A DNA stretch of 64,000 nt, from the NCBI GenBank assembly GCA_017619615.1, contig JAFZRY010000021.1, forward strand, positions 1 to 64,000. Direction: 5' to 3'. How positions within the stretch are numbered: position 1 is the first letter of the stretch; every line of letters starts with the position of its first letter. The DNA comes from Lachnospiraceae bacterium. GTDB lineage: Bacteria > Bacillota > Clostridia > Lachnospirales > Lachnospiraceae. The position numbers were made by a program, and so were the translations under genes. The notes below the pieces were generated by a model, which did not search any database, was not told the DNA's origin, and was given only the letters and a program-made list of their open reading frames with translations. Shown in pieces: positions 1 through 64,000 of this stretch.

Positions 1-1776
1 CGGCACGATCACGGCAAAGTAAGCGTCTCCGGTGAGATACGGTTTAGGATCAATTCCCTCCGCCTTCAGCGCAGCCGCAAACACGCTGTCCTCAATATAA
101 GTAACATGCACTTCTTCATAGCTGTACAGTGAAGAATAATCCTTCTGCTCTGCGGTTCCCATATGTACAGCCCTGTATTCCTCCGGCAGATCGGAAGTCG
201 GGAATGATGAATAATACTGCTCCGCGCTGCGCAGGACTGAAAATGAAATCTCCGGTTCGGCACGCAGTTTTTCAAGTATCGCCAGATCGATGCGTCCGCC
301 TGCCGAATATAGCGAAAAATCAAAATCTTCCGTATAAGCGTCAGCCTGTTTTTCCGCAAGACCTGCCAGGAAAACGGCCGGCAGGAACAAAATCAAACTG
401 AAAGCCAGCGCTGCCGTGACTGCCCGGTATTTCTTTCCGGCAACGCATTCATATCGCGTGCCGATCCATCCGGGTATGCCCATGAGGCGGGAGATCCGTC
501 CGTTGCCGCTCCGTTTGTTCTCTCGGATCCGAACGTCCCGGTTCTGCCGGATCGCTTCTAACGGAATGATGCGGGAGGCCCGCCGGGCAGGACTGCTCAC
601 GGAGAGGAAAACCGTTAAAGCACAGATCAATGAGGCGGCGATCAGGGCAGCCGGTGACAGGCAGACACACACCGGTACGCTTTCACCGAAGGTAAACTGG
701 TTGATCAGGATCCCGCGGTAGCGGGCAAGCAGCCCTCCTGCGCCGAGTACGCCGGCTGCGAGGCCTAACGGCAGCGCCGTCACCAGGAAGAACAAGGCTT
801 CACGGCGCACGAGGGAGCGGATCTGTTTCGGTGTTGTCCCGATACTGGCAAGTAAACCGAATTCCCGGGTCCGTTCCGTCACAGATACGGAGAAAATGCT
901 GCGGATAAGGACCACGGAGAGCGCTGCGACGATCAGGAGTGCCGCCAGAATAATGACCAGCATGATCGCTGTTCCCTGTTCTATTCCGCCCATCCCATAT
1001 ACCCGGAGAAGGTCGCTGTTCTGGAAAGATTTCTGGCCGTAATGCTTAGCCAGGACGGCAGCCGCATCCTTTGGCGCCGTACGCAGGAAAAGCCGGTGCC
1101 ACAGTATTTCGCCCTCCGCGCCGTCTGACAGCGTGAGCATGCAGTAGTTGCCCCAGTCATTTTCATCGTCGCTGTAGGCTTTATTATCGGTGATTCCGAC
1201 AATGCGGTATTCTCGCTTCCAGCCTTCCTCGGGTCGGTACAGATCGTCTTTCTGACGGTCAGTCCGCTCCTCCACCCGGGCGCTGCGCAGATCAAACAGG
1301 TCCAGTTCGATCGTCTCGCCAATTTCCCAGGTCTTCCAGCCCATCTGAAGGCACACAAGATTGATATTATTGGGAATGATGATCTCCGAACTGTTTTCCG
1401 GAAGGCGCCCTTCTTTTAAGGGGACGGCCATGTCGTCAAAGAAAGCCGTATCCACTGCCGCCACCGGATACGTACTGCCCGGTGCAATCCGCTCAAACTG
1501 ACTATAACAGCCGGTGATTTTCATATCGGTTATCCGGCGGATCAGCGGATCGTTTTCAGCGGCTTCCAGCCCGGCTTCATCTACGAAATCAGCGCTCACA
1601 AAGTAATCGCCGGTCTCGTATTCCGTCCCCCGGCGCACATAGTCCCAGAGGCTGAAGACTGCCGTCGTCAGGATGGTAAACATGGCAGCCGCCAGAAAAA
1701 TGCCGCCGAACGCGGCAAGGCTCCGTGTCCGGTTCTGCCGGATGTTCTGCCTGGTAAGCTGCGAGAGAATATTCAT
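1..1776 (-). CDS. FtsX/MacB-like ABC transporter permease (C-terminus beyond the window)
   Basis: Membrane subunit of an ABC exporter or signalling complex, read leftward and cut by the left edge after 592 codons with no stop seen. An N-terminal membrane helix lies at about residues 20-45, followed by an extracytoplasmic domain of roughly 200 residues. A three-helix FtsX-type core then begins near residue 265, with a cytosolic stretch containing VTERTREFGLLASIGTT, typical of FtsX/MacB permeases. The ATG at 1774-1776 overlaps the stop of the ATPase gene as ATGA, so the two are translationally coupled. With the ATPase, kinase and regulator it forms a peptide-sensing or antimicrobial-peptide resistance type module (inference from organisation); the substrate is not visible. 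Confidence 0.88.
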   Translation of the reverse strand, partial: MNILSQLTRQNIRQNRTRSLAAFGGIFLAAAMFTILTTAVFSLWDYVRRGTEYETGDYFVSADFVDEAGLEAAENDPLIRRITDMKITGCYSQFERIAPGSTYPVAAVDTAFFDDMAVPLKEGRLPENSSEIIIPNNINLVCLQMGWKTWEIGETIELDLFDLRSARVEERTDRQKDDLYRPEEGWKREYRIVGITDNKAYSDDENDWGNYCMLTLSDGAEGEILWHRLFLRTAPKDAAAVLAKHYGQKSFQNSDLLRVYGMGGIEQGTAIMLVIILAALLIVAALSVVLIRSIFSVSVTERTREFGLLASIGTTPKQIRSLVRREALFFLVTALPLGLAAGVLGAGGLLARYRGILINQFTFGESVPVCVCLSPAALIAASLICALTVFLSVSSPARRASRIIPLEAIRQNRDVRIRENKRSGNGRISRLMGIPGWIGTRYECVAGKKYRAVTAALAFSLILFLPAVFLAGLAEKQADAYTEDFDFSLYSAGGRIDLAILEKLRAEPEISFSVLRSAEQYYSSFPTSDLPEEYRAVHMGTAEQKDYSSLYSYEEVHVTYIEDSVFAAALKAEGIDPKPYLTGDAYFAVIVP

Positions 1777-2453
1777 CGCAGCACCTCGTCCTTTGTGATC
1801 CTGCCGTCTTCCAGACTGATGATGCGGTCCGCCTGCAGGGCGATCGATTCGTCGTGCGTGATGACGATCAGGGTCTGGCCGTACTGCCGGTTCGCCTTTT
1901 TGAGGAGCGAGACAATCTCCTGCGAGTTCTGCGAATCCAGGTTGCCCGTTGGCTCGTCTGCCAGAAGAAGCGCCGGTGCATTCATGAGCGCTCGGCCGAT
2001 GGAGACCCGCTGCTGCTGGCCGCCGGAAAGCTGGTTGGGAAGATGTTTTTCCCGGCCGGTCAGATTCAGTTCCCGGATCAGTTCCTCCAGACGGTTCTGA
2101 TCGACTTTTCTGCCGTCCAGCAGGACTGGAAGGGTGATATTTTCTGTGACGTTCAGCACGGGGATCAGATTGTAAAACTGGTAGATCAGGCCGACCTGGC
2201 GGCGCCGGAAAACAGCTAGATGATCTTCATCCTGCGCAAACACGTCCTGATCTTCCAGAAAGACTTTGCCGGAAGTGGGGCGGTCGACGCCGCCCAAGAT
2301 ATGCAGCAGCGTGGATTTTCCGGAACCTGACGGTCCGATGATCGCCAGAAACTGTCCTTTTTCGACGCTGAAAGACACGCCGTCCAGCGCCCGCACTTCT
2401 CCCTCACCGGAACCGTAGACTTTGGATAAGTTTTCGACTTTCAGTATTTCCAT
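1773..2453 (-). CDS. ABC transporter ATP-binding protein, LolD/MacB type
   Basis: A 226-aa ATPase that powers the adjacent FtsX-like permease at the membrane. The Walker A motif GPSGSGKST lies at residues 40-48, the signature LSGGQQQR at 142-149 and the Walker B/D-loop LLLADEPTGNLD at about 162-173. Length and motifs match the LolD/MacB/BceA group. It sits about 80 bp downstream of the kinase gene and overlaps the permease gene by 4 bp. The transported substrate cannot be deduced. Confidence 0.95.
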   Translation of the reverse strand: MEILKVENLSKVYGSGEGEVRALDGVSFSVEKGQFLAIIGPSGSGKSTLLHILGGVDRPTSGKVFLEDQDVFAQDEDHLAVFRRRQVGLIYQFYNLIPVLNVTENITLPVLLDGRKVDQNRLEELIRELNLTGREKHLPNQLSGGQQQRVSIGRALMNAPALLLADEPTGNLDSQNSQEIVSLLKKANRQYGQTLIVITHDESIALQADRIISLEDGRITKDEVLR

Positions 2454-2533
2454 ACGAACTCCTTCGGTAGTTTTTCAGTTCCGATCATACCTTCTTAAGG
2501 TGACGATCCGGTGAGTTTTCCCTAAAAGATCTG

Positions 2534-3532
2534 TCACAATACCTGCTTATAGAACTTGATCTCGAAGCAGGCTCCCTCCGTAGTGTTGAAAGCGCGCAAG
2601 GTGCCGCCCTGGGTATGAATGATCTTCTGCGCGAGCGACAGGCCGATCCCGTAGCTGTTTTCCGAAGAACCACGGCCTTTATAAAAGCGGTCAAACAGAT
2701 GCGGAAGGTCTTCCGGCGCGATCCCGGGACCGGAGTCCGTCACGGTGATCACGGTAAACAGGGCATTTTCTTCCGCCTTGATCCGGATGCTGCCGCCTTC
2801 CGGCATGTAATTCACTGAGTTCCGGAGAAGATTGCCGAGCGCTTCCGCCGTCCAGTTCAGGTCTCCGGAAAAATGTGCATCGCCGCCTCCAACCGTCAGG
2901 CTGATCCCCCGCAGTTCCAGTGGGATCAGCAGCGGTTCGGCGGCCTTTTCCGTCAGTTCCCGGACTGAGATGTTTTCTTTCGTCATGACGACCGCATCGG
3001 CATCCAGGCGGGACAGTTTGAGGAGCGCTTCTACCAGCCATTCCGTGCGGGCAAGGAGCGTGTTCAGTTCACGGGTCAGCGCGGCCCGGCGTTCTTCGGA
3101 CAGATCTTTTTCCTGCAGCAGACCGATGGTCAGATTCATGGTGGTGAGCGGCGTGCGAAGCTGATGGGAAATGTCCGCCAGAGCATCAGCCAGGAATGTC
3201 TTATCCTTCTGCAGGGCGTCTGCCCGTTCCTTCAGCAGCAGAGTGATCTTTTCAATATCGCCGGCCAGGAGCGACAGTTCGCCTTCTTCGTAGTCGCGGA
3301 TCGGCAGCGGCGTACCGCGCTGCAGCAGTTCATTCAGATGTTCACTGAACGACTGCAGTTTTTTGTAGCGGGAGATCTCCGTGAAAAAGAAAACCAGGCA
3401 TACGGCAAGACAGCCCGCCAGTACCAGCAGACCGGTCAGGGAAGAGTGCAGAAATCCGCAGACAGTAAGCGCCAGACAGATGCACGAAAGCAGAATGAGG
3501 CTCCGTTTCAGTTCTTTATTGTTCCGGATCAT
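2534..3532 (-). CDS. Sensor histidine kinase with short intramembrane sensor
   Basis: A 332-aa two-component kinase. Two closely spaced membrane helices (about residues 12-30 and 33-52) leave almost no extracytoplasmic loop, the layout of intramembrane-sensing kinases that often take their signal from a partner ABC permease. HisKA follows, with the phospho-acceptor His123 in ISHQLRTPLTT. The HATPase_c domain carries an N box (LLRNSVNY), G1 (DSGPGIAPED), F box (LFDRFYKG) and G2 (YGIGLSLA). It lies 3 bp downstream of the response regulator gene. The pairing with the downstream ABC genes resembles Bce/Vir-type modules by organisation; the signal is unknown. Confidence 0.93.
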   Translation of the reverse strand: MIRNNKELKRSLILLSCICLALTVCGFLHSSLTGLLVLAGCLAVCLVFFFTEISRYKKLQSFSEHLNELLQRGTPLPIRDYEEGELSLLAGDIEKITLLLKERADALQKDKTFLADALADISHQLRTPLTTMNLTIGLLQEKDLSEERRAALTRELNTLLARTEWLVEALLKLSRLDADAVVMTKENISVRELTEKAAEPLLIPLELRGISLTVGGGDAHFSGDLNWTAEALGNLLRNSVNYMPEGGSIRIKAEENALFTVITVTDSGPGIAPEDLPHLFDRFYKGRGSSENSYGIGLSLAQKIIHTQGGTLRAFNTTEGACFEIKFYKQVL

Positions 3533-3535
3533 GGC

Positions 3536-4204
3536 TTACTCCTTCAGCTGATAGCCAATCCCGCGGACCGTCAGGATCAGACGGGGATCCTGAGAATCTT
3601 CTTCCAGCTTCTCCCGCAGGCGCTTGATATAAACGGTCAGCGTATTGTCGCTCACGTATTCGCCGGCACTGTCCCATATCTCATCCAGCAACTGTTCACG
3701 GGTCAGGACCTGCCCCCGGTGATTCAGGAAAAACATGAAAAGGCGGTACTCCAGCGCAGACAGGAAGATCTGCCGGTCACCGCGGAATACCAGCCCCTTC
3801 CCCGTATCGACTCTCAGTTCGCCCAGCGTGATCTCGCCGTGATTTCCCGAAGTCCGCCGCAGAACGCTGCGGATCCGGGAGACCAGTTCCTTCGGCCGGA
3901 AAGGCTTGGCAATATAGTCATCGGCTCCCATATCCAGCCCGGTCACAGTACTCAGTTCATCTCCGGAAGCCGTGAGGAAGATGACGGGAACACCTTTCCC
4001 CCTGGCATAGGCACAGACAGCAAAGCCGTTGCCTTCCGCCAGCGTAATATCGACCAGCGCCAGATCCGGCCGTTCCGTATCGATTGCTGCAACAGCCTGC
4101 GTCTGACCGCCGGCAGACAGGCAATGGAAGCCCTCCGTACTCAAATATTCCGTTAAACGCCGCACCAGGGCGGAATCGTCTTCAACCAGCAGCAGTTTTT
4201 CCAT
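3536..4204 (-). CDS. OmpR-family response regulator
   Basis: A 222-aa DNA-binding regulator. The receiver domain has the acidic pair near residues 9-10, phospho-acceptor Asp52 (LALVDITLAEG), Thr78 and Lys100 (YIAKPF). The C-terminal half is a winged helix of the OmpR/PhoB type ending in YIKRLREKLEED and RGIGYQL. It is the first gene of the four-gene leftward operon and is phosphorylated by the adjacent kinase. It probably autoregulates: a TGACA-4-TGTCA palindrome lies 75-90 bp upstream of its start. Confidence 0.95.
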   Translation of the reverse strand: MEKLLLVEDDSALVRRLTEYLSTEGFHCLSAGGQTQAVAAIDTERPDLALVDITLAEGNGFAVCAYARGKGVPVIFLTASGDELSTVTGLDMGADDYIAKPFRPKELVSRIRSVLRRTSGNHGEITLGELRVDTGKGLVFRGDRQIFLSALEYRLFMFFLNHRGQVLTREQLLDEIWDSAGEYVSDNTLTVYIKRLREKLEEDSQDPRLILTVRGIGYQLKE

Positions 4205-4249
4205 GAGAGTCCTCTTTTCTTACGAATAACAGGAAATAGAAACAATTTT

Positions 4250-4293
4250 ATTATATCATCCCGGACCGCTAAATGCGAATGACAGAATTGTCA
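4250..4293 (-). promoter_or_regulatory. Putative promoter and palindrome of the two-component/ABC operon
   Basis: On the minus strand a TATAAT -10 (4255-4250) is preceded 18 bp away by a weak -35, TTCGCA (4279-4274). Immediately upstream lies TGACA-GAAT-TGTCA (4280-4293), a perfect 5-bp inverted repeat that could bind the response regulator. The -10 is convincing; the -35 and operator are inference. Confidence 0.4.
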
Positions 4294-4336
4294 CATTAAC
4301 ACTGCATTTATATTCACACTGTCAAAGAAAGGCATC

Positions 4337-4364
4337 TTGAAATTGACTTTTGTTCTGGTATAAT
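4337..4364 (+). promoter_or_regulatory. Putative rightward promoter in the 4.2-4.7 kb gap
   Basis: TTGAAA (4337-4342), a 16-bp spacer and TATAAT (4359-4364). The only reading frame downstream before the terminator is a 22-codon ORF at 4453-4521. The promoter may drive a vanished or non-coding transcript. Confidence 0.4.
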
Positions 4365-4397
4365 AACAGTGCTATTATCCATGGCAATTCCACCCCT

Positions 4398-4430
4398 CTG
4401 TTATCAACGCTGATAACAAAATGATAACAG
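4398..4430. repeat. Triple TTATCA/TGATAA inverted repeat
   Basis: GTTATCA (4400-4406), TGATAAC (4411-4417) and a second TGATAAC (4422-4428) give two overlapping hairpins; CTGTTATCA at 4398 also pairs exactly with TGATAACAG ending at 4430. It sits just downstream of a promoter-like element, so it could be an operator cluster or an alternating RNA hairpin. Confidence 0.5.
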
Positions 4431-4550
4431 AAGGGATGACAGGCTGGATAATATGGACACATCAAATAATCAAAAGGACCACGAACAGGACGAACAATAT
4501 TTCCTAAACGAAATCAGTTAAGTCCTGTCGAGTGGGAATGATTGACAAAG

Positions 4551-4619
4551 CTTCAAAAAGCACGTAATTACGCGGTTTTTGAAGGGCCGAAAGGCTGATT
4601 GGCAACATTCTGGCAACAT
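4551..4619. repeat. 34-bp imperfect palindrome followed by paired TGGCAACAT direct repeats
   Basis: Arms CTTCAAAAA (4551-4559) and TTTTTGAAG (4576-4584) flank a perfect CGTAATTACG centre (4563-4572). Sixteen bases further on, TGGCAACAT occurs twice at an 11-bp period (4600-4608 and 4611-4619). Such a combination is common at recombination or attachment sites, but no integrase gene is present here. Apart from these elements, the promoter and the terminator, the 4205-4716 gap holds no gene I can support. Confidence 0.45.
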
Positions 4620-4645
4620 CTGATTCTTCATTCCCAGAATAAACT

Positions 4646-4689
4646 CAAAAGGGCTAACTGATTTTTTGTAAGTCAGTTAGCCCTTTTTG
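4646..4689. terminator. Bidirectional rho-independent terminator
   Basis: A 15-bp perfect stem (4647-4661 with 4673-4687, core AGGGCTAACTGA/TCAGTTAGCCCT) with A-rich and T-rich flanks ends transcription in both directions between the scar region and the orphan ORF. Confidence 0.85.
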
Positions 4690-4716
4690 CGTGAGGAGAG
4701 GTTGTGCCTGCGAGAT

Positions 4717-5091
4717 CTATTTCCGGTTTTTGAGCACTGCATTTACAAGCGCATCGCTCAACTCTTCAGACGGCATCTTGGCATAATGCTGTGATTCGTC
4801 GAATGCGGGGTAGTTATAGCGCCACCGGTCATATTCGTCCTTGGAAATCGATCCTGCGCGGTATTTTGCCGCAAAATCGCCCCAGGAAGCTACCATCCGG
4901 GCAATAGTCAGAGCATCGGTTCCTTTCCGGGCATCGAAACGAAGCACGGTGTTTCCGCCTTCCTGCTCCACAGTTGGACTGGGGTGAAAAGTGACACTGG
5001 GTGAATAATGGTCGTATGGGTAGGAAAGAGAGGAAAAAAGATGCTCGGGCAATACTTTTGGCGCGATGTGCAAGAGTAGCATCGCCATCAT
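4717..5091 (-). CDS. Orphan 124-aa ORF, possible tail of a mobile-element protein
   Basis: Not recognised with confidence. The first 45 residues are low in coding character, while the last 75 (ALTIARMVASWGDFAAKYRAG through DEYDRWRYNYPAFD to SEELSDALV) read like the C-terminus of a longer protein. I suspect, without proof, a recombinase or mobilisation protein. The ATG at 5089-5091 overlaps the stop of the upstream HTH gene as TAATG, so it could be coupled, but no independent ribosome binding site is seen. The base composition is closer to AT than the neighbours and the gene abuts the palindrome-rich scar, which favours a remnant of a larger gene. Confidence 0.4.
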   Translation of the reverse strand: MMAMLLLHIAPKVLPEHLFSSLSYPYDHYSPSVTFHPSPTVEQEGGNTVLRFDARKGTDALTIARMVASWGDFAAKYRAGSISKDEYDRWRYNYPAFDESQHYAKMPSEELSDALVNAVLKNRK

Positions 5092-5594
5092 TAGCTGCTG
5101 TACCCATCATACAACCCCGACGCCTCTTTGATCTCCCTCAAATCCCTCTGCATCGTCCTCAACGTATACTTCCTCATCCTCGCTTTCTCCGCCAACTCCT
5201 TATAATGCGCCGCCGCCACCGGCTCATCATCATCATCATCCTCCTCCTCAAAAAACCACGGCTCCTTCTCCTCCAGCAGCTGCGACAGCCTGATCAGCCT
5301 CGTCAGATGGTTCAGATGAGACCCTCTCGGGAAAATGGACAGTTCCACGCTGTCGATCAGCCCCTCCGTGCAGAATTCGCTCCGCCCTTCCCGCCCGGAA
5401 TGGTGGATCTCGCTTTCGGAGAAGATCTCCCGGATATCGCTTACATACCGGAAAAGAGTTCTTTCGGATACGTGAAGCATCTCCATGACGTTTTCGCACA
5501 GAAACGCCTCCTCCCGATATAAGAGGAAATACAGAAACAATTCCATGACGGTCTTGCTCGGCCCGTCCTTTTTGCGTCTTCCCGGAATCTCCAT
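5091..5594 (-). CDS. Small helix-turn-helix regulator
   Basis: A 167-aa protein without membrane segments. The N-terminal 60 residues form a DeoR/HTH_11-like winged helix (MELFLYFLLYREEAFLCENV, SERTLFRYVSDIREIF). The middle has an acidic run (EEEDDDDDEP), and the C-terminus repeats an HTH-like pattern (LRTMQRDLREIKE). It resembles the DNA-binding part of WYL-type regulators with the sensor domain missing. It is transcribed divergently from the AAA-M41 protease gene 160 bp away, so it may control that gene (inference). Confidence 0.65.
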   Translation of the reverse strand: MEIPGRRKKDGPSKTVMELFLYFLLYREEAFLCENVMEMLHVSERTLFRYVSDIREIFSESEIHHSGREGRSEFCTEGLIDSVELSIFPRGSHLNHLTRLIRLSQLLEEKEPWFFEEEDDDDDEPVAAAHYKELAEKARMRKYTLRTMQRDLREIKEASGLYDGYSS

Positions 5595-5752
5595 ATCAGC
5601 CGGCCTCCCTGCTTTCTGACCTCATCTTATCGCCGCGACAACAGTTTGTCAATCTTGCAGAAATTAATTTGATATTCTACCCGTGGATCTGCTAAAAATA
5701 TATCCGCGTGCCCCGCGGACACCCTCAAATCTCACGAAAGAAAGGAAACGAT

Positions 5753-7036
5753 ATGCACGAATTTGACTCAATCATCGGTTACGACGCCATCAAGCAGGAA
5801 CTTATGCAAATCAGCGACGCCCTGAAAAACGCGGACGCCTACACGCAGCTCGGCGTGCAGCCGCCCCGCGGCCTGATGCTTTACGGCGAGCCCGGCGTGG
5901 GCAAGAGCATGATGGCCGCCGCCCTTATCGAAGCCGGCGGCCGGAAGGCGTTCACCTGCCGCAAGGACAAGCCGGACGGGGAATTCGTGGGGCAAATCAC
6001 CGCGACCTTTGAGGCGGCGAAAGCGGCCGCGCCGTCCATCGTCTTTCTGGACGACATGGACAAGTTCGCGAACGGGGACAAGAAGCACCCGGACGCGGAA
6101 GAATACGTTACGGTCCAGTCCTGCATCGACGGGTGCAAAGGCGCAGACGTTTTTGTCCTGGCCACCGTCAATAACATCGACAACCTGCCGGATTCGCTCT
6201 GCCGCGCGGGCCGCTTTGACCGCATTATTGAGGTCAGAAACCCGTCCGGGGAGGACGCGGAAAAAATCATCGCGCACTATATCGCCGGGAAGAAATTCGT
6301 GGGCGACATCGATGCGCGGACCGTGGCCCGCCTGATGGACGGTCATTCCTGTGCGGAACTCGAGACCCTCATCAATGAGGCGGGGCTCTACGCGGGCTAC
6401 GAACGGTCTCCGGAAATCACGATGGACCATTTCATGAAAGCGATTCTCCACACGGTCTTCGACGTGCCGAACGAGGAAATCACAGCATTCGGCCGGGGCG
6501 GGAACGAGCGGCAGGACTTTGTCCAGGTGGCCTACCACGAGGCCGGGCACGCTGTGGTCAGCGAAGTCCTGGAACCGGGCAGTGTGACGATGGTCTCTGC
6601 TTTTGCACAGGACGGGGAAAACAGGGGCTTCACCCGCTGCTGGACGGATAACCGGGTACGGGCCATGGACCGCATGGAACACCGCATCATCCGGGCGCTG
6701 GGCGGCGCGGCGGCCAGCGAGCAGGTCTTCGGCTGCTTTGACCCCGGCTGCGCCCGGGACCTGGACCAGGCATTCAATGTGGTCTGGCGCCTGGTCACGG
6801 ACAACTGCACCTGCGGCTTCCACCTGCACAACAACGGCCGGGACTCCGAGGACTTGCGCGCAAGGCAGGAACAGGCGGCCGCGGCGGAAGTGGAACGCTA
6901 TTACCGCAAGGCCAAGGAAATCCTGACGCAGAACAGGGACCTGCTGGAAGGCATCGCGCAGGGTCTGATGCGGAAAGGCATCCTGACGGCGGAAGATATC
7001 GCGGCCATCCGGAAGGACTGCGGGAAGGCTGCCTGA
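5753..7036 (+). CDS. Soluble FtsH-like AAA ATPase fused to M41 metallopeptidase
   Basis: A 427-aa ATP-dependent zinc protease without membrane helices, whereas canonical FtsH is about 600-650 aa and membrane-anchored. The AAA module has Walker A GEPGVGKS (45-52), an FVG pore-loop motif (78-80), Walker B IVFLDDMD (96-103) and Arg-finger region CRAGRFDR (150-157). The M41 domain has HEAGH at 262-266 and the third zinc ligand as Asp336 (ARDLDQAF), so catalysis should be intact. The start at 5753 is chosen because AAAGGAAAC lies just upstream and the downstream sequence begins the AAA helix. It is the first gene of a rightward accessory run and diverges from an HTH regulator. Its substrates are unknown; without a membrane anchor it would act on cytosolic proteins. 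Confidence 0.9.
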   Translation: MHEFDSIIGYDAIKQELMQISDALKNADAYTQLGVQPPRGLMLYGEPGVGKSMMAAALIEAGGRKAFTCRKDKPDGEFVGQITATFEAAKAAAPSIVFLDDMDKFANGDKKHPDAEEYVTVQSCIDGCKGADVFVLATVNNIDNLPDSLCRAGRFDRIIEVRNPSGEDAEKIIAHYIAGKKFVGDIDARTVARLMDGHSCAELETLINEAGLYAGYERSPEITMDHFMKAILHTVFDVPNEEITAFGRGGNERQDFVQVAYHEAGHAVVSEVLEPGSVTMVSAFAQDGENRGFTRCWTDNRVRAMDRMEHRIIRALGGAAASEQVFGCFDPGCARDLDQAFNVVWRLVTDNCTCGFHLHNNGRDSEDLRARQEQAAAAEVERYYRKAKEILTQNRDLLEGIAQGLMRKGILTAEDIAAIRKDCGKAA

Positions 7037-7049
7037 CAGCGGAAGAGAA

Positions 7050-7078
7050 GGGGCGGCGGTTTTATTTCTGCCGCCCCC
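7050..7078 (+). terminator. GC-rich hairpin after the AAA-M41 gene
   Basis: GGGGCGGC (7050-7057) pairs with GCCGCCCC (7070-7077) around a T-rich loop. The poly-T tail is weak, so termination may be partial. Confidence 0.55.
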
Positions 7079-7147
7079 GTGTTATCCTGCGCAGGAAAAA
7101 CGTGAGGATCGTAAAAAGGATGAATACGTATAAGCGCGATAGTATGC

Positions 7148-7153
7148 TATAAT
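7148..7153 (+). promoter_or_regulatory. Probable -10 box of the esterase-macro gene
   Basis: TATAAT lies 29 bp before the ATG at 7182, which has AAGGGA as ribosome binding site. No good -35 is seen at the usual distance. Confidence 0.4.
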
Positions 7154-7181
7154 ATTAAAAAGCCCAAAGAAAGGGAATGCC

Positions 7182-8321
7182 ATGAAGATTCTTTATATCC
7201 ACGGACTTGGGTCCGGCAAGAACAGCGAAACACCGAAACGGCTGCGGAATGCGCTCCCGGAGGCGGAGGTCCTCTCCCCGGAGATCCCGATCGATCCGGC
7301 AGAAGCCATGCGGTTCCTGGAAGAAAACTTCCTGAACGACACGGGTATCGATCTGGTGGTCGGTTCTTCCCTGGGCGGCTTTTACAGCCTGCTTCTGAAG
7401 CATCACAAAAAAATGCTGGCCAATCCGGCACTGTTTGCGGACGAAGACATTGAGCGCGGGATCGGTCTTGGCGTGCAGGAGTTTCTGAGCGAGAGAGAGA
7501 ACGGTGCGAAGACTTATGTGATCGATCAGGCCTTTATCCGGGGGCTGGCTGCGATCCGCACCAAAATCTTTGATTCCGACCCGCTGCGACCCGGTGCACC
7601 GGCCCCGGAGCAGGTGGAAAACACCTGGGCCATCTTTGCGCGCAGTGACGAACTGCTGGCGCATTACGACGACTTCTGCCGCCTGTTCCGGCCGGATCAC
7701 GCGTTTCGTATGGAAGGGGAGCACCGCGTCAGCGCGGCAAACATGCGGGAGGACATCGTTCCGCTGATTCGGAAGATCATGGAGGACAAGAGTATGGATC
7801 AGAAACAGAACAATGGGATCGATATCAAAATAGCAGATATTACGGCTCTGAACACGGATGCGATCGTCAATGCCGCGAATGAAGGCCTCTGGGCCGGCGG
7901 CGGTGTCTGCGGCGCCATCTTCTGTGCTGCGGGGCACGAAAAACTGCAGAAAGCCTGCAGCGCCATCGGCCACTGCGACACCGGTTCCGCCGTGATCACC
8001 TCCGGGTTTGCCCTGAAGGCGAAATACGTCATCCACGCCGTCGGCCCCGTCTGGCGCGGCGGAGAGGACCATGAGGAGGAGAAACTGTACGGTGCGTACT
8101 TCCGGTCGCTGGAACTGGCGCTGGAAAACGGCTGCCGGTCCGTCGCGTTCCCGCTGATCTCGTCCGGGATCTTCGGCTATCCGAAAAAGCAGGCCTGGGA
8201 AGTGGCGGTCAGAGCCTGCCGGGATTTCTTCGATAAACATCCGGAGGCGGGGATGCAGGTGACGTTCGCAGTGCTGAATGAGGGAATTGCAATGCTCGGG
8301 AAGAAAGTGCTGGGAGAGTAA
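7182..8321 (+). CDS. YqiA-like esterase fused to a macrodomain
   Basis: A 379-aa two-domain protein. Residues 1-200 are an alpha/beta hydrolase of the YqiA/UPF0227 type: an oxyanion-like IHGLGSG start, nucleophile Ser63 in VVGSSLGGFY, and likely Asp156 (ARSDELL) and His181 (GEHRV). Residues 212-379 are a macrodomain with the ADP-ribose motif DAIVNAANEGLWAGGG and the later LISSGIFGYP loop. Macrodomains bind or hydrolyse ADP-ribose derivatives and YqiA proteins are small-ester hydrolases, so the fusion suggests processing of an esterified or ADP-ribosylated substrate (inference). A second ATG at 7794, preceded 8 bp upstream by GGAGG, could yield the macrodomain alone. A second macrodomain gene lies at 55.2 kb. 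Confidence 0.88.
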   Translation: MKILYIHGLGSGKNSETPKRLRNALPEAEVLSPEIPIDPAEAMRFLEENFLNDTGIDLVVGSSLGGFYSLLLKHHKKMLANPALFADEDIERGIGLGVQEFLSERENGAKTYVIDQAFIRGLAAIRTKIFDSDPLRPGAPAPEQVENTWAIFARSDELLAHYDDFCRLFRPDHAFRMEGEHRVSAANMREDIVPLIRKIMEDKSMDQKQNNGIDIKIADITALNTDAIVNAANEGLWAGGGVCGAIFCAAGHEKLQKACSAIGHCDTGSAVITSGFALKAKYVIHAVGPVWRGGEDHEEEKLYGAYFRSLELALENGCRSVAFPLISSGIFGYPKKQAWEVAVRACRDFFDKHPEAGMQVTFAVLNEGIAMLGKKVLGE

Positions 8322-8364
8322 TAGCATGGCGGTCGACGACGTCATTTCTAAAAAGACGAAAAAC

Positions 8365-8395
8365 AAAAGCCTTCTGTCAGAACGGAAGGCTTTTT
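8365..8395 (+). terminator. Rho-independent terminator after the esterase-macro gene
   Basis: AAAGCCTTC (8366-8374) pairs with GAAGGCTTT (8385-8393) and runs into five T. Confidence 0.85.
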
Positions 8396-8439
8396 CAGTC
8401 GACTGTCAGACCCTGAGTTTTTTTTTGCTCGTAATTAAT

Positions 8440-8469
8440 TTGAATTTCCCCCTCCCGAAGTGTTATGAT
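8440..8469 (+). promoter_or_regulatory. Promoter of the PolC-like gene operon
   Basis: TTGAAT (8440-8445), 18-bp spacer and TATGAT (8464-8469) lie 44 bp before the 81-aa gene. Confidence 0.55.
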
Positions 8470-8512
8470 CCTTCCTGCGTGAGGGACCGCACACGAGAAA
8501 GGAAGGTGCTGC

Positions 8513-8758
8513 ATGACCTACATTTTGCTGGACGAGAACGGAAAATTCCTGGCTGAACGGCAGTATATCGCGCGCATCAGCCTGTTCATGGACGAGCACG
8601 GCAAGCGGCCGGCGCCGGGGGTGACCTACAGGCTGGTCTGCTCCCTGGGCGCTCCCGAGATGGCGGTGACGTCCGAGACGACGATGGCTGACCTGCGCGC
8701 TTTCAGCGATGAATGCGAGGAAGAAAAGGAATATCTCTCCGACCTGTTCGATGATTAG
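8513..8758 (+). CDS. Unknown 81-aa acidic protein
   Basis: Not recognised. It has a clear ribosome binding site (GAAAGGAAGG) before the ATG, a short beta-like N-terminus (MTYILLDENGKFL) and a very acidic C-terminus (DECEEEKEYLSDLFDD), with no membrane segment, Cys motif or signal peptide. It is the first gene after a promoter, 42 bp ahead of the PolC-derived gene, so the two are probably co-transcribed. It could be a small partner or inhibitor of the next protein (inference from position only). Confidence 0.65.
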   Translation: MTYILLDENGKFLAERQYIARISLFMDEHGKRPAPGVTYRLVCSLGAPEMAVTSETTMADLRAFSDECEEEKEYLSDLFDD

Positions 8759-8800
8759 ATTTCGCACATCCTCCGTGCTGCACTGACTTCCGGAAGAAGA

Positions 8801-10084
8801 ATGGAAAGGACAACTGTAATGATAAAATCGGAATCCGCCATGCTGCGCGGCCTGCAGCTGGCCGGTATCATCAAACTGAAAACTCTGTATCCGGCGGGAA
8901 CGCCGGACGCGGTCCATGAGCGTCTGGAGCGGGAATGGCAACGGATGCGGGAATGCGGGCAGACGGAAGACTTTTATGTGTTCCAGGCGCTGGCGGAGGC
9001 GGCGCGGCGCACGGGAAGCCCGTTCAATCTTCGCGGCCCCGGGAACGCGTCCCTGCTGGTTTTTCTTTTGCATGACTCTGCCGTCGACCCCATGCCGGCA
9101 TATTATTACTGCAAAAACTGCGGGTATTATGAAGAAATACCGGACGTTCTCTTCGGCCTGGACGCAGAAGACAGGCCGTGCCCCCGCTGCGGGACCGTGA
9201 TGACGGGACAGGGGTTTTCTCTCCCGGAAGAGTTTGCCTGGCGGGACGGAAAAGGGGTGGACCTGTTCGAAATAACGGCCCGCATGCCGGCGGCCTCCAT
9301 CCTGTCGGAACTGAAAAGGCATTACGGAAACAGGGCGGCCAAACTGGCGGAATACGCGGCCGACGGGCAGGGCAGGCCTGTCTGCACCCTGGAAGACTGC
9401 GTCCGCCGCTTCGTCATTTTCCCGGAGGGGAAAACGGTCAAAGACTATCCGGATCTTGCGGTCCGGTGCGGCAGGGAAAAGGCGGTCTGCGCGCCGCCGG
9501 AGGAACTGGACCGGCTGGGGACACGGAGATGGACGTTTGTCCGCTGGATGAATTATCCCCTGGGAGGCCATGCGAACATGTCGCTGCGCGGCGTCATGCC
9601 CATGCCGGAGCTGATGGAGAAACTGAGAGGCCGGGTCGGGATCCCGGATCTTCTGCCCCATGGCGAAGTGCTGTCCTGGGGCGGCAATGCGACACGGATG
9701 CGCCGGGCCTGGCAGCGCATGCAGGAAGAGACGCCGGAGTCGTTCTATGAACTGACAGAAGCGGTGTGCTATTCGCACAGTACATGGAGGCTGCCGTACC
9801 CGGCCGATGACGGGCCCGTCTTTTCCTCGCGAGAAGGGCTTTACCACCTGCTTGTCCGGAACGGGATACCGGGGCCGGATGCTTTCCGGATCGCGGAATT
9901 TGTCCGGAAAGGCCGGGCGGCGGATCCGGCGCGCCGGGAAGAGTGGCAGAAATATCTGGATGCGTTCCCCATACCGGAGACTGTGCGGGCAGATGCGGAG
10001 AATTGCCGGTATCTCTGGTCACAGGCGGTGGTGCTTCCGACGGTGACGGACGCCATCGCGAGCGCGGGCCGGAGAAAGATTTAA
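8801..10084 (+). CDS. Degenerate PolC-type DNA polymerase relative, probably catalytically dead
   Basis: A 427-aa protein whose landmarks follow the order of the C-terminal half of PolC. Residues 27-75 match the LYG..P..V..RLE entry to the palm. FNLRGPGNASLLVFLL (75-90) replaces the VGSRGSVGSSFVA loop. The PolC zinc knuckle is complete (Cys104, Cys107, Cys127, Cys130). Residues 300-330 (RRAWQRMQEETPESFYEL then YSHSTWR) match the fingers segment that ends LSHGTDVW. Residues 344-372 (REGLYHLLVRNGI, AFRIAEFVRKG) match the DIMLYLI...AFKIME.VRKG helices. The palm motif PDIDLNF is reduced to GVDLFEI (152-158) and the IDILGHDDPT loop reads NMSLRGVMPMPE (259-270), so most catalytic Asp residues seem lost. 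The PHP, OB and exonuclease regions are absent. The role is unknown; a regulatory or nucleic-acid-binding relic is one reading. The assignment is from motif recall, not alignment. Confidence 0.7.
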   Translation: MERTTVMIKSESAMLRGLQLAGIIKLKTLYPAGTPDAVHERLEREWQRMRECGQTEDFYVFQALAEAARRTGSPFNLRGPGNASLLVFLLHDSAVDPMPAYYYCKNCGYYEEIPDVLFGLDAEDRPCPRCGTVMTGQGFSLPEEFAWRDGKGVDLFEITARMPAASILSELKRHYGNRAAKLAEYAADGQGRPVCTLEDCVRRFVIFPEGKTVKDYPDLAVRCGREKAVCAPPEELDRLGTRRWTFVRWMNYPLGGHANMSLRGVMPMPELMEKLRGRVGIPDLLPHGEVLSWGGNATRMRRAWQRMQEETPESFYELTEAVCYSHSTWRLPYPADDGPVFSSREGLYHLLVRNGIPGPDAFRIAEFVRKGRAADPARREEWQKYLDAFPIPETVRADAENCRYLWSQAVVLPTVTDAIASAGRRKI

Positions 10085-10103
10085 AAATGAGAGCGGTGGA
10101 ATA

Positions 10104-10808
10104 ATGATTTATGTGACATCGGACCTGCACGGCTGTTATGACAAATTCATGCGCCTGCTGAAAATGATCGGCCTGAAAGCGGACGATACGCTCTACATTC
10201 TGGGCGATCTGGTCGACCGGGGGCCGGAAAACGCGGACACGGTCATTGCCGCGGCTTCCCGGAAAAATATCCGTGTTTTGATGGGAAATCACGATTATCT
10301 GGCTTCCCTGATGATCCAAAAATTCTGCATGGATGACGGCCCGGAGGATCCGGAAACGCTCCGGGCGAAAGCCCCCGAACTGTGGGACATCCGGGAGATG
10401 TGGCTTTCCGACGGCGGCGAAGCCACCCGGGCCGAGATCATGCGGCAGCCCAGACAGGTCAGGGACGTGATCCGGCGTTTCCTGGGCAGACAGCCTGTTT
10501 TTGAGGAAATCACGGTGAACGGACAGACTTACCATCTGTCTCATTCCGTCCCGGGCCGGGAAAAACTGCTGGACACGGAGCACTGGGACCTGAGCGATTT
10601 CCTGTTCGGGCGCCCGGAATATGACAAGGTCTATTTCCCGGACAAGATCCTGGTGACGGGGCATACCCCGACGGGCCTGATCGATGAAGCGTCGGCGGGC
10701 CGGATCTGGAAGAAGAACAATCATATCGCGGTGGATTGCGGCGCCGTTTTCGGAGGTCCGCTCGGCTGCATCTGCCTGGATACGGGAGAGGAGTTTTACG
10801 CGGAATGA
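10104..10808 (+). CDS. PPP-family metallophosphatase
   Basis: A 234-aa metal-dependent phosphoesterase of the bacterial serine/threonine phosphatase (PrpA/PrpE/ApaH-like) group. It carries the ordered motifs SDLHGCYDK (6-14), LGDLVDRGPEN (near 34), MGNHDYL (near 60) and VTGHTPTG (near 185) that bind the dinuclear metal centre. It is cytosolic. It starts 19 bp after the PolC-like gene and is very likely in its operon; substrates could be phosphoproteins or dinucleoside polyphosphates. Confidence 0.9.
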   Translation: MIYVTSDLHGCYDKFMRLLKMIGLKADDTLYILGDLVDRGPENADTVIAAASRKNIRVLMGNHDYLASLMIQKFCMDDGPEDPETLRAKAPELWDIREMWLSDGGEATRAEIMRQPRQVRDVIRRFLGRQPVFEEITVNGQTYHLSHSVPGREKLLDTEHWDLSDFLFGRPEYDKVYFPDKILVTGHTPTGLIDEASAGRIWKKNNHIAVDCGAVFGGPLGCICLDTGEEFYAE

Positions 10809-10826
10809 ATATCGACGGGAGGGATC

Positions 10827-11474
10827 ATGATTAAATTTTCGGAGTATAAGAAGATCCTCGACAGTACGCCGGAATCGGAAGGATTGGAGTTTAAGTCCCG
10901 GTATTTCTGGCATAATATGTGGCGATATCCGAGGATATTGGTTTCTTTAGGAGACAATAAGGATCCCGTTATCCGTGTTCCGGCCGAAGTTGAGACACAG
11001 TACAACTGCAAGCCGCCTGTAACGGCTGTTTCGGGGAGTGCTTTTCGGGGAAATGAGACCGTTACGGATATTATCCTTCCGCCAAGTGTGTCCAGTATCG
11101 GAACAGGGGCTTTTGCCAACTGCACTCATCTTAAACGGATCACGATCCCGAAAAAGGTGACGTGTATCCCGGAAGCGGCTTTCGGCAATTGCCGGGAGCT
11201 GGAGGATATTTATTATGAGGGCAGCAGAGAAGAATGGAGCCGGGTCAGGATCGTGCACGAAAAGCACGAGGTGGGACTGACCGGCGAACTGATCCCGGGG
11301 ACGCCGGTGGAGGTGGTGAGGGATGAAAGACTGGAGCACATTCCGGGGAATGAAGCGCTGTACTGCTGCAACATCCATCTGAACTGCGATCTGGGCGAGA
11401 GCGGAGCGGATCCGCAGCTGCACCTGTATGTCGGAGGGAAGGAGATCACGGAGGCATTCACGGTAAAAGGGTAA
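10827..11474 (+). CDS. Cytosolic BspA-like leucine-rich repeat protein
   Basis: A 215-aa protein without signal peptide. Residues 65-135 contain LRR_5 (Treponema pallidum-type) repeats: ITDIILPPSV-like strands and the SSIGTGAFANCTHLKRITIP and YYEGSREEW signatures. These domains normally mediate protein binding. It follows the phosphatase gene by 18 bp, with GGGAGG before the ATG, and is probably in the same operon. The C-terminal 70 residues (YCCNIHLNCDLGES) are of unknown fold. Function is not known. Confidence 0.7.
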   Translation: MIKFSEYKKILDSTPESEGLEFKSRYFWHNMWRYPRILVSLGDNKDPVIRVPAEVETQYNCKPPVTAVSGSAFRGNETVTDIILPPSVSSIGTGAFANCTHLKRITIPKKVTCIPEAAFGNCRELEDIYYEGSREEWSRVRIVHEKHEVGLTGELIPGTPVEVVRDERLEHIPGNEALYCCNIHLNCDLGESGADPQLHLYVGGKEITEAFTVKG

Positions 11475-11540
11475 TACCATGGCGGGCAGCGCGGTCGTTT
11501 TCGTGTTTACTATTGATGATTCGTCTGGTATATTAAGAAT

Positions 11541-12560
11541 ATGACAGAACACAGTGAAAAAACTGAAAACCGGAAACGCCGCGACCTGATATTCCTCCTG
11601 GCCGGCCTTGTGCTCGGCCTGGGCATCGCCGGCTTCCTGACCCTGGTCCTGCCGAAAAAGCAGGCGGATCCGCCGGCACAGGAGACGACAGGTACAGGTC
11701 CGGAAGAGAGCACGACCGTTTCTCCGGTGACTTCCGCCCCTGCACCCGTCCGCCGTCCTCTGGCGGAGCTGCGCGAAAACTACACCCCGGAGCAGGCGGA
11801 GCGGGACGACTGCGTGGTCCTGGACGGCTTTGATCTCCTGCACGGCCAGCTGCTGTGGAACGAATTCCTGCAGCAGACGCGGGCCGGGGAACCTGCCGTC
11901 ATCCGCGTTTATCAGGGGTGGCGGACGCCGGAAAACGACTACACCCTCTTTGAACTGGAATACACCGGCGCGGAATATGAACTGACCTTTTACGGCCGCA
12001 CCGGCGACACTCACGAATGGTTCCTGAGCACCGGCCGCTATCGATACCTGAAAGAAGAGACCTTTACATTATATGAGAACACGGACCTGGTCTATATGCT
12101 GACGGACGACATGACGGCGGAATATGAGGAATATATCGCGCGCATGGTCTCCTCCATCCCCCTTTCACCGGATCCTCGGTACGACAATATCGCGGTCCTC
12201 TTCCGCCAAAACAATTCAGTTCCGCCGGGACAGTACACTTCCGTTTACGGCATCGAGACGTACGACGTGGACGGGGACGGCACGGAGGAACGCTGCTACC
12301 TGTGCCGCGGCCGCACTTCCGGCCTTTTCACGTTCTTTCTGTCCATTTACGGACGGAAGGACGGACTGCGCTATACCCGGACCTACTGTACGGATTTCAT
12401 GGAACTGAGTTTCGCCCGGGCGGAGGACGGCAAACTCTGCGTGCAGGGAGTCACCGGGCAGGGGGACTCGGCGCAGACGCACCTTTACCGGATCGTGACC
12501 CGGGACGGGGGGATCGAGCTGGAGGAGAACGGAGAGTACCTGAAAGGGGATAAGCCTTGA
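11541..12560 (+). CDS. Membrane-anchored exported protein with a DUF4362-like segment
   Basis: A 339-aa protein with a charged N-terminus, one membrane helix (about residues 15-38), a Pro/Thr/Glu-rich spacer and an extracytoplasmic domain. The stretch CVVLDGFDLLHGQLLWNEFL followed by GEPAVIRVYQ resembles DUF4362-type proteins of Firmicutes (family recalled, not searched). A DVDGDGTEER motif near residue 240 looks like a calcium-binding or VCBS-like strand. The stop overlaps the next start as TGATG, which suggests coupling to the HAD-GNAT gene. Function unknown. Confidence 0.65.
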   Translation: MTEHSEKTENRKRRDLIFLLAGLVLGLGIAGFLTLVLPKKQADPPAQETTGTGPEESTTVSPVTSAPAPVRRPLAELRENYTPEQAERDDCVVLDGFDLLHGQLLWNEFLQQTRAGEPAVIRVYQGWRTPENDYTLFELEYTGAEYELTFYGRTGDTHEWFLSTGRYRYLKEETFTLYENTDLVYMLTDDMTAEYEEYIARMVSSIPLSPDPRYDNIAVLFRQNNSVPPGQYTSVYGIETYDVDGDGTEERCYLCRGRTSGLFTFFLSIYGRKDGLRYTRTYCTDFMELSFARAEDGKLCVQGVTGQGDSAQTHLYRIVTRDGGIELEENGEYLKGDKP

Positions 12561-13741
12561 TGAAAAAGCAGTATTCCGTGTTCCTGTTCGACCTGGACGG
12601 CACGCTGACCGATTCGGGCCCCGGTGTCATGCACGGATTTGAATATGCGATCCGGAAGATGGGCCGGGAAGTGCCGGACGAGGCGATGCTCAGGCGGTTC
12701 ATGGGGCCGCCGCTGCAGGAATCGTTCGGGCAGATGCTCGGATATTCGGAGGAAGACACGGGGAGGGCGATCGCCCTGTACCGGGAGTATTATTTCAGCT
12801 GCGGCGGGATCCGGGAGAATACGGTCTATCCGGGCGTGGAAGAACTGCTGGCGGGTCTCCGGCAAAGGGGAAAAACGCTGGTGGTGGCCACGTCAAAAAG
12901 CGTCGACGGGGCGGAGGCGGTGCTGGAGCAGTTCGGGCTCCGGAAGTACTTCGACCTGGTCGCGGCGGCGGATGAAACGGACCGGATCACCAAGGAGGAC
13001 GTGCTGCAGTACGCCTGTGACTGTTGCGGGATCAGTTCGGAGAGCGCGGTCATGATTGGCGACCGGCATTATGATATCCGGGCCGCGAAAGAGTTCGAGT
13101 TCAGGTCAGTCGGTGTGCTGTGGGGGTACGGAAGCCGGGAGGAACTGGAGGAGGCCGGCGCAGACTATATTGCGGAAAGGCCGGAGGATATCCTGGAATG
13201 GTTTGGCGATTCTCCGGAAACAGGGAAGACAGAAAAGCCTGAAGAAGATCTGCAGTTATACATCCCCCGCCCCGAAGACGGCTGGCTTTACCTGAAAATG
13301 ATGTCCGACCCCGCCACGATGGCCTACAACGCGCCGTGGTTCCCGCCGGACGGATGCATTCCGGACGCGGAGGAAGAGTGGGAGCGTTTGCAGGAGAAGT
13401 GGATCGGCGGGGCGCCGGAGCGGTTTTACGCGTTCTTGCAGCGGAAGTCGGACGGCGCTTTTGTGGGCGACGTGAATTATCATTACAACCCGGAACGCGG
13501 CTGGTGGGACATGGGGATCGTGATCTATGCCCCGGAGCGCGGGAAGGGATACGGTGAGCAGGGGCTGCGCCTGCTGATGGAGCGGGCTTTCCAGACCGAC
13601 GGGATCGCGCGGCTGCATAATGATTTTGAGACGGCGCGCGGGGCGGCGTACCGCATCCATAAAAAAGCCGGCTTCCGGGAAGCCGGCGTGGAGGACGGGA
13701 ACGTCCAGCTGGAGATCACGAGGGAAGAGTATCTGGGGTGA
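12560..13741 (+). CDS. HAD phosphatase fused to a GNAT acetyltransferase
   Basis: A 393-aa fusion. Residues 1-215 are a phosphoglycolate phosphatase-like HAD hydrolase: motif I FDLDGTLTD (9-17), motif II VVATSKS, motif III Lys in RITKED and motif IV MIGDRHYD. Residues 230-393 are a GNAT domain: YIPRPEDGWLYLKMMSD entry, the acetyl-CoA loop PERGKGYGEQGL and the terminal HKKAGFREAG strand, close to the ribosomal-protein (RimJ/RimL) group. The ATG at 12560 overlaps the upstream stop by one base. The partner substrates are unknown. The 3' end overlaps the convergent kinase gene by 26 bp. Confidence 0.88.
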   Translation: MKKQYSVFLFDLDGTLTDSGPGVMHGFEYAIRKMGREVPDEAMLRRFMGPPLQESFGQMLGYSEEDTGRAIALYREYYFSCGGIRENTVYPGVEELLAGLRQRGKTLVVATSKSVDGAEAVLEQFGLRKYFDLVAAADETDRITKEDVLQYACDCCGISSESAVMIGDRHYDIRAAKEFEFRSVGVLWGYGSREELEEAGADYIAERPEDILEWFGDSPETGKTEKPEEDLQLYIPRPEDGWLYLKMMSDPATMAYNAPWFPPDGCIPDAEEEWERLQEKWIGGAPERFYAFLQRKSDGAFVGDVNYHYNPERGWWDMGIVIYAPERGKGYGEQGLRLLMERAFQTDGIARLHNDFETARGAAYRIHKKAGFREAGVEDGNVQLEITREEYLG

Positions 13742-14315
13742 GGCCGGCGCGGGGTGTCAGCTGAAAAGCCTCGATGATGCGGTCCGCCGCTTGCTCAGGC
13801 GTCAGATCGGTGTTGTCGATCTTCACATGGTTATCAAACCAGGTCTCGCCGTCCGCGGAGTTCAGCCGGTGCTCCGCCGCGTCTTTCAGAAGATTGGCCC
13901 GGCTCCAGGCGACGTTCCGCTTGGAGGGCTTGCGCTCCATCCGGTGGGGCGTTTCATTTCTCGCGAGTCTGGTCTCCAGGCTCGCGTTTAATTCGGCGAA
14001 GAAGAAGCGGCCGCCGCTCTGGGTGAAGAGGTCGTGCAGGCCGGTCAGGTAGTCGCGTTCTTCCTGCAGGTCGAAGGCGCAGACGTAGGTGAAGATCAGG
14101 TCCAGGTCGTATTGGATGGCCACTTCGAAGGCCTTTTCGCGGAAGGCTTCGTTGAATTCCCGCTGAGCGGGCGTGCCGAAGCCGAAGATGCGGTCCGACA
14201 CTTCGATGCTGTCGTGATTCATCATCATGCTGCAATGCAGTCTGTCGCGGAGCGCTTCCGCGACCGTCATTTTGCCGACCGCCTGGGGGCCGCAGATCAC
14301 GATCAGGTCAGCCAC
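13716..14315 (-). CDS. P-loop kinase of the AAA_33/zeta-toxin-like group
   Basis: A 199-aa cytosolic protein with Walker A GPQAVGKMT (9-17), where GKM replaces the usual GKS/T step, a NHDSIE substrate loop and a RMERKPSKRN basic region. It resembles small nucleotide or metabolite kinases of unknown substrate. The start overlaps the end of the dehydrogenase-kinase fusion gene by 8 bp, so the two are coupled. No antitoxin-like gene adjoins it, so a toxin role is not supported. Confidence 0.75.
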   Translation of the reverse strand: MADLIVICGPQAVGKMTVAEALRDRLHCSMMMNHDSIEVSDRIFGFGTPAQREFNEAFREKAFEVAIQYDLDLIFTYVCAFDLQEERDYLTGLHDLFTQSGGRFFFAELNASLETRLARNETPHRMERKPSKRNVAWSRANLLKDAAEHRLNSADGETWFDNHVKIDNTDLTPEQAADRIIEAFQLTPRAGLTPDTLPS

Positions 14316-16740
14316 GGGGGACCTCCTTTTCTCCGGCAGGGGAACCGCTCAGGTCTGCCAGGATCCTGCTGATGATCGCATTCATCGGCGCCCACTTGCT
14401 TTGCATGTCGCGGAACAGTGCGATCTGCGTGCGGGCGCGGAGCAGGTTGTGGTAAGGGTGGGCGATGCGGAAGTAGACGTCGCCCTGCAGGTAGTCGGTG
14501 AGGAAGCGGAGGCCGCATTCGTAGGTCATGACGAGGGCGCCCATGGGGAAGAGGCGGATCTCGTCTTCGGACAGGGCACCGGCGGCGCCGGAGAGGTAGC
14601 CCTGGGCGAAGGATACGAACAGGGCGAGATCGAAACGGACCAGACTGAGGTCCGCGGGGGATTCGCCGGCGGGGTTGCAGCCGGAGCGGACGGCGTCGCC
14701 GAAATCGTGCATGGCGAGGCCGGGACCGACGGTGTCCAGGTCGATCACGCAGAGGCCGCGTCGGGTGGCGCGGTCGAAGAGGACGTTGTTGAGCTTCGTG
14801 TCATTGTGGGTGACGCGGAGCGTTTTTTTGTCCTGCAGGAGGGCGGAAAAGGCGGTGGCGTAATTCTGATTGGAGAGGAAGAATTGGATCTCCTCCTGTA
14901 CGGCGGCGGCGCGGCCGGCGCGGTCCTCCGCCACGGCCTGTTGGAAGGCTTCCAGGCGGCCGGCCGTATCATGGAATCCCCGGATGGGGATGTACAGCGA
15001 CTCCGCCGGGAAGTCCGCCATCAGGCGGTGGAAACGGCCGAAGGCGAGGCCGCCCTGGCGGAAGAGCTCCGGGTCGGCGACGGTGTCGTAACTGTCGGCC
15101 CCTTCGATATGATCGGAGCAGCGCCAGTATTCGCCGACCGGATCCAGATAGTACGGTTTTCCTTCGCCGTCCGTCAGGAAACGCAGCGTTTCCCGCGCGG
15201 GATCGCCGCCGGTCTCCGCGATCCGCTGCCGCAGATACGCCGTGACGCGCACGATGTTTTCCATCAGTTTTTCGGGTTCCCGGAAGACGTTTTTATTGAT
15301 CCGCTGCAGGACCAGCTTCCGTTCCGTCCCGTCTTCGCACTGCACCTCCGCGAGGTACGTGTCGTGGATGTGGCCGCTGCCGAGGCGGGCCAGGGAGAGC
15401 AGCGTGCTGTTCGGGCAGAAATGGCGCACGGCGTCCGCTTTGCAGGCGGTCTGCGGGCCTTCATAGAGGAGGGACGCGCGGTAGGCGTCCACGTCGACGA
15501 CGGCGCCGGTGCGGCGCGATTCTTCGGCCGCGAAGGCGAGCAGGTGGTTGTCTACGGAGATGCGGATGCCGGAGATGGACGGGCTGACGGACTGGCCGGT
15601 CAGGTAACCGTACAGCGATTCGATGATTCCGCGGTCCCCGCCGCCGTGGCCGCTGGGGAGGCCGTCTTTGCCGGTCACGGGGATCTCGGAGATGGTTTTG
15701 GTCTCAAAATCGTACAGGCGGATGGGCTCCTCATCCGCGGTCAGGGAGGCGAACAGCTCGCCTTTCGTGCCCATGACGTGGATGCGGCGGCCGCCGCGGT
15801 TGAAGGCGCACATCGTGAACGCGGCGGTCACGCCGTCGTCGAAGAGCATGTTGACGGTCTGGTGATCCACCGCGTCATTGTCGCATTTGAACACGCATTT
15901 GCCGTATTGGGTGGTGCGCAGGGCGCGCTCCACGTCGGCGTCGGAGGGGGAGGGCATGCGGGTGCAGGCCTCGCGGAACCAGGCGTTTTTCTTGTCGTCC
16001 AGGTAAAGTTTAATGGCATTGTACGGGCAGGTCTCACCGTGCGGGCAGCCGTCGAGGCAGCGCTCCGGCGCGTCGGCCGGCGCGTTCGCCCGCGTGAAAT
16101 ACCGCAGGGAGCCGAAGGACTGGATCTTCCGGCACTGCTTCCCGATCAGCCACTGGAGGATGTCCAGGTCGTGGCAGGATTTCTGCAGCAGCATGTTGGA
16201 GGAGCGGCCGGTGTTGCCCCAGTTGCCGCGCACGAAGCTGTGGCTCTGGTGGCGGTTGCCGACGTTTTCTTCATGATTGACTGAAATGACTTCGCCCAGC
16301 CGGCCTTCGTCGATCAGCCGCTTGACGGTCGTAAACAGCGGCGTGTACCGGAGCACGTGGCAGACGACCACCTTTACTCCGGCCTTCTCGGCCGCCTGCG
16401 CGACGGCTTCGCAGCTGACCGGGTCCGGCGACACCGGCTTTTCCAGCAGCACGTCGTAATGCAGCGCGATGGCCGCCATCGCCGGCTGGAAATGGTACGC
16501 GTCCAGAGTGCACACGAGCGCCAGATCCGCGATCTTGCCCAGTTTGAACATGTCCCGCCAGTCGGCGAAGCATCGCTCCGCCGGGATATCGTGTCTGGCG
16601 CGGACGTATTCGCGGCGGCTCTCGATCGGCTCCGCCACGGCGACGACTTTATACCGCTCCGGCATATCCCGCATGATGTCCGTATATGTCTGGCCGCGGT
16701 CGCCGGCGCCGACTAATACGACTGTGAGCTGTTTGTCCAT
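14308..16740 (-). CDS. Gfo/Idh/MocA dehydrogenase fused to a NahK-like sugar 1-kinase
   Basis: An 810-aa two-enzyme protein. Residues 1-420 form a Gfo/Idh/MocA NAD(P)-dependent oxidoreductase: Rossmann GAGDRG (11-16), LLEKPVSPDP, the catalytic-type LQKSCHDLDILQW helix and an added Cys cluster, CLDGCPHGETCPY. Residues 440-810 resemble N-acetylhexosamine 1-kinase (NahK) and APH-fold kinases: GSGHIHDTYLA, LVLQRINKNVF, the catalytic loop THNDTKLNNVLFD and metal Asp in VIDLDTVGPG. The start at 16740 is chosen for GGGAGGAA upstream. A sugar oxidised or isomerised and phosphorylated by one chain is the natural reading, perhaps of mucin or HMO hexosamines (inference). The downstream P-loop kinase gene overlaps it. 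Confidence 0.85.
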   Translation of the reverse strand: MDKQLTVVLVGAGDRGQTYTDIMRDMPERYKVVAVAEPIESRREYVRARHDIPAERCFADWRDMFKLGKIADLALVCTLDAYHFQPAMAAIALHYDVLLEKPVSPDPVSCEAVAQAAEKAGVKVVVCHVLRYTPLFTTVKRLIDEGRLGEVISVNHEENVGNRHQSHSFVRGNWGNTGRSSNMLLQKSCHDLDILQWLIGKQCRKIQSFGSLRYFTRANAPADAPERCLDGCPHGETCPYNAIKLYLDDKKNAWFREACTRMPSPSDADVERALRTTQYGKCVFKCDNDAVDHQTVNMLFDDGVTAAFTMCAFNRGGRRIHVMGTKGELFASLTADEEPIRLYDFETKTISEIPVTGKDGLPSGHGGGDRGIIESLYGYLTGQSVSPSISGIRISVDNHLLAFAAEESRRTGAVVDVDAYRASLLYEGPQTACKADAVRHFCPNSTLLSLARLGSGHIHDTYLAEVQCEDGTERKLVLQRINKNVFREPEKLMENIVRVTAYLRQRIAETGGDPARETLRFLTDGEGKPYYLDPVGEYWRCSDHIEGADSYDTVADPELFRQGGLAFGRFHRLMADFPAESLYIPIRGFHDTAGRLEAFQQAVAEDRAGRAAAVQEEIQFFLSNQNYATAFSALLQDKKTLRVTHNDTKLNNVLFDRATRRGLCVIDLDTVGPGLAMHDFGDAVRSGCNPAGESPADLSLVRFDLALFVSFAQGYLSGAAGALSEDEIRLFPMGALVMTYECGLRFLTDYLQGDVYFRIAHPYHNLLRARTQIALFRDMQSKWAPMNAIISRILADLSGSPAGEKEVPRG

Positions 16741-16770
16741 GATGGTTCCTCCCGGTCCCGCCAATAAAAA

Positions 16771-16795
16771 ATGACAGAGGTATATTCCCTGTCAT
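16771..16795. repeat. Palindromic intergenic repeat (TGACAGAGG family)
   Basis: ATGACAGAGG (16771-16780) and CCCTGTCAT (16787-16795) form a near-perfect hairpin. The same element recurs at 43516, with variants at 41660, 47347 and 53853. It lies between the ECF importer operon and the dehydrogenase-kinase gene and may act as a weak terminator. Confidence 0.7.
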
Positions 16796-16830
16796 CATAG
16801 CAGTTCCGCCGGAAAAAGGCAATCGCCCCG

Positions 16831-17559
16831 TCACGCTCCGTCCGGGCCGGCCAGGCGGAGCGGCAGCTCCAGACGGTTGGCTTCGAGCAGCGCGCGGTCC
16901 TGCAGGATCTCCTGCGCGGGGCCGTCGGCGGCCACCGAGCCCCGGCCGAGGACGATCACGCGGTCACAGGTGTCCCAGATCATGTCCAGGTCGTGGGAGG
17001 TGATCAGTTTGGTCTCGGGCAGTTCGCGGATGGTGCGGATGATCAGGCGGCGGTTGCGGGGGTCCAGGGCGGAGGTGGGCTCGTCCATCAGGAGGACCTC
17101 CGGCTCCATGGCCAGTACGGTGGCGATGGCGGCCATGCGCTTTTCGCCGCCGGAGAGTTTGTGGTTGTGGCGGTGCTTCAGGTCCGCGAGATCCAGGCGG
17201 GCCAGTACGGCGTCCACGCGGGCGTCGGCTTCTTCGCGGCTGGCGCCGTAGTTCATCGGGCCGAAGATCATGTCCTCATAAACTGTGGGCATGAACATCT
17301 GGTTGTCGGAGTTCTGGAGGACGAAACCCATTTTCCGGCGGATCTCCGGCAGGGTCTTCGGCGTCACTTCCGTACCGTCCACGGTAATCAGGCCCTCGTG
17401 GGGCAGGAGGCCCAGCAGGGCGCGCATCAGCGTGGTCTTGCCTGCGCCGTTCGCGCCGATCAGGCCGACCGCCTCGCCTTTTTCCACGGTAAAGGAGACG
17501 TTCCGGAGCACCGGGGCGTCCTTGGTATAATAGACCGATACGTTTTCCAGCCGGATCAT
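16831..17559 (-). CDS. cbiO: ECF/Cbi-type metal importer ATPase
   Basis: A 242-aa ATPase of the cobalt/nickel ECF importer. Walker A GANGAGKTT lies near residue 36, Q-loop FVLQNSDNQMF near 85, signature LSGGEKR near 140 and Walker B VLLMDEPTSALD near 160. The open frame extends far upstream, but the real ATG is at 17559, overlapping the cbiQ stop as ATGA; the upstream extension is antisense-like low-complexity sequence. It drives CbiM/CbiQ at the membrane. Confidence 0.93.
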   Translation of the reverse strand: MIRLENVSVYYTKDAPVLRNVSFTVEKGEAVGLIGANGAGKTTLMRALLGLLPHEGLITVDGTEVTPKTLPEIRRKMGFVLQNSDNQMFMPTVYEDMIFGPMNYGASREEADARVDAVLARLDLADLKHRHNHKLSGGEKRMAAIATVLAMEPEVLLMDEPTSALDPRNRRLIIRTIRELPETKLITSHDLDMIWDTCDRVIVLGRGSVAADGPAQEILQDRALLEANRLELPLRLAGPDGA

Positions 17560-18368
17560 CGGATCCCTCCCGTCAGCAGACGGCCCAGCAGGCCGGGGAT
17601 GTTGTAAAGGCGGCACAGGACGAAGGCGGCCGTCCAGAGGATCAGCCAGAGCGCGTCCCGGCCGGTGAAGCGCCGGTCTTCCGCGTAGGCGAAATTGCCG
17701 GAAAAGCCGCGGAGCTGCATGCTGCCGTACAGTTCCTCCGCGCGGTCCATGCTCCGCAGAAGCAGCTGGCCGAGGAAGGAACCCCAGGCGGCGAAGCGGA
17801 TGCCCCGCTGGCCGGGCGCGCGCAGGTGGTAGGCGTCGGTCATCACGGACAGTTCCTCCGTCATCACGCCCACGTAGCGGTAGGTAAGGAGCAGGAGAGT
17901 GACCAGGATGGACGGCAGATGGAGGCGGCGGAGCGCGGCACACAGGTCGTCGATGGAGGTCGTGGCCATGAGCAGGAACGACGCGGCCAGGCAGAAGAGT
18001 CCTTTCAGCATCAGCGTGATCATGCTGACCACGCCGCCGGAAACGGTCAGACCGCCCACCGTCAGGAGCGGCGCGCGGTCAAAGAACGGATTGAACAGCC
18101 CCACAGCCATCACCAGCGGCAGCACGAAGCGGAGCTTGCGGAAACAGGTCCCGACGGGGATGCCGCTGAGGGAAAACAGCAGCGCCGGCCAGAGGACCAT
18201 GATCAGCAGGCCGTCTAACTGATATTTCCCGAACGATACCGTGACGATGATATAGGCGACGGTGGTCAGCAGCTTGGCCAGGGCATGGAGGCGGTGCACC
18301 GGGGAATCCCCGGCGGCCAGCGTATCCATCTCCCGCAGTTCCAGGAGCGACCGGTCCATCCTGTTCAT
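17556..18368 (-). CDS. cbiQ: ECF importer transmembrane protein CbiQ
   Basis: A 270-aa membrane protein with five or six helices; it couples the ATPase to the substrate-capturing CbiM. The coupling-helix region has the two Ala-Arg-Gly-type motifs DAYHLRAPG and MQLRGFSG typical of EcfT/CbiQ. The start at 18368 is preferred over one 30 bp upstream because GAGAGG lies 6 bp before it. The gap to cbiM is 63 bp and the overlap with cbiO is 4 bp. Confidence 0.93.
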   Translation of the reverse strand: MNRMDRSLLELREMDTLAAGDSPVHRLHALAKLLTTVAYIIVTVSFGKYQLDGLLIMVLWPALLFSLSGIPVGTCFRKLRFVLPLVMAVGLFNPFFDRAPLLTVGGLTVSGGVVSMITLMLKGLFCLAASFLLMATTSIDDLCAALRRLHLPSILVTLLLLTYRYVGVMTEELSVMTDAYHLRAPGQRGIRFAAWGSFLGQLLLRSMDRAEELYGSMQLRGFSGNFAYAEDRRFTGRDALWLILWTAAFVLCRLYNIPGLLGRLLTGGIR

Positions 18369-18431
18369 AAAAAACCTCTCAGTATGGAACAGAGGCATCC
18401 GCAGACGCCCCTGTTCCGTGTTTCTCCGAAA

Positions 18432-19496
18432 TTATGCGGGCTGCTGCTGTTTCTTCCTTCGCCGGAAGAAGCCGCCGGCCATGCAGATCAGCACGGCCAG
18501 ACCTGCCACGATGGCGGAGCCGACCAGGCCGGAGACCGTGGTCCCGACCGGGCTGTCGCTGTCCGGGAAGGCGTAATCCGGCAGGAAGGACGTCGCTTCC
18601 TGGATGGAGGACGCCGTGTCGGCCACGCCGCTCTTCACGCCGAAATTCTCTTCGTCCAGCCCCATGTTTTTGCTGTAGCCGGCCTCCTCATTGCCGAACA
18701 GGGCCCATTCCAGGCCGTCCGGATGGGAGCTCGCCAGCAGGGAAAGGCCGCCGCCCACCAGGACCACCACCGCGGCCAGGATGACCAGCGTGGTCTGCAG
18801 GGAACGCTGCGTGCCGGGACCCGTCGCGGGGTCAACGTCCATCAGCAGCGCGGGCCGGGACTCAAAGACGAAGACGAGCACCGCCGCCGTCACCAGGCCT
18901 TCGACCAGGCCGATGGCCAGATGGATGGGCTGCATCAGCGCCACGAACGCGCCGAACGGCAGCTCGGTGATCCCGGACAGCGTAGTCTCCAGTACCACGG
19001 AGAACGCGCCCAGCTGCAGCGTGACGATACAGCCGATGACGGATGCGGCGATGATCCGCAGCCTTTCCGCCTTCCGGGTCTCCCCGCCGAACCATCTGCT
19101 GTGCATAATGGGCCGCCAGATGAGATAATAGCCGACGAAACAGCCGTAAAAGGCCATGTTCCAGATGTTCGCGCCCAATGCCATCAGTCCTCCGTCGGCA
19201 AAGAACAGGCATTGGACGGTCAGAATTACAATCATTGACAGGAATCCCGCCTGCGGCCCCAGCAGCGCGGAGAGCAGCATGCCGCCGCACATGTGGCCGG
19301 AAGAACCGGTGCCGGGGATGGTGTAGTTGATCATCTGGCCCGCAAAGACCAGCGCGGCCGCCACCGCCATCGTGGGCAGTTTCTGCGGCTCATTGTCCTT
19401 TTTCAGCTGGTGGATGGATACGCCGGCCACGGTGCCGGACGCGACGTACATCGTCGCCGCGACCGCCGGAGCCAGCAGGGCGTCTGCCATATGCAT
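18432..19496 (-). CDS. cbiM: Nickel/cobalt-binding CbiM fused to a CbiN/PDGLE domain
   Basis: A 354-aa membrane protein that captures Ni(II) or Co(II). The N-terminus is MHMADALL with metal-binding His at position 2, as in CbiM/NikM, and SSGHMCGGML near residue 68. Eight or so helices follow. From residue 225 a CbiN-like part contains one membrane helix, the PDGLEWAL motif, an exported loop and a final helix with an RRRKK tail. AAGGAGG lies 7 bp before the ATG. No biosynthetic cobalamin genes are present, so nickel or cobalt cannot be decided. Expression is probably under the divergent CsoR-family repressor. Confidence 0.93.
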   Translation of the reverse strand: MHMADALLAPAVAATMYVASGTVAGVSIHQLKKDNEPQKLPTMAVAAALVFAGQMINYTIPGTGSSGHMCGGMLLSALLGPQAGFLSMIVILTVQCLFFADGGLMALGANIWNMAFYGCFVGYYLIWRPIMHSRWFGGETRKAERLRIIAASVIGCIVTLQLGAFSVVLETTLSGITELPFGAFVALMQPIHLAIGLVEGLVTAAVLVFVFESRPALLMDVDPATGPGTQRSLQTTLVILAAVVVLVGGGLSLLASSHPDGLEWALFGNEEAGYSKNMGLDEENFGVKSGVADTASSIQEATSFLPDYAFPDSDSPVGTTVSGLVGSAIVAGLAVLICMAGGFFRRRKKQQQPA

Positions 19497-19536
19497 GGGG
19501 AGACCTCCTTGGATAACGAATCGGATTTGTAATTCC

Positions 19537-19606
19537 AGTATAGCGCGCCCCGGTTTCCGTACAAGCCCCGTGGGGGGTTGTTTTTTGCGGTTTTGCCCTT
19601 TATAAT
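19537..19606. promoter_or_regulatory. Divergent promoters and putative CsoR-family operator between cbiM and the regulator
   Basis: Leftward: -35 TTGTAC (19564-19559), 16-bp spacer, -10 TATACT (19542-19537). Rightward: TTGTTT (19578-19583), 17-bp spacer, TATAAT (19601-19606). Between them, ACAAGCCCC-GT-GGGGGGTTGT (19561-19581) is an almost perfect C-tract/G-tract inverted repeat, the style of DNA bound by CsoR/RcnR-family tetramers. It overlaps both -35 boxes, so one bound regulator could shut both genes. Confidence 0.6.
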
Positions 19607-19657
19607 TGAGAAAGATTTGTTTTTCCGCCTGTACGGCGCGCTGCAGGGAGGTCTGTT

Positions 19658-20008
19658 ATGCACGACCACGATCACAATCACGAACAGGGGCACGAACACG
19701 TTCACAGCCATGATCACGAACATAACCATGATCACCCCCATCCCCATCACCACGAAAACACTCCGGCCGTCCTCAACCGCCTCTCCAAGGCCATCGGCCA
19801 CCTGGAGTCCGTCCGCCGCATGGTGGAAGACGGCCGCGACTGCTCGGAGGTCCTGATCCAGCTGGCCGCCGTGCGCTCCGCGCTGGGGTCCGTCAGCCGC
19901 ATCATCCTGAAGGACCACATCGAGCACTGCGTGGTGGACGCGGTGGAATCGCACGACCAGGAGGCGATAGAGGAACTGAACAAGGCGATCGATCACCTGT
20001 TCAAATGA
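19658..20008 (+). CDS. CsoR/RcnR-family metal sensor with a 16-His N-terminal tail
   Basis: A 116-aa repressor-type regulator. Sixteen of the first 32 residues are His, alternating with Asp, Glu and Asn, forming a probable metal-buffering tail. The all-helical CsoR domain follows, with Cys62, His87 and Cys91. Their spacing (25 and 4) equals the Cys-His-Cys copper site of CsoR and the nickel site of InrS, whereas RcnR has His at the last position. Divergence from the Ni/Co importer points to nickel or cobalt as ligand (inference). GGGAGG precedes the ATG. Confidence 0.9.
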   Translation: MHDHDHNHEQGHEHVHSHDHEHNHDHPHPHHHENTPAVLNRLSKAIGHLESVRRMVEDGRDCSEVLIQLAAVRSALGSVSRIILKDHIEHCVVDAVESHDQEAIEELNKAIDHLFK

Positions 20009-20028
20009 TCCGGGATGTATAGAAAAAA

Positions 20029-20058
20029 CTCCGGTCCGCGGGGGCCGGAGCTTTTTTT
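20029..20058 (+). terminator. Terminator after the CsoR-family gene
   Basis: CTCCGG (20029-20034) and CCGGAG (20045-20050) with further GC pairing inside, followed by seven T. Confidence 0.85.
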
Positions 20059-20084
20059 GTGGGAAGAGGGCGGCGGCCGCCGGT

Positions 20085-21908
20085 TTACCCGGCGAACATC
20101 ATCCCGTCAAACAGGTCTTCGATATCGATTCCGTTTACCCGGTACTGCCAGATCTCCCGGTCGTATTCCAGTTCGATCAGGACGACGGTGCCGTCTTCCG
20201 TAACGGCCAGCACGCGGGAGTCACCGTCCGCGGCGGTAAGCCGCAGGGGGTCGCCGGTGTGCAGGGAGACGGGGTCGCCCGCGGTGTCGGAATCCGGGTC
20301 ATAGGAGGGCAGTTCCAGATCCTGCAGCAGGGTCAGCGTGCGCTCCGGGGACATATCGTACCAGGGGCTGAGCGGCTGCGGCAGGCCGTTCGCGCCGCGT
20401 TCGTAATAGCGGTGCGCGGTGCAGGAACTCAGCAGGTGCATGGGAACCTCCATCGGGAAACAGTGCGGATCCGCCGGGATCTCGCGGAAATAGAGCGGCG
20501 AGGCGCCGTCTTCCGCCGCGGATTCATACGCGCGGCCGAGCGACTCCGGGGATTCGCCGAGGCGTTCGGGAGCATCTCCGTCAATGCGGTACACGCAGGT
20601 GCGCGCAAAGCCGTTCAGGCCGGGGATCGTGACGGCCAGCAGGTCCGGCAGGCCGTCTTCATGCAGCAGATAGGCGGCTTCGGGAGCGCCTTCCATGCCG
20701 TGGGAGATAGTTTCCGTGAGGAACACGCCGTTGACGGTGACTGTCATGCCGACCGTATACGGGCCGTAATCGCTTTCGGTCTCCTGCAGGCTGATCAGGA
20801 CTTCCTGGCCGCCGGGAAGCGTCGTTTCCTCGTTCAGCGGAACGGAAATAACGTAGCGCTCCGGCACGTTCAGGGCCAGGTCGGTAAAGAGGTCCTCATG
20901 CTCCGCAAAGGAGACGGTCAGCGGGACATAGGAAGGCCCGGCGGGCAGGTATTCCCCGTCTTCGAACCAGAACGTGATCCCGCTGAGGCCGGCCGCCCAG
21001 AGGAAGTTGCCGGAATCCAGGTCATCCGCAGCGTAGGGGAGGCGGCTGCCGGCCGCTTTCAGCAGTACTTCCTTCAGGGCCTCTTCGTCCCGGATCACCG
21101 CCGACAGAGGCAGTTCAGCGCCTGTTTTGGGGTCCAGGTTGACCGCGGAGGAGACGCTGCGGACCGGCTCCGCGTCCGCATAATAGTATTCGTCCAGGAA
21201 GACAAGGCTCAGGATGCGGGAATCCGTGCGCTGCGGGGCGGCGCTCCGGAGGAAACGGGTCAGGTCCGCCGTTTCGGAGGAAGGATCCTCCATGGCGGCC
21301 GCGAATTCTTCGTGCAGCTCCGCAAAATCGCGCAGGGAGGCCTTCCGGCGGCCTGCCAGGGCGTCCGAAAGAGCCGACACAGACTGTGCGGCCTCTTCCG
21401 GAAGAGCGGTCAGGCTCAGGAGCATGTACAGGGTCCGGCCGTCGGTATCCGAGCGGTCATAGTAATTAGTGCGGAGAAGGAAGATGCTGAGCGGCTCCGG
21501 GGACTCCTGCGCGATGGGACCGGGGGCTTCCGTGGAGGGGGCCGGCGTTTCGGTTTCGGGAGCGGGGTCGGTCTCGGGTTCCGGAGTGGTTTCAGGCTCG
21601 GGCGTGGTCTCCGGCTCGGAAGTGGTTTCCGGTTCGGGCGTGGTCTCCGGTTCCGGAGTGGTCGGATCGGCTGTGGTTTCTGCTTCTGTCGTAGTCTCCG
21701 GCTCAGCGGTCACCGGCGCGGGCGTCGTTTCCGGCGCCGCCGTGGTAGCCGGCGCCGCGGTGGTCTCCGGCCGTTCCGTGGCCGTTTCCGGCGCCGCGGT
21801 CGCGGGATCCGTTACCGGCGCGGCCGGCTGACTGCCGGCGCAGCCGCATAAAGCCGCGGACAGCAGGAGCGCTGTCACAAGAATGGCTGTCATCAGTTTT
21901 TTCACCAT
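20085..21908 (-). CDS. Large lipoprotein with a Thr/Pro/Glu repeat stalk
   Basis: A 607-aa exported protein. The N-terminus MVKKLMTAILVTALLLSAALCGCAG is a lipoprotein signal with Cys in the lipobox. Residues 30-125 are a degenerate TPEPETT-type repeat that would form an extended cell-wall-spanning stalk. The remaining 480 residues form an unrecognised extracytoplasmic domain ending in a strand-rich segment with LAVTEDGTVVLIELEYD. The start at 21908 is chosen for GGGAGG upstream and the signal peptide; the frame stays open 366 bp further up without coding character. No function can be named; surface adhesion or ligand binding is possible. Confidence 0.75.
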   Translation of the reverse strand: MVKKLMTAILVTALLLSAALCGCAGSQPAAPVTDPATAAPETATERPETTAAPATTAAPETTPAPVTAEPETTTEAETTADPTTPEPETTPEPETTSEPETTPEPETTPEPETDPAPETETPAPSTEAPGPIAQESPEPLSIFLLRTNYYDRSDTDGRTLYMLLSLTALPEEAAQSVSALSDALAGRRKASLRDFAELHEEFAAAMEDPSSETADLTRFLRSAAPQRTDSRILSLVFLDEYYYADAEPVRSVSSAVNLDPKTGAELPLSAVIRDEEALKEVLLKAAGSRLPYAADDLDSGNFLWAAGLSGITFWFEDGEYLPAGPSYVPLTVSFAEHEDLFTDLALNVPERYVISVPLNEETTLPGGQEVLISLQETESDYGPYTVGMTVTVNGVFLTETISHGMEGAPEAAYLLHEDGLPDLLAVTIPGLNGFARTCVYRIDGDAPERLGESPESLGRAYESAAEDGASPLYFREIPADPHCFPMEVPMHLLSSCTAHRYYERGANGLPQPLSPWYDMSPERTLTLLQDLELPSYDPDSDTAGDPVSLHTGDPLRLTAADGDSRVLAVTEDGTVVLIELEYDREIWQYRVNGIDIEDLFDGMMFAG

Positions 21909-21940
21909 ATAACACCTCCCGAGGGCTGTGGATAGCCCTG

Positions 21941-21969
21941 ATTCTACCACACGGACCTTCGATTGTAAA
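21941..21969 (-). promoter_or_regulatory. Promoter of the lipoprotein gene
   Basis: TTTACA (21969-21964), 17-bp spacer and TAGAAT (21946-21941) on the minus strand. A GGGCT/AGCCC hairpin follows in the leader. Confidence 0.55.
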
Positions 21970-22016
21970 CCGTGCGGGTGCAGGAGGACGGCCCCTTTGT
22001 CAGAAACCGCTCTCTC

Positions 22017-22045
22017 TTGCAAAAATATGCCCTCTGCCATATACT
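22017..22045 (+). promoter_or_regulatory. Promoter of the small membrane-protein pair
   Basis: TTGCAA (22017-22022), 17-bp spacer and TATACT (22040-22045), about 54 bp before the first ATG. Confidence 0.5.
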
Positions 22046-22098
22046 TATTTTCAGGAAACAACGAATCATGACAGGGAATACGGCGAAAGGAGGAGACA

Positions 22099-22539
22099 AT
22101 GAAAAAGCGCAGAAATAGATCTCCGGGGAAGATGGTCCTGGTCGTCGTACTTTGTACGGCCGCGGCTGCGGTGCTGCTCCATGTCTGGATGATAACCAGG
22201 CCGGTGACGGTGGACCGCGGGGCTTCCGCGCTGTATTCGGATGAGGAGATCGACCGGGCGGTCGAGGTCGTCAAGGCGAGATTTGCAGAGATGAAAGGCT
22301 GCCGGCTGATATCCCTCAGTTATGCCGGCGACGAGAAGAGCCGGGAAGAACTGGATTATTATAACCGGGCGCTGAAGACGGGCGGGCCGTATACGGACTG
22401 CATCGTACTGAATTCCAAGTTTCGCTCGCCGATATTCGGCGGCGGCGCCTGGGACGCCAATTCCCTGTATCATTGGGGCTGGATCCTGGTCAGGACCGGC
22501 GACGGCCCCTGGACCGTTCTGACGAGCGGGTACGGCTGA
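22099..22539 (+). CDS. Small exported protein, DUF4829-like
   Basis: A 146-aa protein with one N-terminal membrane helix (about 12-32) and an extracytoplasmic domain. The pattern SDEEIDRAVEVVKARF, CRLISLSYAGDE and WGWILVRTGDGPWTVL matches what I recall of DUF4829 proteins in Clostridia. AAAGGAGG precedes the ATG. It is followed 18 bp later by another small membrane protein gene. Function unknown. Confidence 0.65.
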   Translation: MKKRRNRSPGKMVLVVVLCTAAAAVLLHVWMITRPVTVDRGASALYSDEEIDRAVEVVKARFAEMKGCRLISLSYAGDEKSREELDYYNRALKTGGPYTDCIVLNSKFRSPIFGGGAWDANSLYHWGWILVRTGDGPWTVLTSGYG

Positions 22540-22557
22540 TGAGCGGAAGGAGGGCGG

Positions 22558-22887
22558 ATGCCTGTGAAGAAGATCAAAAAGGTTTTATGCGTCGTTCTGG
22601 TGATCCTGCTCATCCTGTCGTTTATCCCGTGGCCTTCGTTTCTGAAGGACGGAGGCACGGTCAAGTGGCGGGCGTTCTGGTACTCGGTGTACAGCTGGAA
22701 AACGATGTATGATCCAATGATCGATGAGAAATTCAACAGCGACGGATCTTTTACGAAATATATTGCGAAAGACGAAAACAGCGAGCCGGCTTTCTGGCAG
22801 CGGACGGACGTTTATCTTTTCCCGCAGAGCCTGACGGATCACGGGTTCTTTGAGAAGCCGGCCCGGTACGTCTGGAGTTGGCCGTAG
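22558..22887 (+). CDS. Small membrane-anchored protein of unknown function
   Basis: A 109-aa protein with a Lys-rich start, one hydrophobic helix (residues 8-26) and a short exported domain rich in aromatic residues (WRAFWYSVYSWKTMYDP). GGAAGGAGG lies 11 bp before the ATG. It is probably co-transcribed with the DUF4829-like gene. The C-terminus runs into one of the GGGACGG intergenic repeats. Confidence 0.6.
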   Translation: MPVKKIKKVLCVVLVILLILSFIPWPSFLKDGGTVKWRAFWYSVYSWKTMYDPMIDEKFNSDGSFTKYIAKDENSEPAFWQRTDVYLFPQSLTDHGFFEKPARYVWSWP

Positions 22888-22916
22888 GGGACGGAAAGAA
22901 CCATCCCCGGGTCCCG
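22887..22916. repeat. GGGACGG/AACCGTCCC-type palindromic repeat
   Basis: GGGGACGGAAAGAACCATCCCC lies in the gap between two convergent genes; it is a member of the dispersed family described under the findings and may serve as a bidirectional terminator. Confidence 0.55.
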
Positions 22917-24080
22917 TTATTCCTGCGTGCGTCGCACCCAGTCCGCCCAGCGGGGGTCGGCCTGCAGTTCCGCCTGCACGCGGTCGTATTCCGGGACGTC
23001 CCACCAGGGCCAGAGCTCAGGAAGTTCTTTGCGGAATGCGCTGTTCTCCGGGACTTTTTCCGCGCGGATCCGCACGTGGCGGAGGAGCGGGGAGGAGAAG
23101 TACTCGCCGGAGGTGTTGGGCAGAGTGTCCAGGTCGGCCGCGTGGGCCAGGGCGCTGTCCAGGGCTGCGAAGGCGGCGTCACGGTCGCCGGCCAGCCACA
23201 GATAGTAGGAACGGAGCATCTGCAGGCAGGCCAGGAGACCGGAATTGCGGCCCCAGCGGCGGTCGGGGCAGATGGCGGCGTAGAAACCCTCCGCGTTCTG
23301 CAGAAATACCGCTGCGTCCTGCGGGGCGATGGTGCGGTCCGCCAGAACGATCTGCACGATCAGCTCTGCGCTTTTCTGCACCGTCTCCAGCAGCGCCTCG
23401 CCACACGCAGCCACCGCCTCCCGGCCGTCGAAAGCCCGGATCCGCAGGAACGGCCGGGACGCCGTCAGCTCCGGAGCGGACTCCGCCAGGAGCAGGGCCT
23501 TTTCGTGCTCGCCCGTATTTTTGTACAGTTGTGCCAACTCGGTCACCGCCTGCTCGCGCGCGGCGCCGGCGGGGAGGGAGAGCAGCAGCTTTTCATAGAG
23601 TTTGATAGCTTCCCGCCACTCGGGATACGTCTTGTGACGCTCAGTATCGTAAACGCTGAAGCCGTCGCCGCCGTCGATATGGTGCTCGCCGCGGCGCACA
23701 TAGCCGGCGTTAATCAGTACGGAAGCCAGCGCCAGCGTGAGCGTTTCGTTGCCGGGGAACTCGATCAGCGCTTCCCGTGCCAGGGCGATGCACGCATCCA
23801 GACAGACGTCCTCTCCGTTGTTCTGCCGGTTCATTTCGCGGATCTTCTCCGCCAGTGCCTCCACCTTTTTCCCGCGTTCATTGTCATACCCGAACAGCTC
23901 GTCGATCGAGACGCCGAAATAATTGGCGAGCGGCGCGATCATCTCCATGTCCGGATAACAGATCCCCTTCTCCCAGCGCGATACCGCCTGCGCCGTCACG
24001 CCCAGCGCGCCCGCCAGCGTTTCCTGCGTCCTGCCGTCGCGCAGCCGCAGCGTCCTGATATTTTCACCTAACCGGATCAT
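22917..24080 (-). CDS. XRE-family regulator with a C-terminal helical sensor
   Basis: A 387-aa DNA-binding protein. The HTH_3 domain spans residues 2-60 (ENIRTLRLRDGRTQETLAGA, VTAQAVSRWEKGICYPD). The long helical remainder resembles the TPR-like sensor of Clostridial XRE regulators that track cell state or peptides. The start at 24080 is chosen because AAAGGAG lies 7 bp upstream; an in-frame ATG two codons earlier would leave only 1 bp. It diverges from the membrane dehydrogenase-like gene. Confidence 0.85.
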   Translation of the reverse strand: MIRLGENIRTLRLRDGRTQETLAGALGVTAQAVSRWEKGICYPDMEMIAPLANYFGVSIDELFGYDNERGKKVEALAEKIREMNRQNNGEDVCLDACIALAREALIEFPGNETLTLALASVLINAGYVRRGEHHIDGGDGFSVYDTERHKTYPEWREAIKLYEKLLLSLPAGAAREQAVTELAQLYKNTGEHEKALLLAESAPELTASRPFLRIRAFDGREAVAACGEALLETVQKSAELIVQIVLADRTIAPQDAAVFLQNAEGFYAAICPDRRWGRNSGLLACLQMLRSYYLWLAGDRDAAFAALDSALAHAADLDTLPNTSGEYFSSPLLRHVRIRAEKVPENSAFRKELPELWPWWDVPEYDRVQAELQADPRWADWVRRTQE

Positions 24081-24119
24081 GGTCATACTCCTTTGCCTGT
24101 ATTTCACCGGTGCAGTTTC

Positions 24120-24157
24120 ATTATAGGAAACGGCCGGGAAAGAATCAATTATCAATT
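24120..24157 (-). promoter_or_regulatory. Promoter of the XRE regulator with ATCAATT repeats
   Basis: TTGATT (24148-24143), 17-bp spacer and TATAAT (24125-24120). Two ATCAATT direct repeats overlap the -35 and could be the site of autoregulation. Confidence 0.55.
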
Positions 24158-24283
24158 TGTTGTTAGAATATCAACTGCCTGTTTATATCTGCCCGGAACA
24201 CTTTCTCCCGCAGTACTTGCAATCATGTGTGCCGTCAGCTAAAATAAATATACGGCCACAAAGACAGTATGCAGGGAACAGTG

Positions 24284-26185
24284 ATGCTGAAGAGGGATAA
24301 AATGCTCCGTAAGATTGAAATCTATTTTTTAACGTATCTGGGCGCTTTTGCTTTTCTGGGAATCGTGATCGAAGCGGTCCTTCTGCTGTCAAAAGCAACG
24401 GGCCGGGTCATTTCACCGGGGCTGGTTGCCCTCCTGCTGATCCTTGTCTTCCTGACGGTCGTCCTGCTGTTTTCTGTTTTCTTCGGTTGGAAAAACCATA
24501 CGGGAAAGACGGAGTTCGTCAAGCGGCTGGCAACATTTCCCGGGAAGCATAATTATAACTGGCAGGGCGGTTACTCTGTTCTGACCTTTGGCCTGCTGCA
24601 TCTGGTCATGCTGCTGCGGGCTGTTTCCTGCCTTCAATTGTGCAAGCAGGTGTACAGAAGACTGCTTTCTTCCGGCAGGGATATCCGTTCCAAAAGACCG
24701 AATGTTTCACCGCTGATGCAGGAGATTTATTTCCTGATCTGGGCGGTCGTCCTGATTTTGCAGCTCCACTGCGGCACCGGCGATTTTCTGCGCGGGGCCG
24801 ACATCTATTTTATCATTGAGTCGCTGACCTGGATCTTTTATTATTCGGTGTTCCGGAGGTTTTTTGAAGAAAACTACTCCATATATCATGTGCTGGAGCA
24901 TCTGCCCCTGGTCATTTTGCTGATCCCTCTTCAGGCGATTGCCTGCGCCCTTGCGCTCTCATCCGATGCCGCGCCGCTGGGATGGAAGAACGTGCTCACC
25001 GTACTGCTGGGAGAAGCGCAGGAGAACCAGATCCTGTTCAGCTTCATCGGTTTTCTGTATTCTGCGATCGTGATCAGCATGATCCTTTCGATCTTCCCTG
25101 CCGAGGCGGTAAAACGGGGCAATCCCCATACGATCATCGTAGGAGCCGGCGATGTAGTGAAGAACAGACTGCTGCCCGCCATCCTGAAACGGGAATCATC
25201 CCTGCCGGAAAACAGGCGGGGCAGGATCAGGATCTATGATCTGGCGTCAAAAAGCATCATCCGTGACATTCTGGATGAGGAGGGCCGGCGCACGTGGGAG
25301 CGGCTGAAACAGAAAGAGACCGATACGCTCCCGGTCTATGCCCTGATCGAAACGAAAAGGTCCAGCGACGATCTGATCGCATGGATCTGTACGCCGTCCG
25401 ATGCGCATTGGTACTATGTGGACATGCTGCAGGACAAGGCAGATTTTATCGCTGTTGAAAAACCGCTCGCTTCTGACAGAAACGATCTGGAATGCTTCAA
25501 GTCATATATCCAGACGGAAAACAGACAGCATACCTTTTTCCTGAGTTATTATCTTCTGGAAAAGGCGCTGCCGCTGACTTTTCTTTGCAGGCCCCGGGAA
25601 TTGTATCTGAAATACCTGGCCGGAGAGGACGGCCGTTCCGTCGGTGAATACTACCAGAGCGGTCGGGAGAGCATCGCCTCCGGCGTGACCGCGTTTGAAA
25701 TGGCGATCAAAGAAGGCGAAGACAACAGAAAACTGCCCCCCGGCGGACAGCTGGTCGAGACTTTTGTGCATCTTTGTCTGGTGGCTTCGTTGTTTACGGG
25801 AACGCCGCAGCACTGGGAAACCGTCGTTTTCACCGGAAACGGCAGCGATTTGATAAAAATGACGGCGAAAACGCCCGGCGGCGCCGATATCCGGCTATCG
25901 CTTGAAAAAAACGGAGACCATAATGACCGGGAGGAACAGACCGCCCGGATCCGTTTTGCCGACGGCGCGGTGATCGAAGCAGATTTTAAGCAGAAAAGAG
26001 CAGTATACCGGAAAGAGAATACACGGCTCTCCGTAAGAGTTGCGGAACCATATCAGGGAAAGTACGATGTGCAGTGCTGTATGGTTTATGAGTGCTACGC
26101 CAATAAGGTCGATCCTGCAGAGGTAGACGGGCTGTATCATCAGATCGAAATACTGGAGTGGCTGTTTTCGGTGAAAAACGGGTAA
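24284..26185 (+). CDS. Gfo/Idh/MocA-like protein fused to an N-terminal membrane domain
   Basis: A 633-aa protein. Residues 1-280 carry about six to eight hydrophobic helices (YLGAFAFLGIVIEAVLLL, LVALLLILVFLTVVLLFSVFF and later ones around 135-180 and 215-280). Then a Rossmann fold begins at HTIIVGAGDVVKNRLLPAIL, with VEKPLASDRNDLE as the Gfo/Idh/MocA catalytic-loop equivalent. The C-terminal half has the GGGHxxD-equivalent region PPGGQLVETFVHLCLV. These enzymes are normally soluble, so a membrane-bound form is unusual. The sequence is visibly less GC-rich than the neighbours, suggesting transfer. ATG 24284 has AGGGA 6 bp before it; an ATG at 24302 with AGAGGG is the alternative. Confidence 0.7.
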   Translation: MLKRDKMLRKIEIYFLTYLGAFAFLGIVIEAVLLLSKATGRVISPGLVALLLILVFLTVVLLFSVFFGWKNHTGKTEFVKRLATFPGKHNYNWQGGYSVLTFGLLHLVMLLRAVSCLQLCKQVYRRLLSSGRDIRSKRPNVSPLMQEIYFLIWAVVLILQLHCGTGDFLRGADIYFIIESLTWIFYYSVFRRFFEENYSIYHVLEHLPLVILLIPLQAIACALALSSDAAPLGWKNVLTVLLGEAQENQILFSFIGFLYSAIVISMILSIFPAEAVKRGNPHTIIVGAGDVVKNRLLPAILKRESSLPENRRGRIRIYDLASKSIIRDILDEEGRRTWERLKQKETDTLPVYALIETKRSSDDLIAWICTPSDAHWYYVDMLQDKADFIAVEKPLASDRNDLECFKSYIQTENRQHTFFLSYYLLEKALPLTFLCRPRELYLKYLAGEDGRSVGEYYQSGRESIASGVTAFEMAIKEGEDNRKLPPGGQLVETFVHLCLVASLFTGTPQHWETVVFTGNGSDLIKMTAKTPGGADIRLSLEKNGDHNDREEQTARIRFADGAVIEADFKQKRAVYRKENTRLSVRVAEPYQGKYDVQCCMVYECYANKVDPAEVDGLYHQIEILEWLFSVKNG

Positions 26186-26215
26186 ACGGCAGATGTTTCG
26201 GAAAGCAGGTACTTT

Positions 26216-27598
26216 ATGCTTCAGAATAAACGCTCGTCGGTGCTGATGACGGAAGGGGATCCCAAAAAGGTGATCCTTACCTTTGCCGCGCCGATTTTTC
26301 TGAGCCAGCTGTTCCAGCAGCTGTACAATACCGCGGATGCGTGGATCGTGAGCCGCTTTCTGGGGGACGATGCGTTCGCGGCGGTGAGTTCGTCGGGGAG
26401 CCTGATCTTCCTGACGATCAGTTTCTTTGTCGGCGCGTCGATGGGGGCCGGTGTGGTCATCAGCCGGTATTTCGGCGCCGGTGACATGGAAAAGGTGTCG
26501 CGGGCGGTACATACCAACGTGGTGCTGTCGTTCCTCTGCGGACTGGCGATGACGGTGTTCGGCGTGCTGATGACACCCACGCTGCTGCGGTGGATCCACG
26601 TGGACGAGGCCGTCCTGCCTCTGTCCACCGTCTATTTCCGCTACTATTTCTCCGGCGCGCTGGCGATGATCATGTACAACTCCCTCAAAGGGATCATGAA
26701 CGCGGTGGGCGACAGCCGCCGGCCGCTGTATTATCTGATCTTTTCGTCGCTGCTCAACATTTTCCTGGACTGGCTCTTCGTGGGCGTCCTGGGCGGCGGG
26801 GTCGAGTGGGCCGCCATCGCGACCGCGATGTCGCAGGGGGCCAGCGCGCTCCTGTGTCTGCGCCAGCTCACACGGAAGGGGACGGTGTACCGCCTGTCGT
26901 TCCGGAAACTGCGGATCCACTGGGAGATCCTGAAGGAGATCCTGCGGTACGGCCTGCCCACGGCCGTGCAGAATTCGGTCATCGCGTTCGCGAACCTGCT
27001 GGTGCAGTCGAACGTCAACACGTTCGGGGAGGTCGGCATGGCGTCGTGGGGCGCGTATTCGAAGATCGAGGGCTTCGCGTTCCTGCCCATCACGAGTTTT
27101 TCCATGGCGCTTTCGACGTTTATCGGGCAGAACCTGGGGGCCGGGGAGCACGCGCGGGCCCGGCGCGGCGCGCGCTTTGGGCTGATCACGTCGCTGCTGA
27201 TCGCGGAGCTGATCGGGCTCGTCATTTTCCTTTGCGCGGGGCCGTTCATCCGCTTCTTCCTAAGCGGCGGGGAGGCTATCGCGTGGGGCATTGAACACTG
27301 CCGGACGGTCTCGCTGTTCTATTTCGTATTGGCGTATTCCAACTGCATCGCGGGCGTGCTGCGCGGCGCGGGCAAGGCGCTCGTGTCCATGATCGTCATG
27401 CTGGCGGTCTGGTGCCTGCTGCGCATCGTGTACATCACGGTGGCGATGCGGATCGACCACAACATCGTCCTGCTGTACTGGGCGTACCCGATCACGTGGA
27501 TGATCAGTTCGGTGATCTATCTGATCTATTACAACAAGTCGGACTGGGTGCACGGGTTCGAAAAAAGGAAAGAGAAAACGGCGGAAGCAGAGGTCTGA
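26216..27598 (+). CDS. MATE-family multidrug exporter
   Basis: A 460-aa integral membrane antiporter of about 12 helices. It shows the MATE features APIFLSQLFQQLYNTADAW, SFFVGASMGAGVVISRYFGA and the later GLPTAVQNSVIAFANLLVQ second-half repeat. It extrudes drugs or metabolites using Na+ or H+ gradients. It follows the membrane dehydrogenase-like gene by 30 bp and may be co-transcribed. The ribosome binding site is weak; an ATG at codon 11 (MTEGDPKK) is an alternative start. A second MATE gene lies at 57.9 kb. Confidence 0.93.
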   Translation: MLQNKRSSVLMTEGDPKKVILTFAAPIFLSQLFQQLYNTADAWIVSRFLGDDAFAAVSSSGSLIFLTISFFVGASMGAGVVISRYFGAGDMEKVSRAVHTNVVLSFLCGLAMTVFGVLMTPTLLRWIHVDEAVLPLSTVYFRYYFSGALAMIMYNSLKGIMNAVGDSRRPLYYLIFSSLLNIFLDWLFVGVLGGGVEWAAIATAMSQGASALLCLRQLTRKGTVYRLSFRKLRIHWEILKEILRYGLPTAVQNSVIAFANLLVQSNVNTFGEVGMASWGAYSKIEGFAFLPITSFSMALSTFIGQNLGAGEHARARRGARFGLITSLLIAELIGLVIFLCAGPFIRFFLSGGEAIAWGIEHCRTVSLFYFVLAYSNCIAGVLRGAGKALVSMIVMLAVWCLLRIVYITVAMRIDHNIVLLYWAYPITWMISSVIYLIYYNKSDWVHGFEKRKEKTAEAEV

Positions 27599-27605
27599 CA
27601 GGACA

Positions 27606-27634
27606 TGGGGACGGTTCTTTCCGTCCCGTTTTTT
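27606..27634 (+). terminator. GGGACGG-family hairpin acting as terminator of the MATE gene
   Basis: GGGGACGGTTCTTTCCGTCCC pairs GGGACGG with CCGTCCC and is followed by eight T, so this copy of the dispersed repeat is a good rho-independent terminator. Confidence 0.75.
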
Positions 27635-27678
27635 TACAGAGGACTCCGAGGAAACACCGGAAGAAAAGCAGCAGAGTC

Positions 27679-27707
27679 TTGATTGCTTTGTAAAAATTTG
27701 CTATGAT
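27679..27707 (+). promoter_or_regulatory. Promoter of the secreted LRR/Ig protein
   Basis: TTGATT (27679-27684), 17-bp spacer and TATGAT (27702-27707); an 80-nt leader precedes the ATG at 27788. Confidence 0.55.
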
Positions 27708-27787
27708 TATACTGACATAAAAGCGTGTTCGACCCGGACGAGTTTATTTATTTAGTATGGAACGTGACAACTGAAAGGAGGCACTCC

Positions 27788-30700
27788 ATGAAGAGAAGAG
27801 CGTTTTGGAAAGCGTTTTTCCTGTGTTTTGCCCTGACGCTGGGACTGCTGGTCTTTGGGAGCCCCGGCAAAGTTCAGGCGGAGGAATCTAACGGCCCCGT
27901 CTATTATGTGTACATCAACGGCTATTATCTGGGGGAAGGCGAGGGAACCTACGGCCTGTATTACGTGGGGACGAGCGACACCACCGGCTACGTCACCACC
28001 GACTCGTCCTCCGACTGGAATGCCCGGTATATCCCGTCATCGGGCCGGCTGATCCTGCGCAATTACCGGGGCGGCAAGATCGTCTGCCTGACCAATAATA
28101 ATAAGGCAAACTTTGACGTGGAACTGCACGGAATCAACTTTATTACGGAGACGAATGATACCATCGGGATGCAGGTCAATCCTGATGACACGAACTTACT
28201 CATTTTTTCCGATGATTACGGCTCGCTCATGATCAACGTCTGCAGCATGGACGATGAATGCTACGGCATCAATAACTTCACTTCGGGAAGTGCCGGGGAA
28301 GGGGTCTATGTGCAGGGCAACGCCAGCCTGACGGTCCTGGCGACCGGAAAGAGCGGCATCGGCATCAGGGCCGGCGGTACGGTCGGCATTCTGGAGCAGG
28401 CCAGCGCGGATATCGAGGCGAGATACAACAAGAACGCGAACTATTCGTTCAGCGCGGCGGTTTATTCCAAGGACGGCAATCTGGACGTGAGCACCTCCGG
28501 CAGCGTTTCGATCGCCAGCACCGCGCGGGATCTGCACCAGCACAGCGGTTACGGCTATGCTTTCTACAGCGGCAGAAATTCGGGCTGTCTGAACTGCTCT
28601 CCCAAGAATTTCCCGTATGTTTCCCTTTCCGCGGTGGGCTATCACGCGAAGGTCAGCAACCGGTCGACCGTTTTGGACAGCACGTACTATAACCTGGAGA
28701 AGACTGTGAAGCAGACCGGCGTCACCGAAGGACTGCTGCTGCAGTATTCCACCTCGGATGCGCTTCCCATCGTCGGCGCCATCTTCCCCGATCCCTCGTT
28801 CCGCTCATACGTAAGGAACAAATACGATACAAACAGCGACGGGAAGCTTTCCGAGTCGGAGCGCCTGTATATCAAAACGATCACGGTGGAAGATGACGAG
28901 GACGGCCGCCTGTATAATGACGCCTACAGTCTGGTGGGGATCGAGAATTTTACGAATCTTACGCAACTGACCTGGGATCCGGATTCCAACGATCTGAATT
29001 CCGTGCGCGGCAACCTGCTCGAACTGGACCTGCGTTCCAATAAAGAACTGAAGCGGGTCACCGTGCGGAGCACACGCCTGCGGGAACTGTACGTCAGCTA
29101 TCTGTCAAAACTGACCTGGCTGGACTGCACGAATAACGCCCTTCACGGGCCAACGCTCTCCGGTCTGACGTCGCTGACGGATCTGCTGCTGTACAACAAT
29201 CTGCTCACGAACATCACCGTGTCCGTCCTCCCGAACCTGGACTATCTGGATGTCGGGGAAAACCTGCTGCAGACCCTGGACGTGAGCTGGAATACCAAAC
29301 TGCGGTTCCTGTACTGTCAGAATAACAAGCTGGAATCGCTGGACATTACCAATCTGACGGAATTGACGGATCTTACCTGCGGCGGCAACCTGTTCACGAC
29401 GCTGAACCTGACCAAGAACACGGCGCTGGGGTGGCTGTCGTGCAACAACAGCTGCCTGACCACACTGAACGTCAGCAAAAACACGGCGCTGTACGCGCTT
29501 GACTGCAGCTGCAGCGACTCCCTGAAGGCCCTGTCGCTCGGCAACAATTCAAACCTGAAGCGGCTCCGTTTCTTCGATTCCCCGAATCTGACCGCCGTGA
29601 ACATCAGCGGCTGCAGCCAGCTGAAGACCGTGATCGCGAGCGGGAGCCGCAAGAACGTGACGGAGGACGGCTACACGTTCCGCCAGTACGGCATCTATGA
29701 CGAGGCCGGTTATGCCTCAAGATGCATCGACGCGGACATCGGGACGATCCTGATCTATCAGAAGCCGACAGCCGTCTATACCTATACCGGCACGAAGAAG
29801 ACGTTTGCCGTGAAAGCGGAGTCCGGCCTGGGGCTGACTTACCGGTGGCAGTACCGGACATCTTCCTCCGGCAGTTGGAAGAACTGCACCAGCGCGACGG
29901 AAGGATACAATACCGACACGCTGAAAGTCAAGCCGGAGATCTTTCGGAGCGGCTATCAGTACCGCTGTAAGATCACCAATACGGACGGCTGGTACGGTTA
30001 TTCGCCGGCGGCCACGCTGTACGTGATCGGGATCAACGGCCAGCCTTCCGACGTCAGCACGACAGCCGGGAAGACGGCCAGCTTTAAGGTGACCGCGGTC
30101 GGCGGCGGCCTGAAATATCAGTGGCGCTGGCGGAAAAACGGCGGCGAGTGGGCGGACTGCACCAGCGCGACCGAAGGATACAACAAAGCGACGCTGAAGG
30201 TCAATGCGACAGAGGGCAGAAACGGTTATCAGTACCAGTGCAAGGTCACGGACGCGAATGGCAATTTCCTGTATACCAATGTGGCAAATCTTTTCGTACT
30301 GAAGACCCAGCCTGCGTCGGTCAGCACGACAGCCGGGAAGACGGCCACCTTCAAGGCCGTCGGATACGGCACCGGCCTGAAGTATCAGTGGCAGTTCCGG
30401 ACCTCTTCTTCGGGGACCTGGAAAAACTGCACCAGCGCAACGACAGGTTATAACACCACGACCCTGAAGGTCGCGGCGGCGACCGGCAGAAACGGGTATC
30501 AGTACCGCTGCGAGATCACGAATTCCGCCGGACTCACCGTGAGGTCCAAAATCGTGACACTGAACGTGCTGGGAATCAAGACCCAGCCTGCGTCGGTCAC
30601 CACGACGAAAGGGAAGACCGTCTCATTCAAGGTCGAAGCCGTCGGCAAGGGCCTGACATACCAGTGGCAGTTCCGGAGTTCCTCGTCGGCGGAATGGACG

Positions 30701-30850
30701 GACTGCAGCAGCGCGACCGAAGGATACAATAAGGCGACGCTGAAGGTCGTGGCGCAAGCCCACCGGAACGGATACCAGTACCGCTGCGTTGTGAAGGATT
30801 CCGCGGGGAATTCGGTGAATTCAAAGGCGGCGACACTGACCATCAATTAA
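27788..30850 (+). CDS. Secreted 1020-aa protein with LRRs and four Ig-like repeats
   Basis: A cell-surface or secreted protein. The signal peptide lies at residues 1-36, cleaved near KVQAEE. Residues 40-325 are strand-rich and beta-helix-like (GNASLTVLATGKSGIGI). Near residue 340 an EF-hand-like DTNSDGKLSESE opens an internalin-type LRR region (about 350-650; repeats such as LTDLTCGGNLFTTLNL). From about residue 675 four tandem Ig-like domains of some 85-90 residues follow, each with a YQWQFR strand, NCTSATEGYN and GYQYRC. No sortase or dockerin signal is seen at the C-terminus. AAAGGAGG precedes the ATG at 27788; the longer frame upstream is rejected. It likely binds host or plant glycoproteins (inference). 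Confidence 0.85.
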   Translation: MKRRAFWKAFFLCFALTLGLLVFGSPGKVQAEESNGPVYYVYINGYYLGEGEGTYGLYYVGTSDTTGYVTTDSSSDWNARYIPSSGRLILRNYRGGKIVCLTNNNKANFDVELHGINFITETNDTIGMQVNPDDTNLLIFSDDYGSLMINVCSMDDECYGINNFTSGSAGEGVYVQGNASLTVLATGKSGIGIRAGGTVGILEQASADIEARYNKNANYSFSAAVYSKDGNLDVSTSGSVSIASTARDLHQHSGYGYAFYSGRNSGCLNCSPKNFPYVSLSAVGYHAKVSNRSTVLDSTYYNLEKTVKQTGVTEGLLLQYSTSDALPIVGAIFPDPSFRSYVRNKYDTNSDGKLSESERLYIKTITVEDDEDGRLYNDAYSLVGIENFTNLTQLTWDPDSNDLNSVRGNLLELDLRSNKELKRVTVRSTRLRELYVSYLSKLTWLDCTNNALHGPTLSGLTSLTDLLLYNNLLTNITVSVLPNLDYLDVGENLLQTLDVSWNTKLRFLYCQNNKLESLDITNLTELTDLTCGGNLFTTLNLTKNTALGWLSCNNSCLTTLNVSKNTALYALDCSCSDSLKALSLGNNSNLKRLRFFDSPNLTAVNISGCSQLKTVIASGSRKNVTEDGYTFRQYGIYDEAGYASRCIDADIGTILIYQKPTAVYTYTGTKKTFAVKAESGLGLTYRWQYRTSSSGSWKNCTSATEGYNTDTLKVKPEIFRSGYQYRCKITNTDGWYGYSPAATLYVIGINGQPSDVSTTAGKTASFKVTAVGGGLKYQWRWRKNGGEWADCTSATEGYNKATLKVNATEGRNGYQYQCKVTDANGNFLYTNVANLFVLKTQPASVSTTAGKTATFKAVGYGTGLKYQWQFRTSSSGTWKNCTSATTGYNTTTLKVAAATGRNGYQYRCEITNSAGLTVRSKIVTLNVLGIKTQPASVTTTKGKTVSFKVEAVGKGLTYQWQFRSSSSAEWTDCSSATEGYNKATLKVVAQAHRNGYQYRCVVKDSAGNSVNSKAATLTIN
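29760..30847 (+). repeat. Four tandem Ig-like coding repeats
   Basis: Units of about 270 bp begin near 29760, 30031, 30301 and 30580. DNA identity between units is high enough to read by eye (for example CAGCGCGACCGAAGGATACAA in two units and GACCCAGCCTGCGTCGGTCA in two), so recent duplication or recombination is likely. Confidence 0.75.
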
Positions 30851-30889
30851 TCCCGGCGCTTCCCGGGGGCTTTGCTCCCGGCTCCGGAT

Positions 30890-30926
30890 ACGGCCGCTTC
30901 TCCGATCCCGGAGGGCGGCCGTTTTC
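30890..30926 (+). terminator. Terminator after the secreted protein
   Basis: ACGGCCGC (30890-30897) pairs with GCGGCCGT (30915-30922) around an inner CTCCG/CGGAG stem; GTTTTC follows. Confidence 0.7.
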
Positions 30927-30946
30927 AGAGATGACAAGAGGTGGAT

Positions 30947-31516
30947 ATGCTGATCAGGGCAGAGAATAAAACCGGTCTGGACCTGCGGGCCTTCCTGGAT
31001 ATTTATGAGGAGGGCATCCGCGAAAACGCGGCGGAATTCTACCCAGACGAGCCGGCGGAAGAGGCCGTGCGGAGGGAAGAAGAGAGTTTTTCCGCATTCC
31101 TGGATGAGTTCTTCGCGAAGCCGGGGAATACGTATTGGATCCTGGAGGAGGACGGCGCGTGGGTCAGCGCGCTGCGGCTGTCGCGCGTTGAACCGGGCTT
31201 TTACTATCTGGAGGCACTGGAGACGCGGCCGGACTACCGGCGGAAGGGCTGCGCGGCGCGGCTGATCCGGGCGGTGACGGCGGAGCTGGAAAAACAGGGG
31301 CCGGTCCGGATCTGCGACTGCGTGAGCAAGCGGAACACCGCGTCCGTGCGCACGCATGAACGCTGCGGGTTCCGGATCGTGTCCGGAGAGGGATTTGATT
31401 ATCTGAGCGGGACGGTCAACGACCGGACGTATGGAATGGAGTACGTTACCGGGGCGGAAAAGACAAGGCGCGGAAGAACGGCTCCGGGAGCGGAGACCGG
31501 GGGTTTGACATCATGA
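30947..31516 (+). CDS. GNAT-family N-acetyltransferase
   Basis: A 189-aa acetyl-CoA-dependent transferase. The acetyl-CoA loop is RPDYRRKGCAARLI near residue 95 and the terminal HERCGFRIVSG strand closes the fold. The ATG at 30947 is chosen because AGAGGTGG lies directly before it; a GTG two codons upstream is the alternative. Its last 4 bp overlap the following HAD gene (ATGA). The acceptor molecule is unknown. Confidence 0.88.
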   Translation: MLIRAENKTGLDLRAFLDIYEEGIRENAAEFYPDEPAEEAVRREEESFSAFLDEFFAKPGNTYWILEEDGAWVSALRLSRVEPGFYYLEALETRPDYRRKGCAARLIRAVTAELEKQGPVRICDCVSKRNTASVRTHERCGFRIVSGEGFDYLSGTVNDRTYGMEYVTGAEKTRRGRTAPGAETGGLTS

Positions 31517-32226
31517 AATACCGGAATTACATTTTTGATCTTTACGGAACGCTGGTCGATATCCGGACCGACGAAGAAGATCCGGCGCTCTGGGAGAAGA
31601 CCGCGGCGTGGTATGCGGCGCTCGGCGCTGACTGGACAGGGCTGGAACTGCGGACCGCGTACCTGGCGCATTGCCGGAAGCGGCAAGAGAGCCGGCCGGA
31701 TCCGTTTTACGAGATCGAGCTGCGGCGGGTGTTTAAGGAGTTGTTCGAGGAAAAAGGCGTGTGTCCGGATGCGGGGCTGACCGATAAGACGGCGGTCTAT
31801 TTCCGGACCTGCTCCACGCGGAAACTGGGGGTATATCCCTGGGTGAACGGGCTGTTTGAGCGGCTGCGCGCGGGCGGTGCGGGACTGTACCTGCTCAGCA
31901 ATGCGCAGGCGTGCTTCACGCGGCCGGAACTGCGGCTGCTGGGACTGGCGGATGCGTTCGACGGGATCGTGCTTTCCTCGGACGCGGAAGTCCGGAAGCC
32001 GGATCCGCGCATCATGCGGAAACTGCTGGAGGAGAACAGCCTCTCGGTACTCGGTTCGGTTATGATCGGCAACGACCGCCTCACGGACGTTGCCGTCGCC
32101 CGCGCCGTCGGCATGGACTGCCTGTACCTCGAGACCGAAACATCCCGCCGGGACCTCCGGGAACCACGCGCGGACTACGAGATCCTGCACGGCTGGCCGC
32201 CGGACCACGGGATATTCCAGGTGTAA
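31513..32226 (+). CDS. HAD-superfamily hydrolase
   Basis: A 237-aa phosphatase-type protein: motif I FDLYGTLVD (8-16), motif II YLLSNAQ, motif III Lys in EVRKPDPRIM and motif IV MIGNDRLTDV. The Tyr in DxYGT is typical of the YjjG/haloacid-like clade. It overlaps the GNAT gene start-stop and was probably translated with it. Substrate not visible. Confidence 0.9.
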   Translation: MKYRNYIFDLYGTLVDIRTDEEDPALWEKTAAWYAALGADWTGLELRTAYLAHCRKRQESRPDPFYEIELRRVFKELFEEKGVCPDAGLTDKTAVYFRTCSTRKLGVYPWVNGLFERLRAGGAGLYLLSNAQACFTRPELRLLGLADAFDGIVLSSDAEVRKPDPRIMRKLLEENSLSVLGSVMIGNDRLTDVAVARAVGMDCLYLETETSRRDLREPRADYEILHGWPPDHGIFQV

Positions 32227-32242
32227 TGCAAAGTGTCAAGAA

Positions 32243-32307
32243 GGGCCGTTGTTTCAACGGCCTGTCGATCGAGAACAAAAAAGGGACGGTAACCACCGTT
32301 CCTTTTT
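32243..32307 (+). terminator. Tandem hairpins after the GNAT-HAD pair
   Basis: GGCCGTT/AACGGCC (32244-32262) is followed by AAGGGACGGT/ACCGTTCCTT (32281-32303) with five T. The second hairpin belongs to the GGGACGG repeat family. A further GGGCCGTTGGCTGGACGGCCC hairpin lies just downstream at 32325-32345. Confidence 0.65.
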
Positions 32308-32368
32308 CCTGTTTTTTGTCTTCGGGCCGTTGGCTGGACGGCCCCTACGAAAAATGACCGTGCCTTTG

Positions 32369-32542
32369 TCAGGTTTGACAGTGGTCGCAGGTATCCCGCT
32401 TGCTGCAGGCGCTGCAGCCGGAGCAGCCGTCGCAGGCGCCTGCGCCGCAGCTGCAGGAACCCTTTTTTTTGATAGTGCGGCGGAGGGCAAGGGCGAAGAC
32501 CACGGCGATGATGACGATCAGGATAATGTCCAGCGGGCCCAT
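32369..32542 (-). CDS. FeoB-associated Cys-rich membrane protein
   Basis: A 57-aa protein. One membrane helix (residues 4-21, LDIILIVIIAVVFALAL) is followed by an RRTIKKK stop-transfer and a tail with nine Cys (CSCGAGACDGCSGCSAC, then CDHC). Proteins of this kind accompany FeoB in Firmicutes and may hand iron over at the membrane (inference from the family). The ATG is one base away from the feoAB stop, and GGAGG lies inside the end of feoAB, so translation is coupled. The stop codon falls in a GTCAGG segment shared with the palindromic repeat family. Confidence 0.85.
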   Translation of the reverse strand: MGPLDIILIVIIAVVFALALRRTIKKKGSCSCGAGACDGCSGCSACSKRDTCDHCQT

Positions 32543-32543
32543 G

Positions 32544-34913
32544 TCACAGTCCTCCTGTCAGAAGGAAGATCCCGCGCACCGCGAGGGCGGCGAGCCAGGC
32601 AACGAGGCATTGCCAGAGGACGACGCCGAGGGCGTATTTGCGGCCCAGTTCACGGCGGATCGAGGCGATGGCGGCCACGCAGGGCGTGTACAGCAGGGAG
32701 AAGACCAGCATGGACGCGGCCGCGGCAGGAGTGAGCAGCGAGGTGATCGCGCTGCCGAAGAGCAGCTGCATCGTGGAAACGACGCTTTCCTTCGCCAGAA
32801 AGCCGCTGATCAGCGAGGTCGTGATGCGCCAGTCGCCGAGCCCGAGCGGGATCAGGACCGGCGTGACGATCCCGGCCACGCGGGCCAGGATGCTGTCCGC
32901 CTGGTCGCTCACCAGGTTGAGGTGCAGGTCGAAGCTCTGCAGGAACCAGACCACGACCGTGGCCACCAGGATGATTGAAAACGCGCGCTGCAGGAAATCC
33001 TTCGCCTTCTCCCAGAGCAGCTGCAGCACGTTGCGGGCGCCGGGCATGCGGTAGTTGGGCAGCTCCATGACGAACGGCGCCGCCTCGCCGCGGAACAGCG
33101 TTTTGCGGTACAGGAACGCGGCCAGGATGCCCAGCACGATCCCCAGCAGGTACAGGCCGACCATGATCAGGCCGCTGACCTGCGGGAAGAACGCCTGGAC
33201 GAAGAAGCCGTAGATCGGCAGTTTGGCCGTGCAGCTCATGAACGGCGTGAGCAGGATGGTCATCCGCCGGTCGCGCTCGCTGGGCAGCGTCCGCGTGCTC
33301 ATCACGGCCGGGACCGTGCAGCCGAAGCCGATCAGCAGTGGGACGATGCTCCGTCCGGACAGCCCGATCCGCCGCAGCAGCTTGTCCATGAAAAACGCGA
33401 CGCGCGCGATATACCCGCTGTCCTCCAGCAGCGACAGAAAGAAGAACAGCGTCACGATAATGGGCAGGAAGCTCACGACGCTCCCGACGCCCTCAAAAAT
33501 GCCTTTGATGATCAGGTCGTGCACCACCGGATTGATCCCGCCGGCGGTGAGCGCGCGGTCCGTCAGTTCCGTCAGCGCGCCGATGCCGGACGCCAGCAGA
33601 TCCTGCAGCCAGGCGCCGATCACGTTGAAAGTCAGGAAGAAGACGAGTCCCATGATCAGGATGAACAGCGGGATCGCCGTATATTTGCCGGTCAGGACGC
33701 GGTCGATCTTTTCGCTGCGGATGCGCTCGCGGCTTTCCCGGGGCTTTTTCACGGTCTGTTCGCAGACTTTGCCGATGTACGCGAAGCGCATGTCTGCGAT
33801 GGCCGCGCTGCGGTCCAGCCCGCGCTCGGCTTCCATCTGCAGGATGATGTGCTCCAGCATCTCGCTCTCATTCTGATCCAGCCCCAGCTGCTTCAGCACC
33901 AGCTCGTCACCCTCGACGACCTTGGATGCCGCGAAGCGCACGGGCAGGCCGCTGCGCGCCGCGTGGTCCTCGATCAGGTGGATGATGCCGTGCAGGCAGC
34001 GGTGGACCGCGCCGCCCCGGTCGTTTTCGTCACAGAAGTCCTGGCGCAGCGGCTTTTCCTGGTAGGTCGCGATGTGGACCGCGTGCTCCACCAGCTCATC
34101 CACGCCGGAATTCTTCGCGGCGGAGATCGGGACGACGGGGACGCCGAGCAGGGATTCCATGCGGTTGACGTCTACGGAGCCGCCGTTGGCGGAGACTTCG
34201 TCCATCATGTTCAGCGCCACCACCATCGGGATGTCCATCTCCAGCAGCTGCATGGTCAGGTAGAGGTTGCGCTCGATGTTCGTCGCGTCCACGATGTTGA
34301 TGATGGCCTTCGGTTTCTGATCCAGCACGAAGCTGCGCGATACGAGCTCCTCGCTCGAATACGGCGACATGGAGTAGATGCCGGGCAGGTCTGTGATGCG
34401 GGTGTTGGGATATCCGCGGATCGCGCCGTCCTTGCGGCTGACCGTGACGCCGGGGAAGTTGCCGACGTGCTGGTTCGAGCCGGTCAGCTGGTTGAAAAGC
34501 GTAGTCTTGCCGCTGTTCTGGTTGCCGACCAGGGCGAAGGTCAGCAGCGTGCCTTCCGGGAGCGGCTCGCCGGAGCCCTTGGGGTGGAAGCGGCCGCCTT
34601 CGCCCAGGCCCGGGTGCTCGGCGTGCGCGGATTTCGGCGGGGCGGAGGCCTCGTCCTTCTCCGCGGCGGGCGCCTCCGGTTTCTTCTCCGGCGACGGCTC
34701 CACCAGGACCTGCTCCGCATCCGCCAGCCGCAGTGTCAGCTCATAGCCGTGCAGTTTCAGTTCCATCGGGTCGCCCAGCGGGGCGTACTTCACCACGGTC
34801 ACTTCCGTGCCCGGGATCATGCCCATATCCAGGAAATGCTGGCGCAGCGCACCCTCACCGCCCACGACGGTGATCACGGCGCTTTTCCCGATCTCCAGTT
34901 CTTTCAGCGTCAT
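32544..34913 (-). CDS. feoB: Ferrous iron transporter, FeoA-FeoB fusion
   Basis: A 789-aa Fe(II) importer. Residues 1-75 are a FeoA (SH3-like) domain and 76-120 a charged linker. The G domain begins with G1 GNQNSGKT (130-137), with G3 DLPG, G4 NMMD and G5 SAAKN. The C-terminal two-thirds carry the FeoB membrane core with Gate motifs near PLLIGFGCTVPAVMSTRTL and TPFMSCTAKLPIY. FeoA and FeoB are commonly separate, so this fusion fixes them 1:1. It lies 15 bp after the zinc-ribbon membrane protein gene and directly before the Cys-rich partner. Confidence 0.97.
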   Translation of the reverse strand: MTLKELEIGKSAVITVVGGEGALRQHFLDMGMIPGTEVTVVKYAPLGDPMELKLHGYELTLRLADAEQVLVEPSPEKKPEAPAAEKDEASAPPKSAHAEHPGLGEGGRFHPKGSGEPLPEGTLLTFALVGNQNSGKTTLFNQLTGSNQHVGNFPGVTVSRKDGAIRGYPNTRITDLPGIYSMSPYSSEELVSRSFVLDQKPKAIINIVDATNIERNLYLTMQLLEMDIPMVVALNMMDEVSANGGSVDVNRMESLLGVPVVPISAAKNSGVDELVEHAVHIATYQEKPLRQDFCDENDRGGAVHRCLHGIIHLIEDHAARSGLPVRFAASKVVEGDELVLKQLGLDQNESEMLEHIILQMEAERGLDRSAAIADMRFAYIGKVCEQTVKKPRESRERIRSEKIDRVLTGKYTAIPLFILIMGLVFFLTFNVIGAWLQDLLASGIGALTELTDRALTAGGINPVVHDLIIKGIFEGVGSVVSFLPIIVTLFFFLSLLEDSGYIARVAFFMDKLLRRIGLSGRSIVPLLIGFGCTVPAVMSTRTLPSERDRRMTILLTPFMSCTAKLPIYGFFVQAFFPQVSGLIMVGLYLLGIVLGILAAFLYRKTLFRGEAAPFVMELPNYRMPGARNVLQLLWEKAKDFLQRAFSIILVATVVVWFLQSFDLHLNLVSDQADSILARVAGIVTPVLIPLGLGDWRITTSLISGFLAKESVVSTMQLLFGSAITSLLTPAAAASMLVFSLLYTPCVAAIASIRRELGRKYALGVVLWQCLVAWLAALAVRGIFLLTGGL

Positions 34914-34928
34914 AAACAGTTCTCCGTT

Positions 34929-35906
34929 TTATACGGCTTTTTTCAGTTCAGTCTTCAGTTTGCGGATGCACAGGAACAGGACCAGCGGCAGGGCGATGCC
35001 CACAGCCGTCTGCAGGACGGTCAGCAGGGAAACGCCGGAAGCCAGGCCGTATTTCTCCAGGTATTTTTTCAGTCCGCCGGAGGCGGTGAAAACGACGATC
35101 AGCGAGCCCAGGACCGTAAGGATCATCAGGCCGTGAACGAAATTCAGGTAAGAGGGGATGCGGCGGCGCAGGAGGCCGGTTTCGTCCGCTTCGCGGATCG
35201 TCCGGGCCAGGCTCGCCATTTTCGCAAAGTAGAGCAGGACCAGGATCAGCATCAGAAGGGACAGGCCGATCACGAAAAGGAATAAGCCGAGGCTGCCGTC
35301 GAACAGTTTCAGCAGGTCCTTGATCTCCTGGCTGCTCTTGAGTTCGGCCAGGCGGCCTTCGCTCCAAAGCTGGATGATGGGGATCAGAACGATCGCATAG
35401 AACGCGACAGCGATGCTGATCAGGACGATCATGATGACGGAGGCGGCCCGGACCGCGCCGGGGCCCTTCAGCCGGTCTTCTCCTTTGCTGCTGCCCCACA
35501 TCAGCCAGGTGCCGACGGTATACAGGAGCAGGGGGAGGGCGGCGGTCAGCGTGCTGAGCAGCAGGATCACGTTGTTGGCGTTGGGATCGGCCGCGCGGGC
35601 GCCCGTGAAGCCGGAGTACACCATCGAAGCCAGCTCGCAGGTCAGCAGAAGGGCCAGGAGCAGGAACAGCGGAGAACTCAGCGCGCTGCGCAGGGCGCGC
35701 CAGACGGGGGATTCAGTCAGGGGCAGCGGCTCCTGCGGCCGGGATGCGTAAGAAGCGGCGGACGCGGGCTGGGACTGTGCCGGAGAAACCGCCGGCTCGG
35801 GATCGTTCTGAGAGGACGCGGGGGCGGCGGAGTCGGTCTTCGCCCCGCAGTTGGAACAGAATCGCGCGCCTTCTTCCAAAGGAGCGCCGCAGAAACGGCA
35901 ATTCAT
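34929..35906 (-). CDS. Zinc-ribbon membrane protein of unknown function
   Basis: A 325-aa protein. A zinc ribbon (CRFCGAPLEEGARFCSNCG, residues 3-21) is joined by an Ala/Ser/Pro/Gln linker to five or six membrane helices between about residues 75 and 320. The ribbon would face the cytosol. The gene sits just upstream of feoAB with a 15-bp gap, so it is probably co-transcribed, though a role in iron uptake is only inferred from position. Confidence 0.75.
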   Translation of the reverse strand: MNCRFCGAPLEEGARFCSNCGAKTDSAAPASSQNDPEPAVSPAQSQPASAASYASRPQEPLPLTESPVWRALRSALSSPLFLLLALLLTCELASMVYSGFTGARAADPNANNVILLLSTLTAALPLLLYTVGTWLMWGSSKGEDRLKGPGAVRAASVIMIVLISIAVAFYAIVLIPIIQLWSEGRLAELKSSQEIKDLLKLFDGSLGLFLFVIGLSLLMLILVLLYFAKMASLARTIREADETGLLRRRIPSYLNFVHGLMILTVLGSLIVVFTASGGLKKYLEKYGLASGVSLLTVLQTAVGIALPLVLFLCIRKLKTELKKAV

Positions 35907-36004
35907 GGGACACCTCCTGATAGATCAGATGTTTCCTTGATTATAAAACCGGAACCCGGCAAAATCAACAGAAAACAAAAACGGACGGCCGGAGCCGCCC
36001 GGAA

Positions 36005-36042
36005 AACAGGGCCGGAAAGAACCGTCCCCGGCGGCCCTACCG
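36005..36042. repeat. GGGACGG-family palindromic repeat
   Basis: Sequence around GGCCGGAAAGAACCGTCCCCGGCGGCC, between the yfcC-type gene and the zinc-ribbon gene. It is an outlying member of the dispersed family. Confidence 0.45.
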
Positions 36043-37452
36043 GATCGGTTCCAGCAGGACGGCCAGCGCCAGGAGCGCGGCGGTGAGGACGAGGATGCCC
36101 GCCCAGAGGCGCGCGGATTTTTTCAGCCACTTGCCGTAGCTGAGGCCGATCATGGAAAGGCCGATCCACAGGACCGGGGAGGTCGGGAAGAACAGGTTGG
36201 TATAGCCGTCGCCGAAGAGGTAGATCAGGACCAGCAGCGGCTTGGAAAGCGGGACGGTGAGGCAGGAGAGGATCCCCATCACGAAGATGGCCTTCGCGGT
36301 GGAGGAGGAGATGAAGAACTCCAGCACCAGAATGATGGCGAGCAGGATGTAGACGATCACGAGGCGGCTGCTGCCGGCCACGGCGCCGTTGATGCCGTGC
36401 GCGATGGTCGCGAGCACGTGCCCTTCGGTCAGGATGTACTTGACGGAGGACGCCAGCAGGATGAACAGGATGGCGGGCAGCGCGGACACGATCCCCTGCC
36501 CGAAACTCTTCAGCGTTGCCCCGAACCCGTACCCGGACAGCGCGCCGAACGCCAGGATGCCGATCAGGTACACGCCCGCGACCGCCGGCACGGTATAGCC
36601 GCGCAGTGCGTCGGTCAGGGAGAAGAGGACCGTGACCGCGAAAGCCGCGAACAGCAAGCCCAGCGTGCAGGCCATCAGGCACCGGCTGCCGGACTCCTCG
36701 GGGAGTTCCTGCAGTTCCGCGCGCTTTAATTCGTCCGATGCGAACGTCGGCGAGAGTGCGGGGTCGCGCTCGATCCGCTTCAGGTGCCAGACGATGAACG
36801 CGGCGTCCAGCCCGAACATCACCGCAAAGACCAGGCAGCGGAACAGGATGCCGCCGGCCACGGACGTGCCGATCAGGTCGGACGCGAGCACGACCGTGAA
36901 CGGGTTGGTGATGCCGGCCGCGAAGCCCATGCAGGCGGAGCCCACGCTGGCCAGGAAGCCGGTGAAGCCGTCATAGCCCACGCCGAGGCAGAACATCAGG
37001 ACCAGCGGGACCATCGGCAGCGTTTCCTCAAACAGGCCGAAAAAGGAGCCGAAGATCATGAAGACCAGGGCCAGCGCGAGCACCATCACGCGCCGCTTTT
37101 TCCCCAGCCGGGCCGCCAGGCGCCGCACGAGCTGGCTGATGCCGCGCGAATCGATCAGCACCTGGAAACTGCCGGAAACGACCAGCAGGAAGACGCACAG
37201 CATGATCAGCGACAGCCCGTCCCCGCTCCCCAGGATCAGGACCGGCGCGAGCAGCCCCTTCCAGACCGGGATGCCGGACAGGTCCGGGCGGCTGATGTAG
37301 CTGCTGTAATCCGGCACGCCGCCCACGACCGCGAATTCGCCGCGCGGGATCAGGTACGTCAGCAGGACGGACAGCCCGATCAGCGCCAGCAGGATCACGC
37401 ACACGCTGATGAACGTGGCCTTCGAGATATCGATCACTTTACTTTTCTTCAT
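36037..37452 (-). CDS. YfcC/DcuC-type membrane carrier
   Basis: A 471-aa transporter with about 12 helices, of the YfcC family (C4-dicarboxylate or basic amino acid carriers, PF03606-like). It opens TYLIPRGEFAVVGG, typical of this group, and contains SSSTAKAIFVMGILSCL in the second half. Substrate is undecided. The ATG at 37452 is chosen for GGGGGAT upstream; the gene overlaps the end of the VTT-PlsC fusion gene by 14 bp, so the two are co-transcribed. Confidence 0.85.
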   Translation of the reverse strand: MKKSKVIDISKATFISVCVILLALIGLSVLLTYLIPRGEFAVVGGVPDYSSYISRPDLSGIPVWKGLLAPVLILGSGDGLSLIMLCVFLLVVSGSFQVLIDSRGISQLVRRLAARLGKKRRVMVLALALVFMIFGSFFGLFEETLPMVPLVLMFCLGVGYDGFTGFLASVGSACMGFAAGITNPFTVVLASDLIGTSVAGGILFRCLVFAVMFGLDAAFIVWHLKRIERDPALSPTFASDELKRAELQELPEESGSRCLMACTLGLLFAAFAVTVLFSLTDALRGYTVPAVAGVYLIGILAFGALSGYGFGATLKSFGQGIVSALPAILFILLASSVKYILTEGHVLATIAHGINGAVAGSSRLVIVYILLAIILVLEFFISSSTAKAIFVMGILSCLTVPLSKPLLVLIYLFGDGYTNLFFPTSPVLWIGLSMIGLSYGKWLKKSARLWAGILVLTAALLALAVLLEPIR

Positions 37453-39292
37453 AATATCCCCCGCAGTACAGATCCGCCAGCAAAGCCCACCGCGCGCACT
37501 GCTCCCGGTGTTCATCCGGATAGAAATAGTACAGTTCGTTCTGATAATAGGTTTCGAATTCCAGGCCGCAGGAGAAGGGCAGTGCCTTGAGCGTTTCCGT
37601 TGTGAGAGTAAAGGAAACGGGTTCGCCGGCCACGGTCCCGGTGAAGGAAAAGTCTTCGGGCGTCAGGCGGGTCTCGCCTTTCCCGGCGTCCTCCTCTTCG
37701 CCGCGGAAACGGCGCACCGTGACGGCGCAGGAGAGGGACGGCCGCTCCGCCCGCTCGCGTTCCGTGAGGGCGCGGTAGAGGTCGGCGACGGTCTCATAGC
37801 CGGCCGGGGTTTCTTCAAAGCGGTAACGGTCGTTGAAGCGCAGGGAGAGGCCGCAGCTGCGGCAGCGGATGTCGTTGCCGGCCGCCTCCATCGCGTACAG
37901 TTCGCCGCACGCCGGGCAGCGGTAGATCAGGTTAGGAAGGCCCGCGGCTTTTTTGCCGCGCGGCCAGCGCAGGGTCTGCTCGTAAGCACGGGCGTCATCG
38001 TCCGCCGCGATCCCTTCGCGGATGCGCGCGTTCACTTCCTCCGGCGTCATCGCCTTCAGTTCCTCCGGCGGGATCACAGCCTTCACTTCCAGACGGACGC
38101 GCTGGCGCCGGAAACCCTTGCGCCACTTCGGTTTGTTCAGGTACGCCCCGGACAGGTGCAGGATGACCAGCGGGACGTTCAGGAAGCGCGCGAAGCCGCC
38201 GGTTGAGGGAAGGATCGGGTACGTTTCGCCGTCCACGGAGAGCCGGCCTTCCGGTGCCAGATAGACGGACCAGCCGCCCTTCACCGTGCGCCGCGCCTTC
38301 AGGATCACGCCGCCTTCGTCCACGAACAGTTTTTTGGGAATCATGCCGATGGCGGTGAGCACCTTTTTCACGAAGCCCTTCCGCATGTAGTATTCATTGG
38401 CGATCGAGATCACACGCCGCGGCCAGAGCAGGCGCACGACCTGCGGATAATCGATGGAAGAAGGGTGGTTGCTGACGTACAGCGCGGGGCCTTCCGGCAG
38501 TGTGAAGCCGTTCATCTCGTAGCGAGTGCGGACCGTGAAGCGCAGGAAGGCTTTCATGCTGTGCGCCATAATGTCGTACCACGGGCTGTCCGGCGTGCCG
38601 GCGGCGGGCTTGAAATACAGGCGGCTCAGGACCAGGCCGACCAGGATGAACAGCAGGACCATGCCGCCGATGATCAGCAGGATCAGCGCCCAGAGCGGGA
38701 TCACGTCCTGCAGGAACAGCCGCACGCCGAGCCCCATCACGTTGCTGGTGATGATACTGGGCAGCGTGGAAAGCACGCAGGTCAGCGCGAATTTACCGTA
38801 TTTGATGTCGCGGCGCGACGCGCCGAAATAGCAGATCGCCCCGAACGGAATGACGGGCATGAAGAAAAGAAGCGTCAGGAACGGATAGATGCCGATGCGG
38901 CTCTTTTTCTGCATGCGCTCGATGGAATCCTGATTGCGGTCGATGCGGAAATTCCAGAGCTTGACGAGCAGGAAAATGAGCGAGCAGCCCAGAAAAACGC
39001 CCAGCGCGCAGAGCGGGACCGCCGCGTACCAGGGGAACGCCAGGCCGGAAGAGATCTGGATGAATTCGGCGGGGATGAAGACCACCACCATCTGCAGCGC
39101 CTCGATCAGCGGGACCGCCGCCGCGCCGCGCCATCCCATCTCCGACAGGATCTGCCGCGCGCCGTCGTAATCGCCCCGGATCTGATGCGTCAGGAACGGG
39201 ATGATGAGCCGCGAAAAGAAAAACACCAGCAGTCCCAGCGTCACCGCTGCGACCAGGATCAGGAACACCCTTTGTTTAGTTTTCGTCTTCAT
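37439..39292 (-). CDS. VTT membrane domain fused to PlsC acyltransferase and zinc ribbon
   Basis: A 617-aa three-part protein. Residues 1-230 form a DedA/TVP38-type VTT domain (PLIEALQMVVVFIPAEFIQ, MPVIPFGAICYFGAS), a likely lipid scramblase or flippase fold. Residues 240-440 form a 1-acyl-glycerol-3-phosphate acyltransferase-like domain with the HX4D motif SNHPSSIDYP and the second block APEGRLSVDG. A zinc ribbon (CPACGELYAME...CRSCG) follows near 475-500 and then an unrecognised strand-rich end. Fusing a lipid-moving and a lipid-acylating domain suggests membrane lipid remodelling (inference). The ATG at 39292 is preferred over a GTG upstream because GGAAGGGAAG precedes it. Confidence 0.82.
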   Translation of the reverse strand: MKTKTKQRVFLILVAAVTLGLLVFFFSRLIIPFLTHQIRGDYDGARQILSEMGWRGAAAVPLIEALQMVVVFIPAEFIQISSGLAFPWYAAVPLCALGVFLGCSLIFLLVKLWNFRIDRNQDSIERMQKKSRIGIYPFLTLLFFMPVIPFGAICYFGASRRDIKYGKFALTCVLSTLPSIITSNVMGLGVRLFLQDVIPLWALILLIIGGMVLLFILVGLVLSRLYFKPAAGTPDSPWYDIMAHSMKAFLRFTVRTRYEMNGFTLPEGPALYVSNHPSSIDYPQVVRLLWPRRVISIANEYYMRKGFVKKVLTAIGMIPKKLFVDEGGVILKARRTVKGGWSVYLAPEGRLSVDGETYPILPSTGGFARFLNVPLVILHLSGAYLNKPKWRKGFRRQRVRLEVKAVIPPEELKAMTPEEVNARIREGIAADDDARAYEQTLRWPRGKKAAGLPNLIYRCPACGELYAMEAAGNDIRCRSCGLSLRFNDRYRFEETPAGYETVADLYRALTERERAERPSLSCAVTVRRFRGEEEDAGKGETRLTPEDFSFTGTVAGEPVSFTLTTETLKALPFSCGLEFETYYQNELYYFYPDEHREQCARWALLADLYCGGYYEEK

Positions 39293-39402
39293 TTGCCGCT
39301 TCCCTTCCTTTTCCACAGCCCTCTCCGTGAAACAGCATCGCTAAATCTTATAAAGAATACCAAAAACCGCGCCGCTAGTCAATCGCAGAAGCACCGTTTC
39401 CC

Positions 39403-39432
39403 TTGACGCCGCGGCCCGGGGTGGGGTATATT
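39403..39432 (+). promoter_or_regulatory. Promoter of the spermidine-acetyltransferase-like gene
   Basis: TTGACG (39403-39408), 18-bp spacer and TATATT (39427-39432), 20 bp before the ATG. Confidence 0.55.
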
Positions 39433-39451
39433 TTTCTGACAGGAGGACATT

Positions 39452-39904
39452 ATGATCAGACTTTTTGACATCGATGAAGACAACTGGCTCGCCGTCCGGC
39501 GCCTTTCCGTTGCGGACGATCAGAAAGGATATCTGGATACCGCGGAAGGCATCCTGGCCCGGGGGTACGTGTACCGCGCCGCCCGCGCGCGGGTCATCGG
39601 GATCGCGGACGGGGAGACGGCGGTCGGCGTGGCACTGGTGAAGGACCTGGACGAGGAACCGGCGTGCTACGACCTGCAGCAATTTATGATCGACCGCCGT
39701 TTCCAGAACCGCGGCTTCGGCACGCAGGCCCTCCGCCTGATCACTGCGGAACTGGCCGCCGAGCGGAAATATGACTGCGTGGAAGTCTGTGTCAAAAACA
39801 CGGACGCTCCCGCCCTCCGTCTCTACGAAAAATGCGGCTTCCGCGACACGGGCTATATCGATCCTGACGCGCCGGACTGCCTGAACCTGCGCCTGGAGTT
39901 TTAG
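39452..39904 (+). CDS. GNAT acetyltransferase, BltD/SpeG-like
   Basis: A 150-aa acetyltransferase. The core QFMIDRRFQNRGFGTQALRL and CVKNTDAPALRLYEKCGFRDTG match the spermine/spermidine N-acetyltransferase-like group of Firmicutes. It would acetylate a small amine (inference). A promoter and an AGGAGG-type site precede it. It is probably a single gene ahead of the sigma factor gene, separated by 78 bp. Confidence 0.88.
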   Translation: MIRLFDIDEDNWLAVRRLSVADDQKGYLDTAEGILARGYVYRAARARVIGIADGETAVGVALVKDLDEEPACYDLQQFMIDRRFQNRGFGTQALRLITAELAAERKYDCVEVCVKNTDAPALRLYEKCGFRDTGYIDPDAPDCLNLRLEF

Positions 39905-39982
39905 TATTACGCACTTTCCGGTTTTTTGCGACTGGAGGGGTGAAGGACCTTCATGACAGCAATGACCGGAACGGAGAATCGT

Positions 39983-40585
39983 ATGAACACGGAAAGAACT
40001 GAGCCGAAAACGGCGGAAAAGCGGCCCGGCGACGGGGAGATCCTCGCCCTGCTGAACGCGCGGGACGAGGCGGGCGCCGACGCGATGCTGCGGCGCTACG
40101 GCCCGCGCCTCAAGGCGTTCGCGGCGCGTTTCCTGAGCGACGGCCGCGATCAGGAAGAGGTGGTGAACGACGCGCTTCTCAAGGCGTGGCAGGCCATCCC
40201 GCCGGCGCAGCCGGAGAACCTGGAGGCGTTCCTGATGACCCTCACCCGCCGCGCCGCCGTCAGCCGCCTGCGCCACCTCACCCGCAAAAGCGAAGTGCCG
40301 CAGAGCCATCTGGAGGCGCAGCAGGAGCTCGAGGAAGTGCTCGGCGCCGCCAACGACACCGAAAGCGAAGCTGCGGCTGCGGAGCTTGCGCGCCTCATGA
40401 ACGCCTACCTGGCGGACCTGCCTCGCCGCGACCGCGTCATTTTTCTGGAACGTTATTACGGTTCCCGCTCCCTCTCTGAGATCGCCCGCCTCTTCGGTCT
40501 GTCCCGCTCCACCGTGGACAAGACCCTGAAGCGTGTGCGCGACGGTCTCCGGGAAAAACTGGAAAGCGAGGGATATACACCGTGA
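39983..40585 (+). CDS. ECF-type RNA polymerase sigma factor
   Basis: A 200-aa sigma-70 family protein. Region 2 (YGPRLKAFAARFLSDGRDQEEVVNDALLKAWQAI) is followed by region 4 (LPRRDRVIFLERYYGSRSLSEIARLFGLSRSTVDKTLKRV). The ATG at 39983 is chosen because GGAG lies 7 bp before it; a start 30 bp upstream is possible. It directs polymerase to an unknown regulon. Its stop overlaps the start of the following membrane protein gene, the usual sigma/anti-sigma layout. Confidence 0.92.
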   Translation: MNTERTEPKTAEKRPGDGEILALLNARDEAGADAMLRRYGPRLKAFAARFLSDGRDQEEVVNDALLKAWQAIPPAQPENLEAFLMTLTRRAAVSRLRHLTRKSEVPQSHLEAQQELEEVLGAANDTESEAAAAELARLMNAYLADLPRRDRVIFLERYYGSRSLSEIARLFGLSRSTVDKTLKRVRDGLREKLESEGYTP

Positions 40586-41652
40586 ATCTTTGGGATAATG
40601 TATTAAACGCGACCGACGAAGCATTCGTGTCGGAAATGCTGGAAGAAGAACGCGCGGCGGAAGAACGCCGTGCCGATGCGGCAGAAGAACGCCGCGACGA
40701 TAAGAACACGGGCCGCCGCCTGAAAAAATGGCTGCTTCCTGCCGCCTGCCTGATTCTGGGCGTCCTGATCTGGGGCATCGCCGGCGGGCTGTTCAGCCGG
40801 CTGGCCGGGAACACCTGGAAGCAGTGGAATTCCTATCTGCATCCGCCCGTCGACGAGCAGCCGCAGGCCCTGATTCGGGAATACCGGGTCGTGGGCGTCT
40901 CGGACAGCCCCTATGCCGGCTTCCGTCCCGTCCGGGTCTGTGAGGAAAACCAGGTGGGGGAAAAGATCGGCGAAGTGACGGTCAATGCGGCATGGCTCTA
41001 CGTATCGATGGAAGGAAAACCGCTGCGCGAGCCGTTCGACAACGAGAAGGAGACTCTGCGGGCGGAAGTCTATACCCTGCGGAACATCGCGTCGGAGACC
41101 GCTGTCTGCGTGAAATACCTGGATAAAAGCGAGGCGCTGACGCTGGACCATTATTACACTTTTATCAATACCGCCGCCGTTTTTGACAGCCCCGCGGCAT
41201 TTTGGACCGCCTTCAACGCGGCGGAGACCCTGCTGCCGGACGGTGCGGCCGCGGGCGTCCTCGTGGAAGACCTGAAACTGACCAGTATTCAGATCGGTCA
41301 CTACTCCCTGAACGCGGAAGCGACGGCCGCCCTGCGCGATAAGCTCCTGACGCTGGACGGAACCGCGTCGCAGGACACAGAAGAGCAGATGTTCTCCTCC
41401 TGCGAAAAACGCGCTTCCTTCTGGGTGAAGATGAGTAACGGCCTTTCCGGCCGGGTGAACCTTCTGAGCAGCGGCTATCTGTCTTTCCATCCGGACAACC
41501 TGTGGGGCGCTGCTGATCAGACGTTCCGGATCAGCCGCTCCGATGCCTCGGACCTGATTCGCCTGATCGAGGACCGCGGCACGCTGGACGTTCCGGACAA
41601 CTCGGGGACCGTCACCGCCACCACCGGGACGGATATCCAGGTCCCCGAATGA
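40582..41652 (+). CDS. Putative anti-sigma factor or sigma-linked membrane protein
   Basis: A 356-aa single-pass membrane protein. The cytosolic N-terminus (about 50 residues, Glu/Arg-rich: EEERAAEERRADAAEERRDD) is followed by one helix (about 50-70) and a large extracytoplasmic domain of unknown fold. The GTG start at 40582 overlaps the sigma factor stop (GTGA), so it is translated with the sigma factor and probably binds it. No classical zinc-binding anti-sigma motif is seen. Confidence 0.7.
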   Translation: MNLWDNVLNATDEAFVSEMLEEERAAEERRADAAEERRDDKNTGRRLKKWLLPAACLILGVLIWGIAGGLFSRLAGNTWKQWNSYLHPPVDEQPQALIREYRVVGVSDSPYAGFRPVRVCEENQVGEKIGEVTVNAAWLYVSMEGKPLREPFDNEKETLRAEVYTLRNIASETAVCVKYLDKSEALTLDHYYTFINTAAVFDSPAAFWTAFNAAETLLPDGAAAGVLVEDLKLTSIQIGHYSLNAEATAALRDKLLTLDGTASQDTEEQMFSSCEKRASFWVKMSNGLSGRVNLLSSGYLSFHPDNLWGAADQTFRISRSDASDLIRLIEDRGTLDVPDNSGTVTATTGTDIQVPE

Positions 41653-41659
41653 CGGGAGC

Positions 41660-41764
41660 TGACAGGGGGACGGTTCCTTTGTCAGGTTTTGAAAACAAAT
41701 CTACAGGGCGGCCGCCGGCCGCCTTTTGTTTTGGGACGGAAAGAACCGTCCCCGGCGTCCCAAA
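41660..41764. repeat. Paired palindromic repeats of the GGGACGG family
   Basis: TGACAGGGGGACGGTTCCTTTGTCA (41660-41684) is one imperfect palindrome. GGGACGGAAAGAACCGTCCCCGGCGTCCC (41736-41764) is a second. They flank a short GGCCGCCGGCCGCC hairpin and fill the gap ahead of the PAP2 gene. Confidence 0.65.
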
Positions 41765-41833
41765 ATGAGGCTTTTCATTTGTCTGGCTTTGGGTTATAAT
41801 ATGTGACAACAAAACCCGGACGAGGACAACTCC

Positions 41834-42544
41834 ATGAAGAAACTCATCACCATGACGATCGAGAAGGCCAAAAAGATCCCGCGCTACGGCTGGATCCTGG
41901 CCTTCGTGTATTTCGGGCTGCAGTACGGGATGTACCGGCTGGGCGACTGGATCAGCCGCCTGATCGGGACCATCGACCGGGCCTTCGAGCCGAAGATCCC
42001 GTTCATCGACGACGCGATCCCGCTCATTCCGGCGTTCGCGGTCATCTACCTGTTTTCGTACGTGTTCTGGATCCGCGGGCCGATGGTCGCGTCGCTCACC
42101 AAAAAACGCAATTTCGTGAACTATATCGCCGGCCTTTCGCTGGCTTACATCATCGGCTTCCTGTTCTTTGTGTTCATGCCGACCTGCATGGACCGCGTGC
42201 GTGAGGGCCTGCTGGACGCGGCGGCCCGGCCGGGCTTTTTCAACTGGCTGCTGTCCATCATCTACGGCGCGGACGGGAGCCGCTACGGCTTCAACCTCTT
42301 CCCGTCCTACCACTGCCTGATCAGCCTGTACTGCTACCTGGGCATCCGCAAGCAGCCGGAGGTTTCGCGGGGCTTCCGCATTTATTCCGCGGTCATGACG
42401 GTCCTCATCTGCGCCTCCACCGTCTTCACCAAACAGCATTACTTCATCGACATCCCCGGCGGCCTCCTCATCGCGCTCGGCTGCTACCTGCTCATGAATA
42501 AACTGGATCCCGGCTCGAAATGGGTCGCGAAGCACGGGGAATAA
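41834..42544 (+). CDS. PAP2-family membrane phosphatase
   Basis: A 236-aa membrane protein with about five helices. It carries the phosphatase motifs FPSYHC (C2, SxH form) and FTKQHYFIDIPGG (C3, with catalytic His and Asp); the C1 motif is weak. It belongs to the PAP2/phosphatidate phosphatase superfamily and probably removes phosphate from a lipid or prenyl carrier (inference). The start is clear at 41834 with ACGAGGACA upstream. The next gene follows 18 bp later. Confidence 0.82.
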   Translation: MKKLITMTIEKAKKIPRYGWILAFVYFGLQYGMYRLGDWISRLIGTIDRAFEPKIPFIDDAIPLIPAFAVIYLFSYVFWIRGPMVASLTKKRNFVNYIAGLSLAYIIGFLFFVFMPTCMDRVREGLLDAAARPGFFNWLLSIIYGADGSRYGFNLFPSYHCLISLYCYLGIRKQPEVSRGFRIYSAVMTVLICASTVFTKQHYFIDIPGGLLIALGCYLLMNKLDPGSKWVAKHGE

Positions 42545-42562
42545 AGCATCGGAGGGCCTGCC

Positions 42563-43399
42563 ATGAATGAGGACCTGATTCGCCGCCGCATCCTGCTGGG
42601 ACGCTCGTTCATCACCAAATTTGCCGATGATGAGGGCGTGGACGAAGATTACGAGACCGACCAGAATCTGAAGAAGCCGCAGCCGCCGCTGGCGAAGGCG
42701 CCGATGCGCGGCCCGGAGCAGGCGCTCGCGCTGCCCGTAAACTTCTCCGAGCTGGACATCGATAACGATTTCCTGCACGTCATCAACAGCCGCGCCAGCC
42801 GCCGGGTCTATACGCAGGAGCCGATGAGCCTGCTGCAGCTGTCGTTCCTGCTCTGGTGTTGCCAGGGCGTCAAAGCCCTGCGCGGCAGGTCCTACGCCAC
42901 CCTGCGCACGGTGCCGAGCGGCGGCGCGCGCCATCCGTTCGAGTGTTACCTGGCATTGCAGCGGGTGGAGCGGCTGGCTGACGGGCTGTACCACTATCTG
43001 CCCCTGACCCACGCGCTCGAATTCCTGGGCGCCCGGGACGATCTGCCGGAGTTCATCACCAACTCCCTGTCCGGCCAGGCATGGGCCGCGAAAGCGAACG
43101 CCGTGTTCTATTTCAGCTGCGTCTTCTACCGCGCGGAATGGCGCTACGGCATCTGGGCCCACGCCCCGGTCCTGATGGACAGCGGCCACGTGACTGAAAA
43201 CCTCTACCTGGCCGCTACCTCCCTCGGCCTCGGCGGCTGCGCCATCGCCGCCGTCGACCCCGCTGCCTCCAACGCCGCCTTCTCCCTGGACGGCCTCGAA
43301 GAGACCGTCTTCTACGCCATGCCCGTCGGCACCGTCCGCCCCTCCGACAAACCGCAGGAAGACGCCTTCTACGCCTTCGTCCGCGAACAGGGCCTGTAA
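42563..43399 (+). CDS. SagB/ThcOx-type nitroreductase
   Basis: A 278-aa FMN-dependent oxidoreductase. It has the nitroreductase signature NSRASRRVYTQEPMSLLQLSFLLWC, the TVPSGGARHPFECYLAL flavin-binding region and GLGGCAIAAVDPA. SagB-type enzymes oxidise azolines in modified peptides, but no cyclodehydratase or precursor peptide gene is adjacent here, so an ordinary flavin dehydrogenase role is equally likely. It is 18 bp behind the PAP2 gene and probably co-transcribed. Confidence 0.88.
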   Translation: MNEDLIRRRILLGRSFITKFADDEGVDEDYETDQNLKKPQPPLAKAPMRGPEQALALPVNFSELDIDNDFLHVINSRASRRVYTQEPMSLLQLSFLLWCCQGVKALRGRSYATLRTVPSGGARHPFECYLALQRVERLADGLYHYLPLTHALEFLGARDDLPEFITNSLSGQAWAAKANAVFYFSCVFYRAEWRYGIWAHAPVLMDSGHVTENLYLAATSLGLGGCAIAAVDPAASNAAFSLDGLEETVFYAMPVGTVRPSDKPQEDAFYAFVREQGL

Positions 43400-43411
43400 A
43401 CAGGGCCATTT

Positions 43412-43482
43412 GGGGACGGTTCCGGGTGGCACTGCCGGGAAGAACCGTCCCTAAGCGGCACTGCCGGGAAGAACCGTCCCCG
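43412..43482. repeat. Tandem copies of the GGGACGGTTCC...GGAACCGTCCC hairpin
   Basis: GGGGACGGTTCCGGG, then GGTGGCACTGCC, then GGGAAGAACCGTCCC form a long hairpin (43412-43451). A second right half-unit, GGCACTGCCGGGAAGAACCGTCCCC, follows (43457-43481). The same arrangement recurs at 45212. Confidence 0.75.
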
Positions 43483-43515
43483 GCGGCACTGCCTCAGCGG
43501 CCCGCCGGTCGATCA

Positions 43516-43548
43516 GATGACAGAGGTACGTCCCCTGTCATCTTTTTT
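43516..43548 (+). terminator. TGACAGAGG-family hairpin acting as terminator
   Basis: GATGACAGAGGTACGTCCCCTGTCATC (43516-43542) ends in a run of T and would stop transcription from the SagB-type gene. It is a near-identical copy of the repeat at 16771. Confidence 0.75.
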
Positions 43549-43653
43549 ATGCAAACTGTGCGGCGCTGCGGTGCAGTCTGTGCAGAGGGTATTGCATTTC
43601 CGGACGGTTTTTTATAGAGTGGCGTCAGGACGAAGAAAGAGAGGAGCGAAAAG

Positions 43654-44103
43654 GTGAGGATCCGACTTCAGATCAGAAAACCGCAGGCCGATGAGGTGCG
43701 GCGCGAGCTGGAAGACGCCGGGATCGTGATCGACGAGAAGGCGCCGTACGTGCTGAGCGAGGCGGCCGGGGCCGGGGCGTTCCTGACGGTGCGCGGCACG
43801 GACGGGTCGCGCGAGCGGGTCGCCGCGGACGGGATCATTTTCATCGAAAGCTACGGTCACAACGTGGACGTGCACACCACGGAGGGGACGTACGCCGGAA
43901 CGGAACCGCTGTATCAGCTGGCAGCGGCGCTGGATCCGGCGCAGTTCCTGCGCATCAGCAATTCGGTGATCATCGCGCGGAAGCACGTGAAGAAGATCCG
44001 CCCGTCGCTGTCCATGAAATTCGTCCTGACCCTGTCCGACGGAACGCTGGTGGACGTGACCCGCAGCTATTACGGCGCGTTCCGCGAGTTTTTCAACATT
44101 TGA
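43654..44103 (+). CDS. LytTR-family DNA-binding regulator
   Basis: A 149-aa protein with a C-terminal LytTR domain (residues 55-149: IIFIESYGHNVDVHTTEG, FLRISNSVIIARKHVKKIRP and a final RSYYGAFREFF). There is no receiver domain. Such single LytTR proteins often lie next to a small membrane partner that controls them; here the next gene, 60 bp away, is a two-helix membrane protein. The start is GTG at 43654 with GAGGAG upstream. Confidence 0.88.
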   Translation: MRIRLQIRKPQADEVRRELEDAGIVIDEKAPYVLSEAAGAGAFLTVRGTDGSRERVAADGIIFIESYGHNVDVHTTEGTYAGTEPLYQLAAALDPAQFLRISNSVIIARKHVKKIRPSLSMKFVLTLSDGTLVDVTRSYYGAFREFFNI

Positions 44104-44163
44104 GGCGTTTGCCGGACCGATCGTTACAACAGTCAGACGGCCCCCGGGCCGAAGGAGGTAAAT

Positions 44164-45189
44164 ATGAGAACCAGTATCGTCATTCTTCTGATCACCGCCG
44201 CCGCCGCGGTCCTGCTGGGCGCGGCCGCCTATATCCGCTACCGCCGCCGGCTGGACGCAGCGCTGTCCGATTCCGCCGACGCCTCCGCCCGCGAGCACCG
44301 CAGCGCTTCGCCCGCGGAATTCGTCCCGTGGCTCCTGATCGCCCTGCTGGTCATCTGGAACGGCGTCACGCTGGGGAAGGTCTCCTCCGTGGGCCAGCAG
44401 CTGGACAACCTGAGCATGAACATGCAGAGCCAGATGCAGGTCATGAACGCCCGCATCGCGCACCTGGAGGAGATGCTGAAGTCCGAGACTGATATCCTGC
44501 GGGACTGCGAGTGGTCCTTCGGTGACCTGGATCCGCAGACGAACCGCGCCGCGCTCGATTTCACGCTGTACCCGGCGTCGTACACGGAAACGTCGAAACT
44601 GAGCCTGTCGTACGGCGGCGAGACCGTCAGCTTTACGCAGCAGAGCGCCGGCGTTTTCAAAGGCACCGCTTCGATCGACATTTTCCGCGTCGTCGAAGAC
44701 CCCGCCGTCCTCACCATGACCGACGGCTCCGCGTCCCGCACGCAGGTCCTGGACGATCTGCCCACCGGTTACCTGTTCGTCCATTTCCTGCCCGTCTGGA
44801 TGGCCGAAGCCTCCACGCTGAAAGCCGCCCGCAAGGGCGATGCCCTGACCCTGACCGGCGACCTGGTCCTCGCGCCGTACGGCAAGGAATCCAACGTGCA
44901 GGTCACGAAAGCGGAACTGATCAAAGAAGTGAACGGTACCGTCACCGGACGCGTCCCCGTCACCCTGGACGGCGGCATGGCGACCCTGACCCTGGACGAG
45001 ACCTTCGCCGGTTTCGGCGCTGACGGCACTCTTCGCCTCCTCCTCGAGACCGCGACTTCGGCCGGCCACACCGTCCGCACCCTCCTTATCAGCATCGATC
45101 CTTCCGACGGCGGCGCTCCCGTCCTCCATTGCGGCGACACCGAGGTCTTCGACCCCTCCGGCCGCTCCCTCCTCCACTGGGGCGAATAA
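44164..45189 (+). CDS. Two-helix membrane protein with exported domain, LytTR partner candidate
   Basis: A 341-aa protein. Membrane helices lie at about residues 4-24 and 51-69 with a cytosolic-type Arg-rich loop between (IRYRRRLDAAL). A coiled coil follows (SSVGQQLDNLSMNMQSQMQV to HLEEMLKSE), then an extracytoplasmic strand-rich domain of unknown fold. GAAGGAGG precedes the ATG. By position it may sense an envelope signal for the LytTR protein (inference). It is not the DUF3021 partner usually found with LytTR genes. Confidence 0.65.
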   Translation: MRTSIVILLITAAAAVLLGAAAYIRYRRRLDAALSDSADASAREHRSASPAEFVPWLLIALLVIWNGVTLGKVSSVGQQLDNLSMNMQSQMQVMNARIAHLEEMLKSETDILRDCEWSFGDLDPQTNRAALDFTLYPASYTETSKLSLSYGGETVSFTQQSAGVFKGTASIDIFRVVEDPAVLTMTDGSASRTQVLDDLPTGYLFVHFLPVWMAEASTLKAARKGDALTLTGDLVLAPYGKESNVQVTKAELIKEVNGTVTGRVPVTLDGGMATLTLDETFAGFGADGTLRLLLETATSAGHTVRTLLISIDPSDGGAPVLHCGDTEVFDPSGRSLLHWGE

Positions 45190-45211
45190 TACCCTGGGAC
45201 AGGACCATTGA

Positions 45212-45342
45212 GGGACGGTTCCAGGTGGCACTGCCGGAAGGAACCGTCCCCAACTGGCCTCGGAACCGTCCCCAACTGGCCTCATGAGAGCCAAAAGGGG
45301 ACGATCCCTAACTCGCATCATTCGGACGGGCAATGCCCGTCC
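45212..45342. repeat. Cluster of palindromic GGGACGG repeats
   Basis: A GGGACGGTTCC-AGGTGGCACTGCCGG-AAGGAACCGTCCC hairpin (45212-45250) is followed by a second CGGAACCGTCCCC (45261-45273), a GGGGACGATCCCTA copy (45297-45310) and a GGACGGGC-AAT-GCCCGTCC hairpin (45325-45342). They occupy most of the gap between the LytTR partner and methionine gamma-lyase; the rest is the promoter and leader described next. Confidence 0.75.
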
Positions 45343-45346
45343 CTAC

Positions 45347-45375
45347 TTGTTTTTACGGGAAAGAAGGTGTATAAT
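45347..45375 (+). promoter_or_regulatory. Promoter of methionine gamma-lyase
   Basis: TTGTTT (45347-45352), 17-bp spacer and TATAAT (45370-45375). A GC-rich leader of about 120 nt follows with CGGCAG-GAGA-CTGCCG and GGCGC/GCGCC hairpins; no SAM-I-type riboswitch core was recognised in it. Confidence 0.6.
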
Positions 45376-45497
45376 AAAACGCGGATCGGCAGGAGACTGC
45401 CGCAGTTCGTGAAATGGTTCGGTATACAGGGGCCCGGAAGAGGGAAGGGCGCTTTTTTGCGGCGCCGGAAGGCCCCGATTTTCCAAGGAGGAAGAAA

Positions 45498-46694
45498 ATG
45501 ATGGAACACAGTCAGCAGGGGTTCGGTACCAGGGCCGTCCATGCGGGGAGCGTGAAGGATGAGCAGTACGGCGCGCTGGCCACGCCGATTTATCAGACGT
45601 CGACGTTCGTGTTCGACAGCTGCGAGCAGGGGGGCCGGCGTTTCGCCGGAACGGAGCCGGGCTATATCTACACCCGTCTGGGCAACCCCACGGTCACGGT
45701 GCTGGAGAACCGCATCGCGGCGCTGGAGGGGGCCGAGGCCTGCGTGGCGGCGGGTTCCGGGATGGGCGCCGTCGCGTCCTGCCTGTGGACGATCGCGGGC
45801 GTGGGCAAGCACATCCTCGCGGACAGGACCTTGTACGGCTGCACGTTCGCCCTGCTGAACCACGGCATGCGCCGCTACGGCGTGGAGGTGGACTTTATCA
45901 ACACCTCGAACCTGGACGAAGTGCGCACGCACTTAAAGCCCAACACCGTGGCGGTCTATCTGGAGACCCCCGCCAACCCCACGCTGAAGATCGCGGACAT
46001 CGAGGCGGTCGCGAAGATCGCCCATAATTACAACCCTGACATCAAAGTGGTGTGCGACAACACCTTCGCCTCCCCGGCGCTGCAGAGCCCGCTGGCCCTG
46101 GGCGCGGACGTGATCGTGCATTCCGCCACCAAATATTTAAACGGCCACGGCGACGTGATCGCCGGCTTCGTGGTGGGCTCCGCCGATTTCATCAATGAAG
46201 TCCGCCTGTTCGGCCTGAAAGACATGACCGGCGCGGTGATGGATCCGTTCGCGGCCTACCTGATCCTGCGCGGCGTGAAAACGCTGGAGATCCGCATGGA
46301 GCGCCACTGCGACAACGCGGAGAAGGTCGCGGCCTTCCTGGCGGCGCACCCGGCGGTGGAGCGCGTATACTACCCCGGCCTGCCGGACGCCCCCGGCCAC
46401 GAGATCGCGGCGCGGCAGATGAAGCGCTTCGGCGGCATCATCGCCTTCGAGGTCCGCGGCGGCCGCGAAGCCGGGATGAAGCTGGTGGACAGCCTGAAAC
46501 TCATCACCATCGCGGTGTCCCTGGGCGACGCGGAGACCCTGATCGAGCACCCCGCCTCCATGACCCACTCGCCGTACACGGACGAGGAGCTGGCGGAGTC
46601 CGGGATCGCCCCCGGCCTGATCCGCCTGTCCGTGGGCCTGGAGAGCCCCGAGGACATTATCGCGGACCTGGAGCAGGGCCTGGCGCAGATCTGA
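45498..46694 (+). CDS. mdeA: Methionine gamma-lyase
   Basis: A 398-aa PLP enzyme of the Cys/Met metabolism family, the same length as Pseudomonas methionine gamma-lyase. It cleaves methionine to methanethiol, ammonia and 2-oxobutyrate. PLP-binding Lys sits in HSATKYLNGHGD, and LYGCTFALLNHG keeps the Cys that marks methionine gamma-lyases (cystathionine lyases lack it). YTRLGNPTV and the SVGLESPEDI C-terminus are also characteristic. AAGGAGGAAG precedes the ATG at 45498. It appears to be a single transcription unit. A related cystathionine/homocysteine lyase activity cannot be excluded. Confidence 0.9.
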   Translation: MMEHSQQGFGTRAVHAGSVKDEQYGALATPIYQTSTFVFDSCEQGGRRFAGTEPGYIYTRLGNPTVTVLENRIAALEGAEACVAAGSGMGAVASCLWTIAGVGKHILADRTLYGCTFALLNHGMRRYGVEVDFINTSNLDEVRTHLKPNTVAVYLETPANPTLKIADIEAVAKIAHNYNPDIKVVCDNTFASPALQSPLALGADVIVHSATKYLNGHGDVIAGFVVGSADFINEVRLFGLKDMTGAVMDPFAAYLILRGVKTLEIRMERHCDNAEKVAAFLAAHPAVERVYYPGLPDAPGHEIAARQMKRFGGIIAFEVRGGREAGMKLVDSLKLITIAVSLGDAETLIEHPASMTHSPYTDEELAESGIAPGLIRLSVGLESPEDIIADLEQGLAQI

Positions 46695-46820
46695 CGGCCC
46701 CTCCGGCCCCCATTTCCCCGCAGCAGGGGAAATATTGCCCCTTATTTTGCCCCTCCGACCCTTTATTGACGGCGAGGAAGTGCTATAATGAAGCCATCAA
46801 AAGAAAGGAGGAGGCTGAAC

Positions 46821-47294
46821 ATGATGACCAGATGCAGCATTTGCGGAGCGCCCCTGAGCGGCCGGGTATGTGAGTACTGTGGCACCAAAGCGCAGGGCAC
46901 CGGATCCGAAGGGGCGTTTCAGACGGAAGCCCGGGAGTGGGGCCGCAAGGCTCAGGACTGGGGCCGCCAGGCCGGACAGCAGGCCCAGGAATGGGGCCGC
47001 GAAGCCCGTGACTGGGGCCGGGACATGAAGGGCCGCTTCACGCAGCGGACCGCGGAACCCGGAACGGCCGCCTCCGAGACCGCCCGCGTCAGCACCCGCA
47101 GCAAATGGATCGCCTTTGTGCTTTGCCTGCTGCTGGGCCGCTGGGGGATCCACCGCCTCTATGCAGGCAAGATCGGGACCGGCCTTCTGTACATGGCCAC
47201 GAAGGGATTCGGCTTTGCAGGCGTCGTGATGGACCTGATCCTGATCCTGACGAACAACTTTACGGACGGTGAAGGCCGCCCGCTGAGAAAGTAA
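46821..47294 (+). CDS. Zinc-ribbon, WGR-repeat, TM2-domain protein
   Basis: A 157-aa protein. A zinc ribbon (CSICGAPLSGRVCEYCG, residues 5-21) is followed by an unusual amphipathic stretch repeating EWGRKAQDWGRQA about five times (residues 38-75), and then a TM2 domain with two helices (LCLLLGRWGIHRLYAGKIG, then VVMDLILILTN). TM2 proteins are common with SPFH/YdjI-type proteins in Firmicutes. The ATG at 46821 is chosen for AAAGGAGGAGG upstream. It probably acts with the next gene at the membrane. Confidence 0.78.
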   Translation: MMTRCSICGAPLSGRVCEYCGTKAQGTGSEGAFQTEAREWGRKAQDWGRQAGQQAQEWGREARDWGRDMKGRFTQRTAEPGTAASETARVSTRSKWIAFVLCLLLGRWGIHRLYAGKIGTGLLYMATKGFGFAGVVMDLILILTNNFTDGEGRPLRK

Positions 47295-47346
47295 ACAACG
47301 ACCGGACAGGGAGCGGACGCACCGTCCGCCCCCTGTGAAGACAAGA

Positions 47347-47385
47347 TGACAGGTGGCAGGGGGGGCAGACCCCTTTGTCACGTTT
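47347..47385. repeat. TGACAGG...TTTGTCA palindromic repeat variant
   Basis: ATGACAGGTGGCAGGGGGGGCAGACCCCTTTGTCACG pairs TGACAgg with ccTTTGTCA and GGGG with CCCC, sitting in the gap before the SPFH-like gene. Confidence 0.45.
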
Positions 47386-47398
47386 TGCGAGGTAGACC

Positions 47399-48061
47399 AT
47401 GTTATTCAGCAGACGCAGGAATAACCGCCCGATCAGTTTTCAGGACAATGACCGCGGCCTGGTGCTGTACCGCTACGGCTCGGCCACGGAAGACCTGCCC
47501 TTAACGTCCGGCAGCCTGATCCTGGTGGCGCCCGGCCAGCACATCTTCCTGATGAAGGGCAACGAACTGGCGGACGTATGGGATCAGGGCTCCTACCGCC
47601 TGAGCCCGGAAATGTTCCCCCGCCTGGCGGATACCGGCGCTTTCCGGGATCGCCCCAACAGCCCGCTGGAGGCGGACCTCTATTATGTCAGCACCGAACC
47701 GATCACGGAGCGGAAGTGGGCCACGCGCACGCCGGCCCTGGTGCAGGAAGCGGGGCAGGTCTACCGGGTCCGCGCCTACGGCACCTACGATTTCCGCGTC
47801 CACGACGTGTTCAGCTTCATCCTGGACGTTTTCACCGACCGGGGCCTGAAGAACACTTATGAAGTGGTGAACTTCCTGAACACCCGCGTGGCCGGCGCTT
47901 TCACCGCCACCGTGAGCGAAATGAGCCTCCCCGTCCTGGAGATCATCAACCACCCCGGCGAGATCTCCGGCCTCGTAAAAGAAAAAGCCAACCGATCCCT
48001 CGTCGGCACCGGCATCGAATTCATCAACGTCCTGATCGAAGGCACTTCCCTCCCTGACTGA
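47399..48061 (+). CDS. SPFH/YdjI-like protein, compact form
   Basis: A 220-aa protein. Residues 20-180 resemble the SPFH domain of the YdjI (virion core protein-like) family: DRGLVLYRYGSATEDLPLTS, VAPGQHIFLMKGNELADVWDQG, and the FILDVFTDRGLKN to NFLNTRV segment. Typical YdjI is longer and carries a C-terminal zinc ribbon; this one stops early. In this window the ribbon lies instead in the TM2 protein just upstream. These proteins form membrane-associated scaffolds. The role here is unknown. Confidence 0.75.
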   Translation: MLFSRRRNNRPISFQDNDRGLVLYRYGSATEDLPLTSGSLILVAPGQHIFLMKGNELADVWDQGSYRLSPEMFPRLADTGAFRDRPNSPLEADLYYVSTEPITERKWATRTPALVQEAGQVYRVRAYGTYDFRVHDVFSFILDVFTDRGLKNTYEVVNFLNTRVAGAFTATVSEMSLPVLEIINHPGEISGLVKEKANRSLVGTGIEFINVLIEGTSLPD

Positions 48062-48089
48062 CCTTCCCTCAGGACTGATACCCGTTCCG

Positions 48090-48113
48090 AGGCGGCTCCG
48101 GCCGCCTTTTTTC
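48090..48113 (+). terminator. Terminator after the SPFH-like gene
   Basis: AGGCGGC-TCCG-GCCGCCT followed by six T (48090-48112). Confidence 0.85.
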
Positions 48114-48159
48114 GTGCGGCAAAACCGTCTCCCTATGGCTCTGTTCCGGGTTTTCGGCA

Positions 48160-48188
48160 TTGACAAGGGGGAGGGGGAAGGGTATGCT
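48160..48188 (+). promoter_or_regulatory. Promoter of the transketolase operon
   Basis: TTGACA (48160-48165), 17-bp G-rich spacer and TATGCT (48183-48188), 54 bp before the ATG. Confidence 0.6.
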
Positions 48189-48241
48189 TAAGATGGCGGC
48201 GTTCGGGCGCCGGATGATTTCGGTAAAGGAGCGGATGGCTT

Positions 48242-49081
48242 ATGAGAGAAATTCTTTCCGTTCAGGAACTGCAGAACAAATGTGTGGACCTGAGGAAAAA
48301 AGTGGTGGATATGATCTGCAAGGCGGGGTCGGGACACCCCGGCGGATCGCTGTCGGTGGCGGAATTTGTCACAGCGTGCTACTGGCATGAACTGGACGTG
48401 GATCCGCAGGATCCTCAATGGCCCGGGCGCGACCGCTTCGTGCTGTCGAAAGGCCACGTGGCGCCGGCCCAGTACGCGGCGCTGGCCATGAAGGGCTTTT
48501 TCCCGGAGGAACTGCTGGATACGCTTCGCAAGGAAGGCTCTCCGCTGCAGGGCCATCCGTCCATGACCAAGTGCCCCGGCATCGACATCTCGACCGGCTC
48601 GCTGGGCCAGGGTCTGGCCTGTGCCGTCGGCATGGCGCTGGCGGCGAAGATGGACGGCGCCTCCTACCGCGTCTACTGCGCGGTGGGCGACGGCGAAGCC
48701 CAGGAAGGCGAGATCTGGGAGGCCGCCAACACGGCGCATAAATATAAACTGGACAACCTCGTGGTCTTCCTGGACCACAACGGCCTGCAGATCGACGGCC
48801 CCTGCGACGAAGTCATGCCAAACGGCGACCTCGGCGCGAAATTCCGCGCGTTCGGCTTCGACGTCTATGAGATCGACGGCAACGACATGGAGCAGATGGT
48901 CGCGGCCCTCGACCTGGCCCGCGCGGTGAAGAACGGGAAGCCCAAATGCATCCTCGGCCACACGGTCAAGGGCAAGGGCGTTTCCTTCATGGAGAACGCG
49001 GTCGGCTGGCACGGCACGGCGCCGAGCCCGGCGGAACGCGATCAGGCGCTGGCCGAACTGGATCAGCAGTACGTCAAATAA
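48242..49081 (+). CDS. Transketolase N-terminal subunit (TPP-binding)
   Basis: A 279-aa half-transketolase carrying the thiamine diphosphate-binding part: SGHPGGSLSVAEFV, the CGAxxxAQ-like DRFVLSKGHVAPAQYA, and the metal/TPP motif VGDGEAQEGEIWEAANTA with a downstream NLVVFLDHN. It moves two-carbon units between sugar phosphates in the pentose phosphate pathway, together with the next gene product. The pair replaces one full-length enzyme, the arrangement usual in Clostridia. The start at 48242 has GGAG about 10 bp upstream. Confidence 0.95.
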   Translation: MREILSVQELQNKCVDLRKKVVDMICKAGSGHPGGSLSVAEFVTACYWHELDVDPQDPQWPGRDRFVLSKGHVAPAQYAALAMKGFFPEELLDTLRKEGSPLQGHPSMTKCPGIDISTGSLGQGLACAVGMALAAKMDGASYRVYCAVGDGEAQEGEIWEAANTAHKYKLDNLVVFLDHNGLQIDGPCDEVMPNGDLGAKFRAFGFDVYEIDGNDMEQMVAALDLARAVKNGKPKCILGHTVKGKGVSFMENAVGWHGTAPSPAERDQALAELDQQYVK

Positions 49082-49094
49082 GGGGGTGCCGGAA

Positions 49095-50036
49095 ATGAGC
49101 GAAACATTGAAAAAAGCGACACGGGACGGCTTCGGCGAAGCCATCACAGCCCTGGGACAGGCGGATAAAAATATCGTCGTGATCGACATGGACCTGGGCA
49201 AATCCTGCAAGACCGGCCAGTTCATGAAGGCCTGCCCGGAGCAGTACGTCGACGTGGGCATCGCGGAGCAGAACGGCGCCGGCCTGGCCGCCGGCCTGGC
49301 ATCCTGCGGCAAGATCCCCTACGTGGTGACCTATGCGGCCTTCAGCTCCATGCGCATGCTGGAGATGATCCGCCAGGAGATCTGCTACACGAACCTGAAC
49401 GTCCGCATCATCGGCGCGCACGGCGGCTTCACGCCCGCCTACGACGGTGCGAGCCACCAGGCGATCGAGGATATGGGCATCCTGCGCACGATCCCGAACA
49501 TGACCGTCGTCATGCCGTCGGATTACGTTTCCGCGAAGAAGCTCGTGACTGCGTCGGCCGGATACGAAGGCCCTCTGTACCTGCGCCTGACCCGGGACGC
49601 GATCCCGGTGCTGTACGGCGAGGACGAGGAGTTCACGATCGGCAGGGCGCACCCGGTCCGCGAGGGCAGCGACGCGGCCATCCTGGCCAACGGCGACACG
49701 GTGCGCAAGGCCATCGAAGCAGCGGACCTGCTGGCGGCGGAGGGCATTCACGCCCGTGTGCTGGACGTCCACACCATCAAACCGCTGGACGCGGAAGCGG
49801 TGACGGCGGCTCTTCGGGAGACCGGCCGGGTCGTGACCGTGGAGGACCACAACATCATCGGCGGCCTGGGCAGCGCGGTCTGCGAAGTCGCGGCGGAACT
49901 GGGCTGCGGCAAGGTGCGGCGCATCGGCGTGCAGGACCGTTTCGGGGAGAGCGCCCCGTACGAGCGGCTGCTGGAGAAGAACGGCATCACGGCGGAAAAT
50001 ATCGCCCGGACGGCAAAGGAACTGATCGGGAGATAA
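49095..50036 (+). CDS. Transketolase C-terminal subunit
   Basis: A 313-aa partner carrying the pyrimidine-binding domain (DGFGEAITALGQADKNIVVIDMD, GIAEQNGAGLAAGLASCG, TYAAFSSMRMLEMIRQEICY) with the catalytic Glu in IAEQN, and the C-terminal transketolase domain (RVLDVHTIKPLDAEAV). The ATG at 49095 is preferred over a GTG at 49086 because GGGGGTG lies before it. It starts 13 bp after the N-terminal subunit gene. Confidence 0.95.
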   Translation: MSETLKKATRDGFGEAITALGQADKNIVVIDMDLGKSCKTGQFMKACPEQYVDVGIAEQNGAGLAAGLASCGKIPYVVTYAAFSSMRMLEMIRQEICYTNLNVRIIGAHGGFTPAYDGASHQAIEDMGILRTIPNMTVVMPSDYVSAKKLVTASAGYEGPLYLRLTRDAIPVLYGEDEEFTIGRAHPVREGSDAAILANGDTVRKAIEAADLLAAEGIHARVLDVHTIKPLDAEAVTAALRETGRVVTVEDHNIIGGLGSAVCEVAAELGCGKVRRIGVQDRFGESAPYERLLEKNGITAENIARTAKELIGR

Positions 50037-50058
50037 GAAACGTCCCGTATCTTTGATA

Positions 50059-50107
50059 AATGGGATCCTGCTCATTAAAAAATGGGCGGGATCCCATGTT
50101 TTTATTG
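50059..50107 (+). terminator. Strong terminator after the transketolase operon
   Basis: AATGGGATCC pairs with GGATCCCATG, with an inner GCTCATT/AATGGGC stem, followed by five T and an A-T run (50059-50107). Confidence 0.85.
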
Positions 50108-50135
50108 ACGAAAGACGATTAAAGCGTTACAATGT
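50107..50135 (+). promoter_or_regulatory. Promoter of the SDR gene
   Basis: TTGACG (50107-50112), 17-bp spacer and TACAAT (50130-50135), 36 bp before the ATG. Confidence 0.6.
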
Positions 50136-50170
50136 TCCCGCAAATGATTAATTCCCTCAGGAGGCAAAAA

Positions 50171-50914
50171 ATGGGAAAATTAGACGGAAAAGTAGCAATC
50201 GTTACCGGTTCCACTTCCGGTATGGGTCGTGAGACGGCTTTCCTGTTCGCGAAGGAAGGCGCTAAGGTCGTCGTGACCGGCCGCAACGAAGCCCGCGCCA
50301 AAGCGGTCGTGGACCAGATCAAGGCCGACGGCGGCGAAGCCATCTACGTCCTGGCCGATGCGGCCGACAGCAATTTCGCGCAGGTCATCTTTGACAAGAC
50401 CATGGAAGCCTACGGCACCATCGACGTCCTGATGAACAACGCCGGCATGCTGTCTCTGGCCCAGTTCGCCACCATCACCGAAAAGGAATTCATGGATGAC
50501 ATCTATATCAACGTCACCAGCGCGCTGATGCTGAGCCAGAAGGTCGCTCCGGTCATGCAGGCCAAGGGCGACGGCCACATCATCAACGTGGCTTCCATCG
50601 TCGGCTGGGCGGCCCACTGGGGCTTCGTGGCCTACGTCACCAGCAAGCACGCGATGGTCGGCCTGACCAAGGCCATGGCCAACGAGCTGGCTCCCACGAT
50701 CCACGTCAACGGCATCTGCCCCGGCGCGATCAAGACCGCCATGCTGGCTTCCGTCGGCGGCGAGGACGTGTTCCAGCCCATGATCGACCGCACCTGCCTG
50801 CACCGTCTGGGCGAAGGCGAAGAGATCGCGAAGGTCGCGCTGTTCCTGGCGACCACCGATTCCTCCTTCGTGGACGGCCAGCTGATCCGCGTGGACGGCG
50901 GCGTGGATGTCTGA
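50171..50914 (+). CDS. Short-chain dehydrogenase/reductase, FabG-like
   Basis: A 247-aa NAD(P)-dependent oxidoreductase. Cofactor motif TGSTSGMG (12-19), NNAG (89-92) and the catalytic triad Ser142, Tyr155 and Lys159 (NVASIV...AYVTSK) are all present; VDGG near the C-terminus is also typical. The substrate is unknown; oxo-acyl, sugar or steroid/bile acid-type ketones are all possible for classical SDRs. CAGGAGG lies before the ATG at 50171; an upstream in-frame ATG at 50132 lacks a site. Confidence 0.92.
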   Translation: MGKLDGKVAIVTGSTSGMGRETAFLFAKEGAKVVVTGRNEARAKAVVDQIKADGGEAIYVLADAADSNFAQVIFDKTMEAYGTIDVLMNNAGMLSLAQFATITEKEFMDDIYINVTSALMLSQKVAPVMQAKGDGHIINVASIVGWAAHWGFVAYVTSKHAMVGLTKAMANELAPTIHVNGICPGAIKTAMLASVGGEDVFQPMIDRTCLHRLGEGEEIAKVALFLATTDSSFVDGQLIRVDGGVDV

Positions 50915-50937
50915 TCCTTCCGGACGGACTGATGCGG

Positions 50938-50965
50938 AAAGGGGCGGGGCGACCCGCCTCTTTTC
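50938..50965 (+). terminator. Terminator after the SDR gene
   Basis: GAAAGGGGCGGG-GCGA-CCCGCCTCTTTTC, an almost perfect 12-bp stem ending in T-rich sequence. Confidence 0.8.
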
Positions 50966-51012
50966 TTTTCGGTGAAGGCCCTCACCTCTGTCAATTTTTT
51001 ATCAATTTCCCC

Positions 51013-51041
51013 TTTACAAACCGTCCGTTTTCTGCTACACT
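51013..51041 (+). promoter_or_regulatory. Promoter of tmRNA
   Basis: TTTACA (51013-51018), 17-bp spacer and TACACT (51036-51041), about 33 bp before the mature 5' end. Confidence 0.6.
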
Positions 51042-51073
51042 GACCTTCTACCGGGTTGAAAAGCCCGAAAACC

Positions 51074-51416
51074 GGGGTTGTACCGGTTTCGACGGGGGTT
51101 TTGAAGCCCCGGGAGCCATCCGCAGACCGTGGCTGCGTAAAAAAACGGACTTAAATATAAACGCTAACGACAATTACGCGTTAGCCGCTTAAGCGGCTTG
51201 TCGGCCCGGGGCTGCCTGCCCCCCCGGTACACCGGCATCATGAACGGCGGGGCACTGCTGTCCTTAAGCTTTGCGGGACAGTTAGTACAATGAAGCTACT
51301 AAAGCCCTGAGCCCGTCTGCGGGCGCCCGGCGGAGGGAATGATAAACCGCAGACTATGATGGTAGGGCCTGGTGTGAATAGGCTTTCGGACAGGGGTTCG
51401 ACTCCCCTCAGCTCCA
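51074..51416 (+). ncRNA. ssrA: Transfer-messenger RNA (tmRNA), one-piece form
   Basis: The 343-nt RNA rescues stalled ribosomes and tags the nascent peptide. The 5' end GGGGTTG (51074-51080) pairs with CAGCTCC (51409-51415) to form the acceptor stem. The T-arm AGGGGTTCGACTCCCCT sits next to it and CGGTTTCGACGGGG is the characteristic 5' signature. The tag frame runs GCT (51163) to TAA (51190-51192) and encodes ANDNYALAA, ending in the ALAA degron. CCA is not encoded, so it must be added after transcription. SmpB is not in the window. Confidence 0.96.
51163..51192 (+). other. tmRNA proteolysis tag reading frame (ANDNYALAA)
   Basis: Nine codons plus TAA inside tmRNA; the resume codon is inferred to be GCT at 51163 by analogy with related tmRNAs. 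The C-terminal LAA is the ClpXP recognition end. Confidence 0.85.
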
Positions 51417-51423
51417 TAGCTGA

Positions 51424-51470
51424 AAAAACCGCGCATGTACGCATATCGCGTAGGTGCGCGGCTTTTTTAT
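51424..51470 (+). terminator. tmRNA terminator
   Basis: CCGCGCA (51429-51435) pairs with TGCGCGG (51455-51461), with an inner TACGC/GCGTA stem, A-rich on the left and six T on the right. Confidence 0.88.
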
Positions 51471-51483
51471 TCAGCCGGAGCAG

Positions 51484-51510
51484 GGCCGCCGGGGGACCGT
51501 CCCCCCCATG
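51484..51510. repeat. Degenerate GGGACCGTCCC repeat
   Basis: GCCGCCGGGGGACCGTCCCCCCC between the tmRNA terminator and the broken TIR gene, a member of the dispersed family. Confidence 0.4.
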
Positions 51511-51512
51511 CA

Positions 51513-53687
51513 TCATTCCGCGGTCTGGCCGATGAGTTCGTCCAGCGTGCCGTAGAGCGTGCCGATCAGGGCGCGGCCGTCTTCGAGGAGGGCGACGGAG
51601 GCGGAGCTGTCGGCGGTGAAGCCGATGTCCGTGAAGCGGAGGCCTTCCGGGGCGGTATAGTGGTAGAGCAGGGTACCGGTCTGGACGGCGTAGACGTGGA
51701 TGATGTTGCGGGTAAGGCCCGAGAGCAGGATCAGTTTGGAGCCGTCGGGGCTGAATTCGCACTGGTGCGTGTAGCCGGTGCCGCGCAGCACGTGGACCAT
51801 CTTCCCGGTCGAAAGGTCAAAGACAGCGCAGCGCGGGTCGAAGCCGCCGCAGGAGGCCATCAGGTCGCCGTGGAAGACCAGGTCAGTGACGGAATTGTAG
51901 CAGTGCTCGGCGACACACCAGGAGTACTTCACGTTGTCCGGGTCGCGGATGTCAAATGCCTCGATAAAGCCGTCGTAATGCGTGTACACGGCGTATTTGG
52001 TCTCCGGATCGGTATAGATGGCCGCCTTGCGGTTTGCGTTGCCGGGCGGCGTGGAATAGTAATCGCTGCAGACGTGGCGCAGTTCGCCCAGCATGATATT
52101 CTGCGAGGGGTCGGTGTAGCGCGGCGTCGTGACGAGCTCACCATCGAAGCTGTCCGCCAGCCGGGCCTTCACGGTCCCGTCCAATGACATGATCTTCATG
52201 CCGATGCCATAGCCGGGCGAGCCCATGACGACGGACTGTCCGTCCGGGGACAGGTCCACCAGGAACGGCTGGAGATAGCTGTCCAGGCCGCCTTCCGTGG
52301 CTAGGATCTCCTCTTCGGCGCCGGTCTCCGGGTCCCAGACGGCCATCGCCGACCGCAGCGGGATCAGCAGCTGCCCGTCCTCCAGGGCGAAGATCCGCTC
52401 CCCGATGTTCCAGGCCATGCCGTCGCTCCGGTTGAACTCCCCGACATGTTCGCCGGTCTCCGTATCGTACACGTTGATGAAATTGTACCACGAATCCACC
52501 GTGTAGAAATACCGGTCGTCCTGCGTGAAGCCGACGCTGCTGAGCGTGGCGTTTTCCGCCCGCGACACCGTGTGCAGCAGGCCGCCGTTCTCCGCATCGA
52601 TCAGCGTGGCGGAGTTCAGGTTGGTGATCCCGAGCAGGTATTTGTCGTTGTGGGAGAAGACGAGAGAATCAAACTGGCGGTTGTCGTTGTCGATGGTCTG
52701 CACGGTCTCGAAGGAGCCGGTGTAGACCGCATATTCCAGCGCGGTGTAGAGGTCTTCGTCATTGCCTTCCCCGACCGTCTCCCGCATGGCCGCCGCCTGC
52801 GCGAGGACCTTTTTGGCGGGGATCTTGTTGCCGCTGCCGACAGAGATATTGGCCTGTTCGATCATGACCTTCATTTCGTTGCTGACAGCCAGGTCGCGCT
52901 GGCGGGAGACCTCGTCTTTCTGGCGGGAGATCTCCTCGTTCTGCTGGGATATTTCATCGTTCTGGCGCAGGATCTCGTCGTTCTGTTTGGAGATCTCATC
53001 GCTTTTCCGCGATATTTCTTCATTCTGCTGCAGGATCTGCTCGTTCTGCGCGCTGATCTGCCGGTTCTTGATCAGGGCGAAGGTCAGGAAGCCCGCCAGC
53101 ACGGCGAAGGCGGACAGGAGGGCGGCGGCGGTGATGCGGCGTTTCCGGCGCCGCGCGCGCTGGCGCAGGTCGTCGAAGTGGACGCCCAGCATCGGGGCGA
53201 GCAGGCGCAGCTTTTCATCGCCCAGTTTTTTGACCGAGGCGGACAGCTGGTCCGCGCGCACGTCGCCCGCCAGCGGCTCGACGTTCACGGTCTTCCCGTC
53301 CACGACGGCCGTGCGCAGCTGCAGCGGGAAACTGTCGTCCGGCTCCCCTTCCACCAGGATGGCCAGGATGTGGTCCCGCCGGCCGAGCTCAATAAAATAG
53401 TCCAGTTCGGTCATGCACCAGCGGGATTCCAGATAGCGCGGCGAGCAGACGGCGATCAGCCACTCGGAGCTTTACAGCGCCGCGCGGATATCGGCCCCCA
53501 GGTCCGTGGAGAGCGGCAGTTCTTCCTTGTCACGGAAAACGCGTCCCATTTTCCGCCGTCCGGAGCTTTTCCGGATATCGCTCGGGATCCCGAAATTCTC
53601 GATCATCGTATGGAGCTTCTGGGCGATCACCTCGTCCGGCTCCACGTGACGGTAGGAAATAAACGCGGTATACTGAAATTCCTGCAT
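51513..53687 (-). pseudogene. TIR-TM-coiled coil-WD40 protein interrupted by one in-frame stop
   Basis: Leftward gene of about 724 codons. It starts at ATG 53687 with GGAGG upstream and begins a TIR domain (FISYRHVEPDEV, MGRVFRDKEELPLSTDLG). A single TAA at 53472-53474 ends this frame after 71 codons. Directly beyond it, in the same frame, the TIR domain continues (SSEWLIAVCSPRYLESRWCMTELDYFI), with the WCxxE Glu of TIR NAD-cleaving sites. Then come a membrane helix (about residues 185-207), a coiled coil of near-identical QNDEI/QNEEIS units and a C-terminal WD40-like propeller. The position of the stop normally holds Glu in relatives (recalled), so GAA to TAA fits. It is a nonsense pseudogene unless TAA is read through. 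Intact versions could be NAD-depleting defence effectors. Confidence 0.85.
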
Positions 53688-53852
53688 CTGTCTGTCCTCC
53701 TGAAAAACGGCGGATTCCTTTGTTATGATGATAATAAAACGGGGCCGATTTCTCAAGCGGTTTTTGCGGACAGGAGAAGACGGGAGACGGTTCTCCGTCT
53801 TGCATATTGCCGCCGTTTATCGTACAATGAGGCGGAATGAACGGGACCGGAG

Positions 53853-53874
53853 ATGACAGAGGAACGTTCCCTGC
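53853..53874. repeat. TGACAGAGG-family repeat, half-site variant
   Basis: ATGACAGAGGAACGTTCCCTG matches the left arm and centre of the repeats at 16771 and 43516 but lacks the final TCAT; it overlaps the upstream part of the K+ channel gene leader. Confidence 0.45.
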
Positions 53875-53900
53875 CGCCCGGCCGTCGACAGGAGTTTTCC

Positions 53901-54671
53901 ATGGACCGCAAACGGCTTTTTGAGATCATTGAGAAGGACGACGACAACGATAAGCTGAGCCTGGCGTACGATATTTTTATGATCGTCATGATCCTGATCA
54001 GCCTGATTCCGCTCGCGTTCAAGGGCGAGAACCCGGTGTTCACGATCATGGACAAGATGGCGGTGACCGTCTTCATCATCGACTACCTGCTGCGGTGGTT
54101 CACCGCGGATTACAAATTCGGCGATCACAGCTGGAAATCGTTCGCGCGGTACCCGTTCAGTTTCTTCGCGATCGTGGACCTGATCGCGATCCTGCCCTCG
54201 CTCAGCATCATCAGCAACAGCTTCCGGGCGCTGCGCATCCTGCGTATGGTGCGGGCGCTGCGCGTGGTGCGCGTGTTCAAGGCGCTGCGGTATTCGCGGA
54301 GTTTCGAGATCATCGGCGACGTGCTGCACGAGTCCAAGCGGTCGCTGATCGCGGTGGGCGCGCTGGCCATCGGCTATATCCTGATCTCCGCGCTGGTCAT
54401 TTTCAACGTGGAGCCGGAATCGTTCGGCAACTTTTTCGACGCGGTCTACTGGGCTACGGTCTCGCTGACGACGGTGGGGTACGGGGACATCTACCCGGTG
54501 ACCACGATCGGGCGGATCATCACGATGGTGTCCGCGATGTTCGGGATCGCCGTCGTGGCGCTGCCCGCCGGCATCATCACCGCGGGCTACGTGAGCGAGG
54601 TCCGGCGCCGGGACGAGGAAAAGCAGGCAGAGAAAGCGCGGGCGGCCGCGCAGGAAAACGCAGAGGAGTAA
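53901..54671 (+). CDS. Voltage-gated-type potassium channel
   Basis: A 256-aa six-helix K+ channel. The S4 segment carries regularly spaced Arg (RALRILRMVRALRVVRVFKALR), the pore helix and selectivity filter read TTVGYGD and S6 ends AGIITAGYV. It is close in plan to KvAP and related prokaryotic channels. The short C-terminal tail is charged (RRRDEEKQAEK). The ATG at 53901 is chosen because AGGAG lies 6 bp upstream; an ATG at 53853 lies inside the repeat and is rejected. The next gene starts 9 bp after the stop. Confidence 0.93.
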   Translation: MDRKRLFEIIEKDDDNDKLSLAYDIFMIVMILISLIPLAFKGENPVFTIMDKMAVTVFIIDYLLRWFTADYKFGDHSWKSFARYPFSFFAIVDLIAILPSLSIISNSFRALRILRMVRALRVVRVFKALRYSRSFEIIGDVLHESKRSLIAVGALAIGYILISALVIFNVEPESFGNFFDAVYWATVSLTTVGYGDIYPVTTIGRIITMVSAMFGIAVVALPAGIITAGYVSEVRRRDEEKQAEKARAAAQENAEE

Positions 54672-54680
54672 ATTGCAGAC

Positions 54681-55226
54681 ATGGAATTATACTACGGAAG
54701 GCCGGCGGATGAGACCGGCCGCCTGGCCCGGGAGATCCGGACCTATGACCTGCTGGACAGCCTGGGCATCCCCTACCGCCGCACGGACCACGAGGCGGCG
54801 GGCACGATGGAGGCCTGCAACGCGATCGACGCCGTCCTGGGCGTCGTCATCTGCAAAAACCTGTTCCTGTGCAATCACCAGAAGACGCGCTATTATCTGC
54901 TGCTGATGCCGGGAGACAAGAAATTCAAGACCAAGGAACTGTCGAAGCAGATCAATTCCGCGCGCCTGTCCTTCGCGGACGCGGACGACATGCTGAAATA
55001 CCTGGATATCGAGCCCGGCGCGGTCAGCGTCATGGGCCTGATGAACGATAAGGAACACGCGGTGCAGCTGCTGATCGACGAGGACGTGCTGGACGAGGAG
55101 GAATTCGGCTGCCATCCCTGCGTGAACACCTCCAGTCTGAAAATGAAGACGGCAGACGTGATCGGAAAGTTCCTGCCGGCCGTCGGCCACGACTATTTCC
55201 CGGTGCACCTGGTGGGAGAGGATTAA
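54681..55226 (+). CDS. YbaK/ProX-type aminoacyl-tRNA deacylase
   Basis: A 181-aa editing-domain protein of the ProXp-ala/YbaK (EbsC) family, which hydrolyses mischarged tRNA such as Ala-tRNA(Pro). The conserved blocks are YRRTDHEAAGTMEACNAID, CKNLFLCNHQKTRYYLLLMPGDKKF and the active-site loop FGCHPCVNTSSLKM, where GxxP holds the GCHP signature. It sits 9 bp after the K+ channel gene and 4 bp before the macrodomain gene, so the three form an operon. Which tRNA it edits is not decided. Confidence 0.9.
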   Translation: MELYYGRPADETGRLAREIRTYDLLDSLGIPYRRTDHEAAGTMEACNAIDAVLGVVICKNLFLCNHQKTRYYLLLMPGDKKFKTKELSKQINSARLSFADADDMLKYLDIEPGAVSVMGLMNDKEHAVQLLIDEDVLDEEEFGCHPCVNTSSLKMKTADVIGKFLPAVGHDYFPVHLVGED

Positions 55227-55229
55227 AGT

Positions 55230-56438
55230 ATGGCGCTCACCATCATACGCAACGACATCACCAAAATGGCGGCGGATGCCATCGTCAACACGGCCGGCAG
55301 CGAGCCGCGTGTCGGCCGCGGCTGCGATATCGCCGTGTACCGGGCCGCGGGCTATGACGAGCTGCTCGCGTACCGCACGGAACACGTCGGCACCGTGCCC
55401 GAGGGGGAAGTATTCCTGACCCCCGGTTTTGCGCTGCCCGCGAAACATATCATCCACGCGGTGAGCCCGCTGTACCGGGACGGCTCGCAGGGCGAAGAGG
55501 AAAAGCTTCGGTCCTGCTACCGCAAAAGCCTGGAACTGGCGGCGGCGCAGGGCTTCCGTTCGGTCGCGTTCCCGCTGATCGCGACGGGCAGCTTCGGCTA
55601 CCCGAAGGAAGAAGGCCTGCGGATCGCGGCGGACGAGATCAACGCGTTCCTGCTGCGGCACGAGATGCAGGTGTATCTGGTGGTGTTCGGCGATGAATCG
55701 GTTGCGCTGGGGCGGAAGATCACACCGCACCTGGAAGCGTATATCGACAGCCACTACGCGCAGGAGAAGGCCCGGGAAGAGTACGGGAGCGTACAGGAAG
55801 ACCGGCGGGAGTCCGGATTCCGGGCGGATCTTTCCGCAGGCGCGATGCCCCGGCCCGCGGCTTCCCAGATGCGGCCGGCGGCTCCGGTGACGCCCCGCCC
55901 GGCAGCCTTCGCTCCGGCTTCGGAAACGGCGGATCAGGCGAAAGCCCCGAAAAAAAAGAGCACGTTCCTGTGGAGACCGAAGAAAAAAGAAGAGGCGCCT
56001 GCCCCGTCATCGGAACCGGTCCCGGTGGTCAAGGAAGAGGAGGTCCTCGACTTTGCCTCGGAACATGAAAGCAAACTGCAGGAACGCATCCGCCACATGT
56101 CGGACACCTTTTCGGAGTATCTGCTCTACCTGATCAAAGAGAAGGGCATGGACAACGCGGCGGTCTACAAGCGCGCCATCGTGGACAAAAAAGTCTTCTC
56201 CAAGATCAAAAACAATCCGGACTACCACCCGCAGAAACTCACCGCCCTGTGCCTGTGCGTCGGCGCCTGCCTGAACCTGGACGAGACGCGCGACCTGCTG
56301 GCGCGCGCCGGGTACGCGCTGTCGCCGAGCGACAAGACGGACATCATTTTTGCGTACTTCATCGAGAATGAGATCTATGACATGATCGAACTGGATATCC
56401 AGCTGGAGGAACACGGCCTGCCGTGCATTATTGAGTAA
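55230..56438 (+). CDS. Macrodomain protein with a C-terminal helical domain
   Basis: A 402-aa protein. The macrodomain covers residues 1-165 (ADAIVNTAGSEPRVGRGC, LIATGSFGYPKEEGL) with VGRGCD replacing the usual GGG.V loop. A Pro/Ala/Lys linker (about 185-270, PKKKSTFLWRPKKKEE) leads to a helical C-terminal domain (ERIRHMSDTFSEYLLYLIKE, AVYKRAIVDKKVFSKIKNNP, DLLARAGYALSPSDKTDI). This end resembles an XRE-like HTH variant seen after macrodomains in Firmicutes (recalled). It may recognise ADP-ribosylated targets and bind nucleic acid or protein. A second macrodomain occurs at 7.2 kb. Confidence 0.82.
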   Translation: MALTIIRNDITKMAADAIVNTAGSEPRVGRGCDIAVYRAAGYDELLAYRTEHVGTVPEGEVFLTPGFALPAKHIIHAVSPLYRDGSQGEEEKLRSCYRKSLELAAAQGFRSVAFPLIATGSFGYPKEEGLRIAADEINAFLLRHEMQVYLVVFGDESVALGRKITPHLEAYIDSHYAQEKAREEYGSVQEDRRESGFRADLSAGAMPRPAASQMRPAAPVTPRPAAFAPASETADQAKAPKKKSTFLWRPKKKEEAPAPSSEPVPVVKEEEVLDFASEHESKLQERIRHMSDTFSEYLLYLIKEKGMDNAAVYKRAIVDKKVFSKIKNNPDYHPQKLTALCLCVGACLNLDETRDLLARAGYALSPSDKTDIIFAYFIENEIYDMIELDIQLEEHGLPCIIE

Positions 56439-56489
56439 GACGAAATCTGCCAAAAGGAGGCGGACTTTGCCGGGACGGCGAGGAAATAG

Positions 56490-57020
56490 ATGGAACGGGC
56501 AAAAGAATTGTTTCTGAAATACAGCGGAAACGGGTACTTCATGGACCTGGACGGCGTCGGTCATGAATATGCCGCATACCGCGTTCCGAAAGAGACGGAA
56601 GAACTGTGGGCGCAGGAGTTTATTTCCGGTTTCCTGAGATCGGAAACGCAGGGAAAAGAAGCGCTGCGGGCTTACTCGACCGTGACGGAACTGGTGAGGA
56701 AAAACGGGCGGGCCGGTATTTGGGAGAAATGCCTGTATTACCCGCTCAGGGCCGGACATCTGGATGACGTCACGATCCTGTTCATGCTGCGCAGCAGTTT
56801 CCGGATGGCGGAACGGGCGGTTAAAAAACGCGGCTTTTCGCGGGAAGACGCCGGTGCGTATCTGCAGGAACTGGAGGGGTATAATCAGCAGGTCCGGGAC
56901 CGGGCGGAAAAAGGGACGCTTACGCGGACGGCAGACTACGTGATGCGGGAGTTTTCCGATCCGGAGTATGTTGCGTGGTATCTGGACGATTTGAAAATGA
57001 AGTGGAAGGGGCTGTTCTGA
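56490..57020 (+). CDS. Unknown 176-aa protein
   Basis: Not recognised. A soluble, mostly helical protein without membrane segment or Cys motif; the acidic/basic pattern and FMLRSSFRMAERAVKKRGFSRED segment suggest a compact helical fold. GAGGAAATAG lies before the ATG at 56490. It follows the macrodomain gene by 51 bp and may belong to the same transcript. Confidence 0.6.
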   Translation: MERAKELFLKYSGNGYFMDLDGVGHEYAAYRVPKETEELWAQEFISGFLRSETQGKEALRAYSTVTELVRKNGRAGIWEKCLYYPLRAGHLDDVTILFMLRSSFRMAERAVKKRGFSREDAGAYLQELEGYNQQVRDRAEKGTLTRTADYVMREFSDPEYVAWYLDDLKMKWKGLF

Positions 57021-57095
57021 GGGACGGTCCCGGCGCGTGCCGCTGGTTTTCAAGTCCATCCGGCCGTTTGAATAATTATTTGTGTATTCTTTCAG

Positions 57096-57125
57096 GGTCG
57101 CCCGCGCGGCGACCTGTTTTATTTT
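57096..57125 (+). terminator. Terminator before the VWA gene
   Basis: GGTCGCC (57096-57102) pairs with GGCGACC (57108-57114), followed by TGTTTTATTTT. Confidence 0.75.
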
Positions 57126-57134
57126 GCGCTGCCG

Positions 57135-57140
57135 TATAAT
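57135..57140 (+). promoter_or_regulatory. Probable -10 of the VWA gene
   Basis: TATAAT 54 bp before the ATG at 57194; no clear -35 is seen because the terminator hairpin fills that position. Confidence 0.35.
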
Positions 57141-57193
57141 GGCCCCGAAAAGAAAACCTCCCCGGCGGGGAATCATAAAAGGAGGAATATACG

Positions 57194-57889
57194 ATGCGCA
57201 AAGGTTTAACGGAAGTGGTTTTCATCTTAGACAGAAGCGGGTCCATGAGCGGCCTGGAGGCGGACACGATCGGCGGCTTCAACTCCCTGATCGAAAAGCA
57301 GAAAAAGGAAGAGGGCGAGGCCCTGATCTCGACGGTGCTGTTCGACGATAAGATCGAGGTGCTGTACGACCGCGTGCCCGTGGACAAAATCGAGCCGATG
57401 ACGGACCGCCAGTATTACGTGCGCGGCTGCACGGCGCTGCTGGATGCGGTGGGCCGGGCGATCCATCACATCTCGCAGGTGCATAAGTACGCGCGGGAGG
57501 AGGACCGGCCGGAGAAGACGCTGTTCGTCATCACGACGGACGGGATGGAGAACGCCAGCCGGGAGTACAGTTATCAGAAAGTGAAGGAGATGGTGGAGCA
57601 CGAAAAGGAGAAGTACGGCTGGGAATTCCTGTTCCTGGGCGCGAATATCGATGCGGTGTCGGAAGCGCGGCGCTTCGGGATCGGTGCGGACCGGGCCGTG
57701 CGGTATGAGTGCGACAGTGCGGGAACGGAACTGAATTTCCGGGTCGTGTCCCGGGCGGTGTCGACGGTGCGGCGGGCGAAGAGTAAGGCGGAAGCCTCGG
57801 CGGCGATGGAGTGCTGCGTGGAGGAGATCCGCGCGGATTACGAGGCGCGCGGCGAAGAGAAAAAGCAGAAAGTGCGGCGTGCCAGATAA
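57194..57889 (+). CDS. Von Willebrand factor A-domain protein
   Basis: A 231-aa cytosolic VWA domain with a complete MIDAS metal site: DRSGSMSG (13-20), Thr in CTALLDAVG and Asp in ITTDGMENAS. VWA domains bind protein partners through Mg2+. AAAGGAGG precedes the ATG. No MoxR ATPase or TerD-like gene is adjacent, so the partner is unknown. The Lys/Arg-rich C-terminus (EEKKQKVRRAR) suggests nucleic-acid or acidic-protein contact. Confidence 0.9.
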   Translation: MRKGLTEVVFILDRSGSMSGLEADTIGGFNSLIEKQKKEEGEALISTVLFDDKIEVLYDRVPVDKIEPMTDRQYYVRGCTALLDAVGRAIHHISQVHKYAREEDRPEKTLFVITTDGMENASREYSYQKVKEMVEHEKEKYGWEFLFLGANIDAVSEARRFGIGADRAVRYECDSAGTELNFRVVSRAVSTVRRAKSKAEASAAMECCVEEIRADYEARGEEKKQKVRRAR

Positions 57890-57918
57890 GGCGGCGCCTC
57901 TTCCTTGCCGGCCCTGCT

Positions 57919-59259
57919 TTATTCCCTGCGCGCGACTTTCAGGCTGTAGCCGCCTTCGATGAGGACCAGCAGGATCCAGCCGATCGTGACGGCGGCGCAG
58001 ATGCCGGGGATGTTCCACAGGGGGATGAGGAGCGCGGAGAGGATGACGCGCAGGACGATCTGCGAGACAGACGCGATCATGGTCAGCCGCAGGCGCCCGA
58101 TGCCGCGGAAGAAGCCCTGAATGACTTCGCCCAGGAAGGCGAACAGATACGGCAGCGCCATGGTCCGCGCGTAGGTAGTGCCGGCGGCAATCACCTCTTT
58201 ATGCGAAGAAAACAGCCCGATGAAACGCGGCGCGAGCAGCCACAGGACGGCGCCCAGCACGGCCCACAGGATCACTTCGCAGCGGATCGCGGTGTAATAG
58301 AAGGCGCGCTCGCGGTCGCCGTCTTTTTTGCCCTTGCTCAGCGAGATCCCGACCACCATCGCGGCGCTGACGCCCTGCGAGAAGCAGAAGAGGAACTGCT
58401 CCACGCGCATGCTCATGTTGTAGCCGGTGACGGAGTGCGTGCCCAGCGGCGTCAGCATGCCCTGGATCAGGAAGCGGCCCACCATGACAACGGCCTGCTG
58501 CAGCGCGGCCGCCCAGGCGAAACTGAGGATAGCGCCGGCCTCGCGCCGGTCGATCCGGAGCTCGCCCCGTTTCAGGCGAAGCGGTTCGCAGTGTTTCGAG
58601 GTGTAAAGCGCCAGCCACAGGGTCGAAAGGATCTGGCAGAACACCGTGGAGCAGGCCACGCCCCGGATGCCCAGCTGCAGGACGCCGCACAGGAGCAGGT
58701 CCAGCAGCGCGTGCAGCACGGAAGAGACCAGCAGCACGTAAAAGGGCGTCCGGGAATTGCCCCAGGCGCGCAGCACGGCCGCGAAATAGTTGTACAGGTA
58801 GTTGAAGAGGAGGCAGCTCAGGATGATGACCAGGTAGGTCATCGCGTAGGCGATGACTTCCGGATCGTGGCCCTGTGCAACAAGAATGGAACGCGCCGCG
58901 AGCAGGCTGACGGCGGAGAGTGCCAGCGTGACGAGGCCGCCGCCGGTCAGCGCCGTGGCGTGGACCCTTTTCAGGCGTTCCCAGTCCTCGGCGCCGCAGA
59001 GCTGTCCGACCAGCACGCCGATGCCGATGCTGGCTCCCAGCAGCAGGGCGTACAGGATGTCCATGATGGGGGAGGCGATGCTGATGCCCGCAAGCGGGAG
59101 ATCGCCGAGGTATTTGCCGACCACCATGGCGTCGACGATATTGTAGAGCTGCTGGAAGATATTGCCCAGGATGATGGGGAGGGCAAACATCAGGAGGGTC
59201 GGCAGGGGCCGGCCGGTCAGCAGCACTTCTTTGTTCTGGGGATGGTGTTTCAGTTTCAT
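57919..59259 (-). CDS. MATE-family exporter (second copy type)
   Basis: A 446-aa antiporter of about 12 helices with the signatures LPIILGNIFQQLYNIVDAMVVGKYLG and SFAWAAALQQAVVMVGRFLIQ. It belongs to a different MATE clade from the 26.2-kb gene. It is read leftward, convergent with the VWA gene. No ribosome binding site is obvious next to the ATG at 59259 beyond an AT-rich leader; substrates are unknown. Confidence 0.93.
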   Translation of the reverse strand: MKLKHHPQNKEVLLTGRPLPTLLMFALPIILGNIFQQLYNIVDAMVVGKYLGDLPLAGISIASPIMDILYALLLGASIGIGVLVGQLCGAEDWERLKRVHATALTGGGLVTLALSAVSLLAARSILVAQGHDPEVIAYAMTYLVIILSCLLFNYLYNYFAAVLRAWGNSRTPFYVLLVSSVLHALLDLLLCGVLQLGIRGVACSTVFCQILSTLWLALYTSKHCEPLRLKRGELRIDRREAGAILSFAWAAALQQAVVMVGRFLIQGMLTPLGTHSVTGYNMSMRVEQFLFCFSQGVSAAMVVGISLSKGKKDGDRERAFYYTAIRCEVILWAVLGAVLWLLAPRFIGLFSSHKEVIAAGTTYARTMALPYLFAFLGEVIQGFFRGIGRLRLTMIASVSQIVLRVILSALLIPLWNIPGICAAVTIGWILLVLIEGGYSLKVARRE

Positions 59260-59322
59260 AAATTCATTATAAACCAGCGGCCGGGGAAAAACAATCCCCG
59301 GAAGGCGGGAAGGAAAAAGGAA

Positions 59323-59360
59323 CGGGAAATGTGACCGAACGGTGATTTCCCGTTTTTTGA
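59323..59360. terminator. Inverted repeat with T run between MATE and com genes
   Basis: AACGGGAAAT (59323-59332) and ATTTCCCGTT (59347-59356) followed by TTTT. It lies upstream of both divergent genes, so it is either a leftover terminator or a regulatory hairpin. Confidence 0.5.
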
Positions 59361-59362
59361 TG

Positions 59363-59427
59363 TGTCAAAATGACACACGCCCGACGCAGAGTTCATTGGC
59401 GGCGCGGCGCGGCTCGTGATACGATTT
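59363..59427 (+). promoter_or_regulatory. comEA promoter with TGTGTCA palindrome
   Basis: TTGGCG (59398-59403), 18-bp spacer and TACGAT (59422-59427). Upstream, TGTGTCA-AAA-TGACACA (59363-59379) is a perfect 7-bp inverted repeat, a good candidate operator for a dimeric regulator. Confidence 0.45.
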
Positions 59428-59461
59428 CAGCAGAAAGAATGAATCGGAAAGGAGGCGTGCC

Positions 59462-60007
59462 ATGCCGGGATCCAAACGGGCGCTCCTGATCCTGGCCTGC
59501 CTGATGCTGGCGGGCGGGATCCTTTACTGGCGGAAGCAGGACGGCGGCGCGGGACCGGCGGTCGTCCGGGAAAATACGCCGGCTGCGGCGGCGGAGGCGG
59601 GAAAAATGAAGACGAAAGAAACGGCGGAGAGTGTGGCGGAAAGCCGCGCGGCGCCTCCGGAAACTGTGCGGGCGGAGACGGACCCGCCCCCGGAAACTGC
59701 GCCGGAGGAAACGGAACCGCCTTCCGAAACTCCGCCGGAGGAAATGGAACCGTCTCCGGAAACTATGCTGGGAGAAACGGAACCGCCCCCGGAGTGGATC
59801 TTTGCCACGGAGCCCCTGCTGGTCAATATCAATACCGCGGGGCAGGAGGAACTGGAAAAACTGCCCGGGATCGGCCCGGCCAAGGCGGCCGCCATCCTGG
59901 CGTACCGCGCGGAAAACGGCCCGTTCCGGACGATCGAGGAAGTGATGAAAGTCCCCGGGATCAAGGAGGGCACTTTCAATAGAATCAAGGCGTATGTCAC
60001 GGTCTGA
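59462..60007 (+). CDS. comEA: ComEA-like helix-hairpin-helix DNA-binding protein
   Basis: A 181-aa membrane-anchored DNA receptor. One membrane helix (residues 7-23) is followed by a Pro/Glu/Thr-rich stalk of about 80 residues (repeats of EETEPP) and then a single ComEA HhH domain (VNINTAGQEELEKLPGIGPAKAAAILAYR...VPGIKEGTFNRIKAYV). The SLBB domain of classical ComEA is absent. It binds incoming DNA for uptake through ComEC. GGAAAGGAGG precedes the ATG. The stop overlaps the comEC start by 14 bp. Confidence 0.9.
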   Translation: MPGSKRALLILACLMLAGGILYWRKQDGGAGPAVVRENTPAAAAEAGKMKTKETAESVAESRAAPPETVRAETDPPPETAPEETEPPSETPPEEMEPSPETMLGETEPPPEWIFATEPLLVNINTAGQEELEKLPGIGPAKAAAILAYRAENGPFRTIEEVMKVPGIKEGTFNRIKAYVTV

Positions 60008-63000
60008 GCGGGGCGTGGACCGGGAAAAACGTCCGGCCGCTGTCCCCCGGCCGGGGGGGCTGCGTCGCCCCGTCTTCCTTCTGGCGCTGCTGTGGATGGT
60101 CGCGCTGATCGTCCTGCGGCTGTTGGGAGTACCCCTGCACAGGCCGACGGCGGCGGAGTCGTATCTGGAAGAGACCGGGCAGGCGGAAGGAAGCCTGCTG
60201 GGCACGTTGTCGGAGATCAGTCTGACCGGCAGCGGGAACTACGTGCTGACGCTGGCCGGGGCGGTTTTCACCCCGGCGGAAGACCCGGCCGGCCCGCTTC
60301 CCGCAGGCGAAGTTCTCGTCTATTTCCCGCCGGTCGCGGACCTCGTCCCCGGCCCGGTCCTGGAAGTCCGCGGGACGCTGAAACTGTTTGCGGAGGCCGA
60401 TAATCCCGGGGAATTCGATGCCCGGGCCTATTACCTGTCGCGCGGCGCCGCCTGCTGCATGGACGGGAGCGCCATGCGCGTCGTCTCGCCCCGCCGCGCC
60501 CCGCTGGCGGAGGCCGCTTTCAGATTAAAGAGATACCTCCGTCGCGGCCTGGGCATACTTTATCCCGCGGGAGACGCGGCCCTGCTGGGGGCCATGCTGC
60601 TGGGCGACCGCGGCGGCGTGGACGAAGAAACGGAACGGCTGTATGAGCAGGCGGGGATCTCGCATCTGCTGTCCGTGAGCGGTCTGCACGTGAGTTTCTG
60701 GGCCATGGTCCTGGGCCGGCTGACAGGATTATTTCTTTCCTTTTTCCCCTTCAGCCGGGGCCGGGGCTTCCGGTCGCGCCGGGGCTTCGGGCTGCTGCGC
60801 GCCGTTTTCGCCGCGGGCGGCATCGTTTTCTACATGCTGCTCTGCGGGACCCGGATCCCGGTACAGCGGGCCGGGCTTATGGCGGTACTGTTTCAGGCGG
60901 CGGCGGGTCTGGGGCTGTCCTTCGACCTGCCGTCCGCCTGGGGCGCCGCGGCGCTGGCCGCGCTGATCCCCGCGCCGGCCGCCCTCTTCCAGCCATCGTT
61001 CCAGCTGTCTTTCGGCTGCGTCTTCCTGCTGGGCTGCGTGCTGCCCGTGCTGTCCCGCCGCCTGCTGGCGGAAACCGGCCCCGCCCGCGCCCTGCTGGTC
61101 CCCGTATTGCTGCAGATGGGGCTGCTTCCCCTGACGCTGTGGCATTATTTCACGTTCCACCCGTATTCCCCGGCCGCCAATCTGCTGGCGGTCCCGCTGG
61201 CGGGACCGGTCCTGGCATTCGGCTTTCTCAGCGCGCTGCTGGCTCCCGCCGTTTACCCGGCGGACCTGGGCTTGTCCGGCGGCGTGCGGCTGCTGCTGGA
61301 ACTGATCCGCCGCCTTTGCCTGGCCGTGGATTCGCTGCCTCTGCACAGTTTTGTCACGGGACGGCCCGCACTCTGGCAGATGCTGGCCTATACCGGCCTG
61401 GCGCTGCTCGGGACGGCGGCCGTCTTCCATATCCGCCGCCGGGAAGTGGAAAGCCTGGTCCTGCAGATCCGCCGGGCCGGCGAATCCCGCTTCCGCAAAG
61501 CCTTCCGCGACGCCCGGAGCACCGCCCTGCTGCTGTGGCTCTGGCTGCTGGCATCCGGGTGCGTCTTCCTGATCCGCTTCCCTGAGCCGACGCGCTGCAC
61601 CGGCCTGTACGTGGGCCAGGGCGACTGCCAGGCGGTCACGCTGGAAAACGGCCGCAGCTACCTGATCGACGGGGGCGGGAGCACGGACACGGTGGGAGAG
61701 CGCGTGATCCTGCCGTACCTGAAGTATCAGGGCATCCGGCAACTGGAGGCGGTCGTCGTCTCGCACCCGGACAGCGACCATATCAATGGCCTGCTGACGT
61801 TCGTACAGGCGCCGGAACTGCAGATCAAAAGCCTGATCCTGCCGGAGATCTTTCTGCACGCGGAGAAAGCGGAACCCCTGCTGCAGGCGGCGGAAGAGGC
61901 GGGCATTCCGGTGCGCACGGTCCGTGCGGGCGACGTCTGGCGGGACGGGGCCGCCGCCTTTTCCGTCCTCTACCCCGGCCGGACCACGCAGGTGGACGAC
62001 AACGACAGCTCGCTGGTACTGCGTCTGGAGCAGCCGGGTTTTTCCTACCTGTTCCCCGGAGACCTGGGGGAGACGGGCGAAGCGATGCTGCTCCGCGCAT
62101 ACGGAGACGCGCTGCAGCCCGTGACCGCCCTGAAAGCGGGCCATCACGGTTCCCGCTTCAGTACGTCCGCCGCATTCCTGGCGCAGCTGCAGCCCCGCCT
62201 GGCCCTGATCTCCTGCGGGAGGAACAACCGCTTCGGCCATCCGGCCCCGGAAACGCTGGAGCGCCTGGAAGCCGCGGGCTGTCAGGTGCTGCGCACCGAT
62301 GAGGCGGGCGCCGTGACGCTGTCCGTGACCGCGGACGGGGCGGTCTCGGTCCGCACATTTCATCAAAAGGAGGAAAACGACATGTCCGATCGGAACGCAG
62401 ACCGGAATCAGGACAAAAACAGCAGATTTGCCCTCATCGCCAGTATCGTGATGGTGGCGGTCGGGATCCTGGCCGTGTGCCTGACCCTGCTCCTGCCGCG
62501 GAAAACGCAGGAAGGCAGGGAAAGCGATCCGTCCGTCATCCCGTCCGCCGCCGTATCCCGGACCGACAGCCGGGGAACGGAACCTGCAGAGGGGACCGCG
62601 CAGGCAACAGAGATGCAACACGGAACGGGGACGGAGACTACGCAGTCTTCCTGGCCCGTCACGGCACCGGCGGGGACCGGGGAGGACCCGCCTTCCGACA
62701 TCACCCTCTCGCCCCGCATCCTGGACCGGAACGCCGGCCGCGGCGGCCCGCCGGAAGACCCGCAGGCGGAAGGCTTTTGGCTGGACATGAACCTGACGGA
62801 CCGCCTGTATGAACTTTTCGCGGGCGACCTGACCAACAACACGGATTCCGGCGACCCTTTCCGCAGCATCAGCCCGGACATGAAGACCGAACTGGACACG
62901 CTCGCGGAGGATTTCGCCGCCGGCAACCTGACGGCCGATGAACTGAAAGAAAAACTGAAAGGCAAAAGCTTTATCTGGCCCGGCGACAAACTCGGCCTTC

Positions 63001-63182
63001 TCCACCCGCTGGGAGACTTCTCCGCCCGCTGCTACGTGTACCCCGGCCGGGACATGGCGCTGGCAAAGGAACGCATCCAGCTGACCAACGTTGCGGCGCG
63101 CCATTACCTTTTCCTGCGGGTGTATTACCATCCGGGACAGGACGCGGTGCGCATCTATATGGTGAACGGACTGATTTATTGA
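59994..63182 (+). CDS. comEC: ComEC/Rec2 DNA-uptake channel continuing in frame into a second protein
   Basis: A 1062-aa frame. Residues 1-795 are ComEC: an OB-like exported domain, the competence membrane region with about eight to ten helices (AGISHLLSVSGLHVSFWAMVLG) and a metallo-beta-lactamase-like domain (SHPDSDHINGLL, AGHHGSRFSTSA). It imports single-stranded DNA. No stop follows; the frame enters QKEEND, which is encoded by an AAGGAGG site, then Met797 (ATG 62382). From there a 266-aa membrane-anchored protein begins (see separate entry). Either a fusion protein is made or two proteins arise from one frame. No nuclease-dead residue is obvious in the beta-lactamase part. Confidence 0.88.
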   Translation: MSRSERGVDREKRPAAVPRPGGLRRPVFLLALLWMVALIVLRLLGVPLHRPTAAESYLEETGQAEGSLLGTLSEISLTGSGNYVLTLAGAVFTPAEDPAGPLPAGEVLVYFPPVADLVPGPVLEVRGTLKLFAEADNPGEFDARAYYLSRGAACCMDGSAMRVVSPRRAPLAEAAFRLKRYLRRGLGILYPAGDAALLGAMLLGDRGGVDEETERLYEQAGISHLLSVSGLHVSFWAMVLGRLTGLFLSFFPFSRGRGFRSRRGFGLLRAVFAAGGIVFYMLLCGTRIPVQRAGLMAVLFQAAAGLGLSFDLPSAWGAAALAALIPAPAALFQPSFQLSFGCVFLLGCVLPVLSRRLLAETGPARALLVPVLLQMGLLPLTLWHYFTFHPYSPAANLLAVPLAGPVLAFGFLSALLAPAVYPADLGLSGGVRLLLELIRRLCLAVDSLPLHSFVTGRPALWQMLAYTGLALLGTAAVFHIRRREVESLVLQIRRAGESRFRKAFRDARSTALLLWLWLLASGCVFLIRFPEPTRCTGLYVGQGDCQAVTLENGRSYLIDGGGSTDTVGERVILPYLKYQGIRQLEAVVVSHPDSDHINGLLTFVQAPELQIKSLILPEIFLHAEKAEPLLQAAEEAGIPVRTVRAGDVWRDGAAAFSVLYPGRTTQVDDNDSSLVLRLEQPGFSYLFPGDLGETGEAMLLRAYGDALQPVTALKAGHHGSRFSTSAAFLAQLQPRLALISCGRNNRFGHPAPETLERLEAAGCQVLRTDEAGAVTLSVTADGAVSVRTFHQKEENDMSDRNADRNQDKNSRFALIASIVMVAVGILAVCLTLLLPRKTQEGRESDPSVIPSAAVSRTDSRGTEPAEGTAQATEMQHGTGTETTQSSWPVTAPAGTGEDPPSDITLSPRILDRNAGRGGPPEDPQAEGFWLDMNLTDRLYELFAGDLTNNTDSGDPFRSISPDMKTELDTLAEDFAAGNLTADELKEKLKGKSFIWPGDKLGLLHPLGDFSARCYVYPGRDMALAKERIQLTNVAARHYLFLRVYYHPGQDAVRIYMVNGLIY
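62382..63182 (+). CDS. Membrane-anchored protein X made from the tail of the comEC frame
   Basis: Possible independent gene of 266 codons inside the comEC frame. ATG 62382 has AAGGAGG at 62367-62373, 8 bp upstream. The product has a hydrophilic start, one membrane helix (about residues 18-38, FALIASIVMVAVGILAVCLTLLL), a Ser/Thr/Gly/Glu-rich stalk and an extracytoplasmic domain of about 150 residues. Its plan (short N-terminus, helix, low-complexity stalk, domain) is the same as in the exported protein at 11.5 kb, which starts as a separate gene. Function unknown. Confidence 0.6.
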   Translation: MSDRNADRNQDKNSRFALIASIVMVAVGILAVCLTLLLPRKTQEGRESDPSVIPSAAVSRTDSRGTEPAEGTAQATEMQHGTGTETTQSSWPVTAPAGTGEDPPSDITLSPRILDRNAGRGGPPEDPQAEGFWLDMNLTDRLYELFAGDLTNNTDSGDPFRSISPDMKTELDTLAEDFAAGNLTADELKEKLKGKSFIWPGDKLGLLHPLGDFSARCYVYPGRDMALAKERIQLTNVAARHYLFLRVYYHPGQDAVRIYMVNGLIY

Positions 63183-63221
63183 GGAACACGCGCGCCGCTG
63201 CCGCCCCGCCGTGAAAAGAGG

Positions 63222-63250
63222 GTGACAGCGCGCGCCGTTTGCGGTACAAT
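63222..63250 (+). promoter_or_regulatory. Promoter of the zinc-ribbon DUF4190-like gene
   Basis: GTGACA (63222-63227), 17-bp GC-rich spacer and TACAAT (63245-63250), 24 bp before the ATG. Confidence 0.5.
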
Positions 63251-63274
63251 AAACCTGACAAGGAGGAATGACCC

Positions 63275-63883
63275 ATGTCTGTTTACTGTTATCGCTGCGG
63301 CCAGCGCCTGGCAGGAGGAGCCCGTCACTGCCCGGGCTGCGGAGCCGAGATCTTTTACGACGAGTCAGGCCTGCGGGAGGACTTTGCCCGGCGGGACCCG
63401 TCCGACCCGCCCGAAATGGATGAAGACGCGGCCCGCGCCTATTCGGAACATAAAGAATACGAAGGAACCTACGGCGGAACTTCTTGCGGCGGAACGGCCT
63501 ATAACGGGGACGCTTACAACGGATCCTCTTATAACGGGACCGCCTACCGCCCGTACGGGAACGCGCAGCGACCCGCTTCCGCACCCTCGTCCAAACGGGA
63601 CGGGATGGCTTTATGGGGCATGCTTTGCGGCATCGGCTCGCTGATCCTGTCCGTATTCCCTTTCATCGGCTTCGCCCTGGCCGTCGCGGCCATCGTGCTG
63701 GGCTCGCTTGGCTTAAAGTCCGAACAGAGGCGGGGCACGGCCATCGCCGGTCTCGTGACGGGGATCATCGGCCTCGTCCTCAACGCGGTGATGCTGGTCA
63801 TGGTGATCTATTACATCCTCAACCCCGACCTGTTGGAGCAGCTGATCAAGCAGTTTGAAGCCTCCGGCATCAGCGTCCGCTGA
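63275..63883 (+). CDS. Zinc-ribbon, Gly/Tyr-repeat, DUF4190-like membrane protein
   Basis: A 202-aa protein: zinc ribbon (CYRCGQRLAGGARHCPGCG, residues 5-23), then a Tyr/Gly/Asn-rich low-complexity region with a repeated AYNGDAYNGSSYNGTAY unit, then a two-helix DUF4190-like domain (ALWGMLCGIGSLILSVFPFIG; GLVTGIIGLVLNAVMLVMVIYY). AAGGAGG precedes the ATG. The domain usually sits at the membrane with the ribbon in the cytosol; function unknown. Confidence 0.8.
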   Translation: MSVYCYRCGQRLAGGARHCPGCGAEIFYDESGLREDFARRDPSDPPEMDEDAARAYSEHKEYEGTYGGTSCGGTAYNGDAYNGSSYNGTAYRPYGNAQRPASAPSSKRDGMALWGMLCGIGSLILSVFPFIGFALAVAAIVLGSLGLKSEQRRGTAIAGLVTGIIGLVLNAVMLVMVIYYILNPDLLEQLIKQFEASGISVR

Positions 63884-63894
63884 GGGACGCGGTC

Positions 63895-64000
63895 ATGGTC
63901 TGGATCATCGCCGGGGCCGTCCTGACGGCGGCTTTCGGCTGGACATTTTCTGTAAACATCGTCAATGCGGGAAACGTGCTCGGCACGGCTGTCGGTCTCC
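63895..64000 (+). CDS. Start of a membrane-associated protein, cut by the window edge
   Basis: Begins at ATG 63895 with GAGGG 9 bp upstream, 11 bp after the previous stop. Only 35 codons are visible: MVWIIAGAVLTAAFGWTF and a further hydrophobic stretch, so an N-terminal membrane or signal helix. The family cannot be named from this much. Confidence 0.55.
   Translation, partial: MVWIIAGAVLTAAFGWTFSVNIVNAGNVLGTAVGL

Follow-up and report, generated by a model that had tools for sequence, protein, structure and literature searches.

A PolC-like gene and its neighbours

The stretch of DNA analysed here (the window, 64,000 nucleotides) contains an open reading frame whose product resembles the core of the replicative polymerase PolC; we call this protein and its closest relatives type-I pseudo-PolCs. 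The gene lies between those of an orphan acidic protein and a PPP-type metallophosphatase (Table 1), at distances of 42 and 19 bp. A three-gene transcription unit is plausible, since upstream of the gene for the acidic protein there is an inverted repeat that ends in Ts, followed by a promoter-like site; as read from the sequence, it would span positions 8513-10808 and perhaps continue to 11474.

Table 1. Features of the PolC-like locus and its surroundings, in window coordinates.
Feature	Position	Strand	Basis
Weak HTH_11-like protein (context)	5091..5594	-	No similarity to the relatives' WYL regulator
UPF0227 hydrolase plus macro domain gene (upstream context)	7182..8321	+	Domain matches
Inverted repeat ending in Ts, possible terminator of the upstream macro-domain gene	8365..8394	+	Repeat not flagged by the terminator scan
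Promoter-like site TTGAAT-18-TATGAT	8440..8469	+	Consensus match only
Orphan acidic protein, 81 aa, pI 4.4, first gene of the likely unit	8513..8758	+	ORF, genome search
Catalytically degenerate PolC palm-thumb-fingers paralogue (type-I pseudo-PolC), 427 aa	8801..10084	+	ATG start; homology and predicted structure model
Cys4 zinc knuckle, C104-x2-C107 ... C127-x2-C130	9110..9190	+	Alignment
Site of PolC PDIDLNF; first Asp replaced by Leu155, second acidic (Glu157)	9239..9280	+	Alignments; one alternative gives Gly152/Asp154
Fingers segment (SHSTW; AFRIAEFVRKG)	9713..10012	+	Match to 3f2b
PPP-type metallophosphatase, 234 aa	10104..10808	+	Metallophos, E 3.3e-14
LRR_5 protein, 18 bp farther downstream, possible last gene of the unit	10827..11474	+	Domain match

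Is the trio conserved? The sequence-only reading had proposed it as a new association, and in this respect the evidence is weak. The 81-aa protein matches 2 of 98 genomes, those of the window (G000) and of a very close relative (G011); the phosphatase subfamily, searched at E 1e-40, occurs in 9 of the 98, and in the seven beyond this pair no type-I gene was found, a search with the window's PolC-like protein (P0001) returning only frames of polC length. What persists is a link between phosphatase and PolC-like gene that is suggestive only: a 39% identical phosphatase lies near the PolC-like gene of G382, and another metallophosphatase near that of G409. These neighbours could also be taken to define the function, with the PolC-like protein holding nucleic acid for the adjoining phosphatase and macro/KptA enzymes in an ADP-ribose or RNA-repair gene set. 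Fitting companions do recur: a phosphatase and an upstream macro domain in the window, KptA and a phosphatase in G382, a phosphatase, an ADP-ribosylglycohydrolase and a macro domain in G409, an SseB-macro gene behind the G355 gene and, by eye, a macro gene about 2.6 kb from the broken copy in G285. However, they are not tied to type I, since 7 of 98 genomes have the phosphatase without it, a second macro gene lies at 55230 of the window, and no macro, KptA or phosphatase gene was seen by eye in the stretches around L113, L114, G165 and G222; a repair set is therefore an improbable account of this locus.

Other genes of the window deserve mention in their own right. The product of 5708-7036 is an FtsH-like protein with AAA (E 9e-20) and M41 peptidase (E 3e-18) parts, the former also matching PADLOC IetA models (best E 2e-17). 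PADLOC models had zero matches to the 81-aa protein, the phosphatase, the UPF0227-macro protein or P0001 (at E 0.01 for the last). A macro-domain gene lies near a vWA-type gene at 55230-57889, with one small gene in between, and likewise in L198 (9415-11258); the former was assigned by Pfam, with a vWA match under the cut-off, and the latter by eye.

Homology to PolC

The single window protein matches the NCBIfam models PRK00448 (E 1.5e-16) and polC_Gram_pos (E 2.3e-15) as well as Geobacillus PolC (PDB 3f2b; E 1.6e-13). A profile built from five relatives (A6: the window protein, L113, L114, G222 and G165) reaches 3f2b at E 8.6e-45, in two blocks and in the correct order, and its PDB matches at E 0.01 are the two PolC sequences only; aligned by hhalign with 25 real PolCs, the same five give E 5.5e-46 and a probability of 100 over 419 columns. 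With such values for PRK00448, 3f2b and hhalign, homology to PolC is far above chance, and both sequence and structure model (compared with PDB 3f2b and 9qpc) place the protein in the PolC/C family by its palm, thumb and fingers. The palm is the poor part of the predicted structure, residues 160-296 mostly having pLDDT below 50. The zinc-knuckle cysteines are invariant across five type-I rows and the 25 aligned PolCs; in the fingers, SHSTW stands where PolC has LSHGTDVW. Alignments and model together make it almost certain that the protein is an inactivated, shortened paralogue of PolC, reduced to a palm-thumb-fingers core with its zinc knuckle. The sequence-only reading had recognized a stand-alone PolC-core homologue with Cys4 knuckle, SHSTW fingers segment and AF.I.EFVRKG helix, and the profile comparisons and the agreeing fold bear it out on all of these. 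The seven long type-I proteins are not basic (pI 5.6-7.0), and neither are four real PolC cores (pI 5.2-6.1).

Loss of catalytic residues and of flanking parts

PolC has three catalytic aspartates in its palm, two in PDIDLNF and one in LKLDILGHDD. All three are kept in 25 of 25 real PolCs aligned, and PMC3919608 calls them absolutely conserved in the C family; type-I proteins do not carry the set. Because the first two columns of the window protein hold either Leu155/Glu157 or Gly152/Asp154, the first Asp is lost and the second position is acidic whichever alignment is chosen. The first Asp is missing from all seven readable members (window, L113, L114, G222, G165, G179 and G369, with Leu, Ser, Ser, Gly, Ser, Ser and Ser, respectively), and the second column holds Glu in four of them and Asp in three. 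The third Asp is lost in 8 of 9 rows, with Ser, Leu, Leu, Cys or Arg among the eight rows outside the window; in the window protein this position is ambiguous, Thr in the profile comparison and Asp in one alignment. Erosion of the palm motifs, as claimed earlier, thus stands for the first Asp and leaves Glu or Asp at the second, whereas at the third position of the window protein it depends on the alignment.

Could the remaining acidic residue, aided by others, still support a mini-polymerase or a nucleotidyl transferase? The second position is acidic in 7 of 7 members, the third is ambiguous in the window, and related PHP-type mini-PolCs (L125, L129 and G409) keep 3 of 3 Asp; nevertheless, loss of the first Asp in 7 of 7 members and of the third in 8 of 9 rows, in a family in which these residues are described as absolutely conserved (PMC3919608), makes residual activity the least probable of the explanations considered here, and a very remote one.

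No PHP or OB match appears in the window protein at E 1, its frame beginning at the palm, and the exonuclease part is absent, all as previously described; the region behind the fingers, with the (HhH)2 and clamp-binding C terminus of PolC, is gone too. Clamp binding, one of the roles suggested for the relic, is therefore unsupported and was rejected, because the C-terminal part that bears the clamp motif of PolC is missing.

A sparse clade beside normal polC

The type-I gene is an extra. The full-length polC whose presence elsewhere in the genome the sequence-only reading had left to be checked does exist (G000:C31; L036 843-4751): it encodes 1302 aa with intact PDIDLNF and LKLDILGHDD, and a separate polC with an open frame of 1265-1541 aa is found in 12 of 12 searched genomes with short PolC-like genes. 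In the PolC of the window genome the exonuclease insertion seems to be missing, YLVDD soon running into YHIIILAKN; PMC3919608 describes some clostridial PolCs without this insertion.

How widespread is type I? Among 397 genomes drawn from the family Lachnospiraceae, the A6 profile at E 1e-38 matches 12: G000, G165, G222, G179, G285 and G369 carry type I; G409 has a short PolC of PHP type; G136, G237, G265 and G273 contribute polC, with frames of 1415-1514 aa; and the G283 match is a polC interrupted by a contig end. A decayed type-I copy in G036 falls below this threshold and brings the type-I total to 7 of 397. Two further type-I genes reside in Lachnospiraceae MAGs, L113 (JAUNBT010000027.1) and L114 (JAFQAU010000180.1). 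The homologues beyond one strain on which the earlier claim hinged are found in other genera. Type I is a sparse clade; within the genus of the window, 2 of 16 genomes have the gene (the window's and G011). An A2 profile run on 392 genomes of the order gave matches dominated by real polC.

In a tree of 32 rows, from which G132 was left out, L113, L114, G165 and G222, the four type-I proteins with a WYL link, form a group with the window protein at support 100/98, although the latter sits on a long branch and its placement with type I carries some risk; by BLASTP it matches L113 at E 2e-44. The short forms fall outside the real-polC group, itself supported at 92/98, long branches leaving the deeper order unsure.

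A phage or plasmid origin was considered and rejected: three scans of viral contigs matched 3, 15 and 36 stretches, from which zero relatives were confirmed, and matches in a phage and plasmid collection are polC-like, with H1, H2 and H21 read as full-length polC genes and the others presumed to be polC.

Selection, decay and possible exchange

Substitution patterns indicate that the type-I clade is under purifying selection. Between G179 and G369, 63% identical in amino acids, pN is 0.22 and pS 0.75, with synonymous sites near saturation; pairs with the decayed G036 copy have more nonsynonymous change (0.33 for G179/G036). Two XRE-fused relatives (G057 and G265, see below) have a dN/dS of 0.19. 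Between G000 and G011 the window gene differs by four synonymous and zero nonsynonymous changes, too few alone to prove selection.

If the catalytic residues are lost, is the gene simply a functionless, decaying fragment of a duplicated polC? Decay does occur: the G285 copy has an internal stop, that of G369 lacks its N-terminus and that of G036 is cut, and with 3 of 7 type-I genes broken or cut, the gene is readily lost; its occurrence in two of the 16 genomes from the window's genus points the same way. Yet frames are intact in six lineages (window, L113, L114, G165, G222 and G179), which together with purifying selection, invariant zinc cysteines, repeated linkage to one regulator and palindrome and, long branches allowing, a position in the tree apart from the family's polC makes mere decay very unlikely.

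The comparison of G000 with G011 also bears on the history of the block. The genes for the acidic protein, the PolC-like protein and the phosphatase have dS of 0.013-0.024, against 0.08 for the upstream macro gene, 0.047 for the LRR gene and 0.09-0.23 for genes from 11541 on; an AAA gene farther upstream is near-identical (0.003). The low dS of the three-gene block relative to its flanks fits recent exchange.

A WYL regulator, a shared palindrome and XRE fusions

In L113, L114 and G036 the type-I gene stands head-to-head with an HTH-WYL regulator, of which only a fragment is left in G036. Used as bait at E 1e-50, this WYL subfamily turns up in four of the 397 family genomes, in each of which it faces a type-I gene, intact or broken; in G285 and G036 both partners are damaged. 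Counting L113 and L114, a type-I gene lies head-to-head in 6 of 6 loci of this WYL. The reverse is looser: WYL accompanies 4 of 7 type-I carriers of the 397-genome sample and 6 of 9 type-I loci overall, no relative being present in the genomes of the window, G179 and G369 (E 1e-50 search).

The five aligned intergenic regions (L113, L114, G165, G222 and G285) share a palindrome, GCTGTRC-N8-GYACAGC, which by eye is placed immediately beyond the -35 region of each divergent promoter. G165, G222 and G285 match it exactly, L113 and L114 with one mismatch; genome-wide, exact copies number one in G165, one in G285 and two in G222, and zero in the other four genomes searched. Searches of the damaged G036 locus, of the region upstream of the G369 gene and of 209 bases before the G179 gene did not find it. 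These five loci thus combine WYL partner and palindrome, and the window gene has neither. With up to three mismatches the window contains 20 matches, more than expected by chance (7.6; the largest of 100 shuffles gave 14); the gaps before the unit contain none of them, the closest (8581) falling inside the 81-aa gene, and the palindrome was rejected as a control site of the window unit. The HTH protein encoded at 5091-5594 was likewise rejected as a counterpart of the WYL regulator, the two having no similarity. The regulator that recurs with type I is absent from the window and could not be seen from it. Because WYL is missing in three of seven carriers, and the palindrome is absent there and in G036, a regulatory role for the window gene is drawn from relatives that are 25-29% identical to it.

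A second connection to transcription control is covalent. At least two XRE-HTH fusions of a dead PolC core exist in the 397 genomes, in G057 and G265 (59% identical), the former with an N-terminal HTH_3 (E 5.9e-16). XRE-family regulators can pair an N-terminal HTH with a C-terminal sensory part; the G057 protein has the same N-terminal HTH_3, and its C-terminal part is the dead PolC core.

A regulated DNA-binding or sensory module?

What could a dead polymerase core be kept for? Our best explanation, held with confidence just short of evenly balanced, is that the dead PolC serves as a regulated DNA-binding or sensory module beside the normal PolC. Its groundwork, demonstrated at the level of alignments and predicted structures, is the homology and fold, the loss of the first Asp, the missing PHP, OB, exonuclease and C-terminal clamp regions, the separate PolC and the selected clade. 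The idea of a domesticated relic with a new role survives in this form, as an inactivated, shortened paralogue with selected homologues besides the normal PolC, and is shed of clamp binding. The position of the core beside a WYL regulator, or its fusion to an HTH, suggests a DNA- or nucleotide-binding reporter of replication trouble. The mechanism is more tentative: the dead core may still hold a primer-template, a single-stranded gap or a nucleotide in its old cleft, without extension, and would act together with a helix-turn-helix regulator; bound in this way, the protein would report or act on replication trouble. In the WYL-linked relatives, the regulator probably controls the dead polymerase by acting at the common palindrome; within an XRE fusion, the polymerase core would itself form the sensory half of the regulator. 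Slightly more speculative still is the specific proposal that the PolC core forms the sensory/effector half of a transcription-control module, reading DNA or nucleotides at stalled forks and working in cis (XRE fusion) or in trans (WYL with its own palindrome). The window module adjoins an orphan acidic protein and a metallophosphatase, without a WYL gene.

There are precedents for such regulators: ssDNA activates the WYL regulator PafBC (PMC11804915), CapW recognizes a palindrome and is a repressor of CBASS genes (PMC9122588), and BrxR, which attaches to inverted repeats, keeps defence genes repressed (PMC9122601). As in these systems, the relatives' HTH-WYL regulator lies beside a gene that it probably controls, with a palindromic site in the promoter region; in contrast to them, the neighbour is a dead PolC rather than a repair, CBASS or BREX gene, and the window copy lacks the regulator.

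The same precedents lend themselves to another use, since the WYL repressors BrxR and CapW control phage-defence operons (PMC9122601 and PMC9122588). The dead core, induced by stress or phage, would then be a replication decoy or defence effector that blocks the fork by competing for primer-template in a dominant-negative manner. Type I is sparse and easily lost, as defence genes are; several shrunken replication proteins adjoin in G432, and the G057 copy lies downstream of a CRISPR-like array. But no PADLOC model matches the P0001, L113, G355 and G432 proteins at E 0.01, and the G057 protein owes its match to the HTH part, apart from a weak hit to TerY (E 0.0046) in its PolC-like half; clamp-binding and PHP parts, which would ease entry into the replisome, are missing, zero relatives were confirmed in viral contigs, and a pure decoy leaves the HTH fusions unexplained. 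We regard a decoy as unlikely, if less so than the other rivals.

Relation to known polymerases

Compared with PolC (3f2b, 9qpc), the type-I protein has the same palm-thumb-fingers fold, Cys4 knuckle and motif order; unlike PolC, it lacks the catalytic Asp, the PHP, OB and exonuclease parts and the C-terminal duplex/clamp part, and it is an extra copy beside PolC. The Y and X families include inactive polymerase homologues that have taken on other functions. ImuB/iPolY and dead-site PolX (PMC12926913, in the part available) resemble type I in keeping a polymerase fold while losing catalytic residues, and differ in belonging to the Y or X family, whereas type I is of the C family. That part of PMC12926913 describes no inactivated C-family site, and strongly diverged or truncated sequences were discarded there before phylogenetic analysis; one published survey demanded an intact active site. 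No dead or PolC-like C-family paralogue was found in print in the open-licence literature. Confirmation of the reading as a regulated module would add replicative polymerases to the folds that have been put to regulatory use, and the small pair of WYL regulator and dead PolC would be a convenient unit in which to test how bacteria notice problems in replication. Short PolC matches in annotation need not be polymerases.

Other short PolC forms

Type I is not the sole short form. G355 has a 526-aa form whose start, by eye, overlaps the end of a recN-like frame and which is followed by an SseB-macro gene; the form in G432 has 555 aa, that in G132 has 334 aa and no knuckle, and G382 encodes an 837-aa PHP form that has lost the Asp motifs. 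PHP forms without OB and exonuclease that keep 3 of 3 Asp occur in L125, L129 and G409. Short PolCs thus extend from Asp-keeping PHP forms, potentially active, to cores that are dead. PHP-PolC proteins that measure 765-859 aa, lack OB and exonuclease and keep 3 of 3 Asp, possibly active mini-PolCs, are encoded in L125 (1217-3514), L129 (903-3482) and L216 (6002-8482).

The 555-aa gene of G432 belongs to a same-strand run of shrunken replication-protein paralogues (L072, G432:C14:112000-128000, positions 7903-13907): the PolC-like protein, a DnaB-like protein of 121 aa (an N-terminal piece, then the last 49 positions of DnaB_C), a UPF0227 hydrolase, two DnaA ATPase-like proteins and a DnaE-like protein of 399 aa, with a PcfJ-like gene behind. 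The CRISPR-like array upstream of the XRE-PolC fusion gene (L034 1-6400, G057:C9) has 73 repeat copies about 66 bp apart. Finally, a “plasmid” stretch, OY725841.1 67328-92644 (L037), holds a full-length polC among genes that, by eye, have a chromosomal look, two “Bacteriophage sp.” records, MT838461.1 (L038) and MT835981.1 (L039), also hold full-length polC, and all three look mislabelled or contaminated.
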